A stretch of DNA of 64,000 nt from Fistulifera solaris (Eukaryota > Bacillariophyta > Bacillariophyceae > Naviculales > Stauroneidaceae): positions 744,001-808,000 of the forward strand of contig AP026144.1 in assembly GCA_030295235.1 (NCBI GenBank), in the 5' to 3' direction. This document shows positions 1 through 64,000 of the stretch, piece by piece. The position numbers and the translations under genes are program-made. The notes below the pieces were generated by a model. The model ran no database searches, had not been told where the DNA came from, and was given only the letters and a program-made list of their open reading frames with translations. Position 1 is the stretch's first letter, and each line of letters opens with the position of its first letter.

Positions 1-57
1 GGAGTTTGTGGAGATCTTGGACATAGTCGGCGATGATCTTCTGAGCTCTTGTCTATG
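1..57 (+). pseudogene. 3' end of a small-protein family member (cut by window edge)
   Basis: The first bases read in frame as EFVEILDIVGDDLLSSCL followed by a stop. This matches, with one change, the C-terminus of the small protein encoded on the opposite strand at 13966-14355. The piece lies at the outer end of an inverted repeat, so it is either the 3' end of a full paralogue that continues outside the window or only the duplicated tail. Its function is unknown. Confidence 0.6.
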
Positions 58-560
58 AGATACGGACAAGACCCACGTTCACGATGGGGCACTATATCTC
101 TAGAGAATGCAAATAAAAACGTTAATACACAAGATAAAAGCATTTTACTGTAAGTAGATTCGCATTAGTATCAAAAGCTTTAGAGAGAGCACTCACGCTT
201 GACCTCTAGAAATTCATTCGAGGAGAAGTACATTCATTCAAAGCTCTTATCCTCTTGTGGTAATTGAGCATGAAGAAACTTCTTTTGCAGTGAATCTGCC
301 CAGAAGCGAACTATGATGAGTCGAATGACTCGCCGATCCGAAGCAAAGCCCGCACTGGCTTTGCCCAAGACCTTTCCCCCCTTCGTCCACTTCACCTTGG
401 TCATGATTGTCGTCTTGGCTCTCTTTGGATGTCTTGCTAAAGCGCTGCAGCAATTTAGGTCCACCGAGAGATTTCATGCGGTTAAGCCAGATCTGTAAAA
501 CTTCCTTTGAAATGATTCCATCGGACACTATATTTTGTATCGTAAAACCGCCCTGCCTCA
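1..560. repeat. Left arm of long inverted repeat
   Basis: The reverse complement of this stretch matches 13465-14023 almost base for base. The arms are 560 and 559 bases long because of one C in a homopolymer (six C against five near 376). A handful of substitutions also differ, so the duplication is recent. The arm holds the 3' ends of two convergent genes: a 282-residue-class protein on the minus strand and a small family protein on the plus strand. It may continue beyond the window start. Confidence 0.93.
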
Positions 561-1083
561 TAAATGCTAAACTCTTTTCAAAGTCAATTTCGTCGGACCC
601 TCTCCCATCATCAGGATAACCAGTCATATCGAAGAAAGCTACTTGCTCGACAACAGCACAGAGGACTACCCCGAATGCGGAGTGAATGTTATACTTCTGT
701 CGAACCTCGTCCATAATTTCGTTTCTTGCTAGCTGAAAATGCCGTCTCCAGAAAGAAGCGCCTTGATCATGACACCATTGTACAAATTCCTCTTCGTGCG
801 TGTCCCAAAACTCTTTGTAAGAAGACATGTCTGCTTTTAACTTTTGTCGCAACCGCACCCTGTCCGACCAAACTTGATCACGGAGATCAGGAGGCCAGGG
901 ACTGTCATCGAGGGCCTTAATTTCCGCGTTCGCTTGATCTGTCTCCAAATCGGTCAAGGCCGTGATGAGATCGGCAGTGCCATTAGGAAGAAAATGCACA
1001 AAACCGCAACAAGCACACGATCCACCGGATACATAATCAAACAAGACACGATCGGTCAACCATTCGTCAGTGTATCGAGGCAT
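234..1083 (-). CDS. Unknown conserved-type protein, frame change near its 3' end
   Basis: I do not recognise the family. The first ATG is at 1083 and gives MPRYTDEWLTDRVLFDYVSG, followed by a CACC motif (GGSCACCGFVHF) that could bind metal. The middle is charged and helical (KEFWDTHEEEFVQWCHDQ). The last part repeats at 13465-13790, where it reads on to a C-terminus QKKFLHAQLPQQDKSFE. In this copy a run of six C (five in the other copy) shifts the frame after EVDEGGK, so the annotated span assumes the uninterrupted end at 234. Either this copy has a recent frameshift or the run length is a sequencing error. No signal peptide or membrane segment is seen. Confidence 0.6.
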
Positions 1084-1655
1084 CACAGAAATTTCTATCG
1101 TTCGCGCTTTCTTATCATTCGTTTCCGGCTGTCTTCTCACTCAAGTGGACTGGAAGGTAGGATATCAAAGATTCGTCGAACAAAGTGAGTTGCTGAGCAA
1201 AGTTGCGCAAAAATTTGCAATTTCTTCGCGCATCTCCATCACTTTGATCTCCGACTCCAACGGCCCGCTGTTTTTGCGGTGACCAAAACGCAACTTGAAA
1301 GAAATTAAAAGGGAGAAAATATGATACTACTTCATAAGTTATAGTTTCGAGGGTTTTCCTTTCACAAAGCCAATTTCCTAATAGTAGTAATTCACTATAG
1401 ACTATGCAGTATAATGAACTTTTCGTGTCTTTTATCTATAAAACGTGAAATCGCGGGGCGTCCTCGTCCACCCTGAAATATATTTTCGAACGGACGGCTC
1501 AACGCGACTTTTACACGTTTGTTTGGAAATATTTCATTTTGCTTCACAAACTCCACCCTCCAACTGCGACAGATCGATGCAATCGCAACGAAGCAACCTC
1601 TGTTCTGACTCATATCGTCTACAATTGTACATTACAGCATCGATACCGCAACACC
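1084..1655. other. Divergent intergenic region
   Basis: This stretch separates the minus-strand unknown gene from the plus-strand secreted protein and should hold both promoters. I see no RNA gene, repeat or conserved operator in it. Confidence 0.5.
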
Positions 1656-4189
1656 ATGATATCCAGACAAGTAGTCTTGACTGCCGTCATGGCATTTACA
1701 TTCCATCGCGTTGTCGGATTAGAATTTCGGCAAACAGTCCGTGCATGCGACAATTCGCCGGGTACTATTGGGTACAGCCGCATTTCCGACATGAATATTG
1801 ACATTGATCGCGAGTTAGGAGCGATTGCGGGTGGTAAGACGCCTGATGCCACGTATCTATTTATTCTTTGTCCCGACACCCAGTTCGACGTTGAAGACAC
1901 ACCGCTCAATCCGATGCTGGATAATTCCATTTTTGCTTGTGGTGATACTGGTAAAGCGACCGGATGTGTCTTTAAAGGAGGAGCAATTCAAGTGAATGTG
2001 CCGCGCTCCAAGAAAGGAGGCCACAATATGCAGGCCGTTAGCTTCCTGGGAGTGACCTTCCAAGGATTTTCTCAGGCAGCTATTAGCGGGGATGCTGGAT
2101 CCACTACAGAAGTTACATTGTCTCATGTCAAGTTTTCGGTATGTCTCTGGACTTGTTATTGAATTTCGCTTGTCCTTCTCTTGTACTAATCGATTTTATC
2201 AAAGAACTATAACGCCATGTGTGCAGTCCAGCAACAAACTAAAGATGGCACGGAACCATTCGGCTTGATGGGACAGGAGATCACAATAAGTAAAGCAGTT
2301 GGCGGTGTAGGCTTCTTGAACGTTGGAGGCGCTCTTAGTCTGGACGGGCTATATATCTCTAGCTGCGACTTGGTCGGAGCTGTTTCAACTGGGAGCTCCT
2401 CTGGGGGAAGTGTTGGTGTGACTATGGTTAAAAAGGCAGTTGTCACGACAAGTTCGATTCAGGTGAGTCTGCAACAACGATGCGCGCAAACTACTTTGGA
2501 TTTAGACTAAACCATCATCACAATCGCCGTTTCGCATCAGGATGTTTTCTCGGCCGTAGAAGCGTCTAGGATGAACGCAGTTAGCGTGAAAGTCAACAAC
2601 ATGAAAAGGATGGCCAATGTTTTTAATGTAGAAGGAAACAGCATGGCAACGCTAGAAAACATCGACATCGCAAACAACGACTTTCAAAAATCAACCCCAT
2701 TCCTCTTGTGGACTGGTGTTAATGTTCGCGACAACTCCATGGCTTCAGTTGCAAACTTCATCATTCGCGAATCAACCAATGTGCAAAACATGGTGTCTGC
2801 TAAGTCTTACAGTATGGTGAATGTCCAAAACTCCATAGCAAATGATCTCTTTGGAGGGCGTGAAGCGGTATGTGCCTCTTTGTATCGATTGCGAAACAAA
2901 CCTTGAACTCATCTAAACTTCGTCACTTTTACAGGACACAAACGAAATCAGTGCCCTCTTCTTCGCCAGTGAAAATTCCGATCTTATCATCGAAAGAACC
3001 GACACTGAAAATATTGAGCTTTTTACGGTATGTAAATTAATCATGGCCACGACCAGATTTTTGTTTTTTCGAGACTCTGACACTGTGACTATAGTCCATT
3101 GCATTTGCCAGCAAGACAAGCAGCATTCAATATCGTGAATCGTGCGTAGGATCGGGAGCGACCCAAGCAGCGATTTTTGTTGATGCCAACTCTACGTATG
3201 TAACTGCAATGAACTACATTGATCCATCATTTTCGACATCAGATTGCGGGGAAGGAAATACCCGAGTATCTAAGGAAAGGCCCGGGCAAACTTGTTTTCA
3301 GTCTCCATTTCAATCATGTGACGTCAATTGTGAGCCAGGATTTGATCGGCGTACTTGTCTAAGAGCTATTGTTGCCAGGCAAGTGGGCAATGAAACGGAG
3401 ACGTCGCCAACAATCCCGGTAAACGTCACTTCGCCAACGATCCCGGTCAATGTCACTGAACCAACTGCTGCTCCGTCTCTTACTATCGTAAGCGCAGCTC
3501 CATCCGCTGCAACGACCTCAGTACCTTCATCACCTGAGAGTCCAGCACCCACATCCATTGTCACGCCGCCTCCCGTGGTTGCGTCTACTACAGCGCCTAC
3601 GGCAGCCCCAGTTGTCACGGCCACGGGAGCGCCGACCGCTGCCCCTGTGGTTACTGCAACGGGAACGCCAACAGCTGCACCGGTTGCTACGACCACTTCC
3701 ACACCAACAGCTGCCCCGGTTGTAACGGCTACCGGTTCACCGACAGCTGCCCCGATTGTAACGGCTACCGGTTCACCGACAGCTACCTTAACAGCGGCCC
3801 CAACCCCTCGTCGAACACAGCAACCATCGGCTGCTCCTCTACCGCGCCCAACAACACTTTCTCCAACCCAAGAAAGAGAAACAGCCAAACCCACAATTTT
3901 CCCCACACAAAGCTCTAGTAAGGTTTGCATAGAATGGGGAAAGTGGGTAAAACGAGAGCATCGGACGAAAGGGAAAGGGGCACATATATACTACGCATTC
4001 GATGAGAATATTTGTGTTAACTATGAATCATCAGGTGAATTTTTCGGCGAGGCTGTCGTGACTCCCGCGCATCAAAAGTACTTTCCCAGTAAGCTATCAC
4101 GGAGTTCGAAAGGAAAGAAATCCAGCAAGAACTCGAAGAAATCAAATAGCAAAAAGAGCTCCGAGCATAAGAGTTCACGACCACCGTGA
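1656..4189 (+). CDS. Secreted beta-helix-like protein with Pro/Thr repeats and Lys/Ser tail
   Basis: Five exons (1656-2138, 2205-2462, 2541-2867, 2935-3027, 3095-4189) join into 751 residues. Every intron has GT-AG ends and lies between codons. The N-terminus is a signal peptide (MISRQVVLTAVMAFTF). A conserved block (YLFILCPDTQFD, then FACGDTGKATGCVFKGG) is shared with the next gene. The middle has repeated Val/Ile/Asn-rich rungs such as AVEASRMNAVSVKVNNM, as expected of a parallel beta-helix. It is followed by a Thr/Pro linker with 12-residue repeats and a basic tail (KGKKSSKNSKKSNSKKSS). The role is inferred as an extracellular, cell-wall or silica-associated protein. The phase-0 introns suggest growth by exon duplication. 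Confidence 0.8.
3592..3790 (+). repeat. 36-bp tandem repeat inside a CDS
   Basis: About five copies of a 12-codon unit reading TPTAAPVVTATG-like (variants APTAAPVVTATG, TPTAAPVATTTS, SPTAAPIVTATG). The units differ at synonymous and some coding sites. They build the Pro/Thr/Ala linker of the secreted protein, a likely O-glycosylated spacer. Confidence 0.85.
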
Positions 4190-4862
4190 CAATTACAGGA
4201 GGAGGAAACGACCAACCTCAATATGGATAAAGAATGAGATTTAGATCATTCCATCCGTAGTTGCCGGGCGTCTCGGCCGGCTCTACTTTTTCTGATTAGT
4301 AACGTAGTGTAGCGATAACTTTGGTTTTATTTTTCATACTTCCTATTGCTACACAATTCGCATTACTTCGAAGGTACACTGACAAGAATTCAACATGAAT
4401 TTAGAGACCCGAATCTTTGCTGTTTTCATGTTGGTTTCACTGAATTCAAGGACACAAACAGTAGCTACTAATTTCAGCTCTAAGCTTGGACCAGAGGCCC
4501 GTCGTGGTGTTAGTTTGCTTTGCATTTCGTCATACACCCGTTGAGGAGAATAAGATAGTTAAATGACACAAAATAGATATCAGTGATTAGCCACTGACGT
4601 ATGTATCTTAGCCCCATCCTATTGCTTCCGGTAGGCTAGAGGCTACTGATAACAATTAGCTAGTAGCTAGTGAGCGATGTCTGTCCATCTATCCTTATCT
4701 TGGATGGAAAGTGTTCAAAGTTCAAAGATAACGGTTCCGTTATTTACGTGCGTTGAGGAGATTTTTCGCCATCACATTTTTGTTTCAGAACACAACACAA
4801 CCATCGAGCCGGAAACACAAGAAGAACCTGAATTATAGCACCTTAAAAAGGTTTAGAGCACC
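4190..4862. other. Intergenic, no gene seen
   Basis: This lies between two tandem secreted-protein genes. It is AT-rich with short Leu-poor open frames only. I see no supported feature; it should contain the promoter of the gene starting at 4863. Confidence 0.5.
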
Positions 4863-7084
4863 ATGAGCACGGCAATACATGCCTTGTTGGGCTTTTCTGT
4901 AATCATATCGCGTGCGTATGCACAATCCGCAGCACCATGTCCTCGTGATAGCTCAATCACAGGTTACTCGTCCATAGATGTGCTAAACAGCGACATGGAG
5001 AGCGAATTGCAGAATATACAGGCAGGATCGGCTCCAGCTGAGGAATACATTTTTCTATTATGTCCAGATACTGTATTCGACACGACAACAACGCCTCTAC
5101 GACCAGTTCTAAACAACGCAGTGTTTATTTGCGGGGAAAGCGGAAAAAGATCGGATGGTTGTACTTTTATCGGAGGGTCTGAACAAATAAGATTTGAAGA
5201 TAGCGCAATAGAAGGATATGTTTTGCAATCAATGAGCTTTATGGGGTTATCTTTCGCCGATTTTGAGGGGAATACTGATTTAACGGGGGCGTCGATAGGA
5301 GCATATGCATCAGCTCTATTGACAGCAACTTTTTCGGATGTGGCGTTTACGGTACGTGTCTCTTGTGTACCTCTCGTCCATCACGATAAATTATGCTAAC
5401 GCCATGTATCGCAGGACTTTGAAAGCGACTTTGTGGTTCGACAAACAGCAGGATTCAGCACTGAACCACCTATGAACATCGAGATGCGTGATGTGACAGT
5501 CACTGGCGGAACTGCTGGAGTTCTTTTCGACAATGACGGAGGTGTTTTCAGGCTAGAAGGTGCTTCAGTAACCGATGTTACCAGTGCGGCTCTTATTGCT
5601 ACAGCGAATTCCGGAAGTTCATTTTTGCAGGATAGTTCCGTTTTGGAGAGCTCTCTTAATTCTGTCACCTTTACAACAGCAACGGGATCCACGTCGGTGA
5701 TAAATACTAAAGTGACAGACATGGTGCTGGTTGATGACGCATTCTATGTAGAAGGTGATGGTAGCAGCCTTTCGATGTCCGACGTCGAAGTGAGCGGAAC
5801 GCAGGTAAACGCCCCGTTGTCATGGACTGCCGTCGCGGTCCAGTCACAAGCCACCGCAACCCTAGAAAAGGTGACAATAGCTGGCAACGAAGGGCTCGAA
5901 TTTGGGCTTGGTGCAACACTGGGTGGTGTGATATCAATGAAAGACTCCGTAATCGAAAACAACCAGGGCGTGGTAAGTCATGCATGGATTAGTGCCCATT
6001 CTCTCATGAAGTAACACTGACTTTCGCTCTTTCAGCAGCCCCTCAATCGAACTTCAGCACCCCTTTTCGGCATATCGGATTCAGAGATTACAGTAGAAAG
6101 AAGTCAATTTACGGGAAATGAGGGATTCACGGTAGGCCTTTTCTTGTTGCTCGTTCATCGATCCATGTTTTTTTCGGTCTAACACCTTTCGCCTCACCGG
6201 AACGGACAGGCTGTTGGTGTGTTTTTGCTTCGAAGCAATATTATTCTATCGACCAGCTGTATTCAAAATGGGTCTTCCGAATTTGTTATATCCGTGGACT
6301 CAACATCCACCTTCACTATGGATACGAACTTTTTAGAGAACTACCAGTCCGAACAGTGTGACATTGGTGCTAGGCTTTTTAAAGAAACAGACGGATCTGG
6401 TTGTTTTGTTGGATCGGGTACTTGTGAAGGTACTTGCGAAGTCCTTGCGGATCAAACAGAATGCAGAATCGAAGCCCTGGAACCGACGGCTTCGCCCACG
6501 GCAACTGCGCCGGTAGCAACGACTGTTTCTCCCTCACCTCGTCCGAGTAGTGAACTAACGCAACAACCCACCATGGCACCTCTCGTGGAAAGAACTCTTT
6601 GCCATCAACAGATGCACCGACCTTTATCTCCACGGTGTCTGACGAACCAACCTTCATGGGAAGCGACGAACTCTCATCCGTGCCAACGGAGATAATATTG
6701 ACGTCTCCTCCGTCGATCGAAATGGAAGAAGAAGAAATAAGCGGGAAAAGCAAGAAGAGTAGCAAAAAGGGAAAGAAGGAAAGCAAGGGTAGTAAAAGTG
6801 GCAAGAGTAGCCATAGCGGAAAGGGTAGTGCGAGTGGCAAAGGCAGCAAAAGCGGTAAAAAGAGCAAGAGCGGCAAAGGCGGTAAAGGCTCCGAAGGAAA
6901 ACACACCAAATTACCCGCACTGGCAGTTACGATGAGTCCTACTGGCTTGCCATCAAGTAGTCCATCGACCACTGTCGAACAAGAAAGATCCGCAAATCTG
7001 GGCTTCACCCGACAGGTCGTAGGAAGACGGCAGTGGCGCAAGTTTCTGCAGGACGTGGCACAAAGGGACGAATCCTCCTCATGA
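4863..7084 (+). CDS. Secreted beta-helix-like protein, paralogue of the preceding gene
   Basis: Exons 4863-5351, 5415-5972, 6036-6131 and 6210 onward, all with phase-0 GT-AG introns as in the upstream paralogue. It starts with a signal peptide (MSTAIHALLGFSVIISRAYA) and carries the same block (YIFLLCPDTVFD, FICGESGKRSDGCTFIGG). Beta-helix-like rungs follow (VTDVTSAALIATANSGSSF), then a Cys-rich patch (GSGTCEGTCEVLADQTEC) and a Thr/Pro linker. The tail is basic Ser/Lys/Gly (KSKKSSKKGKKESKGSKSGK), close in style to silaffin-type matrix proteins. The frame changes by one base near 6585-6600, just before the tail, so a small indel or an unrecognised intron lies there. The location is inferred to be outside the cell. 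Confidence 0.75.
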
Positions 7085-7560
7085 GTACCTGGTATAGTGG
7101 GTTAGAAACATATCTCCAGCACTTGTACGCAATAGAAATTCACAAACTGTAAACATTTATAGCCTCAGTTAATCAGACTAAGAACATCTAGAAAGGATAC
7201 GGGGTTGCCATCCATTTTTTAGCCCTGATTATAGATGATTATGTGAATGGCTGTTATCAAATGACGCCGGTAATTCGTGTCTAAAACGAACAAGCAACAA
7301 GCAGTAAACCATTTAAGTAGTTAGGGATACCGGTACGATTGCAAATAGGTTTTGCAAACTCTTTTCCCAAACGCTGCAAGTGCAAGAGGTGCGCCGCGAA
7401 AAGTGCGCCTTGTTGCATGTTTTTCTTCAACACGCAGCAGTTTTGACAGAACGAGAAACGAACTTTAGTGATAATAAACGATTTACTTCAGGATCATAAA
7501 GAGCAAAGGAGACCAGATCCTTTCATTTTCTTTGCTACAAAGTATTCTGTACGATATACC
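7085..7560. other. Intergenic, promoter of the bZIP-like gene
   Basis: This contains one GATACCGGTACG tract near 7327, a member of the dispersed GTACCGGTAC family. No gene or RNA is seen. Confidence 0.45.
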
Positions 7561-8970
7561 ATGGAGACTAATAATGCCGATGAAAACGATGAATGCAATC
7601 TCGACAACACTCTCATTGAAAGTTTATTCTACAACGAGATGATGCTGATGGAAGAATCACCGTCACTTCTTTTGTCGATATTGTCGGCAGATGGAACTCC
7701 CTCTGTAGATACTAATACGTTGATGGGGACTTCATTATGGGGTCAATTAGGTTCACCGAGTCAGCCGCCCGTGCCGCAGCCAGCGCACGTCCCGCAGTAT
7801 TCTCACCAGCAACAGGCACAACAGGAAGCACCGAAATTGGAAGCAACACTGGCCACTCCGAATCCCTTGGTACCGATCTCAGGGGTGATGAGTTATCAGA
7901 ATGCTGGAGGTGTTGCCGTAGCGCCTCTTTCGGTTTCGGAACCCCTGGTATCGCAGGCGCAAGTACCAGCCTCAACAGCAAAGCCAAGTACGATCGATGA
8001 GGCAGAGAAACGCAAGAAACTGGTTTCTCAGTTCGCCACCATGGCGTCTCGATTGGGTATTCACTTGCCACCACAAGTATTGCGTGCATCTATGGAAGGC
8101 CGACAAGTCGCTGTTCCAGCCGTAGCCACACCCACGGGAGACTCCGCATCGAGGGTTCAACCGGCTTCTCCCTTTCCTGTGACCTCCGGCAACACAGCAT
8201 CATTGCAGCCGATTGTACAGGAACTTCAGTCGACGGCGGAAGCCGCCATTGCTGCGGTATCGAAGAAACACCCTTTAGAAGAGAATGCCTCATCCGCCAA
8301 ACAACCCACGTATTCCAAACGCCGCAAAAAGGCCAGTTTAGGAGAATGCGAGCGCCGATTGGCTTCCTTACAAGCCGAGAACAATTTACTCAAACGTCAC
8401 TTGCACAACATTGCCAACAAATCGGCAGCTCTCCAGACGGAACAGAAAGCCGCGGAAGCCCAAATCCGTCATTTATGGAGAAGTAACGCGACCCAGCAGC
8501 AATTGGATGCGGCTGTGAACAATCTCACCGAACTATATTCGGATTATGGGAAACGTCGACAAGATGAACTTTCGTTTCATTTGGAGCAACTACGACGACT
8601 GGCAAATCCCACCAACGTGACGAAAATGGGTTTATGGGCACTGGGACAGCAGTCCGTTTTGAAAAAGAATCCCATTGCCGGTATGCTGCAAAAGGAACTC
8701 GACATTACCTCACAACAAGGTCGTAAAATAGTCGAGCAGCGGGAAAAGATTCGTCACGTGTCGTCGAACTTGAAAGAATGTTTGGATTTATTGGGTAAGC
8801 TGCAAACGTTATGTGAAAAGAAGACGAACATTTTTCATGATCGCTTGTCGAAGTGCCGGGAAATCTTGACACCACGACAAGTAGTGAAACTGATTCTATG
8901 GATTCATGATCACGCACAAGTCCTCGAGAATGTTTGTCCTGGATGGGGATCCGAGACACTGCATTCCTAA
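7561..8970 (+). CDS. bZIP-like transcription regulator with conserved C-terminal helix
   Basis: Single exon of 469 residues from the ATG at 7561 (METNNADENDECN). An open frame extends upstream without a better start. The first 230 residues are acidic, then Gln/Pro/Ala-rich, typical of an activation region. A basic stretch (YSKRRKKASLGECERR) leads into a heptad coiled coil (LASLQAENNLLKRHLHNIAN). The canonical Asn of the bZIP basic region (N-x7-R) is not evident, so DNA contact may be altered. The C-terminal part (LTPRQVVKLILWIHDHAQVL) resembles the conserved tail seen in a class of stramenopile bZIP proteins. Nuclear location is inferred. It could instead be a coiled-coil cofactor. Confidence 0.65.
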   Translation: METNNADENDECNLDNTLIESLFYNEMMLMEESPSLLLSILSADGTPSVDTNTLMGTSLWGQLGSPSQPPVPQPAHVPQYSHQQQAQQEAPKLEATLATPNPLVPISGVMSYQNAGGVAVAPLSVSEPLVSQAQVPASTAKPSTIDEAEKRKKLVSQFATMASRLGIHLPPQVLRASMEGRQVAVPAVATPTGDSASRVQPASPFPVTSGNTASLQPIVQELQSTAEAAIAAVSKKHPLEENASSAKQPTYSKRRKKASLGECERRLASLQAENNLLKRHLHNIANKSAALQTEQKAAEAQIRHLWRSNATQQQLDAAVNNLTELYSDYGKRRQDELSFHLEQLRRLANPTNVTKMGLWALGQQSVLKKNPIAGMLQKELDITSQQGRKIVEQREKIRHVSSNLKECLDLLGKLQTLCEKKTNIFHDRLSKCREILTPRQVVKLILWIHDHAQVLENVCPGWGSETLHS

Positions 8971-9764
8971 AGAAAGATTGACGGGCTTTCCAGCACAAGA
9001 TCGATGGTAATTTTAAGTTTAGTAGTTGCCTCAATAAGTAGTAATTTTGGACATAAATTAAGTCGCCTATGGTTTATTTGCCTAATGCATCCAGTTCCTC
9101 TCCCTAGAGAGCAGCACCATAAACTCATAACTCAGAAAGGGTCGAGGCTGAAAAATGACAAACGCACGCACTTCCAATTTTCCCTCCATTTTCGAAGAAA
9201 AGTGACGCACACTCTATAACGTGTGATTGTCCGTTATCCTGACAAACGCAAGAAAGAAAAGAAAATGCTTTATCCATTGTAATGTACAGAAAAGACTGTT
9301 TTTTCCGTTCATATACGGCACGCTTGCAACGGAAAACGATGTAAGAACCATTTTACAATTTTCCTTATAGAATCAAGGAATACATTCCGCGCGAGCGGAC
9401 TGTGGGCTGAGATTGTCTTCCGTTTGACTTCCTCCACGGTGCAGCAAGTGTGTCTCTTCCGGACCAATAGTATCCAGGCCATTCAAATTCAACTCGTCAA
9501 CTTGTAACACAACAACTCTTTGGATAGACAATAACCATTTGTCAGTTAATCGTTAGATTTCACTGTAACTAGTTGAAGCACCCCTTCTGCTTTGGATAAC
9601 GAATCGCGCGTACGAAGAATTTTCTGATAGTTGCTTGACACCCCAACCGTCAAGAACGTTTTAAAACATCCATCGAAAGACAGCTTGACAGCCAGAACTG
9701 CTAACCGTTTGTTTTCGGTAGTCAAAAACGTTCCTCTTCCCGCCTTACAACAATTCTCATAACG
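8971..9764. other. Intergenic, no gene seen
   Basis: About 800 bases between the bZIP-like gene and SQD2. Only short chance frames are found. The final 200 bases should be the SQD2 promoter and 5' UTR. Confidence 0.45.
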
Positions 9765-11317
9765 ATGAAGTTTTCAGTCTTCGTTTACCTGCTGTGTGCA
9801 CCTATGATGGCGAATGCCTTTCAAACTTCAACTACGAAGCCATCACTGAATCCGGCGTCCTCGTCGGCGTTATTCGGTATCAAGAAGAAGAAGAGCGACC
9901 TTACCACGCAAGTTCCGGCTTTAAATCGTCACGCACCCCGTAAAATCTGTTTAATGGTAGAACCTACTCCCTTTACTCATGTCTCTGGATATGCGAACCG
10001 ATTCAAAGAGATGTTAAAATTTATGAAAAAGGCCGGCGACGATGTCGAAGTCTTGACCGTCGATTCTAAGACTCCGGCAGCCAAGCTGCCCACGGATTTT
10101 AAAGGCTATCCCATTCAACACACGCAAGGGTTCACCTTTCCCTTATACAATCATATTTCCCTCACTGTAGATTTGCCCGAAATGAAGGGTGCTCGCATTT
10201 TGGAAGAAAAGCAAGTCGACTTGATCCACGTCACGTCTCCCGGGTTCATGCTCTTTGCGGCTATTTTCTACGCCCGGGTGATGTGCACCCTCTGGTGATG
10301 AGTTATCACACACATCTTCCGACCTACGGTACGTTACTGTTATGCAATCATGCAAAAAGGCGTTTATACTATTTTCTGACCAAACGCTTTTGCTCAGGTA
10401 AAAACTACCTAGGCTTTATTCCAGGCATTGAGAATCTTTGCTGGGAAGCATTGCGCTGGGCGCATTCGCGAGCTGACTTGACTTTGGTGACGTCCCCACA
10501 AATGCAAGATGAGTTGCGCAAGAACGGCATCCCGCGTGTGGATGTGTGGCGCAAGGGTATTGACACGGAGCGCTTCGATCCAGCATTTAAAAGTCTGGAA
10601 ATGCGTCAGAGAATGTCGAATGGCAATCCCGATGATTTCTTGATGGTGTATGTGGGACGATTGGGGGCCGAAAAGCGACTCAAGGATATCAAAGCGATGC
10701 AAGAAAAGTTGGGACCCAAAGCTCGACTATGCATTGTCGGTACCGGACCGCAGAAGGAGGAGCTAGAAGAGTTCTTTGACGGTACTAACACTGTATTTAT
10801 GGGGCAACTGTCGGGAGATGAATTGTCTCAAGCATTTGCATCAGCGGATGTGTTTGTCATGCCTTCCGATTCCGAGACTCTTGGATTTGTCGTACTCGAA
10901 AGTATGGCCAGTGGTGTTCCAGTTGTGGGTGCTGCAGCTGGTGGTATTCCCGACTTGATCGATAACGAGCAAACAGGATACTTGTGCGAACCTGGCAACA
11001 CCGAAGACTTTGTGAAGCGTTTGCGTGCTCTGCAGGATCCGGAACATCGCACGGCCATGGGCAAGGCGGCTCGCGCGGAAGCCGAGAAATGGGGCTGGGA
11101 GGCAGCAACTTCTTATTTGCGAAATGTTCAGTATGAAAAAGCGCTAATCAACTTTCACAGTCGTGCCTTTGGCGGATTTGGTCGACCTCGTACGGCTGGC
11201 ATGTGGCGATTGTTAGGATGGCGCATCCGGCACATTTTCCGAAGAGCTGTCCGCTCTCCGGTCACCTTATTGTCTTCTCTGCAAAGGCGCTGGTGTCAGT
11301 TGCGTGGAGTGGTTTAA
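9765..11317 (+). CDS. SQD2: Plastid sulfoquinovosyl transferase SQD2 (sulfolipid synthase)
   Basis: A GT4 glycosyltransferase that moves sulfoquinovose from UDP-SQ to diacylglycerol, the last step of SQDG synthesis. The N-terminus is a signal peptide ending MANA|FQTSTT, the diatom plastid import motif. Family landmarks are EPTPFTHVSGYANRF, VDLIHVTSPGF, PLVMSYHTHLPTYG and the GT-B donor motif SETLGFVVLESMASGVPVV. A 69-base intron (10329-10397) joins THLPTYG to KNYLGFIPGIENL; it keeps frame and has no stop. Near 10277 the frame changes by one base between FAAIFYAR and DVHPLVMSYH inside a conserved block, so this is either an indel error or a real frameshift. The remainder looks complete. It probably acts in the plastid envelope or thylakoid. 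Confidence 0.9.
10329..10397 (+). other. Intron of SQD2 that could be read through in frame
   Basis: GTACGTTACT at the donor and TTTTGCTCAG at the acceptor. The 69 bases are 23 codons without a stop. Splicing restores the SQD2 family sequence (PTYGKNYLGFIPG). Confidence 0.75.
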
Positions 11318-11392
11318 GAGTACCACGACGCAGATCTTTTGTTTGTGATTAATACTCCATATTTATATGCGTTCCACGTATTCATTGTAGAA

Positions 11393-11896
11393 CTATGTGC
11401 ATGTTTTCCACGCCATGAGAACAGACTGCGTCATGGACAACCATGATACTGAATCTGTAATTAGGTTAGGTCGGTTTCCTTCGAGCCACATGTGTCCTAC
11501 GCCGATTTGAATCGTCCACGATAATATCCAAAGAAGAAGAACCCATGCCCGTCGACGATTCTTCATCTTGTCGTCGGCAAACGCGAGCGACGCCACTCCC
11601 ACCGCGATCGAGTAAAGAGCGGCAGCACCAGTAACCCATGTGAAGGGCCCTAATATCCACGTCACTAAAGCAATCGTTCCATGCACTGCGTACCATAAAT
11701 GATGCCAGGAGATGGACGAGAAACGTCGAAGGAGGGCGCTCTGAAGTAAGAACGAAATAAGCAGAATGTATGATCCGTATTCGATAGGAATCAAAGCACA
11801 ATGAAGATATTGATTCCACATATTTTTATGAGCCCTTTCGTACTGCTCCACGTCGATGGCATGTTGCATTCGTAAGGATTCTATCCATGATGGCAT
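11393..11896 (-). CDS. Mpo1/DUF962-like membrane protein
   Basis: 167 residues with several hydrophobic helices (GSYILLISFLLQSALL, IALVTWILGPFTWVTGAAAL, AWVLLLWILSWTIQIGVGH). The end of the third helix and what follows (QIGVGHMWLEGNRPNLITDS) matches the Mpo1/YGL010w family, whose usual form is IGHxxFEgnrPAL. The N-terminal YERAHKNMWNQYLHCALIPI is the counterpart of the family's H-x3-N-x3-H block. Yeast Mpo1 is an ER Fe(II) dioxygenase that shortens 2-hydroxy fatty acids during phytosphingosine breakdown. That activity here is an inference from family. It lies convergent to SQD2, about 75 bases from its stop. Confidence 0.65.
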   Translation of the reverse strand: MPSWIESLRMQHAIDVEQYERAHKNMWNQYLHCALIPIEYGSYILLISFLLQSALLRRFSSISWHHLWYAVHGTIALVTWILGPFTWVTGAAALYSIAVGVASLAFADDKMKNRRRAWVLLLWILSWTIQIGVGHMWLEGNRPNLITDSVSWLSMTQSVLMAWKTCT

Positions 11897-12391
11897 GTTT
11901 TTTCTTTCTCAAATTGCGCAGCAACAAAAGACCTGCTCTCTCCTAACTAATGACTTATTTTCCTCTTTGTGCGTCTTGCCCTTTGGTATCGTGATGATCT
12001 AATATGTATCAGATGTAAAGCAAACGAATAACGATATCGGAGGATTTGATTCAATCGTTTTCGAGGTCGAGGAATGGGTGCTTTGTGCGCACTCCGGGTA
12101 CGGTACCAGTACCCAAACTCCCAGTATTTGGTTTCGTAAACATACCAGGACGGTGCGGGAAATTGTGTACTTTCGCGTAGGCCCCAGTAGAGAAATGTAC
12201 CAAGCAGAGGTGCGTTCCCGTGTCTCCCAGGCACTGCCTTGCTATTCGTGAATGACAAGAAGTACAAGTACTATGGCATATTTTCACTTTAAGATTTTAG
12301 TTCACCTCTTTTTATGAGATTCATTCATTCATTGATGCAGCTGGATATGATGCCACGAAATAGACACAGATTTCAAACACCGGACGTTGCC
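11897..12391. other. Intergenic with a GTACCGGTAC-type tract
   Basis: The run GGTACGGTACCAGTACCC near 12098 belongs to the dispersed palindromic family seen across the window. A 106-residue minus-strand open frame here has no recognisable content and I do not call it. Confidence 0.45.
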
Positions 12392-12805
12392 TCAGCAATC
12401 CGCAAGATGCAGCCCATCGCAGGCCCTGGTAACAAGCTCCAAAACCTCGTCCTCCGTCACAGCCAACGAGTGATGGTGTTGCTGATGCATGGTACTACTT
12501 TCTGCAATGTCATCATGAATGATGCAACTCAGTTCACTCCAATCAGTCGCACTGGTTCGTTGAAGCAATTGCGGGCGATTAAACTCGCGCTGTTCTTCAT
12601 TCACCTCAACACTGGACTCATGCGCCTTGTTCTCTATGATCGGTTCCAAAATGGTGAAGAAATCATAGCTTCGAGACTTGGGGACTAGACGATGACGAAG
12701 GATGCATCGGGTCTCTCGGTTGCCGATAATGATCGAAGAATCATCAATAGAGGAGCGATCGCTCTGCTTGTTTGCGCCAATTGCAGAGAGCAGGGGGTAC
12801 ATCAT
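12392..12805 (-). CDS. Small unknown protein, family member 1 of 3
   Basis: 137 residues from the ATG at 12805, chosen because the start MMYPLLSAIGANKQSD aligns with MIYPLISSAGANKQSP of the next member. It also shares ATDWSELSCI and the C-terminal pattern HHHSLAVTEDEVLELV followed by DGL. There is no signal peptide or membrane helix. The upstream DNA (12850-12985) resembles that of the 13966 gene, so gene and promoter were duplicated together. The function is unknown. Confidence 0.6.
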   Translation of the reverse strand: MMYPLLSAIGANKQSDRSSIDDSSIIIGNRETRCILRHRLVPKSRSYDFFTILEPIIENKAHESSVEVNEEQREFNRPQLLQRTSATDWSELSCIIHDDIAESSTMHQQHHHSLAVTEDEVLELVTRACDGLHLADC

Positions 12806-13464
12806 GATAGTTTTGAGAGAATGATTGCTTGAAAAGTGATTCAATTTGCTTTTTGTGCGCTTTATATTTGTGATCGTCTTTTTTTCTTTCGTGGAACCCC
12901 CGTGCGGTTTTTGTCCGTTTCCGTGGAGATGCCGAGCGAGGCAGTTTTATTTGCGAGTTTTCGAAGCTCGACCGGCGCGCGGAGCTTCACCTCTCTTCGT
13001 ACAACTAAACAGAAACAGATCGTACAGGTACTTAGAGGCTTACTAATATAACGTGATCCTATAAAACCAAACCGCACAGCGACGTTTCCAACGTTTTCAC
13101 GCAAAACGAAAACAAAATCATCGCCCATGGATGATGACTGACCAAGAGCTCGTTGAACAACGACGAATCTAAGCATTAATTCCCGTTTTCATCTTAGATG
13201 ACATAACAGGAAAGATGCGTGGACGCTGCAGTCTCACACTCAAGTCGGCGACAAAGTTCGACAGGCGAAGGAGAAAATCGGTCCTTACACATAAAAATCT
13301 CGTGGAGTATCTCGGGCTACAAAGTCCGTTCTATCTCAAACCTCATAATATTTCCTTTTAAAGCAAAGTCTACCATCAGGAAGTGCGTTAATAGTGTTCG
13401 ACTTGTTCTGGCTTGTCATAATGCTGTCAATTCGAACATGAGAGCTTTTAGAGTATAGCGTTTG
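12806..13464. other. Promoter side of family member 1; rest unassigned
   Basis: 12850-12985 contains TTTCTTTCGTGGAA, GTGCGGTTTTTGTCCGTTTC and a GC-rich CGACCGGCGCGCGGAG block. All three recur in the same order upstream of 14433. The remainder up to the inverted-repeat boundary at 13465 shows no gene. Confidence 0.5.
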
Positions 13465-13790
13465 TGAGGCAGGGCGGTTTTACGATACAAAATATAGTTT
13501 CCGATGGAATCATTTCAAAGGAAGTTTTACAGATCTGGCTTAACCGCATGAAATCTCTCGGTGGACCTAAATTGCTGCAGCGCTTTAGCAAGACATCCAA
13601 AGAGAGCCAAGACGACAATCATGACCAAGGTGAAGTGGACGAAGGGGGAAAGGTCTTGGGCAAAGCCAGTGCGGGTTTTGCTTCGGATCGGCGAGTCATT
13701 CGACTCATCATAGTTCGCTTCTGGGCAGATTCACTGCAAAAGAAGTTTCTTCATGCTCAATTACCACAACAGGATAAGAGCTTTGAATGA
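13465..13790 (+). pseudogene. 3' fragment of the 234-1083 gene (duplicate)
   Basis: Reads VRQGGFTIQNIVSDGIISK through to QLPQQDKSFE and stop, the same as the last part of the gene at 234-1083 but without its 5' two thirds. The homopolymer that breaks the left copy has five bases here and the frame stays open. With no start region or N-terminal domain it is probably a non-functional piece created by the inverted duplication. Confidence 0.8.
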
Positions 13791-14023
13791 ATGTACTTCT
13801 CCTCGAATGAATTTCTAGAGGTCAAGCGTGAGTGCTCTCTCTAAAGCTTCCGATACTAATGCGAATCAACTTACAGCAAAATGCTTTTATATTGTTTATT
13901 AACGTTTTTATTTGCATTCTCTAGAGAAATAGTGCCCCATCGTGAACGTGGGTCTTGTCCGTATCTCATAGACAAGAGCTCAGAAGATCATCGCCGACCA
14001 TGTCCAAGATCTCCACAAACTCC
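13465..14023. repeat. Right arm of long inverted repeat
   Basis: Near-identical reverse complement of 1-560. The sharp left edge at 13465 lies inside the duplicated gene. The right edge is not visible because the partner runs off the window. The DNA between the arms is about 12.9 kb. Confidence 0.93.
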
Positions 14024-14355
14024 TCCTTTGACATGGCCAAGGAGCGACGGTGTTGAGAAATGCAACTGAGCCCAATCCAGTCGGTGGCATGGGTTCGTCG
14101 ATGAGATTTTTTCTCCATGGGCTTGCCTTTTTCCTCTTCCAAGTAAAGAGCAGCATTGAGCTCAAAGATATTATCTCCTATATTGGTGGACATGACGGTA
14201 GAAAAGTCGTGGCTTTGCTTGCTTGAACTTCGACGATGACGAGAAATCTTGATGCTGTTCTCCTTGTTGTCGATGGTGATCGAAGAGTCTACCAACGAAA
14301 GCTTGTCAGGACTCTGCTTGTTTGCGCCAGCCGAAGAGATCAAGGGGTAAATCAT
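13966..14355 (-). CDS. Small unknown protein, family member 2 of 3
   Basis: 129 residues from the ATG at 14355 (MIYPLISSAGANKQSP); an upstream ATG at 14433 would add 26 residues. Shared features are ATDWIGLSCI and the C-terminal RRSLAMSKEEFVEILDMVGD. Its last 19 codons lie in the inverted-repeat arm and recur at window position 1. The middle is charged and low in hydrophobics, suggesting a soluble or disordered protein. The function is unknown. Confidence 0.6.
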   Translation of the reverse strand: MIYPLISSAGANKQSPDKLSLVDSSITIDNKENSIKISRHRRSSSKQSHDFSTVMSTNIGDNIFELNAALYLEEEKGKPMEKKSHRRTHATDWIGLSCISQHRRSLAMSKEEFVEILDMVGDDLLSSCL

Positions 14356-14433
14356 GGTGGTTTTAACGAATGTATCGAATATAAAGTGAATCGATTTCTT
14401 TTTGTGAGCTTGAAATTGTGATGAGATGTTCAT

Positions 14434-15310
14434 TTTTTTTTCCTCAGCAGTTTTCTTTCGTGGAAACTGTGCGGTTTTCCTCCGTTTCCGCGGAGACGAG
14501 CGGGACAGTTTTCATTTCCAAGTCTAAGTCTTGTCGTTTTCGAGCGTCAGCCGGCGCGGAGTGTGTCAACTTTTGCAGATAAAGTCTCATGTGGAATCGT
14601 ACTGCTACTCAAGTAAATCGCAATGTATACAAGTACCTGGTACGGTACCGGTACCTAAGGTTTTCATGCAAAACGAAAACAAGGCGCCGCAAATTAAGTC
14701 GTATAAAGTAAATGGACGATGTTATCTGAGAGCTCTCTTTCTAACGATAAGAATACGAAAGTGGTACGCTCTCGTCCTAGATGGCTGTTCATAAGAGAAT
14801 TTGAACGCTGAAATGCACCTCGAAGTTTGGAAATATATTTGAGAAGAACTGCTAATGTAATCAAAGTTGAAGCACTATCATAATCAGGCCGCCTTTTTCA
14901 AAAATCTCGTTTAGTCAGTTGAGCGTTGTCCACTTTTCCAGACCTGAATCAGCTCGCATTGCGCCTTTCGGAAGTGATGGACTACGCTGAAATTCACCTC
15001 AAAGTTTGGAAATATATTTGAGAAGAACAACTAGTGTTATCAAGGTTGAACTACCACATGGTTAAAGCACTATCATAATTAGGCCGCCTTCACTCATTTT
15101 GGGTGACTTTAGTAGCGAGAGACCTTTTCACAAATCTCGTTTAGTCACTGGAGCGTTTTCTACATTTCCAGACCTGAATCAGCTCGCATTGCTCCTTTCG
15201 GACGTGATGGACTATCACTCGTCTAAGAAGAAGCTCATAATTTAAGTTTCGTTTTATTTTTAAGGCATCTTTGCACCGGTTAACCGGAAGCAATGCTAGA
15301 TCAGATGCGA
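14434..15310. other. Promoter of member 2 and a tandem repeat
   Basis: 14440-14570 repeats the promoter blocks of member 1 (CAGTTTTCTTTCGTGGAA, GTGCGGTTTTCC, CAGCCGGCGCGGAG). A GTACCGGTAC tract lies at 14641-14656 and a tandem repeat at 14806-15214. Confidence 0.55.
14806..15214. repeat. Two-copy tandem repeat, about 180 and 230 bp
   Basis: Copy 1 starts near 14806 and copy 2 near 14985, offset by 179 bases. Shared blocks in order include TTTGGAAATATATTTGAGAA, AAAGCACTATCATAAT, AATCTCGTTTAGTCA and GACCTGAATCAGCTCGCATT. Copy 2 carries extra DNA around 15045-15125 and both copies have point differences. No coding capacity is evident. It could be a decayed mobile-element end or a local duplication. 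Confidence 0.85.
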
Positions 15311-15724
15311 TCAGAATGAGTGATTCCAAACAACCGGACTTCGCTTATTAACCCGTGCCTGAGGGTGGTGAAGATCTTCACACACCATGGTAATCTTGGA
15401 AAAATCATCCTCATCCATGGCCTTGGAACGACGATGGTGTCGCTTTGTGCTGATTGCGACTTGGAGGGTAGGAATCGTCTGGACGATGGGATCCTCCTTC
15501 TTGTGTCGCTTTCGAATCGTCACACGAGGTGCGCCAAGAATTTCACCCATATCATGCTCCTCGATCGTATACAAGGCTCTGTTGAGCTTGATAGGGGGTG
15601 CCATTGAATTAAGAAGATGAGGATCCTCCTGGTCAATCGCTTGGATCACCGCATACAATTCGATCGGCGAGCGCTCTTGATGAGGTCGCTTGTGAGGATT
15701 CAACGAGAACAAGTGGAAGACCAT
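15311..15724 (-). CDS. Small unknown protein, family member 3 of 3
   Basis: 137 residues from MVFHLFSLNPHKRPHQ. It is the most divergent member. The C-terminal block KRHHRRSKAMDEDDFSKIT followed by CEDLHHP aligns with the other two. The basic N-terminal half (RVTIRKRHKKED) differs. Upstream DNA again holds CAGTTTTCTTTTGTGAGCG. The function is unknown. Confidence 0.55.
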   Translation of the reverse strand: MVFHLFSLNPHKRPHQERSPIELYAVIQAIDQEDPHLLNSMAPPIKLNRALYTIEEHDMGEILGAPRVTIRKRHKKEDPIVQTIPTLQVAISTKRHHRRSKAMDEDDFSKITMVCEDLHHPQARVNKRSPVVWNHSF

Positions 15725-16628
15725 GATGCTTGATGAGTTAATGCGAAATGAATCGATTTGATTTTTGTGATCCTGAAATTGTAATCAAAAAGTGGCATGT
15801 TGTTGTTTTGTTTTGTTTTTGTCGCGCAGTTTTCTTTTGTGAGCGAAACGCCGGGAACGGTTTTTCAAAGTGCCGTTTTTTTCTGAGTCACGTTTGTTTC
15901 CTACAACATCGTCTTATAGTGGACCACCAAACCTTTGACCTTAACGCCAAATGAAAAAAACGGACCGCCGTGCCGGTTTTCGCAGCCGCGTTTCTCCCGC
16001 CGCACCATGATGATAACCGTTGTACGATCCTCAAGTGATGGATACATCTCATTCAATGAGCTCACCCATGACGATAACGACTGACGATGATGTAATGTGT
16101 ATGTATTTCGTCAAGAAATGGATGAAAGGGCAGATAATTTACGATGAGTTTTTGCGACGGTAACAACATCTCTCCATGTCTTTCAATAAATGTCGTCGCT
16201 GACATGAATGCGAGATAAATCATGATGAGAAGATGATTGTGTGACTCATTGCGTGATACGCGAAGACGCGAAGACAACAAAGACGACACACGACAATTCT
16301 TTTGCCATGATGTTGCTGCAGTCTCTTCCGCGAGTTCCGAGTTCCGAGTATTCCTCGTTCCGGCAATGCACGAGGTTCTCTACAACCTGAAGTCGTACCG
16401 GTTTAGACTTCATATAGGAGAAGTAGTGCCCCTTGGAGTGTGACGTGGACTGGCTTTTGTTACGACGTGGAAAGGAGAAAACAAGAAAAAAGTGAGGTGG
16501 TTTACTTCTCGTTACCTGGTAATGGTAAGGGCACGCGACGATAACCAACGAAAAAGAAAACAAACAGCCGTATACGTTTCATAATTTTTCCTACCCTACT
16601 AGTGTGATCTATTTGATCGAGCGGTACC
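15725..16628. other. Intergenic, no gene seen
   Basis: About 900 bases with short overlapping frames only. The left part is the promoter side of family member 3 and the right part that of the FAD4-like gene. Confidence 0.45.
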
Positions 16629-17615
16629 ATGCACTTCTCAATACTGGTATCGGCATGCGCTTTTGTGTCGGTGCAGAGCTTTACAGTAGCACCATCGGTT
16701 CATCGACGACCTTCCACATTCTCCTTATCATCGGCTACATCCCTTAACCATCAGCAAGAGATTCAAGAAGCATCGGGAGTCACAAGCAAGAAGTCATGGA
16801 AAGATGACGGCTTTGTCTTTGGCTTGAGCGATTCGGGTCTGCAACGACCGAAAGGCAAGGCACCCATCATTGTCGTCGATGGAGATTCTCTCGAAACCAA
16901 GCCCTATCAAGTCGTTTTGGTCCTATCGACACTGCTCGGTCACGCGGCCTTTTTCGTGTGCGCCATGATGGGTATTTGGGCGCAGCAGAATTATCAACTG
17001 GGACCCGCCGCTCTCCAAATGACTAGCTTGACACTTGCGAGTTGGGTTTTGGCCGATTTGGGCAGTGGCATTTTGCATTGGTCTGTGGATAATTATGGGA
17101 ACGGACGAACTCCCATCATGGGAGGGATCATTGCCGCCTTTCAAGGGCATCATTCAGCGCCTTGGACGATTACGCAACGCGGCTTTTGCAACAATGTTTA
17201 CAAATTGTGTTTGCCGTTTGGTCTAGCGCCCGTCACACTCTTGACATTGCTCGGTGCGGGGCCCCAGACGATACTATTTGCCACGACGTTTTGTGTATTG
17301 GAAATATTATCACAAGAATTTCATAAATGGTCGCATATGCTGGGAAGCGAGACGCCGGGTTGGGTAAATCGTCTACAATCCCTAGGACTCACCGTGTCGC
17401 GCAAAACACACGGATTGCACCATTTAGCTCCGTACGAAGGCAATTACTCTATTATTTCAGGCGTCACAAATCGTGTTTTGGATCAGACAGGTTTCTTCCG
17501 AAGACTGGAGCACTTGATATATCGATGGAATGGAGTAGAAGCGAACGCGTGGAAGCTAGATTCCGAGCTGAAGGAGAGGACTTTGCGTGGGGACTATTCA
17601 CTGCGCAAAGGATGA
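16629..17615 (+). CDS. FAD4: Plastid FAD4-type phosphatidylglycerol desaturase
   Basis: 328 residues, single exon. The signal peptide ends VSVQS|FTVAPS, fitting plastid import. All His blocks of the FAD4/TMEM189/CarF family are present: ADLGSGILHWSVDNYG, FQGHHSAPWTITQRGFCNN, SQEFHKWSHM and KTHGLHHLAPYEGNYSI. Hydrophobic helices lie around residues 95-145 and 195-225. In plants FAD4 puts the trans-3 double bond into the sn-2 palmitate of plastid PG, and diatoms contain this lipid; that substrate is inferred. The related animal and bacterial enzymes act on plasmanyl lipids, which is the main alternative. Confidence 0.88.
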   Translation: MHFSILVSACAFVSVQSFTVAPSVHRRPSTFSLSSATSLNHQQEIQEASGVTSKKSWKDDGFVFGLSDSGLQRPKGKAPIIVVDGDSLETKPYQVVLVLSTLLGHAAFFVCAMMGIWAQQNYQLGPAALQMTSLTLASWVLADLGSGILHWSVDNYGNGRTPIMGGIIAAFQGHHSAPWTITQRGFCNNVYKLCLPFGLAPVTLLTLLGAGPQTILFATTFCVLEILSQEFHKWSHMLGSETPGWVNRLQSLGLTVSRKTHGLHHLAPYEGNYSIISGVTNRVLDQTGFFRRLEHLIYRWNGVEANAWKLDSELKERTLRGDYSLRKG

Positions 17616-17818
17616 AAAGACAGTACTGTACCGGTAACGACAAGCATGGCAACACTCTTTTTTCTGTAGTTTGCTATTCTGCGTATGAAGAACCATTGAG
17701 CAGCAACCTAATACATCATAACTAGGCCTAGCTAAGTACTGTTATTCTGCCCACGCAATAAAACCCTCTTGGGAAATGGTACCAAGAAGGACTAAGCGCG
17801 AAGCAGCATCACTAATTT
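17616..17818. other. Convergent intergenic with GTACCGGTAA tract
   Basis: A short gap between the FAD4-like stop and the end of the Gly/Lys repeat gene. It holds TGTACCGGTAACG near 17624. Confidence 0.4.
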
Positions 17819-18616
17819 TAAATGGTGCGTCTTTTGCCGGAGCCTTTGCCTGATCCTTTACCGGACTTTTTAGAGCCTCCTTTGCCCTTTCCGGACTTGC
17901 TGCCTCCCTTGCCCTTTCCGGATTTGCTGCCTCCCTTGCCCTTTCCGGACTTCTTGGAGCTCTTTTGCCCTTTCCTTTACCAGACTTCTTGGAGCTCTTA
18001 TTTCCCTTTCCTTTTCCGGAGATACTGCTTCCCTTGCCCGGAGCGACTCCCTTTCCGGAGCTGCTACTTCCCTTGCCAGGGGCGACTCCCTTTCCTGAGT
18101 TGCTGCTAGGAGTATCATCGTTACTGCTGACCGGTGCAGCTCCCCTTCCCGGGGTGGCTGATGCGTCCTTTGCCAGGGGCCACTCCTTTTCCGGAGTTGC
18201 TGCTTCCTTTACCTTTTCCAGACTTGCTCATGCCTTTTCCTTTGCCGGATTTCTTGCTCATTCCTTTACCTTTGCCCTTACCTGACTTACTGCTTCCTTT
18301 TCCTTTGCCGGATTTCTTGCTCATTCCCTTGCCGGAGTCGCTCATGCCTTTGCCCGACTTGCTCATTCCCAGACCTTTGCCAGATTTGCTCATGCCCTTT
18401 CCAGATCCACCTTTGCCTTTTCCGGAGCTGGAAGAGCCCATGCCGAGGCGTCGCAAGTTCTAGAAGGGGTGCAACTTTAGTTTAGTTGAAAGATCGCAAC
18501 ATCATGCATCGGGTGCGGGCATTTCTTACCATATGCTCGCTCTCGAATGTTGCATCCTTAGCAATGGTCATCGATGCCATAAGGCAGATGAAAAGAAGAT
18601 TGTAAAGGCCCTTCAT
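17819..18616 (-). CDS. Secreted Ser-Gly-Lys repeat protein 1
   Basis: Exon 1 (18616-18530) is 29 codons with a signal peptide (MKGLYNLLFICLMASMTIA). A phase-0 intron (18460-18529) precedes exon 2, which starts NLRRLGMGSSSSGKGKGG. The body is repeated SGKGKG and KSGKG units. The C-terminus reads GSGKGSGKRRTI. Frame changes near 18110-18180 and 17965 interrupt the repeat, so extra introns, indels or repeat slippage are present and the middle is uncertain. The style matches silaffin-like matrix proteins, with Lys and Ser available for modification. It is paralogous to the 20960-21838 gene, and the exon plan is identical. Confidence 0.7.
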
Positions 18617-19415
18617 ATTGAAATTGGATTAGAGAACTTGATTACACTCTCGAACCTATGATCTCAACGATGCCGATCGTAAAAATTGTGTCATTCCTTC
18701 ACCTGGTTCGAGATCTTAGCCGACGATAGAGTTTTCATTTTTCATGGCATGCCGGCCATGCCGGCAAGTATCATTCTTCTGCCGCCTGCCAAACTCGATG
18801 ATGCACTATGTAAGTTTGTTCTCCTAAACAAACTTTATGCTTCATGGTTGACCGGCGCTACCCTCCTTTTTGAAAATCTACCACAAGTACTCTTTTACGG
18901 ATTGTATAGTAGTGTAGTGGGCCATAATTTGTAGTCGGCGAACAAATACTTTAGTACTATGGAGACTGGAGACGGACGAGAAATGAGAAATTTGAAATAT
19001 TTCTTTGCAAGCAGCGAGCGGGCAGGGGGCAGTCTGCAAGCGCATGCCGCATCAGGCGACGGCGCAGACTTCGGACTGCCGCTAGTAGTTAATCCCTGTA
19101 CTTATTTCAAGCTTCGAGTTTTGAACGATCAGGTTAGTTAGGGGTAGTGTCCGAACAACCACTTGAGGGAGTGCGGCATCACAAAGGAGTATATACGGCT
19201 GAGCCAAAGGAGTATATCTACTCCTTTGGGCATCATGTCGCTAAGGTCACAGAGTTTTCTTTTGATTGTTGCACATCCCACTATTCGGACATGAAGCAAT
19301 CAGGAAAGGTTCAAGTCGACAATTGTAATCAGCCATGGAGTAGTCTAGTCTCTACGATTAATCTTCTCCATGATGAATGTAACGCTCTTTGGTCAGTGAT
19401 TAATGAAACTTTGAA
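18617..19415. other. Intergenic with a perfect hairpin
   Basis: There is no gene. It contains the inverted repeat at 19204-19229 and a partial copy of the same motif at about 19181-19192. Confidence 0.5.
19204..19229. repeat. Perfect 11-bp inverted repeat, CCAAAGGAGTA
   Basis: CCAAAGGAGTA, then TATC, then TACTCCTTTGG. A near copy with a longer spacer lies at 26711-26750. It could be a short hairpin, a termination signal or a dispersed repeat end. Confidence 0.8.
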
Positions 19416-20429
19416 TTAGTTGGAACTCGGTTTCAAAGACATGTCCCCAACCCAGGTCTCACCACTGTTCAAAGTAACAGGGTCGAATTTGACACTTTCC
19501 ACGCATACAAAGTTGTTGTACCCCATTGCTTCGTTGCCATATGGACTCCAGATAACGGTATCCGCCCATCCTTTTGTGTTCAGAACCGCCAAGCTCTTAC
19601 CAGTTCCGGCGTCCTTCAAGACGGGGTCGATGACACCTTTATAGACGCGGTCGTACTCTTCCGAAATTGTAATAACCTCTCGGTCTTCCGTCTGCATTTC
19701 ACCGCCATCGCCCACCAGCTTGTTCAAGAATTCCTTACCGGCGAAACTTCCAGAAATCTCCAATTTGTCAAGACTCGACACGGCAAAGTAGCTGTGCAGA
19801 GCAGCCTGGAAATCAAACGAGTCGTCACCTTTGTTTTCTACCCACATTTTGGTATCCAACTGATCTTCTTGCAGAGTAACAGTGAAAGTGCACTTGAATG
19901 GCTTATCCCACATTTCTTTGGTATAATCACTGGGTTCCATCACGAGCTCGACGCTCGAGTCGGTCATGGAGGCCACCGACCAGATGACGTTGCGAGCGAA
20001 TCCGTGTTGCTGGATCGCTCCAGGCCCGAATTGCGGCCAGCAGTGCGAAAGTCCACCACTGATGGGTTTGCTTCCGTCCATCTTGGCATCCGGACGCACG
20101 GCAATGAATTCAGTACCGTCTTGGATGTAGCTGGTGACGCAGGCTCCGTACAAATACACCTTACTCGACGAACCAGACGGATGAACGAGTTGAACGTATT
20201 CCAAGCCGCCCTCGTTGGTTTGGAGACCAGACGCCGATTTGGTAACCGCCTTTTTTTCCACTTGGGCCATGCCACCGCGTTTCTCGATCCAGGAGGAGCG
20301 AGCTGCTACCTTCTGGCGTTGGCGACTGTCGAACAAGGCGGTGGTCGCCGAGGAAGTTGCTGATGGCTGGACGACAAAGCCCGAGACGGCTGAGCTGAGG
20401 AGAAGGAGAGCTTGAATAGTAATTTTCAT
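19416..20429 (-). CDS. Plastid glucose-6-phosphate 1-epimerase (YeaD / AAPC type)
   Basis: 337 residues. The signal peptide ends SAVSG|FVVQPS, fitting plastid import. Residues 75-335 are the D-hexose-6-phosphate mutarotase fold: VYLYGACVTSYIQDGTEF, KPISGGLSHCWPQFGPGAIQQHGFARNV with the catalytic His, FDFQAALHSYFAVSS with the second His, and NFVCVESV with the likely catalytic Glu. It interconverts the alpha and beta anomers of glucose-6-phosphate, serving carbohydrate flux in the plastid. Family length is normal. The exact hexose phosphate cannot be told from sequence. Confidence 0.88.
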   Translation of the reverse strand: MKITIQALLLLSSAVSGFVVQPSATSSATTALFDSRQRQKVAARSSWIEKRGGMAQVEKKAVTKSASGLQTNEGGLEYVQLVHPSGSSSKVYLYGACVTSYIQDGTEFIAVRPDAKMDGSKPISGGLSHCWPQFGPGAIQQHGFARNVIWSVASMTDSSVELVMEPSDYTKEMWDKPFKCTFTVTLQEDQLDTKMWVENKGDDSFDFQAALHSYFAVSSLDKLEISGSFAGKEFLNKLVGDGGEMQTEDREVITISEEYDRVYKGVIDPVLKDAGTGKSLAVLNTKGWADTVIWSPYGNEAMGYNNFVCVESVKFDPVTLNSGETWVGDMSLKPSSN

Positions 20430-20959
20430 GGTGTCAAAGATTGATTGACTGTTTCAAGGCAGCTTTGGAGAAATGATTATGAATTGCAACAAACCGCCTA
20501 TGTCGTGGGCGCTGACACGGTCATTCAAATCGAAGAACACGTACGCGAAAATCCCAATGGAATCTGGAATTTGTGTTTTTCTATTTAATATCCAATAGAA
20601 TGTACGAGGAGTCCATACAAAGTAGAGTCGAGTCCAGAGTCCGGAGTCAAGTCATACCAGGTATAGCCATAAAACAAAGTCTCAAGTTAAACCCGGTACC
20701 AGTGTACCGTACGATTCTACAGAGTGCCATTATAATAACCGTGACTACAGAATAGAGCCCCGGCAAGAAGGGAAAACTTAACAAATCAGAGCTCATACTA
20801 TATTTCTCTTAGTTATCTTACTCCGTATTACGATAGAGCTTGCACGTAGGACTGACTATGGCTAACAACGGACAGGAAAGTAGATTGTGGACCTGAAACG
20901 CGACGCCCACAACTTTTTATACTTATTGTGGCGATCGTGGCAATCACGGGAGTGCTCCC
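20430..20959. other. Intergenic with dispersed motifs
   Basis: It holds GGTACCAGTGTACCGTACG near 20696 and TACTCCGTA at 20819. No gene is seen. Confidence 0.45.
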
Positions 20960-21838
20960 TTAAACCGCGCGACGGCTTCCCTTACCCTTGCCTTTTCCCG
21001 AGCTGTTTCCTTTTCCTCCACCTTTTCCTTTTCCAGAGCTGCTTCCACCTTTTCCCTTGCCGGAGCTACTTCCACCTTTTCCCTTGCCGGAGCTACTTCC
21101 ACCTTTTCCCTTGCCGGAGCTACTTCCACCTTTTCCCTTGCCGGAGCTGCTTCCTCCTTTTCCCTTGCCGGAGCTAGTTCCACCTTTGCCCTTGCCCATT
21201 CCTTTCTTACCGCCTTTACCTTTGCCCTTTCCCTTGCCCGAGCTACCACCTTTACCGGAGCTGCCTCCCTTTCCACTTCCTTTACCAGAGTAATCGTCAT
21301 CGTCGTCGAAGATGTTGCCCTTGCCCTTTCCTTTACCAGAGTAAGAATCTTCATCATCAGAGTAATGGTCGTCATCAACAGAGTAATGATCGTCATCACC
21401 AGAGTAATAATCGTCATCCTCGAAGATATTGCCCTTGCCCTTGCCCTTTCCTTTACCAGAGCTGCTTCCTTTGCCCATTCCTTTACCAGAGTCACTGCCC
21501 TTTCCGGATCCACTTCCTTTTCCTGAGCCCTTTCCGGAACTTTTCTTTCCCGAGCCTTTTCCTGAGCCCTTTCCCGAATTGCCTCCCTTTCCGGAACTAC
21601 TTCCCTTTCCAGAGCTTCCTTTTCCGCCCTTTCCTTTTCCACCATTTCCTTTCCCACCTTTTCCTTTGCCCTTCTTGAGGTGACGCAAGTTCTACAGACG
21701 GTAATTGAGCACGAGGTACAAGAAAGGAAATTAAGCAACAGTTAAACTTACCTGCTGCTCAAGACCGGAAGCAGTGTCTCTAGCAATGGTCAACGCGACC
21801 ATCATAGAGATGAGGAGGATGTTGTAGAGACCTTTCAT
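20960..21838 (-). CDS. Secreted Ser-Gly-Lys repeat protein 2 with acidic insert
   Basis: Exon 1 (21838-21752, 29 codons) has a signal peptide (MKGLYNILLISMMVALTIA). A phase-0 intron at 21692-21751 follows, then exon 2 to 20960; 272 residues in all. Exon 2 begins NLRHLKKGKGKGGKGNGG and is almost wholly SGKGKG repeats. In the middle is an acidic Tyr/Asp/Ser insert (DDDYYSGDDDHYSVDDD). Alternating strongly basic and acidic Ser-rich blocks are typical of silica- or wall-binding matrix proteins. That role is inferred. Unlike its paralogue at 17819-18616 the frame is open throughout. Confidence 0.82.
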
Positions 21839-23022
21839 TATTGAAATGGATTTCCAAGTTGAAGAAGTCGGCGTCGTAAACAAAGAATTTTAAGTTGTGA
21901 GAGCAATTGCCAAGTTGTGTTGATACAGATGGCCGCAATTTGAGATGGTAAATTGTTTCGGATGATGAAGGATCAAAAGTGGTTAGCAAGCAGGTTTTTA
22001 CTCTTGCTGTTGTGGCGCGCGTTGATACTGCAATGTGTTGGCAATCCTTTCGCGCGAGCCCGAAGCATATCAATTGATTCTTGACGTCAAGTCATTCGTT
22101 TACTCCGTCTGACGTCTGGTGCGCAGCGTGTGTTGATTTTATTGAATCAAAATTTCAAAAAGCACATCTTAGGGAAATACATTCATGCTTTGCTCTAACT
22201 ATCGACTGGAGTGTAAGGACTGCGCCCATAGATTTTAAGTGGTGTGTACACTTTGCCAAATCGTGCCATATGCTTTTATTTAGCCGAATTCGAAAAGATA
22301 AAAAGCGCGGTCCCATTAATTATCTAAGTATTTTAAACGTTTCTCTAAATACTCCTATTCTTAGAAGAATGAATTATTTACATTTAGATGATGCTCTGTC
22401 ACGCCGAAAACCAAAATACTCAGAATTATCGGAAAGATATTCCCCGTCACGTTGCAAGTGGCACATGTTGGATGTTTGCAGTTGACATGCTGACATCGGA
22501 AGATCATCGATGGACCTCTCGCGTGTCAAATTCGAAGACGATACCGGTACTGGGCAGGCCACCATTCAATCTTGATTCTTATAACGTCTTCTCAAGCTCT
22601 CCAGAGCGCCGTGGCAATCGCATTACCCAATTGTTTGATGCCCATGCCTCATCTCTACAATACTTCAAATTGAAAGCAGGCGAGTCGCAGCACGTGCATT
22701 TTACAATGTGCACAAGGCCAAACAGCACTGTTCCTGGATTCCAGATATGTTGAACAAACCTTCACTTTTCGATTAGTATGGACTGATCTTTCGAGTAATC
22801 GTAAAAGAAGTGCTGTTTCTAAACAAAGTTCCTTTTTCTGTCCAGAGGCGCCCACCATGGTCATTGAAATAACCGACATATTGGTGTTATTACAGCAGAT
22901 GAAATCCTGCCAAGTGATATGAGCGCCGATAGCCAGGTTAATAAAGCTACAAAGTGATCGGTAATCCTCTGATGATCTACGACAATCGATTTTTTCAGGT
23001 GCAGCTGTCCACATCTCATACT
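21839..23022. other. Long gene-poor stretch
   Basis: About 1.2 kb with no open frame that shows domain content or a plausible start. It holds one ATACCGGTACTGG tract near 22541. The left end is the promoter of the repeat protein. Confidence 0.45.
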
Positions 23023-24264
23023 CTACATGTCGGCTGTGCTCCAGCGATAAGCTACTTCTCTCTGATGCTGAAGCTGGTTGCGTTGAGAGAGTAATTTGTT
23101 CTCAAAGCCGTTCCCCCTATCTACACCGTCCCATCGGAAGCCAGGTCGAACGTTAAATCGGTTCGGCTTTGCGGGTGGGCCTTTGTATACTGGTTTGGTT
23201 GACTGGTCATTTACTCTTCCTTCCGCCTTTGAATCCTTCTTGTTCGATGCATAAGCAGCCATTGGATCTCCTTCTCGAATTTCGTTTTTTCGTAGTGCTT
23301 CCAGCTTTTCATCATCCGCGTATCGCGTAAATGACGTCTTTTGTAAAGCAATGGCTTCTTCCTGTCGTTGAAGCTCACGTTCGCGCTGGGCGCGACTTGT
23401 GTTTAAAAGTACCTGAGTTCGCTGTGCTTCTTCCTTGTCCGGTTGATTCTTTTCGACTTTTCGGCCCGTACTTTTCTCACGATAAACAGTATCGCCGTGT
23501 CCATACTTGTCCACCATTTTGTTTACAGTATCCTGCTTTTCGTGTTGCAGATTCTTCTCCATTTTGGCAAACTTGCTTCCACTTTGTAAGCCAGCAACGT
23601 GCCCTGATGACATTCTCTCTCTATCCTCCTCATTAGAATCCTCAGAAGAGGACGAGTCGTGGCGACGACGTCTGATGCCACGTCTGTCATCATCTGATGA
23701 ATCAGTGTCGTAACGGCGACGTCTTTTGCCATCATTGTCATCATCTGAAGAATGTGAGTCGCGTCGACCTCTTTTATAGCTCTCTGAGTTTTTATTAATC
23801 GAAAAACTATTCGCCGTTTCACTAGAGTGAAAAACAGCCGATCTCGACCCTATCTTCTCTGGTTGTTCGCTTCTGTTGTTTGCTACTTGTCCATTTTCTT
23901 CGCCCGATGATGAATCGTATCGTCGTCGCCGAGGTTTCTCGTCAAATTCCCCACGAACGACATCACTTTTGAGATTAAGGTCGTCTCCGACGGCCTCCCA
24001 CCGTCCCTTGGGTAGCGAAATCGTCGGCGCTATAGAGCTCTCCACGATGACTGGTCCCTCATCGTCGAACTCTCCAGTTTCAGGGTCATCTGCATGATCT
24101 GGAGGGACCGCGAAAACATCTACAGCATGATCAGCGTCTTCAATAAGGGTATTTTCGGTTTTTTCATTCTTTGCACGTTTCCCCTTTTTAGTCTTCTTCG
24201 ACTTTTTCGACTTTTCTTCTTCAAGATATTTGGAAAGATAATCAAGTTTACTTAACGACGGCAT
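23023..24264 (-). CDS. BUD13: BUD13, RES-complex splicing factor
   Basis: 413 residues from the ATG at 24264 (MPSLSKLDYLSKYLEEEKS), chosen because the family starts this way; the open frame extends 27 codons further. A Lys-rich stretch and Arg/Ser/Asp-rich low complexity (KRRRRYDTDSSDDD) fill the middle. The C-terminal Bud13 domain is clear: KTSFTRYADDEKLEALRKN, then YKGPPAKPNRFNVRPGFRWD and GVDRGNGFE. With Snu17 and Pml1 it forms the RES complex in the activated spliceosome. It is nuclear and single-exon. Confidence 0.93.
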   Translation of the reverse strand: MPSLSKLDYLSKYLEEEKSKKSKKTKKGKRAKNEKTENTLIEDADHAVDVFAVPPDHADDPETGEFDDEGPVIVESSIAPTISLPKGRWEAVGDDLNLKSDVVRGEFDEKPRRRRYDSSSGEENGQVANNRSEQPEKIGSRSAVFHSSETANSFSINKNSESYKRGRRDSHSSDDDNDGKRRRRYDTDSSDDDRRGIRRRRHDSSSSEDSNEEDRERMSSGHVAGLQSGSKFAKMEKNLQHEKQDTVNKMVDKYGHGDTVYREKSTGRKVEKNQPDKEEAQRTQVLLNTSRAQRERELQRQEEAIALQKTSFTRYADDEKLEALRKNEIREGDPMAAYASNKKDSKAEGRVNDQSTKPVYKGPPAKPNRFNVRPGFRWDGVDRGNGFENKLLSQRNQLQHQREVAYRWSTADM

Positions 24265-24585
24265 TTCGGTTTGAACAGCAACTTGTGCCTTTGCTTGTAA
24301 CCAATAATGAATTGCAATTTGCAAATTGCAAACTACAAGCTGCAACCTGCAACCGACGACCGACGACGGTTGTTTTATGAGGGCGTTTTGTTTGTCACGC
24401 CCATCAGCCAGTCACGAGTCCCAATTTTAAAGACAGCGCGATCAATTGAAGAACCAAGCAGCAATCACGCTTCTACAGCGATAGGCTTGATTATTCAAAT
24501 AGAAATATACTATGTATTCCGTACTTACATTCAGTTGCAATCCTATGCTTTCTCCTCTTGGAGCTACAAGGTACCTGCGACTAAT
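24265..24585. other. Intergenic, divergent side of BUD13
   Basis: Short direct repeats of a CAATTTGCAAATTGCAA type lie near 24315 (ATTGCAATTTGCAAATTGCA). No gene is seen. Confidence 0.45.
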
Positions 24586-25832
24586 TTAGTCAAGAAGGCC
24601 TTGCTCGGAGTCATCATGTCCACTGTTTAGACTTATTCTCTTCAGGTTCCTCGTCGATTTACGTGGAGAATGGGAAAGACTTTTTCCCAACATCGCAAGC
24701 TTGGCAATAGCTTTCATTTTATTCACGAGTTTGCGTCCTTTGTCAGCACTCACTGCATTAGCTTCTGAGGGGTCGAACGCGCTCTCTAACGGTTCCACAT
24801 CAGCTGTATTTTCATTGTGTGTCTCTTTCCCGTGAACGGAATCCGACTCATTGGCAGTCAGTTCCTCTTCATCAATCAGGTCTACAAGTTTGTCTTTACT
24901 TGAACACGTATCATCATCCCGTGTTGACTTGGATGAGGGGTCACCATGCTTAGAATGGCCTTTACTGCTTCGACGCTTCTCTCCATTCGATCTAGAAGAT
25001 TTTTTACTTGTAACAGACTGAGCACTACTTTCACCGCTGGATGTCCGTTGCCTTCTGTCTCCATCGTCTCCATGTTCACTATTCATGATCGACTTCGGCC
25101 GAAGGTGACCGTGGCGACTACTGTTTAGTGATTTTGATCGACGCCGAGGTTTATTTGCTTCATCCGGTTTGTGACTATTACAATGCGAGCGACTCTGCGG
25201 TTTCTTATCTGGGCTTAGTAATCGTCGCGACGAAGGACTTCTATGAGAGCGTAAAGTCGTTTTGCCCAACAGTCGTGATTGAGTTATTTTTTCGCCATCG
25301 TGGCTACTTCGATTCGTCGGACTGTCGTAAGATAATTGGTCAAATGTTTGGTTCACGCCGTCTTTTTCGGCCGGTCCAGCAGTTCTCTCCGAATGGTCTA
25401 CGTCGCCTTCTTTGTGAGCATGTTCCGACTGGTGTTCGCCCTCATCTAAGGATTTAAAAACTCTCATTCTGCTTTGAGTGCGCCGAATACGACGGGGAGA
25501 CGCTATCAGTTTTCTTCCTTCGCTAGCTTCGTCGTCTCCTTTTTGGGACTACGAGCTGCTATGGATGACGTAGAGTGCTTGATGTGATGCAAAACGTTTG
25601 CATCTTCATTGTCTTTGTTATCTCTGCAGCATTCAGTATGACTCTTAACTTTTCCAGAGCAAGATGGACATACTAGCTCTTCTGTCGATAACTTCACGGC
25701 GAGCAATCGCGAGAGGCATCGAAAACAGACAAAATGCTGGCATGGGGAGACCTCAGCAAACTCGACTCCTAATTCATTCTTGCATTCGCTGCATACTTGC
25801 TCGACACCAATTGACTCTGTTAATTTTGGCAT
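24586..25832 (-). CDS. RING-finger protein with disordered Ser/Lys tail
   Basis: The N-terminus carries a C3HC4 RING: VCSECKNELG, then CQHFVCFRCLSRLL, then LVCPSCSGKV. The remainder (from 25467) is Ser/Arg/Lys/Glu-rich and disordered, ending KRISLNSGHDDSEQGLLD. The two parts are in different frames. A one-base change at the A5 run near 25546, or a very short intron, would join RSPKK to GDDEASEGRKLIASPRRI. It is probably an E3 ubiquitin ligase, by the RING alone; the substrate is unknown. Confidence 0.7.
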
Positions 25833-26341
25833 TAATCTATGTGATATGTGTTGCAGATCCTTCTTGCAATGCTCTCTAAAGAATTAAGCGTTGTGATTGT
25901 GATGTTTAATGTCGCGGTTTGGCTCTCAAAGCATCTTACGCATCTTTCGCCTGTCGCTTTCATCTCCTAAAAAGCCGATGGGCCATGGGCCAAGCGGTTT
26001 CGGATTTCGGAGCTTGGGGCAAGACATCGGTACAGTTTTACAATATTGTAGACTGATAGGTACATCAAGATAATATTATTATATTGGTCACAAAAGTACT
26101 GTACTTTATCAGCGATCTCTTTAATAAGTCGTAAGTCGTAAGACATAGCTAACAAAAGAGCACATAGACCATAGACCATAGACCACTGAAGGGACTAAAG
26201 ACTAAAAAGTATTTGGTGAGCTACCATATTTGGTGATTTGGTCATAGTTAAAGGCCTAAGTCGAAAGTCACGATGTCACGAGTCACAAGTCACAACACCA
26301 AGAAATCATCAATCATCATCATCAATCATCAATCATCAAGC
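25833..26341. other. Intergenic with simple repeats
   Basis: This contains short tandem tracts: CATAGAC units near 26163 and ATCATCA/AATCATC units near 26305-26345. No gene is seen. Confidence 0.55.
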
Positions 26342-26349
26342 ATCAAGAC

Positions 26350-26685
26350 GAGACCTCTGTCCGTTCTCCGTTTAACAGGGAATTCCCAACTGGGATCCCA
26401 GTTAAATTCCCTTCCTCGTTCATTTTCCAAATTCCCTGTTTAACAGGGAATGAGTGGCTGAACGTCTGACCGGCACTCAGAGGCCTTTATTCATTCTTTT
26501 GTTTGCGCGGTAAATCAACAGAAAATCTCTCATCTAAAGCGTTAAGGATTAGGGACTGACTACCATATATCGTACACGGGACTCTTTAATTCGAACAGGG
26601 AATGCTCCCAGTTCACTCCTTGTTCGATCAAAATCCCTGTTCACTCCCTCCCTGTTGGAGTGAACTGGGAACGGACAGAGGTCAA
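26350..26685. mobile_element. Non-autonomous DNA transposon (MITE), hAT-like
   Basis: The ends are inverted: GACCTCTGTCCGTTC at 26352-26366 and its exact complement GAACGGACAGAGGTC at 26669-26683. The 8-base direct repeat ATCAAGAC flanks the element on both sides (26342-26349 and 26686-26693), a target-site duplication of the length made by hAT-type transposases. Inside are many copies of AACAGGGA / TCCCTGTT in both orientations, like subterminal transposase sites. There is no coding capacity. The exact duplication suggests recent insertion. Confidence 0.87.
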
Positions 26686-26693
26686 ATCAAGAC

Positions 26694-27042
26694 CAGGATG
26701 AATGGGGAACCAAAGGAGTACAAGTTACATATACCATATACTCCCTTGGGGAACTCCAGGTCTCCAGGTCTCCAGGTCGATACAGGATACGGGATAACCG
26801 GATAACCAAATCGTAAACTGGGAAAACTTCATCCTTAGTGGGTTGACAGGTTTACACGTGGCAAGCGCAAACTGGCGTTTCGCAATCGAATGAGAGGATG
26901 ATACCTGGTAGATGGAGCGACGGCGAAACCATGACGAAGATGCGATGAGCAGTGGAATACAGATACCATTATCCCAACCCCTCTGTAACAATCGCGATCG
27001 ACCTTAAAGAAATCAAAGATAATTGAATAAATCGCTGAAATC
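26694..27042. other. Intergenic before SEC11
   Basis: It holds CCAAAGGAGTA at 26711 and TACTCCCTTGGGG at 26738, a looser version of the hairpin at 19204. GTCTCCAGGTCTCCAG repeats follow near 26758. No gene is seen. Confidence 0.5.
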
Positions 27043-27600
27043 ATGATTAAAGATATAATGGATAAGCAAGTTTATGAGCTCAAAAAGCTCTGGAGCAACA
27101 AGAGGCAGTTAACTTTCCAGGTTCTCAACTTAGCCATGATTGTCTTCTCAGCTCTAATGATTTGGAAGGGCTTGATGTTTGTTACTAAGTCCGAGAGCCC
27201 TGTCGTCGTCGTTTTGTCGGGCAGCATGGAACCCGCATTTCAGCGGGGAGATATCTTGTTCCTCAACAACGCGGTGCATGAGGTCCACGTGGGGGATGTT
27301 GTAGTATTCAAAATCAAGGACAGAGACATTCCTATCGTGCACCGAATTCTGAAAGTTCACTTGGACCAAGAAACAGGAAAAGTGGAGCTTCTAACAAAGG
27401 GCGACAACAATCGAGTTGACGACCGCGGTTTGTATGCCCCAGGCCAGCTTTGGCTAAATCGCGATGACATCTTGGGAAAAGCAGTTGGTACCTTACGGTA
27501 CGTGGGAATGGTAACCATTGCCTTGAATGACTATCCAGTTCTTAAATATGTGCTGGTGGGATTGATGGGATTATTTGTATTAACGAGCAAAGAAGGTTAG
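27043..27600 (+). CDS. SEC11: SEC11, catalytic subunit of the ER signal peptidase
   Basis: 185 residues; a second ATG at 27058 ([15 protein letters not shown]) may be the true start. One N-terminal membrane helix ([18 protein letters not shown]) is followed by the S26B peptidase motifs: [18 protein letters not shown] with the nucleophile Ser, IPIVHRIL with the catalytic His, and [19 protein letters not shown] with the active-site Asp residues. A hydrophobic C-terminal segment follows. It cleaves signal peptides in the ER lumen as part of the signal peptidase complex. Single exon, complete. Confidence 0.96.
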
Positions 27601-27880
27601 CCAGTAGACGTGATAATTTCAAAAAAATTCAAGGCTTTCCTTCCCCTTTCAAATCTCTGTAATGACCTTGTAAAAAGTAATACTCCGTATGAAGAGGGCT
27701 CGACGTATAAGAATGAGGTACGACGTAAGTTGCAACGTTGCGAAGAGATTCTTCCTAATTTATAGCATTACATTATGTGCATTGAGAAGCTAAAGAACTT
27801 TTGCATGTTCTGAGAACTCATAGCGGAAAATAGAGTCACGTTAGAAATCAACGCTCCTCAGTTTCTGCTGTGTCTTGGAC
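27601..27880. other. Intergenic with TACTCCGTA
   Basis: 3' UTR of SEC11 and convergent spacer. It holds AATACTCCGTATG near 27680, one of the dispersed TACGGAGTA-family sites. Confidence 0.4.
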
Positions 27881-28510
27881 TTAAGGAGTAAACTCGCCGT
27901 AACAGTTCCACTCCTTTTTTATGTCGGTAAGATGAGGCTGATGTACTTGCTCTGGTTTCTCGGGAGGATTCGGGTGCAATAGATGCAATGGCTCAGGTTT
28001 TTCGAAGTCACTATAGAGGTGGAAAGCACAAGCGATGGGATCTACGTGATCTCGAGAATCACATGGTAGATCCTTCTTGCCCGATGTGTCGTTGGAGTTG
28101 GACGTTGGCTCGTTCGCGTGTCTCTCCACATGAGGAGGCACTTCTACCTTTGCCAAGTGAAGGCCATATAATGCTGATTCTGACATGGTAAATGCTGTTA
28201 ATGAGAGGTCGTAAAGCCGATTCAATTTATGGGCAAATATTCTCGAGGGAGATGATAATGTCATAATTGATGGCGAGTTCGGATCATGCATTTCACGGAA
28301 CATGGAACTGTTCGCTTTCGAACCGGGTACAATACCGGTACCGGTACTGACAGAAGTCTATCCGAGTACCGGTACTCTGTTGGTAACTGTATGTACAGCC
28401 ACGCATAAATTAGCCGGGTCACGAGGAGTCGTCGTCTGTCGACCTTGCTTTGCGTTACTCGATCCGTGAATGAAATCCTCGACCCTCTTGACCTGCTTTG
28501 CAACGGTGCT
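27881..28510 (-). CDS. Possible small unknown protein, perhaps two exons
   Basis: The clearest part is 27881-28187: MSESALYGLHLAKVEVPPHV, then DPIACAFHLYSDFEKPEP and a Pro/His-rich end. Upstream at 28510 another open frame begins MASTVAKQVKRVEDFIHGSS. An intron across the GTACCGGTAC-rich DNA at 28200-28390 could join them, but I cannot fix its sites. No domain is recognised. The shape of a short conserved-looking core (FHLYSDFEKP) is the only reason to call it. Confidence 0.4.
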
Positions 28511-28624
28511 CGCCATCACCGCGTTCTCTCGCCGTTGCTTCATTAAGAGTGTAATGCTGTTTACTAACCAAGCCATTGATCACGAACCCTGTCCAATCAA
28601 AATAAACCATAATTGGTTCAAAAT

Positions 28625-29317
28625 ATGGTTCGCAACATGGTGTCGAAAATTCTCAGCGTACTCGGTCTTCTCTTCGTATCAACTTCGCTTGCCCATGGTG
28701 CATGGACGCTGACGATCGAGGCTGACGAGGAATACTGCTTTGTGATACGGACAAACCACAAGCGCTTGATAACAGGAAATTATGAAATGCTGGATAGAGA
28801 GCTTTCATCAGAGCCCATGCTTGTTTACATCATGGAAGGCGAGAAAGTTGTATGGCATTCGCGCTTAAACTCAGCTTTCGACACGTTTCATGCGATCATG
28901 ACGGCGGGTAATAAATACTGGCTGTGTTTACAAAACAGCAGTCAGGGGCCACTGAGCAGTAGCGAAGAGCATGAGAGTAGCTACGAACATCCTGATGGCC
29001 TTGCACGCCGAGTTGGCTTTAATTTTCGCATCGAAGCTGACCCGACCGCTCAACTTGTCCTGGGTCAAGGCATGGACGAAAAGACAAAAGACTGGATGCA
29101 CATATCAAAAGGTGTTAAAGAAAAGCTACAGACCTATCTTGACCATTTTGAGTACGCCAAGCGCCGGGAGGCTGATCATCGCAGTCTTTTGGAAGAGATA
29201 TTCACTTCTATTCTAAAATGGACTGTCCTTGAAGGTGTTGCCGTCATACTAAGCGCGCTAGGCCAAATCTTCTTTTATCGACGGTACCTCGAAAAGAAAA
29301 CACCAGCTTATTACTAA
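28625..29317 (+). CDS. p24/TMED cargo receptor (emp24/gp25L family)
   Basis: 230 residues from ATG 28625. The signal peptide is KILSVLGLLFVSTSLAHG. A GOLD domain follows (EEYCFVIRTN, SRLNSAFDTFHAIMTAGNKY, WLCLQNSS, with the paired Cys residues). Next come a coiled-coil neck (LDHFEYAKRREADHRSLLEE) and a C-terminal membrane helix (VLEGVAVILSALGQIFFYRRYLEKK). The dibasic end with an aromatic pair is a COPI/COPII sorting tail. It cycles between ER and Golgi as a cargo receptor. Complete and single-exon. Confidence 0.93.
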   Translation: MVRNMVSKILSVLGLLFVSTSLAHGAWTLTIEADEEYCFVIRTNHKRLITGNYEMLDRELSSEPMLVYIMEGEKVVWHSRLNSAFDTFHAIMTAGNKYWLCLQNSSQGPLSSSEEHESSYEHPDGLARRVGFNFRIEADPTAQLVLGQGMDEKTKDWMHISKGVKEKLQTYLDHFEYAKRREADHRSLLEEIFTSILKWTVLEGVAVILSALGQIFFYRRYLEKKTPAYY

Positions 29318-31892
29318 TAATGAACTTGGTTAACAAATAATTGAAACTAATATTTATTCCTAATTTCCTAACGTCAGAATGTAATCTTGACATTCGACTC
29401 AATTCTTTTCATTAAGCACGTATTACACTCGCAAAAGCAAGACGCAAAAGCGCGTATTTAGGAACGGAGCTGAAATATCTTGTCCGAGCTTGAAAAGCCT
29501 GAAAGGTCGCTTCTGAATCAATAAAACCGCGATATGGTTGAACCGTCTCTTATTTGTGCGTGGGCAGTGCTAGACCCTCAACAGAGAGAATTTTAGCACC
29601 TTAGACTTGGATCCATCTAGTTAACTAAGCTAAGCGATTGCAGAATTGTGATCACCGCCGACCACTCCCTAGATTTAATAAAAGCTTTTCGTTCCTGAGG
29701 TCGATCTGAACCCGTCCGTTACAGCAACTTATAGCTGCCTCACTAGGATACGGATTCAGTATTGCACTTTATGAGCATAGAAGCAAGAGCTTACTCAGCC
29801 CGGCGCCAGCTTAAAATGAAAATGGACAACGAAAAATTCAGTCCGAAAGAAGGAAATTTGGATATAAAATTATTAAGTCTTTCACCTAAAAATATATCAG
29901 CTTCATGGTACCCGATGCAAAAAATATCAAACCAAATTTGCTGAGGCGCCTAATCTACCTTTCAGAAAGCATAAACAACAAACTTGAAAACTGAAAGTAA
30001 AATACTTTCAATGAAGAGAGCATGGCTTCGTGTTGAAATTAGCAGAGCCGTTCGCAAAGGCCAAACCCGTTTCTAAGCAAAAGAATTGCTTGGCCTTTTT
30101 ACAGATCTGGACTTGATTATCAGGTTCCCCGGAAGTTATAAATGAGGAGATCTTGAATCAAGTGTTCTGTTTATGGCGTCTGAAAGAGGATCGAATGTCG
30201 CCCATGGGTATGGCTGTCTTCATGTTTGTTGTTTAGGACCCAGGCCTTCAGAGAATCCAAAGGTTGTCAAAGGCGTTGGGTAAAGTAATAAGCGAGAGGA
30301 TATTAAGCGTTTTAACCGGTAAGATTTTTGAAGTTTACTTTTCTTTTTTGGTTGCTTTTTGCTTCCCACAATAAAATGAATATAGGCAAATAATCCTTAT
30401 ATCTGTGTTATGAGAGAACAATTTCATTTTAGACTGCACACAAGATTTGGTTTACCCTATAAATTTTTGAAAATGTTCTATCATATTGCTCAAGTAATTA
30501 AACAGCCTAATTGAAATAATGATGATTTTTGTGATCAAACTATGCATTTATTTATGACAAAAACTTATGCTTGACAGTGATTTGAATAAAATCTGATAGC
30601 AAGCAACAAGCTTAAGGGATCAATACTTTTGCTTGATCAAAAAGTCGAAAACATAGAAAAGGCACTGTATACTAGGTTACTGTTTTCTTATGCTCGATTT
30701 ATTAATAACAGCAGCTTGTACACCTCTATTTGATCGCGGATTGATTTTGATTGTGCTAAAGCGTTTTTAATTGCCTTGTTCTACGTTTTAATCGGCTTAA
30801 TACGTGAAGCTTGAATTTCTGTTCAATAAGGCTATAGCCCGCTATTATTCCTGATTATTTTTTCAGTTGCAAATGCTTTTTTTGGTTTTGATTTTGTAGA
30901 CTTGGTTGAATATACCACTGTTGTTTTGACAACGCAACGTTCATTTTCATATTTTTTCCTTTTTTGGGAAACAAAGATTCATTTTTGGGAAAGACAACAT
31001 CTATTAGAGAACTTCTGCAAATGAGCTTATAATGCTCTATTGACCTTGGTTTTGGTTTCCAAATGATTGCTTTAGTATTAACGCAAAAGGATTTTGTCGT
31101 TTGAAAATAAAATGGACAACGTTATAATAAGTTTGAATTTAAAAATGGAATTGTGCTTGTCGGAAACAAGGGAATTCATTTGTTACATTCATCAATTGCT
31201 TAGCTTGGATTGTTCGTTTATCCTCTTAGCAAAGTTTGACAGAAAAGGGTTGCTTCTGCAGAGGAAACGAAGCAATTCTTCATCCGGGCGCGCATGAGTC
31301 TTTTCCTGGTCAGGTCAGTTAGTAGGCTTCTGCGAAATCCAAGTGAAACGGGCTCGGGACTGGCCCTCTACTAGCGCACTAAGGCTAGAGAGTTAGAACC
31401 AAAGCTTACTCAAAAATGGAAAATTCAGTCGAATGTCAAGATTAGATTCTGACGATTAAAAAATTAGGAATTTAAGTATAAGTGTTAAAAAAAATCTTTC
31501 TGAAGGGCTCTCATGAGATGTCCCTGGGTTGATCTTTACACTTATTTTTAAATGATTGCCATTCTCGTTGGACTACAAAAAATGTCTTTTGATCGGGAAA
31601 CTGGTTAAGGACTCGCCCTTTACCAGCACTAGCTTGCGGTTAGTAAGCACGGGGCTTGCTTGAACCATTTGTGAGAGAATGAAAATGGACATCGATAAAA
31701 CCAGGACGAATGTCGCAATGCTGGGTCCTATCTCGGCGTTCGTTTTTTTAATACTAAATGAATCGAATCACCGTGGAAACCTTGACCAAAAAGGACCCGG
31801 AGCTTGTCGTCGTACGGTTGATTTGGCAAATGAGTTATTGGTCACAGGGGCTGTTCTGACAAGGGTTTCCAGGCTCCAAGCCAGAGGTTTTC
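29318..31892. other. AT-rich gene-poor region with decayed repeats
   Basis: About 2.6 kb with no supported gene. 30300-31100 is strongly AT-rich. At 31277-31437 there is a clear copy of the 3' tail of the retroelement at 56-60 kb. Weaker echoes of the motif AAAATGGACA(A/T)CG near a GCTTACTC-type stretch lie at 29790-29830, 31110 and 31680. The stretch looks like a graveyard of the same or related elements. Confidence 0.6.
31277..31437 (+). mobile_element. Retroelement 3'-tail fragment (fossil)
   Basis: Matches 59837-60080 in order, from CTTCATCCGG through GGGACTGGCCCTCTACTAGC to GTCAAGATTAGATTCT. It lacks two internal stretches of roughly 30-35 bases that the other copy has. Only the tail is present, so it is a dead-on-arrival copy or a remnant. 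Confidence 0.85.
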
Positions 31893-31906
31893 TTGGGAGC
31901 TGACGA

Positions 31907-33069
31907 GATGAGAGTTGAAATGATCAGCGACGACGGGGACGGATCTTCGCAACAAGCAGAAAAAATCGGAATTCATGCTGAGATGGAATGCACGACAAGA
32001 GAGATGAACGCCAGGTCGAAGGCTCTACAACCCTTCACGAAAGAGGAGCTTCGTGGCTTGCAACAGTCTTTGTTGAATTTAGGGAAAGCATTTGATGAAG
32101 CCAAATTTACGGAATTTTGGTCGTCCGTCGCGCATATTCCTCAGACAAACGACTGGGATGTTACTTTGAAGAATGCAGAAAGGCTCAAAGCTCTTCTAAA
32201 TTTGGGCACCGATCTAACCAGTGAGAAATGGCTCCATCGCGTACTGGATGACGGCCACTGGAAGACAGCATCGCGTATGGAGAGACCTTTGTTGTTCTCG
32301 TGATAGGCTTAAATGGAATAAGAAAGTCCACGGCGTTGTATCAACCTTGGTTTCCAGATGTGCTTCTAGAAGCCTTGGGCTCTAGTATCGTCGACAATTT
32401 AAGCAAAAACATACCCACAGGAAGAAACTCCTTCTTTCGACAGCTCGATTATGTGATGGCCACCGTCTGCAACGAAGAATTTTCTCGACTCTACAAGTTC
32501 GCAACATCAATGGAGGGTATGGGAGTTTCAGCAGAAATATCACTTCGGCGTTATAGCGACTTCAAAGCAGCTATTTTCTCGAGATATCGGACTGTAGCAG
32601 AACTCTTGGGAATCGTCTTGCTTCAGATAGCACAGAATGAATCAAAAAATTGCATACTGGAGACGTCAGGAAGAAGTGAGGCCATGTTTGCATACATTGA
32701 CCGACTTTATCATAATACAAAATACCGAAAAATGGCGCTACATTTCGTAGTTAATGATATTGAGGCGGCCCAAAAAGCGTGGATCGACGAATGCGACGAG
32801 AAATGATTGCAGGTCAGCGCGCGCGAGTTCCAGAGGAGGTTGTGAAAGTGAACCAAGGAGGTCCGTACGGGAGTGACGTGCTACCCAATGTGCAATTTGA
32901 GTCGGAGCATGTGTGGAAACAGGTTGTCAATGGTGCCATAGCAATGGACTGGCTAAAAGGCACCATATATATCGATGCCAAGGATAAAGAGCCATGGACA
33001 GCGCGCGCGCTCCGTCCAGACGGAACACGCGGAAAGGTTTACGCGTATGAACCCGTACATTGTACATAA
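31907..33069 (+). CDS. Unknown protein with a P-loop-like motif, frame-interrupted
   Basis: Three open segments in order form one likely protein. Segment 1 (to about 32250) starts near MRVEMISDDG and has a helical part (KALQPFTKEELRGLQQSLLN). Segment 2 contains TFVVLVIGLNGIRKSTALYQ, a strand then Gly-rich loop ending Lys-Ser like a nucleotide-binding P-loop, and PWFPDVLLEAL. Segment 3 has GGPYGSDVLPNVQFESEHVW and ends AYEPVHCT. The segments are in different frames, so the gene is spliced or decayed. I do not recognise the family; a kinase-like P-loop fold is only a suggestion. Confidence 0.5.
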
Positions 33070-33149
33070 TTACACGGAGATGCATTATCAACTCTCTGTT
33101 AATCCGTATCAGTTTAGCTTGGAGAAACTAAAGAAGCTTTGTAGCTTCA

Positions 33150-34697
33150 TTATGTTACGTAGAGAGAGCCTTGCATGACAGTAACGGCCCATCCAGTCAG
33201 TCTCACTCTTTCGTTTTCTATCAGTTGACACTCCACAACACCGCCTCGCTTGGAAGCCTGCTTCCCAACAAGCTTCTCTTTTGTTTCCTTCCAGAAATGC
33301 GGAGCGAGAACGCAGTGCGCCGAGCCTGTTACAGGATCTTCATCAATCCCTGCTTTAGGCGCGAAGAACCGTGATAAAAAATCAATTCCTTCCTCGTTCG
33401 ACGTTGTACGACAACACACAATAACGCCACGACTGTAACCGCCCCATCGGAGGAAGGCTGAAAAGTCGATCTCAACAGTGTCAAGACTAGCGAAAGCTTC
33501 CGGTGTCAGTTCTATCAAGACGTCGCCCAGTTCCCTCGAGAGACCCATGAAAAGAATGCCTTCAGTGGGTATTTGCGCAGCTGCCATCACCATATTTTTA
33601 ACTGCGTCTTTGTCTTCGTCTGAGCCAAGTTCTGTTGCGGGCTGTATTGGAAACTCCATAGCAATTGAGGTCATGCGAGAATTTGACATATTAATCCAGT
33701 TGCACGTTAAGAATGTACGAGTCTTCGTCTCGAACACAATCGGCGTCTCGCTCATACAAATGTTATTTTGATACAGAACGGCGGCCGAAGCTAACGTAGC
33801 GTGCCCACACAATTCTACCTCCATCGTAGGAGTAAAATACCGGATTCCAAACGTAGCAGAAGCATCATTCAAAGGCAGAATAAACGCTGTCTCGCTCAAA
33901 TTGAATTGAGCCGCTACTTTTTGCATCCATTCCTGTTTTGCCAGGAAAGTCTCCTCTATGATGTTGCTCCCAGCTCTATCTACTGCAGGTAGTATTACTA
34001 CTCCAGCAGGGTTTCCTAATGTCGAACCAGTCCCAAAAGCATTAACGTGGAAGCAGAGGATAGTTGGCAGTGTATATTCACATTCATACCACAGATCTTT
34101 CCCATGTACGATCGGACTCGGTCGTTTCACTGCAAATCCTGCGCGAATATAAAATTCCAGTAAATGACTTTTTGCCAATAAAATAATTTGCTCCATCGGG
34201 AATGGTAAAGTCGAGTTAAGGGCAGTAACCGACTTTAAATAGTCTTGCAACAATGCAGTGGCAACCCCCTGATTTCGATATTCCGGATGTACAGCTACGC
34301 TGTGAAGAGCTAGTTGCGGACCCCAAGGAACATGCGTCGTAAAACTTTCAGCTGATAATCCGCGACACCTAGTGCTGCAAACAAAGCCGATCAAAATAGC
34401 GTCTTCGTGGTCTTCTTCCTCGTCCTTGTGTTGTTCTTTCGACTCAAGCGTAGGATACAGCACGGCGCAGCGGAAATACGGAGCTGCATGATGTTGACGA
34501 TACTGTAGTGTCGACTTTGATGCCTGCTCGTCATCTGGATAAGAATTTGACTCAATTTCAAAACATATAGGAATGTCTGTCGGTCGGACTTCTCGAAAGA
34601 GGATACGATCGAGTAATGTTGTAGGAGAAGAAGGCTCCGCAGCAATACTTTCCGTTGCTGCTGTCGCTATCATGAGCTCACCATTCAGCGGCTTCAT
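33150..34697 (-). CDS. GNAT acetyltransferase - PhzF-like isomerase fusion
   Basis: 515 residues from ATG 34697 (MKPLNGELM); the frame extends 11 codons upstream without another ATG. Residues 30-215 are a GNAT domain like arylalkylamine N-acetyltransferase: FEIESNSYPDDEQASKST, LHSVAVHPEYRNQGVATALL with the acetyl-CoA loop, and LLEFYIRAGF. Residues 215-515 are a PhzF domain: FHVNAFGTGSTLGNPAGVVI, FNLSETAFILP with the catalytic Glu, RYFTPTMEVELCGHATLASA and AGIDEDPVTGSAHC. PhzF proteins isomerise or epimerise small metabolites. No introns. The substrate is unknown; joint acetylation and isomerisation of an aromatic amine or amino acid derivative is inference. Confidence 0.92.
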   Translation of the reverse strand: MKPLNGELMIATAATESIAAEPSSPTTLLDRILFREVRPTDIPICFEIESNSYPDDEQASKSTLQYRQHHAAPYFRCAVLYPTLESKEQHKDEEEDHEDAILIGFVCSTRCRGLSAESFTTHVPWGPQLALHSVAVHPEYRNQGVATALLQDYLKSVTALNSTLPFPMEQIILLAKSHLLEFYIRAGFAVKRPSPIVHGKDLWYECEYTLPTILCFHVNAFGTGSTLGNPAGVVILPAVDRAGSNIIEETFLAKQEWMQKVAAQFNLSETAFILPLNDASATFGIRYFTPTMEVELCGHATLASAAVLYQNNICMSETPIVFETKTRTFLTCNWINMSNSRMTSIAMEFPIQPATELGSDEDKDAVKNMVMAAAQIPTEGILFMGLSRELGDVLIELTPEAFASLDTVEIDFSAFLRWGGYSRGVIVCCRTTSNEEGIDFLSRFFAPKAGIDEDPVTGSAHCVLAPHFWKETKEKLVGKQASKRGGVVECQLIENERVRLTGWAVTVMQGSLYVT

Positions 34698-35355
34698 TTT
34701 CGCTAATGAATTATCAGCTAAAGGTAACAAACACGGATTGAAAAGACTTGTTAGTTGACAAGTACGGAGGAGCCTCCTGGTCTACAACAATATTGCATTT
34801 CGTTTGGCTGCGAAAATTCGTGGGGTCACCGTCATCGTCGTCACGGTCGACTTTTGCTTCACATATCAATACCCGTGCGTCACATCGAAACTAAATAGGG
34901 TACCGGTACCGGTACAGATAATAGCTACGGAGTAATCCGGACTAGTTGCTAACTATACTTTGTAGAGACCACCAATCGGTACCGGTACCTGGTACGTAGT
35001 ACTCGTAAGCACGATAAAGCACGAAGAGAAAAAAAGCCAATTAGGAAAGGCCAGGTCGCGCACAAGTTCGCGCGGTATCAGGAGTATCGGAACAGAGATT
35101 TTGATCTTCCGTTGAGCTTTGAATTTTGACTCGTCATCATTATTATTTGTGGAACTTCGATGACTCTCTCTAGAGCTTATGCTGGCACTAGAATACCAAG
35201 GTAAGCAGCAACGATGTCTGATAGGATAAGCTAGTGTCTGATAAACTTTTTATGAGATTAGGGTGTTATGCTTTTATTTTACAGAATTCGCATGATGCTC
35301 AGAAGAGACTGATGTAGGCCGTCCAGAAAGATTCCTCTGGCTGGTACGCAACCGT
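34698..35355. other. Intergenic rich in GTACCGGTAC tracts
   Basis: It holds a triple GGTACCGGTACCGGTAC at about 34900, GGTACCGGTACCTGGTAC at about 34978 and TACGGAGTAATCCG at 34926. No gene is seen. Confidence 0.55.
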
Positions 35356-35994
35356 TTAGTCTTTTCTTTTTGTTTCTCTCCGTTCAAAACTCAGACTAGA
35401 GTAGCGCCGAGGATCTTTTATTCGATCAATTGTAGCTTGTGACAAAAATGGTACTCTTGGACCAAGCCGTGTCAAATTGTCATATGTAGGTGCAACGAGC
35501 GATGTCTGCTGCGGTAATTCGACGCCATTTCTTTCATTTTGCTCAGAATTTTGTGCCTCCAATGATATCGAGGCACTACTGTCCGTGGGTATGGATTGTT
35601 TTTCGTTGTCCCGTTCGGAGGGTACGTGCTGCAGGCTTTTTTCTTTTTTAACAACTGTAATGACCGTTGGGGGTTCTATCCAACTTGTACCAATCGTATC
35701 ATTTGCGAAGCTCACCCTCTTTCCTTCCCATTTGATCTCTTCAACGAACCGAATGCATTCTGCTCGATAGGATCCGCTGTAGTCAGTTGAATCGCACGTG
35801 GCAGCTTGAGAATTGTCATCGTCTACTTGTGTTACAGCAGCAGCAACTTTCTTTGATTTCGTTTCCTTCGTGGCAGCCTTCTTGTAGGGCCGAATGAACT
35901 GAAACAGCGCTTTTTTGTGCAACAACCAAAGAGCTAGGCAGAGAAGGAACGAGATGATCTCGTCGGAGGAAAGAAGACTCGTGATGCGTAGCAT
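35356..35994 (-). CDS. Unknown protein with one N-terminal membrane helix
   Basis: 212 residues from ATG 35994 (MLRITSLLSSDEIISFLLCL). The first helix (EIISFLLCLALWLLHKKALF) is followed by a Lys-rich stretch and a polar, probably disordered tail (PQQTSLVAPTYDNLTRLGPR). A short conserved-looking motif EIKWEGKRVSFANDTIGTSW is present. It is probably a tail-exposed ER or vesicle protein. I do not recognise the family. Confidence 0.55.
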   Translation of the reverse strand: MLRITSLLSSDEIISFLLCLALWLLHKKALFQFIRPYKKAATKETKSKKVAAAVTQVDDDNSQAATCDSTDYSGSYRAECIRFVEEIKWEGKRVSFANDTIGTSWIEPPTVITVVKKEKSLQHVPSERDNEKQSIPTDSSASISLEAQNSEQNERNGVELPQQTSLVAPTYDNLTRLGPRVPFLSQATIDRIKDPRRYSSLSFERRETKRKD

Positions 35995-36453
35995 TCTTCT
36001 CAGCGAACTTGCTTGTATGCTTGATTGATGATATTTTGGCTTGAATTGCAATTTTTATGACAAGAGTGAAAGGTAGAAGGGTGTGCTGGAATAAAACATG
36101 GTTCGTGCGGTTTTCTTTGTTGCGAGAGAAAACGGCACCATCGCGATCGGTTTTTCTTTTTCTGTCTTTTCGCGGTGTTGGCGATGAAAACGAATGAATG
36201 CGTTGTTGGCGGGATTCAAATAAATATTGCAACGGTAACGATACAATGACGCATAATACATGACTGAACACATGCATGACTGATCAACCGGTGTGTGCTG
36301 TCGTCTGTCCATTCATCACCTGCGGCAATTGCAACAAACTAACAAGAAAAAGGACTTGAGCTTTTTCGTCGCATCGTTTGAATGAGAAAAGACTTTTAAA
36401 TACTTGATTTCTTCTCGCAGGGCTACCCAAGATTGAAGATAAAATAGGATGAG
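35995..36453. other. Divergent promoter region
   Basis: Between the minus-strand membrane protein and the large plus-strand gene. No gene or RNA is seen. Confidence 0.45.
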
Positions 36454-39400
36454 ATGACGTCGATGAATGAGGGTCGGTTGAGCACAAAGAATGAGACTCC
36501 TGTCGACCCATGGGTGGAGATGCTGATGGGTCGTCAATGGGAGATCTATTGGGAACTCAATAGTGATTATGAAGATGATTGGTATGATGCGGTATGTTTT
36601 AATGTATTGAAATTGAAAATGAAAATGTTGTGATGCATCCACCCTAACAGTCTTGACTTTTTCACAGCGCATCGAAGCGTTTCTCCGACAAACTCCCGAA
36701 GGCACATTTTTGTTTCGAGTTTCCTTCGTGGGAGACGATCAGACGTGTGAGATGCTTTTATCACCCAATATAGTTCGTCCGCGAAATGGTGTGACCGACT
36801 TGTCTCCTGCTACAATCGAATGGGCACAAGGACTGGTGGGGACGGATGTTGAAATTGACTGGAGAAAAGACGCGGAAGAAGGGAAAGCCACGGTTCCCGA
36901 CAACGACGAGTCCGATGAAAAGGGATGGTATGTAGCAAACATTCTCGCTTTTGATCAAGAAAGGCGACTCTTTAAAGTCAAATTTGAGGGAGAAATTTAC
37001 CTTTATGACATGCATTTAAAACCGGAGCTTGTCCGGCCTTCTGCTGTAGCTTGGGTCAAGCGGTCGCTGGCGTTGTTGCAGCTCGAGACGGAATCCTTTC
37101 ACGAATGGATACAAGCCCTACCCCCTGATACTAGCATGTTAGAAGACAGCACAAAAATAGTGGAATTAGAGCAGGCCAAGCAGATGATTAATGCGGCTGA
37201 AGAGTCGACATGGATCCGGCAGTGGATTGGTCTGATTCAGGCGCAACTTTATTTAAGAACACGGCTAGCACCTATTGAACGTGAAAAACGGCGTCGAACT
37301 GTAGACGGGATTCCCGCCCCAACGGAGACGTACGTCGACTATCTGGTGCAATGCTTAAAACAGCACAAGGATTGTGCTGCATGGTATTTCGAGTGCGAAC
37401 AATTAATCGAGGCTGCGAATCAGGCGACCACTAAAACGAAATGGTCAAGTGACTTGGTGTTCGATGTTGTTTTAAAGCGTGGATGTGACTGCTTGGAGTT
37501 GCTCAAGACAGTTGATGCATCGGTTTCAGGGTCGAAAAGAAGAAGCAGGTCTTCGCCAAATGAACGGCGGGCGAAACGACGGCGCAAAGCGATCAAAGAC
37601 TTTTGGACACCTGCGGGACAACTGCATGAAGAATTTGACGTGCAAGACCTGATATCATTTTCAACGTTTCAGCGATTTACAGATCAGACAACCGTAATAG
37701 ATCGACGGTGGTACGTCGCGACTTTTGTGGGGATGCTGAAAATGGGTTACACTTCGTTAATTGCACCTCTTCGAGAATGGAAGTGGCGTGTTGAGTATGC
37801 TCTCGGAGAACGAGACGATCCATATGAGCAAGTGACCGCAAGCGATGGGGAAAGTACGGACCAGGAGGACGTTGAGCTTGTGAATGAAAAAGCGACAGTT
37901 TTTGTCAGCTACGATGATGTTCACGCACTGATGGATCAAGCAAAGGTAGATACAGTGCTCAGTAAGTTTGATTTGGATGTAGCTCAACTTTCTTCAAGGA
38001 TGAAGCTTATTCTAGAATTCGAGAAGCGGGGAACGCTATTTGTTTCATCTGTGTTTGATGAACCTGTCACGGTGCTTGACAAAGACCAAGATACTATTTG
38101 CTTGCAACTAAGACAGCTGCAGAAAGAGAGCAGTGAGCCAGAACTCATGCATATTCATCCATTGGGGAGCGTCACATCGTCTCTCTCTCGTTTGGTCATT
38201 CGAGATGCACTGTTATGCAGAGAGTGGTTCTTGGATCTTTGTCATGCAGAAACACAGCGTGAACGCGTCGCTTTCATTGAAAACATCGTATCACGATGGT
38301 CCTACTTGCCTCCCATCAACTTGAAGGAAATCGAGGTACGATCGGATGAAATTTTCCAAAGATTAAAAATGTTGTCTGCCAGATGCACGGATCGATCTAT
38401 GTTGTTCGATAAGATTTCAACGATGCTGAATGATCGAAGTGAAGAAGCACGTCGGGATGGATTGTTGTGTGAATCAGAGGTCGAAAAAGCCTGTAAGGAG
38501 TTCACTGGCGCGGCTGTTCTATCGCTCGCCGAAGAGAAGCTGGCGCTAAGAAGTGATCTGCTGCGCTGGGAACAAAAGGCAAAGTTATTTATGAAAACGG
38601 ACCGCCCATTCTTTACTGATTTGGAATCGCTTTTTCAAGAGCTGGAAGCTTTATTTCTTGGGAACTCCGTCTCGCGGACGGCATTAACGGAAGGACTTCG
38701 ACAAAATGTTTTGGTGGAAAATGAAATTCGTGCTTTCGTAAAGTGTGATGATGAGGCCATTAGCGGGACACTTAGCGCCCGATTGCGTTCTCTTTATCAA
38801 AAGTCGTCGAATTGGAAAGAGCGTACAGAAAATATCATCAGCGCTCTACTAGGCTTTGGAAATGAAAGCTTAGCTGGGTGTCATGTACAGCCGAAGCATG
38901 GATCTATGATTGATATCCGGCGGATCGCAGACCTTCTGGACGAATATGAGGATCTACAAATCGATATTACTCCTTGCAATGATTTGCTACGACGGGTTCA
39001 TGACGACGCGTTGAAATGGTGTGATTCCGTTGCATCTAGCGTAAAGGACCCCTGCCGATCTTTTGAAGCATGTTTACAAGCCGCACATTTTCTTGGCTCC
39101 AATCGACCAAAAGGAATCATTGTTGATCCAACCAAACCAATCTACGAGCTGATCATAGACCTTCTGCAATGGTACATCGCGGTTAAAGCGTTAGTTACAT
39201 CTCCTAATGCTAGCCGTGATGCAGTCGCTTCGGTGCTACTTCAAGGAATAGAGGTTGTGAGGTTTTACGGTGACAACAAGTACACGGAGTCAATATCAAA
39301 AATTACCCCCGACACAGCAAATTTTATCATGAAACAAGTTTCAGCAAGTCGACCGGCCAGGCTCTTATCGCTTAATAAAATCGAGAATTCGGAACTTCTC

Positions 39401-42400
39401 TGCCATCTGTTGAACCGTATGGTGGACGATTGCCAGGACGACCAGGAAAGACATCCATTTTTGTCATTGCTTTACTGGTTGTGGTTACTGCGCGTTGAGG
39501 ACTTTATCAAAGATGCTAATGGAGTAGCGAAAGGAGGCAACGAGGCAACGCTTGCACGAGCCAAAAGTTTACTAGCAGAGCAACCAATACCTGCGACGCA
39601 TATACATGAAGTTTCGATTGTGCATAAAGCAGTTGACGTTGTCGAGCAACTTAGGCAATTGATCACGACTGCTGAGAATGTCGTCAAGACGACAGAAGAA
39701 TGTCTCAACGTTTCACGTAATTTGTTCCGTATCGCGTCTAGCAACGAATCTGCTGTACGATATCATTATCAAGAGCTTAAAGAAATGCTCACAAAATTGA
39801 AATTTCGATATAAGGAAGGTAGCGGCATTGTTCTGGAGCGGTCGCTTGAAACTCAAGTCGAGCTGATGTCGAAAGTATTCTCATGGCTTGTACGTGCGCC
39901 CGTTTATTTGTTTTCGTCATCATCGTATCGTCTCTCACTGTACACATCAGACCAGGACATTTTCTTATCCTATTCTGCATTCGCATGATCCGTCGCTGTG
40001 GCAGGGCGAGCACGTTAAGAACGATCCTCGAATTCCATGGGACGCTCTTGTATCGCTTGCCAATCAGTCACCTAACATTGGGGAAGAACAAGGTGATCTG
40101 GCGTGCATTAAACTAAGAGTAAAGGAACTGCATGACGAAGCACTGAAATGGCAGGAAGAGATATCTAGTCTTACTATGCTTTCGCTCAGAGGGGGGAAAC
40201 GGCGAAGCCCGGGCTCCTTGGAAGACACGAAGGCCTCATGTATCATCGACATGAGCAAAGTGGAAGAACTATGCAAGCATTCGATTCTTCATAAGGTGAG
40301 ATCACGTGGCGACAGTTTACACACCTTCGAGTCTTGCTCACAAATTTTCATTCCAGGTCTCATTCCCCAGGGAGGAGAGTATTAGGGACATGCTGCATAG
40401 GTCAAAAGAGTTCGAGCGGGCTCTATTTGATTTTCTTGGAAAAGACTATGATGGCGCCGATAGATCTGCTCTACCTGAAGGTGGCTCTCTGGTTGCCGCG
40501 GACGGATCTTTTCTTCCGTTGCGACTTACTGGAAGTCCGATGTATCAGGATATGATATCCGCCATCGGAAAAATATCGCACATCGCTGAGAATGTTTTTG
40601 CGCACACACCGGGAAAGGCTGCCTTCGATTGGATATGCTCAGCAGTATCATGGATTGAATCTTTAAACAAAGCGCTGGTGATTTCCGAGCAGGACTTAGA
40701 AGGGGAAAGTGCCAAAAATATTACCATCAGCAGAGATGCTGCTATACAATTGCTGCGTGAAGGGGAAGATGTATTTGTTGATGTACCCGAGGATCTTCGA
40801 AGGACTCTGAGTGAACACAAAATATACATTTCGAGTGCGAAAGAAGGAACGATGACTGTAAAGTCCCGGAAAGGAGGGGCTCATCATGCTCTTGGTGTTG
40901 TCGCGGTTCGTTGGTGCCCACTTCTTTTGAATCTCTTAAGTCAGACGTGAACACCTTGAATGAGTGGGAGTTGGTGTTGATGACCATTGCATTGACTTAT
41001 AATTGTATCCGACCAGCGCTTACTGATAACAGCGATCAGATTCAGAGGCCGGAAGACATTTGTTGGATTATGGACATGCGGGAGGCTTTAACGGATCTGT
41101 TTCATGGCTTAAAAGATCTTGTAATCATGCCCTCGTCAAAAGATATTGAATCTGTAAATAGTCTTTTGATCGATCTCGAAATGAGAGTAATACCGCATCT
41201 GAACGAGCGACTCATAACTTCACATTTGAATTGGAAATATGAGGAAGGACCACTCGTTATCAAGTCAAGATTTGATCATTTAGATGCCTTGGTGACCCGG
41301 CAACGTGTTTGCAAAGAGCGGAGTACGGATTCGCTCAATGGAAAGGGGTCTCACGACTCGGGTGGAAGAGTCGCAGCGAGGCGACTGCTATTCGCAGCAC
41401 TAAGGAAAAGCATGGCGGGTCTCAAGATACCGGATGATGACGAAACATTACATCATTGTTGCTCAGTAGCCTGGGAAATTGAAAATGCCGCTTGCGATGC
41501 GTTTTTGGAAAGTGTTAGCTCCGATACGATAAATTCACAGTACAAGGAAAAAATAAAGACCGTGAAGAGGAGCCTCGAGGACCCACGAAACAAGATACTG
41601 CAAGCTAGAGTGTTGACTGGTGATATTGCGCCCGAGAAATTAGTGACCATGTCTGTCGAAGAACTGGCCAATCCAGTGACGCAAAAGCAACGTGCTGCTG
41701 CAGAGTCTAAACAAAATAATGTTTTAGTTGCTCCACCTACAGCAACACGCAAAACGAGTCTTGAACCGGAAGTCCCCAATTCTTCAAGAAATAGTACGAG
41801 CAGTTCGAGCACAGAGAATACGACATTAGCAAATAAGCCTGCTGAAAAGACCCATGTTTCGATTGAAACCCACAGAACGCTTCCGCCACCCAAAATCTCT
41901 GCTTTTCGCGACTTGGCTCGAGCTGTTGAAGCTGCTACACGAAAACCTCCGCCTCCTCCACCTGCCTCGCTCGTCCCCAATCTCGTCGCCCCAGTCGAAC
42001 CGCAAAGCCACACCGTCACCAACAACACCAATGGAAGTAACATATTCCGTCTCTCCGTCGGCGGTTCCTACCATTTCACGGCAGAATTTCATGCCGAAGG
42101 CCGGATGGATCCGTACGTCTGTCATTTCATACCAGAACTTTTGGTGGAAACGCGTCGATCCCCATGGAAAGTTTTGGATCAATTCCTCCGCGAGAAGTTG
42201 CGTTCCGGCAAATATGAGATTGTTTCCCTGCGTCTGTTACCGTGCTCCGACAAAGACGCTCGCGTCTTGGACTCGTTTGCCAGAGATTACGAGCATCGGG
42301 ACCGTGTCTCGACGTGTCAAGTTCAAAACGAGAAACTGTATTTGATTACGCCACGATTTCAAAGCTTGTTGCGTGATGTAGTGCACTTCAAAATCATTCC

Positions 42401-42434
42401 GGGGACCTATGTCCTTTGGATTCGTTTGTTGTGA
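36454..42434 (+). CDS. Very large Tudor-like / PLU-1-like / TFIIS-M / SPOC nuclear protein
   Basis: Exons 36454-36591, 36668-39889, 40005-40295 and 40357 onward; introns are phase 0 with GT-AG ends. The total is about 1,900 residues. After MTSMNEGRLSTKN comes a Tudor/Agenet-like unit (GTDVEIDWRKDAEEGK, GWYVANILAFDQERRLFKVK). A long helical region of over 1,000 residues resembles the PLU-1 region of KDM5 demethylases. Near the end are a TFIIS central domain (RRLLFAALRKSMAG, YKEKIKTVKRSLEDPRNKIL, EELANPVTQKQRAAAESKQN) and a SPOC domain (FHAEGRMDPYVCHFIPELL, YEIVSLRLLPCSDKD). TFIIS-M plus SPOC is the Bye1/PHF3/DIDO signature that binds RNA polymerase II. No JmjC is seen. The frame changes at 40860-40950, by a short intron or a one-base indel. 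Confidence 0.82.
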
Positions 42435-42768
42435 ATGACTTTGTACAATAGAAGACAGTTTTGTGACAACCTTGATTATTTTTGCTATTACCTATTACGG
42501 AGTACTCCGTGTTTTTTATTTGACGTTTTACAGAATCGAACCGCGGTTCGCGGTTTCCTTGGAGAGGACGAGCGACGGACAAACTGCTTGTCATTGGTCA
42601 TTGCATTGCCTTGCATTGCTCTGGCCATTTTCACTTTTCTCTTCTCGCACATTACCTGGTAGCACATTTCCATTGCTTCTTTACTTTTCATACCTAAAAA
42701 TCAAAGGTCTCTTGATTCTATTATCCAATTTTCCTTCCTTCCTTCCTTCCTTTTCACACACAACAACC
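42435..42768. other. Intergenic with palindromic TACGGAGTACTCCGT
   Basis: The palindrome TACGGAGTACTCCGT sits at 42496-42510. A TTCC microsatellite tract lies at 42732-42750. No gene is seen. Confidence 0.5.
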
Positions 42769-43726
42769 ATGCCCCCGTTCTTGATCCCTCTCGGTCGAAA
42801 GTAGACGGTCTCGCGTTTTTGGGCTTGAGTTTAGCACGCTCTTCGGACGTCGGTCATCCCCAGAGTGTGACACAACAAACAGCATTTGATTTGAATGAAA
42901 TTCAAGATCGCGCATACGAATTTGTGTTTAGTACGAATGACGATGGCTGGCTCGTGGGGGCGGTGAACCCTTGGATTCGTATAAATTACCGGCTCCTGAT
43001 AGTGCTCATGTAGAAATTATGCGCATCGGGACGTATCGACCCGAATGGGGTGGTCTTGATCGTGAGAAACTCATTGCGGCTTTACAATCAGGAGATATTT
43101 TGATTCCGCAGATCGAAGTGGTTCCGACGGCCGTCGTTGCGAATGGAGATGTACCTCCGGAGCTCGAAATACGATTCGATATGGACTACGAAGTGGGTTC
43201 CGAGGAAGAATTCATGCACTGCAAGGATGAAAATCTTCCCGTCAATTGGCAGCTGCGATTTTTACACAATCAATTGTTTCACAAATTCCAATTTCCTTCT
43301 CGTTTCTGTCCCGGAGCACATCATTCGACGATACTTCGCAAAGCCGACTTTCGAAGCTTAAAACATCGGGATGCGTATTTCCAAAAATGTGATCAAGTCG
43401 TCAGTCAGTGGAGAACAAAGGGTGTTCAGCCTCTCGTTTGGGATCCCGCCAACGATACACCCGGAATACAACGCCTGGCTTGTCAACATCATCAAGGCCA
43501 AGTCATCAATGATCCGACCCATCAATCCGGTCTATACTTGTTTACCGATCGCACCCGCATTACGCACCACTTTGCTCCCAACTTTTTGCCGCCCTACAAT
43601 ACACCCGAAAAGCGTCAGATTATTTACAAGTTTTTAAAAGAGCAATGGAACGAAACTACGCTATCATGGCAACCCGTTGTTTCGAAGAAACGGCAACTGG
43701 ATGAACAAGATATTGACAATAAATGA
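42769..43726 (+). CDS. Unknown soluble protein, frame change at a G-run
   Basis: It starts at or near ATG 42769. The body reads GLSLARSSDVGHPQSVTQQT, FVFSTNDDGWLV and, in the next frame, GGGEPLDSYKLPAPDSAHVE to the end KKRQLDEQDIDNK. A one-base change at the GTGGGGGCGG run (about 42954-42962) separates the two parts, and a second may lie near 42802. The conserved-looking core includes LPVNWQLRFLHNQLFHKFQF and RTRITHHFAPNFLPPYNTPE, with several His residues. No family is recognised. There is no signal peptide. Confidence 0.6.
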
Positions 43727-43834
43727 AGAATATCTCACAGTGACAATTTAAGAATGCACGCGTTCTATTTAGAGTTCAATAAAACACTCTTCATTGTAGT
43801 CATTTTTCTATGTCTGCGACACGTCGGTCATTCT

Positions 43835-45302
43835 TTAGTCAAACCGCACCTTGGCCTTGCCCATGACGGACCACTCTCGTGGTTGTGACGACATGGAAGC
43901 CAAACTTTCCCCCAATCTTTCTTCTCGTGTGGCCGACATGTGACTGTATTGATGATAAGAGGAATTTTGCCAGGTGACGAGCCACGCCAGTAAAAAGATC
44001 ATACAAATTTGCAATGTCGCCGATGCCCAAAATACGGCGGGATATTGCCAATGAAACGGAAGCATCCAATTACATACAAAGGTAATGACGGGGAGTCCTT
44101 GGAACCAGATACATCCCAAGAAACCCAGTACACCATAAAATTGCTTCAATGATGGTACTTTGGTCTGATAGCCTGTTTGCATACACGATCCTAAAAAGAG
44201 CAGACCCAGACCGACACGACTCATCATCAATATTTTGCCCGGTAAATGAGAATAACTGTGATAAGTATCAAAGTCATCATTGTACGTTCGACCCCATTGG
44301 GCGAGTCCCATGTGCCAAACAATGACCAATCCACTGGCAATGCCGGTGGCATTGAGACGCATCACTCCCGACAATGGCTTGGCGACATCCTGCAGTAAAT
44401 GCTGTACCGTACTTCCACTACTCGAAATGACATCCGACGGCAACGTCCATCCATTCCCAATCGATAGCAAAAAAAAGAACAATCAAGGCATCGCAGACGG
44501 CCTCCAACTGCGTCGCGAGACAATCGAGCGCATAATTGCCGTACCCGTTGTAATGATACATTTCCAAATGACCCACTTCACATAGAGAGCTCAAACAATC
44601 CAGTGCCGCCGCCACCGTAATCCACAATGCCGCCGCATGTACCGTGCGTTTGTTTTTCTTGCGCGCGACGCGGAATACGACATTCGACACCAGCCACAAC
44701 AAAATGACCAAGCCCAAAATACAGGACCATTCGTGGACCAATAACAAATGCCCTTCATCGTACGACATTTGGGTGGTTTTCCGGGCCTTGTCATTTCCGT
44801 AATAATTCCACGTCGTAATTTCGTAATACATGTTCGGGACGGCACCATCTTGTAAATATTGTTCCAACGAACAGTCATCGACGACGAAATAATAATACCG
44901 CGGAGTATCAATTTTTGTAGCTTCATCATTCGGATCCGCCAAATTGATCGTCTTGACGGCTTGCCATTTGCCACCTTTCGGAGCCAACGGACCCGTTCCT
45001 TTGACAACAAACGACAAATCGGCTGTCGTCATGGCGTATTTGATCTTATCGGTACAGATGGTCGCTTTTTGAAATTTGCTCCATACTGTATCATTATAGA
45101 TTCGAAATTTGAGGTGTTGATCGTTGGGATACGGATTATCAATGCCGAGACGGACCGTGAGACGTCCTCCTTTTGGGCCGACCACAAAGCTTGATAAGAC
45201 TTTCTCGGTGTTGACGCCACTGAGTCGGAAATAACCGCGTGTGCGTTTGGCGAATGCGGTCAGAAGCCAACAGAATAGTAAAAATAATCGTAATGGATTC
45301 AT
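43835..45302 (-). CDS. GOST-type seven-helix membrane protein (GPR180/TMEM145-like)
   Basis: A signal peptide (MNPLRLFLLFCWLLTAFA) leads into an extracellular beta-rich domain (RTRGYFRLSGVNTEKVLSSF, KATICTDKIKYAMTTADLSF) with Cys residues. Seven helices follow: SCILGLVILLWLVSNVVF, AALWITVAAALDCLSS, CDALIVLFFLLSIGNGW and four more through GFLGCIWFQGLPVITFVC and TLQICMIFLLAWLV. The frame changes by one base in a run of eight A at about 44467-44474, in the middle of the third helix; a single-base length error there would restore one protein. Family members act in the Golgi, endosome or plasma membrane. The ligand is unknown. Confidence 0.75.
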
Positions 45303-45940
45303 ATTATTATTTGGAGAACTATATCGACTTTTATAAAGAAAAAAAACGGAGGAAAATGCGACGAGAAAGAGAAATAATAATAGAAGTGGGGCCTACGGTA
45401 CGGTATCCGGTACGAATGAGAATGAGCCACCTACAAGAAGTATAAAAGCAGTCATCGTTATCGGTGGGCACCATTTAACGTTTAACTCGCCGAAAAAGGT
45501 CATTCGAACGAAACGACGCCGATCCGTGTTTCAAATTTACTAGTACTCTCATGGCTAGAAGACTATTATATTCAGTTTTCACAAATAATACTTTAGTACC
45601 GTAAAGACTTCTATGAATGAAGAAGAATCGTGCCATTCCTTAGTCGGCGTGCTAAGGAGATGGCAAATAGTAGGACTCCGTAATGAATTATTCATGATCG
45701 AATGGTAAACACAACAGATATAAGAGACAAATTTCATTGCGCTTGTAAAAGACGACATGGAGTGAACCATGCGTACCAACTGGGCCGAACGAACCTATCC
45801 TTGGTGGCCGATCTTTCATTTTATTTAATACTTCAGAATCATCAACAAAGCAATCTCGTAACAGTCAAATATACCAGTATGCCTTTTTCAGCAATTGGAT
45901 CATGTTGAGCAGCTACTTGCCAAGCAAACAAAAGCAACTG
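45303..45940. other. Intergenic with dispersed motifs
   Basis: GGTACGGTATCCGGTACG at about 45397 and ACTCCGTAATG near 45674. No gene is seen. Confidence 0.45.
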
Positions 45941-45942
45941 CC

Positions 45943-46341
45943 TTACTTCCAAAAATGATTCTCCTTCCGCGACTCTATTTCTTCTTTTCGTCTCAATTCA
46001 TTTTCTTTTAAAATTTCCCGGCTACGTTGTTCAATCTTTTTCAGAAAGGCGGGTTCCGAATGTCGGCGATTCGGCTGCATGAATCGTTTTTGAGCCTCCA
46101 TCGCATTGTCGAGATTCTCTTGCCAAGTACTGTTGTGGGCATTCTCGATCATGGCTTGCAGTTGGGCCTCTTGGAGAGTACGGGCGTGTTTCGAGTCCCC
46201 TTCTTCTACGACATAGTTGTTTTTGAAGAACGACCAGGAAACCCAGCCAATGGTGAGGGAACCGATCAGTGTTCCAGCGACAAAGAGGGGGAATTTCTGT
46301 TCAAGGAAGACTCGTGCGCTTTGCCGATAGCGATGTCTCAT
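45943..46341 (-). CDS. Small single-pass membrane protein, function unknown
   Basis: 132 residues from ATG 46341 (MRHRYRQSARVFLEQKF). One helix (PLFVAGTLIGSLTIGWVSWSFF) follows a basic N-terminus. The rest is a charged coiled coil (LKKIEQRSREILKENELRRK) ending NHFWK. The layout suits a mitochondrial inner-membrane assembly factor, for instance of the COX16 size class, but no diagnostic motif supports that. Confidence 0.55.
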   Translation of the reverse strand: MRHRYRQSARVFLEQKFPLFVAGTLIGSLTIGWVSWSFFKNNYVVEEGDSKHARTLQEAQLQAMIENAHNSTWQENLDNAMEAQKRFMQPNRRHSEPAFLKKIEQRSREILKENELRRKEEIESRKENHFWK

Positions 46342-46849
46342 CTTGATTGCTTTCAATCGGACAGTGTTTTATTCAACCTTCAAGTATTTACGGAAGCTTG
46401 TATTTTACAACATGATGTATCGCATTGTGTTCGTTCCGAACGAGCGTTTGTCGGGTGCCCTTTTTCTGACTACAAGTGTTCGTCGCTGGTCGTTGTCGAA
46501 GGAAGGAGGAAAACGTGAGTTGGCCAAAAGATGTCGGTGCTTTAAATCAGAAACAAGCTAAAAGGCTGAACTTGTCCGTTGTATACAATTCACCTGTCTG
46601 ACTGGCTCTAGCTGAAATTGAGCATAGGTTTCGTGATTTGAACTCGTGATTGATGATCTGACCATCGTGTCGAACGACGCCCTCGTATTTTATTACGTAC
46701 AAATGGTGGGAAAGCGCTCGACTTGTCATGCTATCCACAATGTTAATTATCCAGTTATACTGATTACCATCCCTTGAATCGAATAACCAATAATAAACTT
46801 GTTGGAAAGACGGGTTGCGCTCACCCCGAGGATACACGTGTCCAAAGTT
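46342..46849. other. Divergent intergenic region
   Basis: This should contain promoters for the small membrane protein and the next gene. No RNA gene or repeat is seen. Confidence 0.4.
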
Positions 46850-48378
46850 ATGAATTCCACTCGAAAACGAAAATCGCGTTCTCCTCCCAGGGAGCGTCAT
46901 TCGCATCTGACCCCTGAGTTGACGCAACGCCGGGTCCAAAGACAAAACGCGGCAGGCAAGGAAGCATCTGACCATACGTCCGAACAGGCTAGTGCGACAA
47001 ACTCGTCCCAACGCCGGAGCCTAAGAACTACTACAAAATCAAACGCTGAAGCTACGAAAATAGATAAACTACCAGAAAGCACCCCTATTTCGTCCGAAGA
47101 CAATGAACAGACGTCTTCTTCATCGAAAACACACAACACGAGGCTGCGGAATGGAATACACAAAGCTCGACAGAAGGTAAGCCAGCGTTGCTAGATTATT
47201 CTCTACGTACTTCGCTTGAAAATTCATCACGAAGCTTACAGTTTATGATCTTGCTTTCGTCTTCGCTTATCTGCTCTTTTGTTTCTAAAAAGATTGAAAT
47301 AAAATACGATAGCCCTAAGGATGAAATGGACGAGAAAGAGAAAGAAACAACGGCTTTCATAGACAGTTGTTCTCGAGAATTAGCGGAATTGGATAATGAC
47401 TCTTTTCAAAGCGCGTTCTTTCAAGATGCCAATAAAATCTTCGAGCAGCTACTTCTACCGATGCATTTTCCCTGGAATCATAAAGCACAGCGAAGAGAGC
47501 AAGTGCTTCGAGGGTTGCCTTGTGATATTGACGAACTGCTCGCTAATCAAACTCCAGATGATGATTCCGTCAGTGATGATAATGAAGAAGATAAGATTGA
47601 TAAGAATGGCAAAACGATTTGCAATAGATCTCCTCAAGACAAAGGTTTAATCGAAATAAAGAATCAACCCAGCTCCAGAAAGCAACGCTCGCGCATCAAA
47701 ACCAGCCCTCGAAATTCGGTGACACGTGTCGACGACGTTGCGTTTAGAATGTACCAGGAAGTACAGTCGCGGAAACTACACCGACAAACAAGCGGAGCAA
47801 AAGCATCATGCTCTCTCGTGTCGATTCAATGCAATGGTGTCAGCAGTGAAGCATCCATATTCACGGATGTTCCAGATGGTAAAACCCCTGTTTTGCTGCC
47901 AGCAATTCAACCTCGCGATGTTGCCAACGGAAAACGAATGTCCGTTACGAAGGCCAAAGAGCTATCGAAACAGCTAGGGTCGTACGATTGTCGCTACGGT
48001 TTGCCCGATATTTCAGACGAAAGAGAGCAAAGTGGAAGACGGCGAAGAGTGTTTGCCGGAAGAACACGAACGATTTGGACCCGAAGAGAGGACGCTGCTG
48101 GAAAACCTACTTCTCCTTCGGCGCAGCCAACGTACACTTCTATCATTACAGGAGAGACGTTGCCAGCTGGATCACACAAAAGACCACTGCCAGTCAAGGT
48201 CGGTCTTAAAGTCAACGGCAAGATTGTGACGGTGGACAGAAATGAGAAGTTTAGCGCTGATTCCCTTGACAAAATTGATGAAATAAATAAAGCTGTTGAG
48301 AGCGGATCAACGAAGAAATTGAGCAATCCTAAGCAGTCAAAACAACACCAAAATGGCAGTCGTAAAAAAGCACGCTGA
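46850..48378 (+). CDS. Unknown basic, disordered nuclear-type protein
   Basis: Exon 1 is 46850-47176 (109 codons, MNSTRKRKSRSPPRERHSH). Exon 2 starts at 47242 or, more likely, 47293 (IEIKYDSPKDEMDEKEKET), because the stretch between is hydrophobic and unlike its surroundings. It is about 470-487 residues, rich in Ser, Arg, Lys and Glu. A Glu/Asp helix (CSRELAELDNDSFQSAFFQD) and LLLPMHFPWNHKAQRREQVL are the most ordered parts; DISDEREQSGRRRRVFAGRT is the basic segment. A chromatin or nucleolar role is possible. No domain is recognised. Confidence 0.6.
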
Positions 48379-48976
48379 TAGACGTTCATTTTCAGTCGGA
48401 TTTCAACGTCCCCAACTTGTACACGGCATTTTCCTCTTTTTTACAGAGATCGATGGAAAACAAAGGGTATGAGCTTCTTAATCCTAAACTCGTGCTATAC
48501 ATTCTCTTTGAATCAGCGTACTTCAAAGACAGCTGCAGTCTATTCTAGGATCTGAAATCACGTTGTTACATTGATAAGTCGAGGTACATCAACGGTTCCT
48601 ACCATAGAAAATATGAATAATATTGACCTTGCTGATCGCTTACAAACTCGCTTCACACTCTTAACAGTGTTAAGCCTGACATGGATTCAAATCAAGCCTA
48701 ACTAAATGCTCTGCCGATACAATGCAGTTTGCAGGATAACAGCCTACTACTCTAGATGAGTGAATGATTACATTATTATGAATAGTAAATCGGGTTCAAT
48801 CCGTGACTCATGACGGGTTCATGGATTGACGTCATCGCAGCCCTTGCTCGAAAGAACGTCAAACCACATCATCGGACGCCGCGAAATCAAGGAGACAATA
48901 ACAGAAGTCCAAGCAACTACAAGTAGTGCTTCAAATTTTCCTACTTGTGTTGTTCCAATCAACAAGAAGACGAACG
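48379..48976. other. Intergenic before the selenoprotein gene
   Basis: Contains GGGTTCAATCCG near 48792, which resembles a tRNA T-arm, but no cloverleaf can be built around it. The last 150 bases are promoter and 5' UTR. Confidence 0.45.
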
Positions 48977-49816
48977 ATGCGAGTCGCTGTTGCTACTGCC
49001 GCTTTGGCGGCTTTGGCAGTCGGTGCTACTGCATTCCAACCTCACAAATCGTCATCGAGAAGCGTGTTTGTGCCTTCAACCAGCATCTTGGCTAGTTCGA
49101 CAGTCGATAATACAAATGATGCCCCTTGCGCTATGCCTGACAATGTGGGAGTACCCCCTGGAGTCACGGCTAAAACACTGAGATCGGCTGTTCTCACGAA
49201 TGCCGACGGCGAATCCGTTCGATTGGGTGACAAAATGGGCCCCGGCACGTCGATAGTGATTTTCCTACGTCACATGGGATGACTATACTGCTGGGGTTAT
49301 GCCAAATCATGGTGTGAACTCCAGCAAAAGGAAGGATCGAATGATATTGCTGGTCCTATCTTTGTCAGTATCGGTGACAAGGAAAAGCTCGAACTCTTCT
49401 TGAAAAAGAACCCGTATGTTTCGCGTGAGCAGATTTTGGTCGATAACTTCAACGACTTTGCCGCCTACAAAGCGGCAGGATTCGGACGCTTTGATGAACA
49501 AAGCAAAGAAACGATCAAGGCCGCAAAAGATAACATGGCCTCACCAGACCTAGGTGGCTGGAAGGGCGCGATGACTTACCTATCAAGTGTAGGGAAATTA
49601 TCTCCCATTCCTGCCGACATAAAATTCGGTCAAATTCCGGAAGGAGTATTGCGCCTTGGTGGAACCTTTGTCGTTTCTGGAAATGACATTGTATACCAAT
49701 GGAGTGATCGACTTCCAGGCGACCACCCTGACATTGAGAAAGTGTGGAGCATCGCGAAGGAGGCTTCTCACAAGAAGGGACTCTTTTCGCAAGTCTCGAA
49801 AGTCTTCGGTCTATAA
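48977..49816 (+). CDS. SELENOU: Plastid SelU/PRXL2-type selenoprotein (AhpC/TSA2 fold), UxxC
   Basis: 280 codons if the UGA at 49280-49282 is read as selenocysteine; the frame is otherwise open across it. The signal peptide ends LAVGATA|FQPHKSSSR, the plastid import motif. The redox block is IVIFLRHMG-U-LYCWGYAKSW, so Sec sits where relatives have the first Cys of FLRxxGCxxC, giving a UxxC motif. The later RLGGTFVVSGNDIVYQW is the usual end of the PRXL2/FAM213 thioredoxin-like fold. The 3' UTR holds a SECIS-like hairpin at 49866-49918. It is probably a thioredoxin-like peroxidase or reductase in the plastid. The alternative is a pseudogene with a stop, made unlikely by the SECIS and the exact Cys position. 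Confidence 0.87.
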
Positions 49817-49865
49817 TATATTAAGAGTAGCCGCATGGGGTTATTGGTATGTCTCGGAGGTTTTG

Positions 49866-49918
49866 AACTGTACATGACGCTGTGACAATATCGATCGTTA
49901 CAGCTGAAGAAACAAGTG
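49866..49918 (+). promoter_or_regulatory. SECIS-like element in the selenoprotein 3' UTR
   Basis: ATGA at 49874-49877, then stem GCTGTGAC (49879-49886), AA at the start of the apical loop (49887-49888, loop AATATCGATC), the complementary stem GTTACAGC (49897-49904) and TGA (49905-49907). This is the eukaryotic SECIS order ATGA - AA - TGA. A lower helix ACTGT / ACAAGT with one bulged A flanks it. The upper stem is 8 bp, somewhat short for a SECIS. Confidence 0.78.
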
Positions 49919-50137
49919 AACGCACAGCATACTGCAATCAAAGATTATACACTGTATTAATATTGATAATCTTTTTAGCCGCTATTTGCTTTTCGAGTTG
50001 CATTTCGCTTGCAAAGAAATGACACAAGAGCTCTGCTAAAAAACCAAAGGAAACTATAAGCTTGTTAAATCTAGTACCGGTAGGATTCTCTTTTCGGGTT
50101 GAACCGTTAAATACTGAGTAATTCTGTTCCTACAGAT
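49919..50137. other. Intergenic
   Basis: A short spacer with AGTACCGGTAGG near 50075. No gene is seen. Confidence 0.4.
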
Positions 50138-52493
50138 ATGGCTAGTTGTGTGGGCTTTAGTCCGAAGGAGACATCGGAAATTAATTATGAAACGTCACTA
50201 GCACGCCTGTCGACGTCTCTTTTTTCTCAGCGAGCGAGAACACGATTACTATTACGTACAAATACTTGCAGAGCTGCTTTGCATCTATTTTATTCCCCAT
50301 TCTCTCTTTTTCTGCATAGGACAAACAATGTGTTCATTAAGCGATCAAATATCACAAAACTCTTCACAGATTCCCGTTTCAGTTCGCACCGTTTTGCGCG
50401 TGCGGCCGTTTTGAAGAGAGAGCGCGATGATGCTGAAGTTTTGAAACCGATCGACACATCGACAGTCGTCATGGGGCCGCAGCCAGCAGTTCAAATGCTT
50501 TCGCCTTCCTCTGCTCTTGTGAAGCAAACTATAGACCCTGAGAACAATCATGATGAAGACTTCTCCTTTGATCTTGTCCTGAGGTCGACCTCCACGCAAG
50601 AAGACATGTACTTCGCGTTTGGATCCAACATGGCGCAACAAGCCATGGAGCCTTTGAAGGCTTCAAAGGACCATGACAATATCCAAACTTCCTTAATTAT
50701 TAGCATGGGGCTTTCTAACTCGGGAAAAACCTTTTCTTGCTGGGGTGATCATTGTCTGGGTACTCAAAAGCTGCCCCAAGACGGCATGTTGCCTCGCATT
50801 TTGGATTCATTATTTGCTCAGTCAGCACACTTTGTCGAAAAGAAGCAAGGGCTTTCTTTTGGAGTTGAAATATCGGTGGTTCAAGTGGGGAACCGTGATG
50901 GTGTTATCAATGATCTGCTCAAGTCGTCGTCTCGCCGCTCGATTCGCTCGACAATATCATCTTTTTCTCGTAATCGAAATGTCGATAGCCCCTTTCAAAG
51001 TCACAATTCCGTCATGATTGAACAGGACCCGATATCACTGGAATGTCGGCTGAAAAATCAGCAACGCAAGCTTTGTCTTTCATGGGAAGATGCACGACTG
51101 GCATTGAAGAAAGCTGTCAAAATCCGACACAATAATGCCAGACCTGGCCACGTGCTAGTACAAACTCGCCCCGTAATGGTGAATCGATCGCTCAAAGTAG
51201 TTGAAAAGGGAGGAATGATAGCCATTCTGGAAATGGAGAGCCTCATTAATGGGAAGAAAATAAAGGCCGGAAGAATTAAAGATACTATTCCCAACCGGAC
51301 CGATGCTTATGGGTCCGTGATGCAATGTCTTCGGGTGGCACTTGACAACCAAAATGACCCAAACAATGCAAAGAACGTACCGTTTGTCCAACACAAAGTA
51401 ACTATGCTACTGCAGTCCATTTTTCTGCCAGAAAATACTGATTCCATTGACGTGACTGTTCTTGTGACGGCATATCCTGGAGATCGCGATTACATAGAGA
51501 AAAAAAGAACTCCTCAGGGACATGCAGCTACTTCGCCAAAAAGTTCGAACGAATTATGTGATTACTGAAATGGCTTCGAGCAAAAGCATGAAAAGTGATT
51601 TCGAAGCTAACTGCGCCTACGATTGCACTAGTCGGAATCAGACGAGTCGTCTACGAAAACACAGCAATGACTTCTCTGACGGGGGTGGAAGAAAAACCGA
51701 AAAGGAAAAGGCGCTTAACGAGCGAAAAAGTCCCGAAAAACTATCATCCAATGTTGGTGCCACCAAGAGTAAGAAGACTCCTGATCTTGATGTAATGTTT
51801 AAGCGATGCGATAGGTCGGGCGAAGATATTGTACCTCTTCCACCGCCACCTGTTGCCCCTGGATATCGGCCTCGTTCGGCTTTGTTTCAACAAAATAGGT
51901 CCGAACCACGACTTTTGTCTCCCCGTCGAATGTCTGTGTGCAAAGCGTCGGCCCCTGTGGAAGAGACGATTTCTTTTTCCGAGGCAAATCTCGCTCTTGT
52001 TGACTTCCCAGGGGTGGTAGTTCCGAAGAGTCTTATGCCGACGAAAAATCTCAAAGAAGAACAAGAGGCTGGAGATGATGAGGGTTACATCAGTTTCGTG
52101 GAGGACCACGGTGATGGATATCAGGTCAGAGAGATGGCGCCAATCGCCTTTTCGACATGTGATTCGGTGCAAATTTCTGGTCGCGCTTTCAAATCTCGGG
52201 ATACTTTATTAGGAAAACGCGTGGAATTTTTGAGCAAAGAAAATGAATACCTAAGAGCTGAGAATGAAAGTATCAAACGTGAGCTGGTGTACTTGAAGCA
52301 AGAACTTGAAAATAGATTTTCCATGGAGTCGCGTTGGAAAGCGTCGAATAGCTTACGAAAGGCACATGCAGAGGAAAATCATACGTTTGGCCGCTATAAG
52401 CAACCTTCTTATTTGATTCCTTTTGGTTCAGGATCAACCCGAAGTCACACGAAAGAGCCCTCCGTCTCCGATATTTCCAATAGATACCCCTAG
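50138..52493 (+). CDS. Divergent kinesin-like protein
   Basis: Kinesin motor landmarks appear in order: FSFDLVLRSTSTQEDMY, a P-loop SMGLSNSGKTFSCWG, QDGMLPRILDSLFAQ, VGNRDGVINDLLKSSS and VPFVQHKVTMLLQSIFLPE (usually VPyRdSkLTxLLq). Switch I (NxxSSRSH) and switch II (DLAGSE) are not recognisable, so ATP hydrolysis may be altered or lost. The C-terminal part has disordered Ser/Pro regions and a coiled coil (FLSKENEYLRAENESIKREL). An in-frame region at 50255-50319 (GTACAAATAC to CTGCATAG) may be an intron, since it encodes an odd hydrophobic stretch. The frame changes between 51522 and 51568, beside an A5 run. It could be a non-motor kinesin relative. Confidence 0.65.
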
Positions 52494-53581
52494 AACAAGT
52501 CTTTAGTACAGCTTCTATGAAACTATTTCCCTATTAACTACGGAGTATATTATGTCGCTCATGGTTCACGGCCGAGCCCGATTTGTTTCGTGCGTAGAAT
52601 AGAGCACATAGACATCTTCCTTTCACGACAAACTTCACCATGTCGAAGTGAATCGTTTTGTCGATCGATCTAAGTCGTCGTATCCAATGACATTGTCGCC
52701 AAAAGATGAGTTGATGTATGACGCGAAACTGCTCATCAATAACTGCAATTGTGAGGCGCGGAGAATCACATCGGTCCCGGTTAAGGCAGGGAACCAATAT
52801 TACTTGGTCCTACCGTTGTCCCGGCTACTTAGAGGAAAATCGCCCTCGAACGAACTTCCTCTCAAGCCGTTTGTCGGACCGGTTGGAGGTAGAGCGCCGG
52901 AACTCATATATGCATTTAAACCGTTGGCCGGACCACGAGCAGGAAAATCGTCGTTGATTGAACTTCCTCCCATACCGTTTGTCGAACCAGTCGGAGACAG
53001 AGCGCCGAAAATCGTATATCTGTCAACACCGTTGGCCGGTTGCGTCGTTAATTGAAGTTCCTCCCATACCGTTTGTCGAACCAGTCGGAGGCAGAGTGCC
53101 GGGATCCACATATCCTTCAACAAAATAAGCCTGGCTATTTGAAGGCAAAGAGCCGTTAATATAGCTTCCTCTCATACCGCTTGTAGAACCTGTGAAAGAC
53201 AGAGCGCTGGTCCTTGTATATCCTCCTACACCGCTGTCGCTTGGCTGCCAAGCGCCGTCAAATGAGATCCCTAATATACCGCTTGTTGAAGAAATTGAAG
53301 CCAAAGCACGAGAATTTGCGAAGCTTCCAACACCGTTAGCCGAACCAACGAGAGGCAGAGTACTGACTTTAGCACTTTCTGTTACACTTTCAGTCGCCTC
53401 AGTTGAGGGCAGGATTACTCGTTCAGCGCCGTTGACAATAAGTGAATTCTTTGTTGGTCCTTCGCTTACGTGCTCAGGTCATGAATTATCAGCAGAAGGT
53501 CGAGTACTCGGGGTATTTGGCTTTTTCATACTTTATGTTCCATATTGCGAACCAAAAAGCAAGCATTAGAGCCGGTCACCA
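52494..53581 (-). repeat. Tandem repeat region of about 100-bp units, coding on the minus strand
   Basis: Between about 52860 and 53370 there are five units 95-108 bases apart. On the minus strand they read as versions of TLPPTGSTNGMGGTSIN, joined by links such as DDFPARGPANGLNAYMSSG and SLPSNSQAYFVEGYVDPG, so the unit is about 35 residues. The units are in two frames, with a change near 53040. It lies just downstream of the ELM2-PHD gene on the same strand and may be a separate low-complexity protein or decayed repeats. TACGGAGTA occurs at 52539. No known domain. Confidence 0.55.
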
Positions 53582-55734
53582 TTACCTCGACCGTTTAGCG
53601 ATTGCGTACCTTTGGATCCATCGTCGAATCGTAACAACCCTCCATCCATTTTGACTCGCCATTCTAAATAACGGCAAAACGTCTCGCAAGAGAAGCCCAA
53701 CACAATTATATCCGTCAATTGCAACTATCTCGTCTCCAGGTCGAAACAAGTTATAAAATTCAGCGAATCCTTTCTTGCCATTTTTCTCACTATACCCTTC
53801 TATTTTACACACGCCTCGTTTTTCGCCTAACCTAAGACAAAAACCCTCTGGCACAAGAGGTAGCAAGAAAGTAAGATAACGCGAGTCTGTTTCTTGAGTA
53901 GGATGCGCCATTGGAAGATGAAAAGGTGGTTGTTGCCCCGCAATGACTTTTCGCGTTACACGCATGACTTTGGCCCCAAACCCATTCGGCGCAACCATAA
54001 GATCCATAGCTTTTCGAATGTCCTTCTTACATGGCTCTCCGTCGACATGCGTAATTACATCACCAGGATGAATCAATTTGCAGACTTCAGCGTATCCTTT
54101 ATCCCCTTTTTCACCACGAGAGAACTCAACGAATGCTACACTTCCGTCTCGCTTTTCTCCGATCTTCATTCGGAAGCCCTCGGAACATACCGGAAGAATA
54201 ACCTCGATTGACTTAGATGAGCTTGCGACAGAGTCTGTTACCTTGAGACAACGCCTCTTCTTAGGGGTGTAGTCAGAGTCGGAATCTTCTTTTGTTGAAT
54301 CGTCGAGCTCTGGTGGACTCTCATTGTATTTCCGCTCATTCTCATCGTCATAATCCGAATACAAATCACCGTGGTCCTGTATTGAAGCGGGCGATGCATC
54401 CATCATTTGGTGATTGTTTGGAAGCGTCTTCAATGTCGAAGTCACGTGGGCGTTTGTCAGCAAAGAAAGTTCCTTATGTGCCGCCTTCAGTTGTTGTAGC
54501 CTAACATCCATTCGAGGCTTGGAGACAGGACTTGGCGATTGCTCTTCAAAATCAAGTCGAATGGCAGACAGAATGTTGAGATTCTGTTCAGGCGATCTAC
54601 GTAATCGCGTAGGAGAATGGTTTGTGCACAAAGTGCAGTACCAGTCACCGTCGGGAACGCCCTTCAGTGGTGGCTGAAGACATAATAAATGAAATGCTCG
54701 ACAACATGAATTGCAAACAATAAGCAGACCTCCGTCTTTGCAAAAGCAACATTGATCCGGTTCTCGACGTCGCTTATTCTTCAGCAGATTGTACGCCGCG
54801 CGGTTCCTTCCCTTCCATTTGTAGTATTGCACCAACACTGTTTCCATTGGTCGGTTCATCAGTCGAGCAGCTTCCCGAAAATTCTTTCCTTGGCCTATGA
54901 CGGAATTACGGCAAAGGGTATCGAATTTTTAGATTCTGCCTGACTAAATTCGACTGATAAACCCGGACGCTGTGCAAATATCCTGTAAAACATTCGTGTT
55001 GCTCTTTCTAAATCATAATTCGCGCAATGCAATGCTTCCAACAGTACCATTCTTATGTTAAAGTCGTCTGATTGATTAAGATATTGCTCTGAAGGAAAAC
55101 GGCGTTCCACGAAGTCAACCCGTTAGATGATGGGAAGTGAATCGAACTACAATTAAGTACAAGCAAATGAGTTCTTACCGAGTTCGTGCGCCAATAATGC
55201 GGCAGCTCTCTGTGAATCCCAGATTTGATCAGTACCTAGATCAGCTGAAGTAAAGTCATCACCTTCAATGCGCGAATGAACATCTGCTTGATACATGGCA
55301 CCAATTCGAATAGACTTTTTTCCCCCCTCATTTCCTGACGACACCTTTCTCGCCGACTCATTTTCTCCTTTCTCAGAACGTTTCCGCTTTTCAAACCTAG
55401 CATCAATTTCGTCTTGTAGTGCTGCTGCGGGAATCTCCGTAATATCGTAATATGTGAGACGCATTTCCTCCGAACGTTTCTTTATCGAAAGATCTTTCGA
55501 TACCAATTTTGTTGCTGAGGGCAATGACAGATCGATGAAAACTTCGTCAAAACCTGATTTGAGCGGCAGCTGCTTTTTTCTTTCTTCTAGTTTTTCGTCC
55601 TGTTGCGGTACATGCGCAACAGGAGACAGCGCTATACATTGTCGATCTTCGAGGCGACGATTTTCATTAAAAGTGGTATCGTAAGCCACATCAGAAAATA
55701 GTCGCGACGAACGTCTATTAGTAGCACCATTCAT
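53582..55734 (-). CDS. ELM2-SANT-PHD-PDZ-PDZ chromatin protein
   Basis: Three exons are likely. Exon 1 starts at ATG 55734 (MNGATNRRSSRLFSDVAYDT) and carries an ELM2-type core (IRIGAMYQADVHSRIEG). Splicing of GTAAGAACTC to CTTCAG joins LLAHEL to EQYLNQSDDFNIRMVLLEAL. Exon 2 to 3 probably joins GLSVEFS to QGKNFREAARLMNRPMETVL, a SANT-like helix set ending YYKWKG. Next is a PHD finger (QCCFCKDGGLLIVCNSCCRA, YCTLCTN). Two PDZ-like repeats follow (GYAEVCKLIHPGDVITHVDG and GFAEFYNLFRPGDEIVAIDG). ELM2-SANT units recruit histone deacetylases; PHD fingers read H3 tails. Its role in chromatin is inferred. The exon 2-3 junction is less sure. Confidence 0.82.
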
Positions 55735-56093
55735 GCTTCATCCGTGCTTTCAGCTGAAGACTCGAACTTTACCTAAATAATGGCTTGTTAGGCTTATTGT
55801 GCCACACTGAAACTCCTCAAGTAGATCAGTCCTCGTGTCTCCATTGTCTTTTCTATAAATGAATGAGTGAAAAATGTTTTCAATGTTTTGTTGTTGTCGT
55901 CGAAGGTTAGTGCCAGCAGTTTTTACGTCTAAACGTTTCTCTTCAACACGCATATACTCGGCGTGTATCGCACCGGTAACTATGGCTTAAACAGCGTTGT
56001 AATAACCTGTTGCAAATATATGGTAATCTGGGTTAGGGTTAAAGTAACTATTCCTGAGTCCTTTGTTAACTTCACAATAGCTGTTTGGGTCAA
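55735..56093. other. Intergenic; telomere-like motif at retroelement start
   Basis: A TTAGGGTTA motif occurs at about 56032, inside CTGGGTTAGGGTTAAAG. A single occurrence is not a telomere. No gene is seen. Confidence 0.4.
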
Positions 56094-59000
56094 TTCGACT
56101 ACGCAGAATTCAATTTTCGACTCCAAAAGTTCATCAGATCAACCGATCATTTGCTTTTCAGCATGGATAATCATGGTCCAAACGCCGAAGAGCCTCGGAA
56201 TCGGCGATCGGTGAGGTTTGGCGAAGATCAAATTCACTACGTCGAACGTCTCGAACCGAGTACAGAAGAAGAGACAGTACCGGCTATTCGTACTGGTCAC
56301 AGTGAATCTCAAAGTACTAAGAACGCTAATCACTTAGGGACAAACGGTACTGCACCACGATGCTGTGACTGCAGTCGGCGCTCTCACTGTCTACAACGGA
56401 AAAAATGCGCATGTAAACGTAATGGAGTCCATTGTACCAACTGTATCTGCGCTGACTGCCATAACAAAGAAACTGCTACGGATACCACAACCACAACTCA
56501 CAACGTTAACGGACGAGATCTTGTTGTAGACTTCGTTGCCCCAACGGCACCAACGGAAACCAACGACACCTCCGTTCACAACATCAACGGACGAGAAATT
56601 GTCGTCGAGGTCGTTCAACCAACAACTGCTCAAGTGCCTTGGCACCATCGCACTAGACTCACGGACAAAAAACAGACAAAGGGACAATACTCGAAACACC
56701 AATCAGGCCCAGGACACTATTGCACTTCAATTCAATAATGGGGAACCAGCACTAAACCAAGAAGCCGAACCACGCGAAACAACTATGCCCCGTATTGAGA
56801 TTGATGATGGTAGACTACTAAACGAAGACAAGGATGATGACTCTGAGGCAGAAAGGGGAGAAAGCTTTACACCGCACAACAATTATGAACCTTTCCTCAC
56901 CCCTGAACCCGATGCGGACCTTCCGGATTTCGTTGAAGAAGAGGCACACAGAAAAATCAAAGAAGTCTACGGAGACCATCCCCATAACAATGATGGCACC
57001 CATCTCACGGGAGGAATACCAGCGGACATTGATGCAAAATGGCAAGAATGGTACTACAAATTGGTATCTTACCCATCCCGTAGCTACATGCTGTCTAAAT
57101 GTGCGACATCAAAAGATTCCTAAACCTCCTAGTTGAAGAAATGAAGAATGTCCGAGTGCATAGAACAGCCAACTTTGAACGAGTAATTGTCTTCTGCATT
57201 GTCATCCTGGAACGATGCCCAACAGTCAAGGGACATAAGAACATCACGAACAGGCTCAATGACCGAATGGACATGTGGGCAAACGAACATTTCGAAGCAC
57301 TGTTTACGGACACTTTGTACACAAAGGCACATCGCGCTTCCCGGAAGCGCAAAGAATCGATGGAAGAGCTGGCACGACAATTCGACCTCACATTAAAGTC
57401 AGGAAGAACAAAAGAAGCAATGCAACAGCTCAAAACTACCCATCAAAAAGGCGGTGTACTTGACCCTGATGAAATCGATGAAAAAACAGGACGCCAAAGT
57501 CATAGACGTGTTAGAAGAAAAACACCCTGAGATGCGAGTCCCTGACCTTGATCGACCCGGGGGGCACAGTGCTTTTGAACACCATGACAACCTCCCACCA
57601 GTGATACCGCTTCGAATCTCATCAGATGCCATTGAAACAACAGCTACCAAGCTACACGGAAGTGGAGGACCAAGCGGGATTGATTCTGTCACATTCAAGA
57701 ATTGGCTTCTTGCTCATGGCAAAGCATCCTACAGCTCTCAGAAAAGAAATGGCAGAATGGACGGAATGGATTTCTAATGGTAATCCACCATATGCAGCTA
57801 TTCGGGCTCTGATGAATGCTAGATTGATTGCTCTAGACAAAAAGCCAGGAATTCGGCCTGTTGCGGTTGGCGAAATCTTCCGAAGACTTATGGGTAAACG
57901 GTTCTTAAAGTCACAGGATACACCGCGACCGTTGTTTGTGGAAATCTTAATCTTTGCGTGGGGTTACCATCCGGAATGGAAGGCGGTTCATGCAATGCAC
58001 CAGAAATACATCAAGGCGCGCCAAGCAACAGCAGAAAAACAAATCACTCACTTTGAAGGCCACGATATATACCCTACAGCACTAGAAGTTCAAATGGAAG
58101 TTGAAGATACAGAAGAGATTTATGATTATGATGATTTCCTTGATGACGATCTAATTGAAGAATTTGTATCCGACCCCCGAATTAATGCTTTTGGTTGATG
58201 CACGAAATGCATTTAATGAAATCAGCCGACTTTCACTTCTCTGGACTGTCCGCCATCTTTGGCCACAAGGATCTCGATTTGCATTTAATTGCTATCGCCA
58301 TGCTTCAACTCTCTTCATTCGGAAACAAAATGAATTTGCCATGACGATCCAAAGCAGAGAAGGAGTTGCTCAAGGAGACCCCTTGAGCATGATCCTTTAT
58401 GGACTAGCTCTTGCTCCAATTACCCAAACCATTCGCGACGGAAGTCGATGACATTGTATCACCTTTCATCATGACGATGCAGCATTTGCAGGTAAAGCGT
58501 CCAGTATTGACAAGGCAATGCAAATTCTTATGCAACTTGGTCCAGATCGCGGTTACTTCCCAGAACCCGAAAAGAGTATTGTTGTATGCCGTGAAATCCG
58601 ACGAACAAAGCTGCAAGCTCATTCTCGAGAAATATGGGTTTCAGTACACACGCGGACATCGATACTTGGGAGGATTTATTGGCTCATCAGTCGAGCGACA
58701 AGTGGGTTATGGCAAAAATCAACGAATGGGTAAGCACTCTGACGACACTTTCCGAAGTCGCCAAAAGATACCCCCAAGCCGCCCTATTCAGGATTTTGTC
58801 GGTCACTCCAAATGGAATGGCAATACGTCCAACGAGTCATTCCTGGAATATCTCATCTCTTTGCACCCCTTGAGAAATGCATCCAGAAGAAATTCCTCCC
58901 GGCACTACTTGGCGAAGATCAGCCGATCACAGGTGACTTGCGGGAAATTCTCTCTCTCAGCACAAAAGCAGCGGGGATTGGCATTTGGAACCCGGTAAAG

Positions 59001-60080
59001 ACATGCGAACACAACTTCTCTACCTCACAAGAAATCACGAAACTCATCTCAAACAGTTTATACAGCAACACAGAATTAAACGTTGGAGAGCATCTTTCAC
59101 ATGCCACAGTAGAGAAAAACAGTGCCGCAAAAATCCGATTTCAAAACGAAATTCAAACGCTTGACGAAATCTGTATTGGAAGACCAGATGAAGAGAAGAC
59201 TTCTTCGAGCAAAATCAACAGGAATTTGGCTCTCGGTGCGTCCACAGACATTCACGGACACCGAACTCTCAAAAGACGAATTCCGTGACAGTCTACGAAT
59301 TCGCTCGGGACTCCCAATTCTTGATCTCCCCAAGAAGTGTGATGGATGCAATAAACCTTTTACAGTCGAACATGCACAACAATGCAAAAACGGTGGACTT
59401 GTTATCCAGAGACACGACGATCTGAAAGCGGAATTCATGTCTCTTTGCACGCAAGCCTTTGGACCCAAATCTGTTCGCGATGAGCCTACCATTCACACAT
59501 TTGGCAACAGCAACAACAGTACACAGGTTCAAGAGCTTCGAGGGAGATGTTTCGGCCTATGGCTTTTGGAATGAGAGACGAACGACCATTTTCGATGTCC
59601 GAGTTACTGATACCGACGCACCGTCATACAGAAACCGTGACCCGATTAAGGTTCTGGCTTCTCAAGAGCGTGAAAAGCGTAGCATGTACGGACCCCCTTG
59701 CCACGAACGCAGACGAGACTTCACTCCCCTGGTCTTTTCCATTGACGGAATGATGGGACAACAGGCTATTTCAGCATCGAGACAGCTTGCAAGAAAACTT
59801 CAGCCGGAAGTGGAACAAGCCATACTCCGAGATCTGTGGCTTCATCCGGTAGCGCATGAGTCTTTCCCTGGTCAGGTCAGTTAGTATGCTTCTCGCGAAA
59901 TCCAAGAGAAGGAATGCCAAAACGGAATCCCCCCTCATTGGGAAACGGGCTCGGGACTGGCCCTCTACTAGCGCACTAAGGCTAGAGAGTTAGAACCAAA
60001 GCTTACTCAGGGAAGTGTCAGACTGAAATATATGTGAATGAAAAGTGGAAAATTCAGTCGAATGTCAAGATTAGATTCTA
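56094..60080 (+). mobile_element. Non-LTR-like retroelement, broken (fossil)
   Basis: About 4 kb. The 5' part has a charged frame (MDNHGPNAEEPRNRRSVRFG) and a Cys cluster resembling a CXC/TCR metal-binding motif (CDCSRRSHCLQRKKCACKRN). The centre carries reverse transcriptase landmarks (GGPSGIDSVTFKNW, LLVDARNAFNEISRLSLLW, EGVAQGDPLSMILYGLALAP). The 3' part has a zinc-finger-like CDGCNKPFTVEHAQQCKNGG and an endonuclease-like end (RRDFTPLVFSIDGMMGQQA). It is followed by a non-coding tail that recurs at 31277-31437. No long terminal repeats are seen. It is broken, with at least five interruptions; the good match of the tail copies suggests moderate age. Confidence 0.82.
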
Positions 60081-61531
60081 CAAAACAGCAGTGCTTCATT
60101 GCCAAAGTTCCAAGTTCAGCTTGGAGAAAGATCCAAAGACATCCAATTCAACGTTGCGTCAACACAAAGAATAAATGTGTGGACAGAATTGGACCCTCCA
60201 GAGGTTAAAGAAGCGGTATCCAACTCCCATTTCCGAACTTCATGCCAAAGAGAGTCAAAAGATCTTCTTCAGCATTGCAAAAATGCATGAAAAGTTTGTA
60301 CACTGTCCATTTTTTGCAGAAAAAGGAACCCAAATAACAACTTATGTGGTTGTTCCAACAATCTCATTACAACGTTGGAAAGGTCCTACAGAAGTCAACA
60401 AGCAAACTGGCTTTACAAGTAACACATTAATAACAAATCAAGAGTTTCAACCTGGCAGTGAACACCCAATGTTCCAGGACGTGTAATCTAAATATGTATG
60501 GAGTAGTAAACCATTTTGTAACAATAATCCAAAGCTGCAAAATATTCTGCTTTTGGCTAAATGTCAAGCTGTTCCTGCGACTGTGAAGACCTTGCCACTC
60601 TTCATTCTACTACCTCAAGGCATCACCTTGGTTAGTTCTTTTAGTTATTTGTAGTTCAGTCTTCTATTGCAACACTTGCGATGGCATTGTATCAGTTTGA
60701 TTTGTCATTGATAGACAAGTCATTGCATCCACCCATCATATTACATTCATGTTCAAACCCACTTGGATTCTTCACGCGTAGAACACCTGATGGACTTTCC
60801 TATTGAAGAGCCCTTGTGCTGGCAAAGAGAGTTGAGTTTCGTTGCATACAAAGATCTTCTACTCTTGCTTGTATTTCTCCTTTTATTAATCATTTATAGT
60901 TTTTACTACCGCTAGTCAAAAATTAATGACCCTAGCTCTTTGCACCATTGAGTACATTTTGAATGATACTAAAAACAATGTCGCAGGGGTGTATTTTTTA
61001 TTTGATTTGTAGCGGCTCAAAGCAGCAATTATCCATAGTTGATTTGGCTTTCAAAATGAGGCCAGAAGAACTGAGTAAATGGTACAAACAATTCAGTTAT
61101 GTCACTGGTTCCATTTAGTAATGCAATTTTTGCTTTCAAACTTGCTGAAGAAGGAAGGACAAGATATAGTACCTTCAGAATCTTATCATAATCAGACCTT
61201 TTTGATTTTGTGAGCAAACAGCAGTACAGCTACTAAACAAAGACTAACGCGTCCATCAAGTCATGGGTGAGAGTGTCAACGACATAATGACGAAGGGCTA
61301 GAGTCCAGAAAGATAAAATATTGGAGTACATAAGGTACTTGAGGGAAGCTACCTTAGGACTTGGGAGTGAATGTTTGACCCAAGCGCTTGTAAATTGCAG
61401 TGGCTTTTGTTTTCATCAGTAATAGGTCCCAGCTGATCAGACACTAGGTAAGGATAGTATAAATTCAATCATCCTGCTATATACTGTCTCAAGTTCAGGA
61501 CTATTCAACGTGAAATCGGAAGGATCATCAT
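60081..61531. other. Gene-poor DNA after the retroelement
   Basis: Two short overlapping frames at 60099-60486 (for example KIFFSIAKMHEKFVHCPFFA) look like decayed coding DNA of unknown origin. The rest is AT-rich with no supported feature. Confidence 0.45.
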
Positions 61532-63331
<1,800 letters not shown>

Positions 63332-63646
63332 TTAAGGGCAACCACCACATTCGAGGCGACCCAGAATGCGGAGTGAGTTCGCAACGGCGTTGCGGATGGG
63401 GGTGTTTCTCCAGCAGCGTTCTTGAGGCTCGGAGATATAGGGAACACCGTAGTAGCAAACACGGTATTCGTCATCATTGAATCCGCAAGTGAAGCTTTCA
63501 CAGTTCTCCAAGACGACTCCCAGATCACGGGCGGGGCCGACCGCCGATAGATGCGACTTGTCTTCTTCGTTAGCGGTAACAGTGTGGCTGCTGAAGCCAA
63601 CCACAGCGAGAATCAAGGCGTAGCGGATGAAAGAGAAAGACTTCAT
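63332..63646 (-). CDS. Small secreted Cys-rich protein
   Basis: 104 residues from ATG 63646. The signal peptide is MKSFSFIRYALILAVVGFSS, with cleavage likely near TVTANEED. The mature part has six Cys in a spaced pattern: NCESFTCGFNDDEYRVCYYG, ERCWRNTP and LECGGCP, suggesting three disulfide bonds. It is probably exported from the cell. No family is recognised; a secreted peptide or wall protein is possible. Confidence 0.7.
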   Translation of the reverse strand: MKSFSFIRYALILAVVGFSSHTVTANEEDKSHLSAVGPARDLGVVLENCESFTCGFNDDEYRVCYYGVPYISEPQERCWRNTPIRNAVANSLRILGRLECGGCP

Positions 63647-64000
63647 GATAATCTTTTGTAGGAGTAAAGAGACTGTGTGAGCTGGTTTCGAAACGATTTG
63701 GAAGCGCTGTAAATAATTGTCTCGAACGATAATTTGTGTCAACCTCGGTCGACGTTTTCACAGGAAAAAGACCATTGGCCGCCGGGATGACGCATTACCC
63801 AAGACGCATGACCTTGTGGGCGTAAAAAAGTTGGCGGAGTTGTTAAAAGTTGATAGTGAACGTTCTTTACTACTGTAGAATTCAGGTAGTAAAACATGCT
63901 ACTCGGAGTACGTGAAAATATACTGAAATACGAAAACCTACTCTATTGAGATGACGCAGGTTAAAGGCCCAAACAGATACATACCCAACTTACTACGTGG
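63647..64000. other. Intergenic at window end
   Basis: Promoter of the Cys-rich protein and a TACTCGGAGTACGTG motif near 63900. No gene is seen. Confidence 0.4.

Follow-up and report, generated by a model that had tools for sequence, protein, structure and literature searches.

The window, the 64-kb stretch of Fistulifera solaris DNA that was analysed, belongs to contig C22 of the 51.7-Mb genome. The gene studied here comprises the following features.

48977..49816, + strand: coding sequence of a predicted PRXL2-like selenoprotein, 279 codons plus TAA, with a single in-frame TGA
48977..49036, + strand: signal-peptide-like N-terminus MRVAVATAALAALAVGATA-F, a possible plastid presequence start, with a hydrophobic stretch followed by Phe20
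49256..49324, + strand: 69-nt GT...AG stretch, the removal of which reproduces the public protein model FisN_7Lh351 exactly
49280..49282, + strand: TGA, codon 102, predicted selenocysteine (Sec); Cys in 15 of the 120 listed homologues
49289..49291, + strand: Cys105, the Cys of the UxxC site, the same in all 26 rows of alignment A1
49860..49911, + strand: conserved 3' UTR block surrounding the hairpin core, identical to the homoeologue at 49 of 52 bases
49874..49907, + strand: SECIS-like core, ATGA-C-8 bp-AA loop-8 bp-TGA, identical to the homoeologue at 33 of 34 bases

As originally predicted, the ATG frame 48977-49816 (+) is open on both sides of the TGA at 49280-49282, which is the only in-frame TGA. 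Codon 102 lies in the active-site context FLRHMG-U-LYC, read as U102-L-Y-C105. A homoeologous copy at G000:C21:847517-848353 encodes a protein that is 91% identical and has the same single TGA. The dN/dS ratio between the two copies is 0.276 for codons 1-60, 0.111 for codons 61-101 and 0.106 for codons 103-279, the last range containing 32 silent changes versus 15 replacements. Since dN/dS is about 0.11 there, the 177 codons past the TGA are under selection as protein. It is barely credible that the TGA is a true stop, the mark of a pseudogene or an assembly error: the same TGA is present in a separate homoeologous copy, the 177 codons that follow are under purifying selection, the 3' hairpin is conserved and 83 of the 120 listed homologues start just past the same place.

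The homologue search, limited to proteins between 0.55 and 1.75 times as long as the query, matched 128 proteins, of which 120 were listed. In the Sec column of these 120 matches, 15 have Cys, eight have W, 83 start just after the site and 14 show something else. The UGA thus stands, as had been proposed, at the position of the first Cys of the family block, with coding sequence continuing beyond it. The 83 shortened rows start at query residues 101-125; P0017, P0107, P0116 and P0120 start at the residue directly after the Sec column. The 14 remaining rows include the mis-spliced F. solaris model. Also among these 14 are P0054, P0085, P0087 and P0098, which have F, Q, Q and K, respectively, in the Sec column and upstream sequence that does not look homologous. 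Judged from the protein rows, both W and truncation at this column would correspond to TGA codons. Truncation is not a safe sign of a Sec codon in every row, because in a quick tree the truncated row P0119 falls inside a Cys clade. On this tree, which was built from 121 rows and only a small number of columns (145), the Cys rows require at least four changes, or three if the W and Cys rows alone are counted; one of the changes is in Cylindrotheca fusiformis P0007, which lies beside the truncated rows P0058 and P0065.

The W forms are known here from protein letters alone, and W in the eight homologues could be a real tryptophan at a site that tolerates other residues and does not need Sec. This is highly improbable: in the same clades the proteins of near relatives are truncated just past the site, and a tryptophan placed between G and xYC would leave no redox pair at a position where 15 other rows carry Cys. 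The invariant residues of alignment A1 (26 rows) are Leu97, Arg98, His99, Cys105, Trp106, Tyr108 and Trp112. A search with A1 gave no confirmed relative among 71 pattern matches in prokaryote genome contigs and 28 in viral contigs.

The best protein match is the F. solaris protein FisN_7Lh351 (P0002; 256 residues), which is identical to the window protein over its first 93 and its last 163 residues but has no counterpart of the 23 residues in between. The 69-nt stretch 49256-49324 is probably an artefact of annotation, one that costs the model its active site. It is very unlikely to be a real in-frame intron, which would leave a protein without the active site and the TGA untranslated. Such an intron would account for the GT...AG ends, the length divisible by three and the exact match to the public model, and in the models from Attheya (P0026) and Pseudo-nitzschia multistriata (P0108) the site is missing as well. 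However, the most conserved block of the family lies within 49256-49324 and is ungapped in 23 non-window rows of A1; five codons in or beside the stretch differ between the homoeologues, three of them silently and two by I/V and G/S exchanges; and the segments absent from P0026 and P0108 have other ends and a different extent. With the artefact as the preferred reading, routine annotation hides the gene, since the segment missing from the public F. solaris model is precisely the catalytic one. The expectation that annotation would break at the UGA therefore held as regards the loss of the site, which takes the form of the removal of 69 nt as an intron. The UniRef name of P0002 is 'Chalcone isomerase domain-contain...', a name that no family scan supports.

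The 3' UTR contains the hairpin that had been described from the sequence. ATGA (49874-49877) is followed by C, the stem GCTGTGAC, the loop AATATCGATC, the stem GTTACAGC and TGA (49905-49907); the stem GCTGTGAC/GTTACAGC has 8 bp and the loop has 10 nt with AA at its start. Its conservation, which had been set as a test of the original prediction, was found in the homoeologue: 33 of 34 bases are kept in the core 49874-49907 and 49 of 52 in 49860-49911, compared with 32 of the 43 bases directly upstream and 157 of the 226 downstream, and the only 52-base windows of the 3' region with 49 identities are those overlapping 49860-49911. When the 321-nt 3' region was shuffled 2000 times with its dinucleotides preserved, 30 of the shuffles contained any such hairpin and one reached -9.6 kcal/mol or better. 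Such a hairpin was found in 13 of 398 window tiles (both strands), and two of the tiles reached -9.6 kcal/mol; the two strong sites listed are at 49874-49907 and at 8837 (+). The latter (ATGA...AA...TGA, -17.3 kcal/mol) is probably not the SECIS of the listed ORF 7561-8970, because it is located inside that ORF.

The 3' TGA of ten hairpin pieces was not aligned across all of them by MAFFT, and a pairing rule (ATGA-Y, consecutive pairs, [TC]GA) was therefore used in place of a SECIS covariance model. Over both strands of the window, this rule, which was devised after hairpins had been seen, gives eight matches with at least five pairs, and the hairpin of the gene is the sole one with at least seven. 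With the same post hoc rule, an ATGA-Y hairpin closed by TGA or CGA lies within 800 nt downstream of 12 of 16 selenoprotein-type loci versus one of 17 controls, or 11 of 15 when the homoeologue (L002) is left out. The 16 loci comprise L002, the SelM, SelT, GPx and SelU types and a second AhpC-TSA_2 gene, and include two, L011 and L037, in which the Sec block was not seen in the stretch read; no pairing-rule hairpin was found within 800 nt downstream of L004, L005, L034 and L037. Two SECIS-like hairpins each lie within 800 nt of L035 and L036 (SelM type) and of L011 and L012 (SelU type), perhaps as tandem SECIS elements or by chance. In the GPx pair L023 and L024 the downstream ATGA-T-stem-TGA hairpin has CA, not AA, opening the loop. 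A TGA at the end of the match at the MsrA locus L046 was taken as an exon edge.

Folded with its flanks, the element is no more stable than shuffles (z of 0.60 and -1.06 for two window cuts; -1.98 and -0.63 for the homoeologue), and these folds gave no convincing prediction of a lower SECIS helix. An Rfam scan of 48900-50400 returned three matches up to E 10, none of which is a SECIS. The element thus has a conserved core, 8-bp stem and apical AA, with a doubtful lower helix and no Rfam match. The distance from ATGA to AA is 9 nt, as it is in the SelM pair of the same genome, and is longer than this in animal SECIS elements.

The F. solaris genome contains genes for tRNA-Sec, SepSecS and eEFSec. 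Six tRNA-Sec loci score over the cut-off, and tRNA-Sec genes stand in close tandem pairs on two contigs, at G000:C27:330126 and 330331 and at G000:C29:316339 and 316549. An eEFSec domain III model matches on contigs C12 and C11, and a bacterial SelB model gives matches only under its cut-off. A suspected eEFSec close to tRNA-Sec, at C4:2357341, was identified as EF-Tu by PDB comparison, and C9:767312 reads as IF-2 in our judgement. Five tRNAs with a UCA anticodon are entered as 'terminal codon' in PMC5935921, and we read them as tRNA-Sec. A tRNA-Sec is also described for Nitzschia inconspicua (PMC8329260).

The proposal of Sec in a UxxC site is strongly supported at the sequence level by the frame, the TGA of the homoeologue, the hairpin and the Cys of homologues. 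The frame and its UGA, both kept in the homoeologue, the purifying selection on the codons that follow, the conserved hairpin, the presence of genes for the Sec machinery and the Cys of relatives were all observed directly, and they make it very probable that this is a nuclear selenoprotein gene of F. solaris, in which UGA 102 would be decoded as Sec with the 3' UTR SECIS at 49874-49907 and the product would be a PRXL2-like oxidoreductase.

The family placement rests on profiles. The query protein has no Pfam match up to E 0.1 and, as a single sequence, no PDB match up to E 1. When the A1 profile was compared with solved structures, the best relative was human PRXL2B, a prostamide/prostaglandin F synthase (PDB 9us9 and 9usa), with weak single stretches (i-Evalue of 1 for the first). 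Cys105 aligns with Cys47 of PRXL2B in this comparison, so that the fold and the position of the CxxC pair are those of PRXL2B, whereas the human protein is a Cys form with 21-25% identity over the aligned part. PRXL2B is on top of the structural list but is tied with Bcp4, and ordinary peroxiredoxins follow closely; the fold alone therefore does not single out PRXL2. The query does not match PF13911 (AhpC-TSA_2); 12 of the 26 A1 rows match it at E up to 0.01, and P0010 and P0011 pass its cut-off.

RRPGUxxCRE is the active-site block of canonical selenoprotein U. It is absent here, where FLRHMGULYCW takes its place, and is present in three other loci of the F. solaris genome (L009, L010 and L012). 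The SelU/PRXL2 label of the original prediction consequently stands for a PRXL2-like superfamily fold, with PRXL2B as best relative, and not for canonical SelU. The best NCBIfam model for the query is NF040769, SelL-related redox protein. All 26 A1 rows match this model at E up to 0.01, but the query scores 48.4 bits, far under the cut-off of 120. Selenoprotein L carries a UxxU motif, whereas the window gene has UxxC (U102-L-Y-C105).

Residues 3-19 have a mean hydropathy of 2.04 and are followed by Phe20. The residue-20 column contains F in 20, Y in one and L in one of the 22 rows with an N-terminus; three further rows lack the N-terminus. Residues 20-50 include eight Ser, three Thr, one Arg, one Lys, two Asp and no Glu, as expected of a transit peptide. 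Diatom plastid precursors are recognized by a signal peptide, an aromatic +1 residue and a transit-like stretch. A presequence of the signal plus transit type probably directs the protein into the plastid, judging by this motif and its conservation in relatives; the complex-plastid import motif that had been proposed is thus present at the motif level, and import itself is plausible. The selenoprotein might instead remain in the secretory pathway (the endoplasmic reticulum, the outer compartments of the complex plastid or outside the cell) and not reach the plastid stroma. The N-terminus is signal-peptide-like in any case, and several other selenoproteins (SelM and SelT types) are secretory elsewhere, but this location is unlikely given the aromatic residue after small residues (F in 20 and Y in one of 22 rows) and the transit-peptide-like composition of residues 20-50. 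Two further window ORFs, 9765-10298 and 16629-17615 (+), begin with a hydrophobic stretch and then A-F or S-F, and look like plastid precursors too.

With plastid import as the preferred reading, cytosolic ribosomes would read the UGA as Sec with tRNA-Sec, SepSecS and eEFSec, directed by the SECIS, and the precursor would then cross the plastid membranes. The product would be a PRXL2-like (AhpC-TSA_2 superfamily) thioredoxin-fold oxidoreductase with Sec102-Leu-Tyr-Cys105 at a helix start. The Sec102 selenolate may attack a peroxide or disulfide, a selenenylsulfide with Cys105 would resolve the intermediate and a plastid thiol donor could reset the enzyme.

Many diatoms need selenium, but little is known about its site of action in the cell. 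If the plastid-import reading is true, selenium would act directly in plastid redox chemistry, and a family of diatom selenoproteins whose plastid-type N-termini are conserved offers a concrete way to test for a link between plastid redox control and the supply of selenium. SelU selenoproteins of diatoms have been published before; what is new is the predicted plastid subfamily and its mis-annotation, as judged from a comparison with the nearest candidates by description. Two SelU selenoproteins have been reported in Thalassiosira pseudonana (PMC2375036), and over half of 36 algal genomes have a Sec-containing SELENOU (PMC7539508). As described in these sources, SELENOU shares with the window gene Sec in UxxC, an AhpC-TSA_2-type thioredoxin fold, a eukaryotic SECIS and occurrence in diatoms, and differs in having RRPGUxxCRE in contrast to FLRHMGULYCW and the plastid-type N-terminus (for T. 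pseudonana SelU, by description only). AhpC_b of Thalassiosira oceanica likewise has UxxC and an AhpC_TSA domain in a diatom, but is described with prokaryotic Cys homologues only, and is compared here by its description and not by sequence (PMC7539508). The main text of PMC7539508, as available, names Fistulifera once, for PDI_e, and contains neither 'plastid' nor 'chloroplast'. In Ostreococcus tauri, none of 24 selenoproteins is given a predicted chloroplast transit peptide (PMC8834552), and this study is the sole paper found that asks this of an alga. The available text of PMC6627142 and PMC8329260 contains nothing on the FLRHMGULYCW family, and 'selen' is absent from the main text of the F. 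solaris expression paper. No report of the family was recognized in the titles and abstracts of the literature on selenoproteins and plastids or chloroplasts, in which few subscription papers were covered. SPDB may already list the window gene under a different name.

A second AhpC-TSA_2 selenoprotein gene is present in the genome at G000:C4:737616-738461 (-) (L063), with a homoeologue at G000:C3:792368-793213 (-) (L064). Like the window gene, it has UxxC with an in-frame TGA (FFRSLG-U-PLC), an N-terminus that resembles a plastid presequence (ending LVDSF) and, in both copies, a downstream hairpin (ATGA...CGA). It differs in its motif, FFRSLGUPLCQE, and in scoring over the PF13911 cut-off at 49.8 bits. 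The balance of the evidence leans towards a broader picture in which diatoms import UxxC PRXL2-like selenoenzymes into the plastid, with at least two families here, the window gene and L063/L064; the family of the window gene would be widespread among the listed homologues, with several Sec/Cys replacements, and mostly hidden, since the active site is truncated or spliced out by gene finders. A straight reading of L063/L064 meets further stops, and that of L064 runs through other stops; these are perhaps introns or, in L064, decay.
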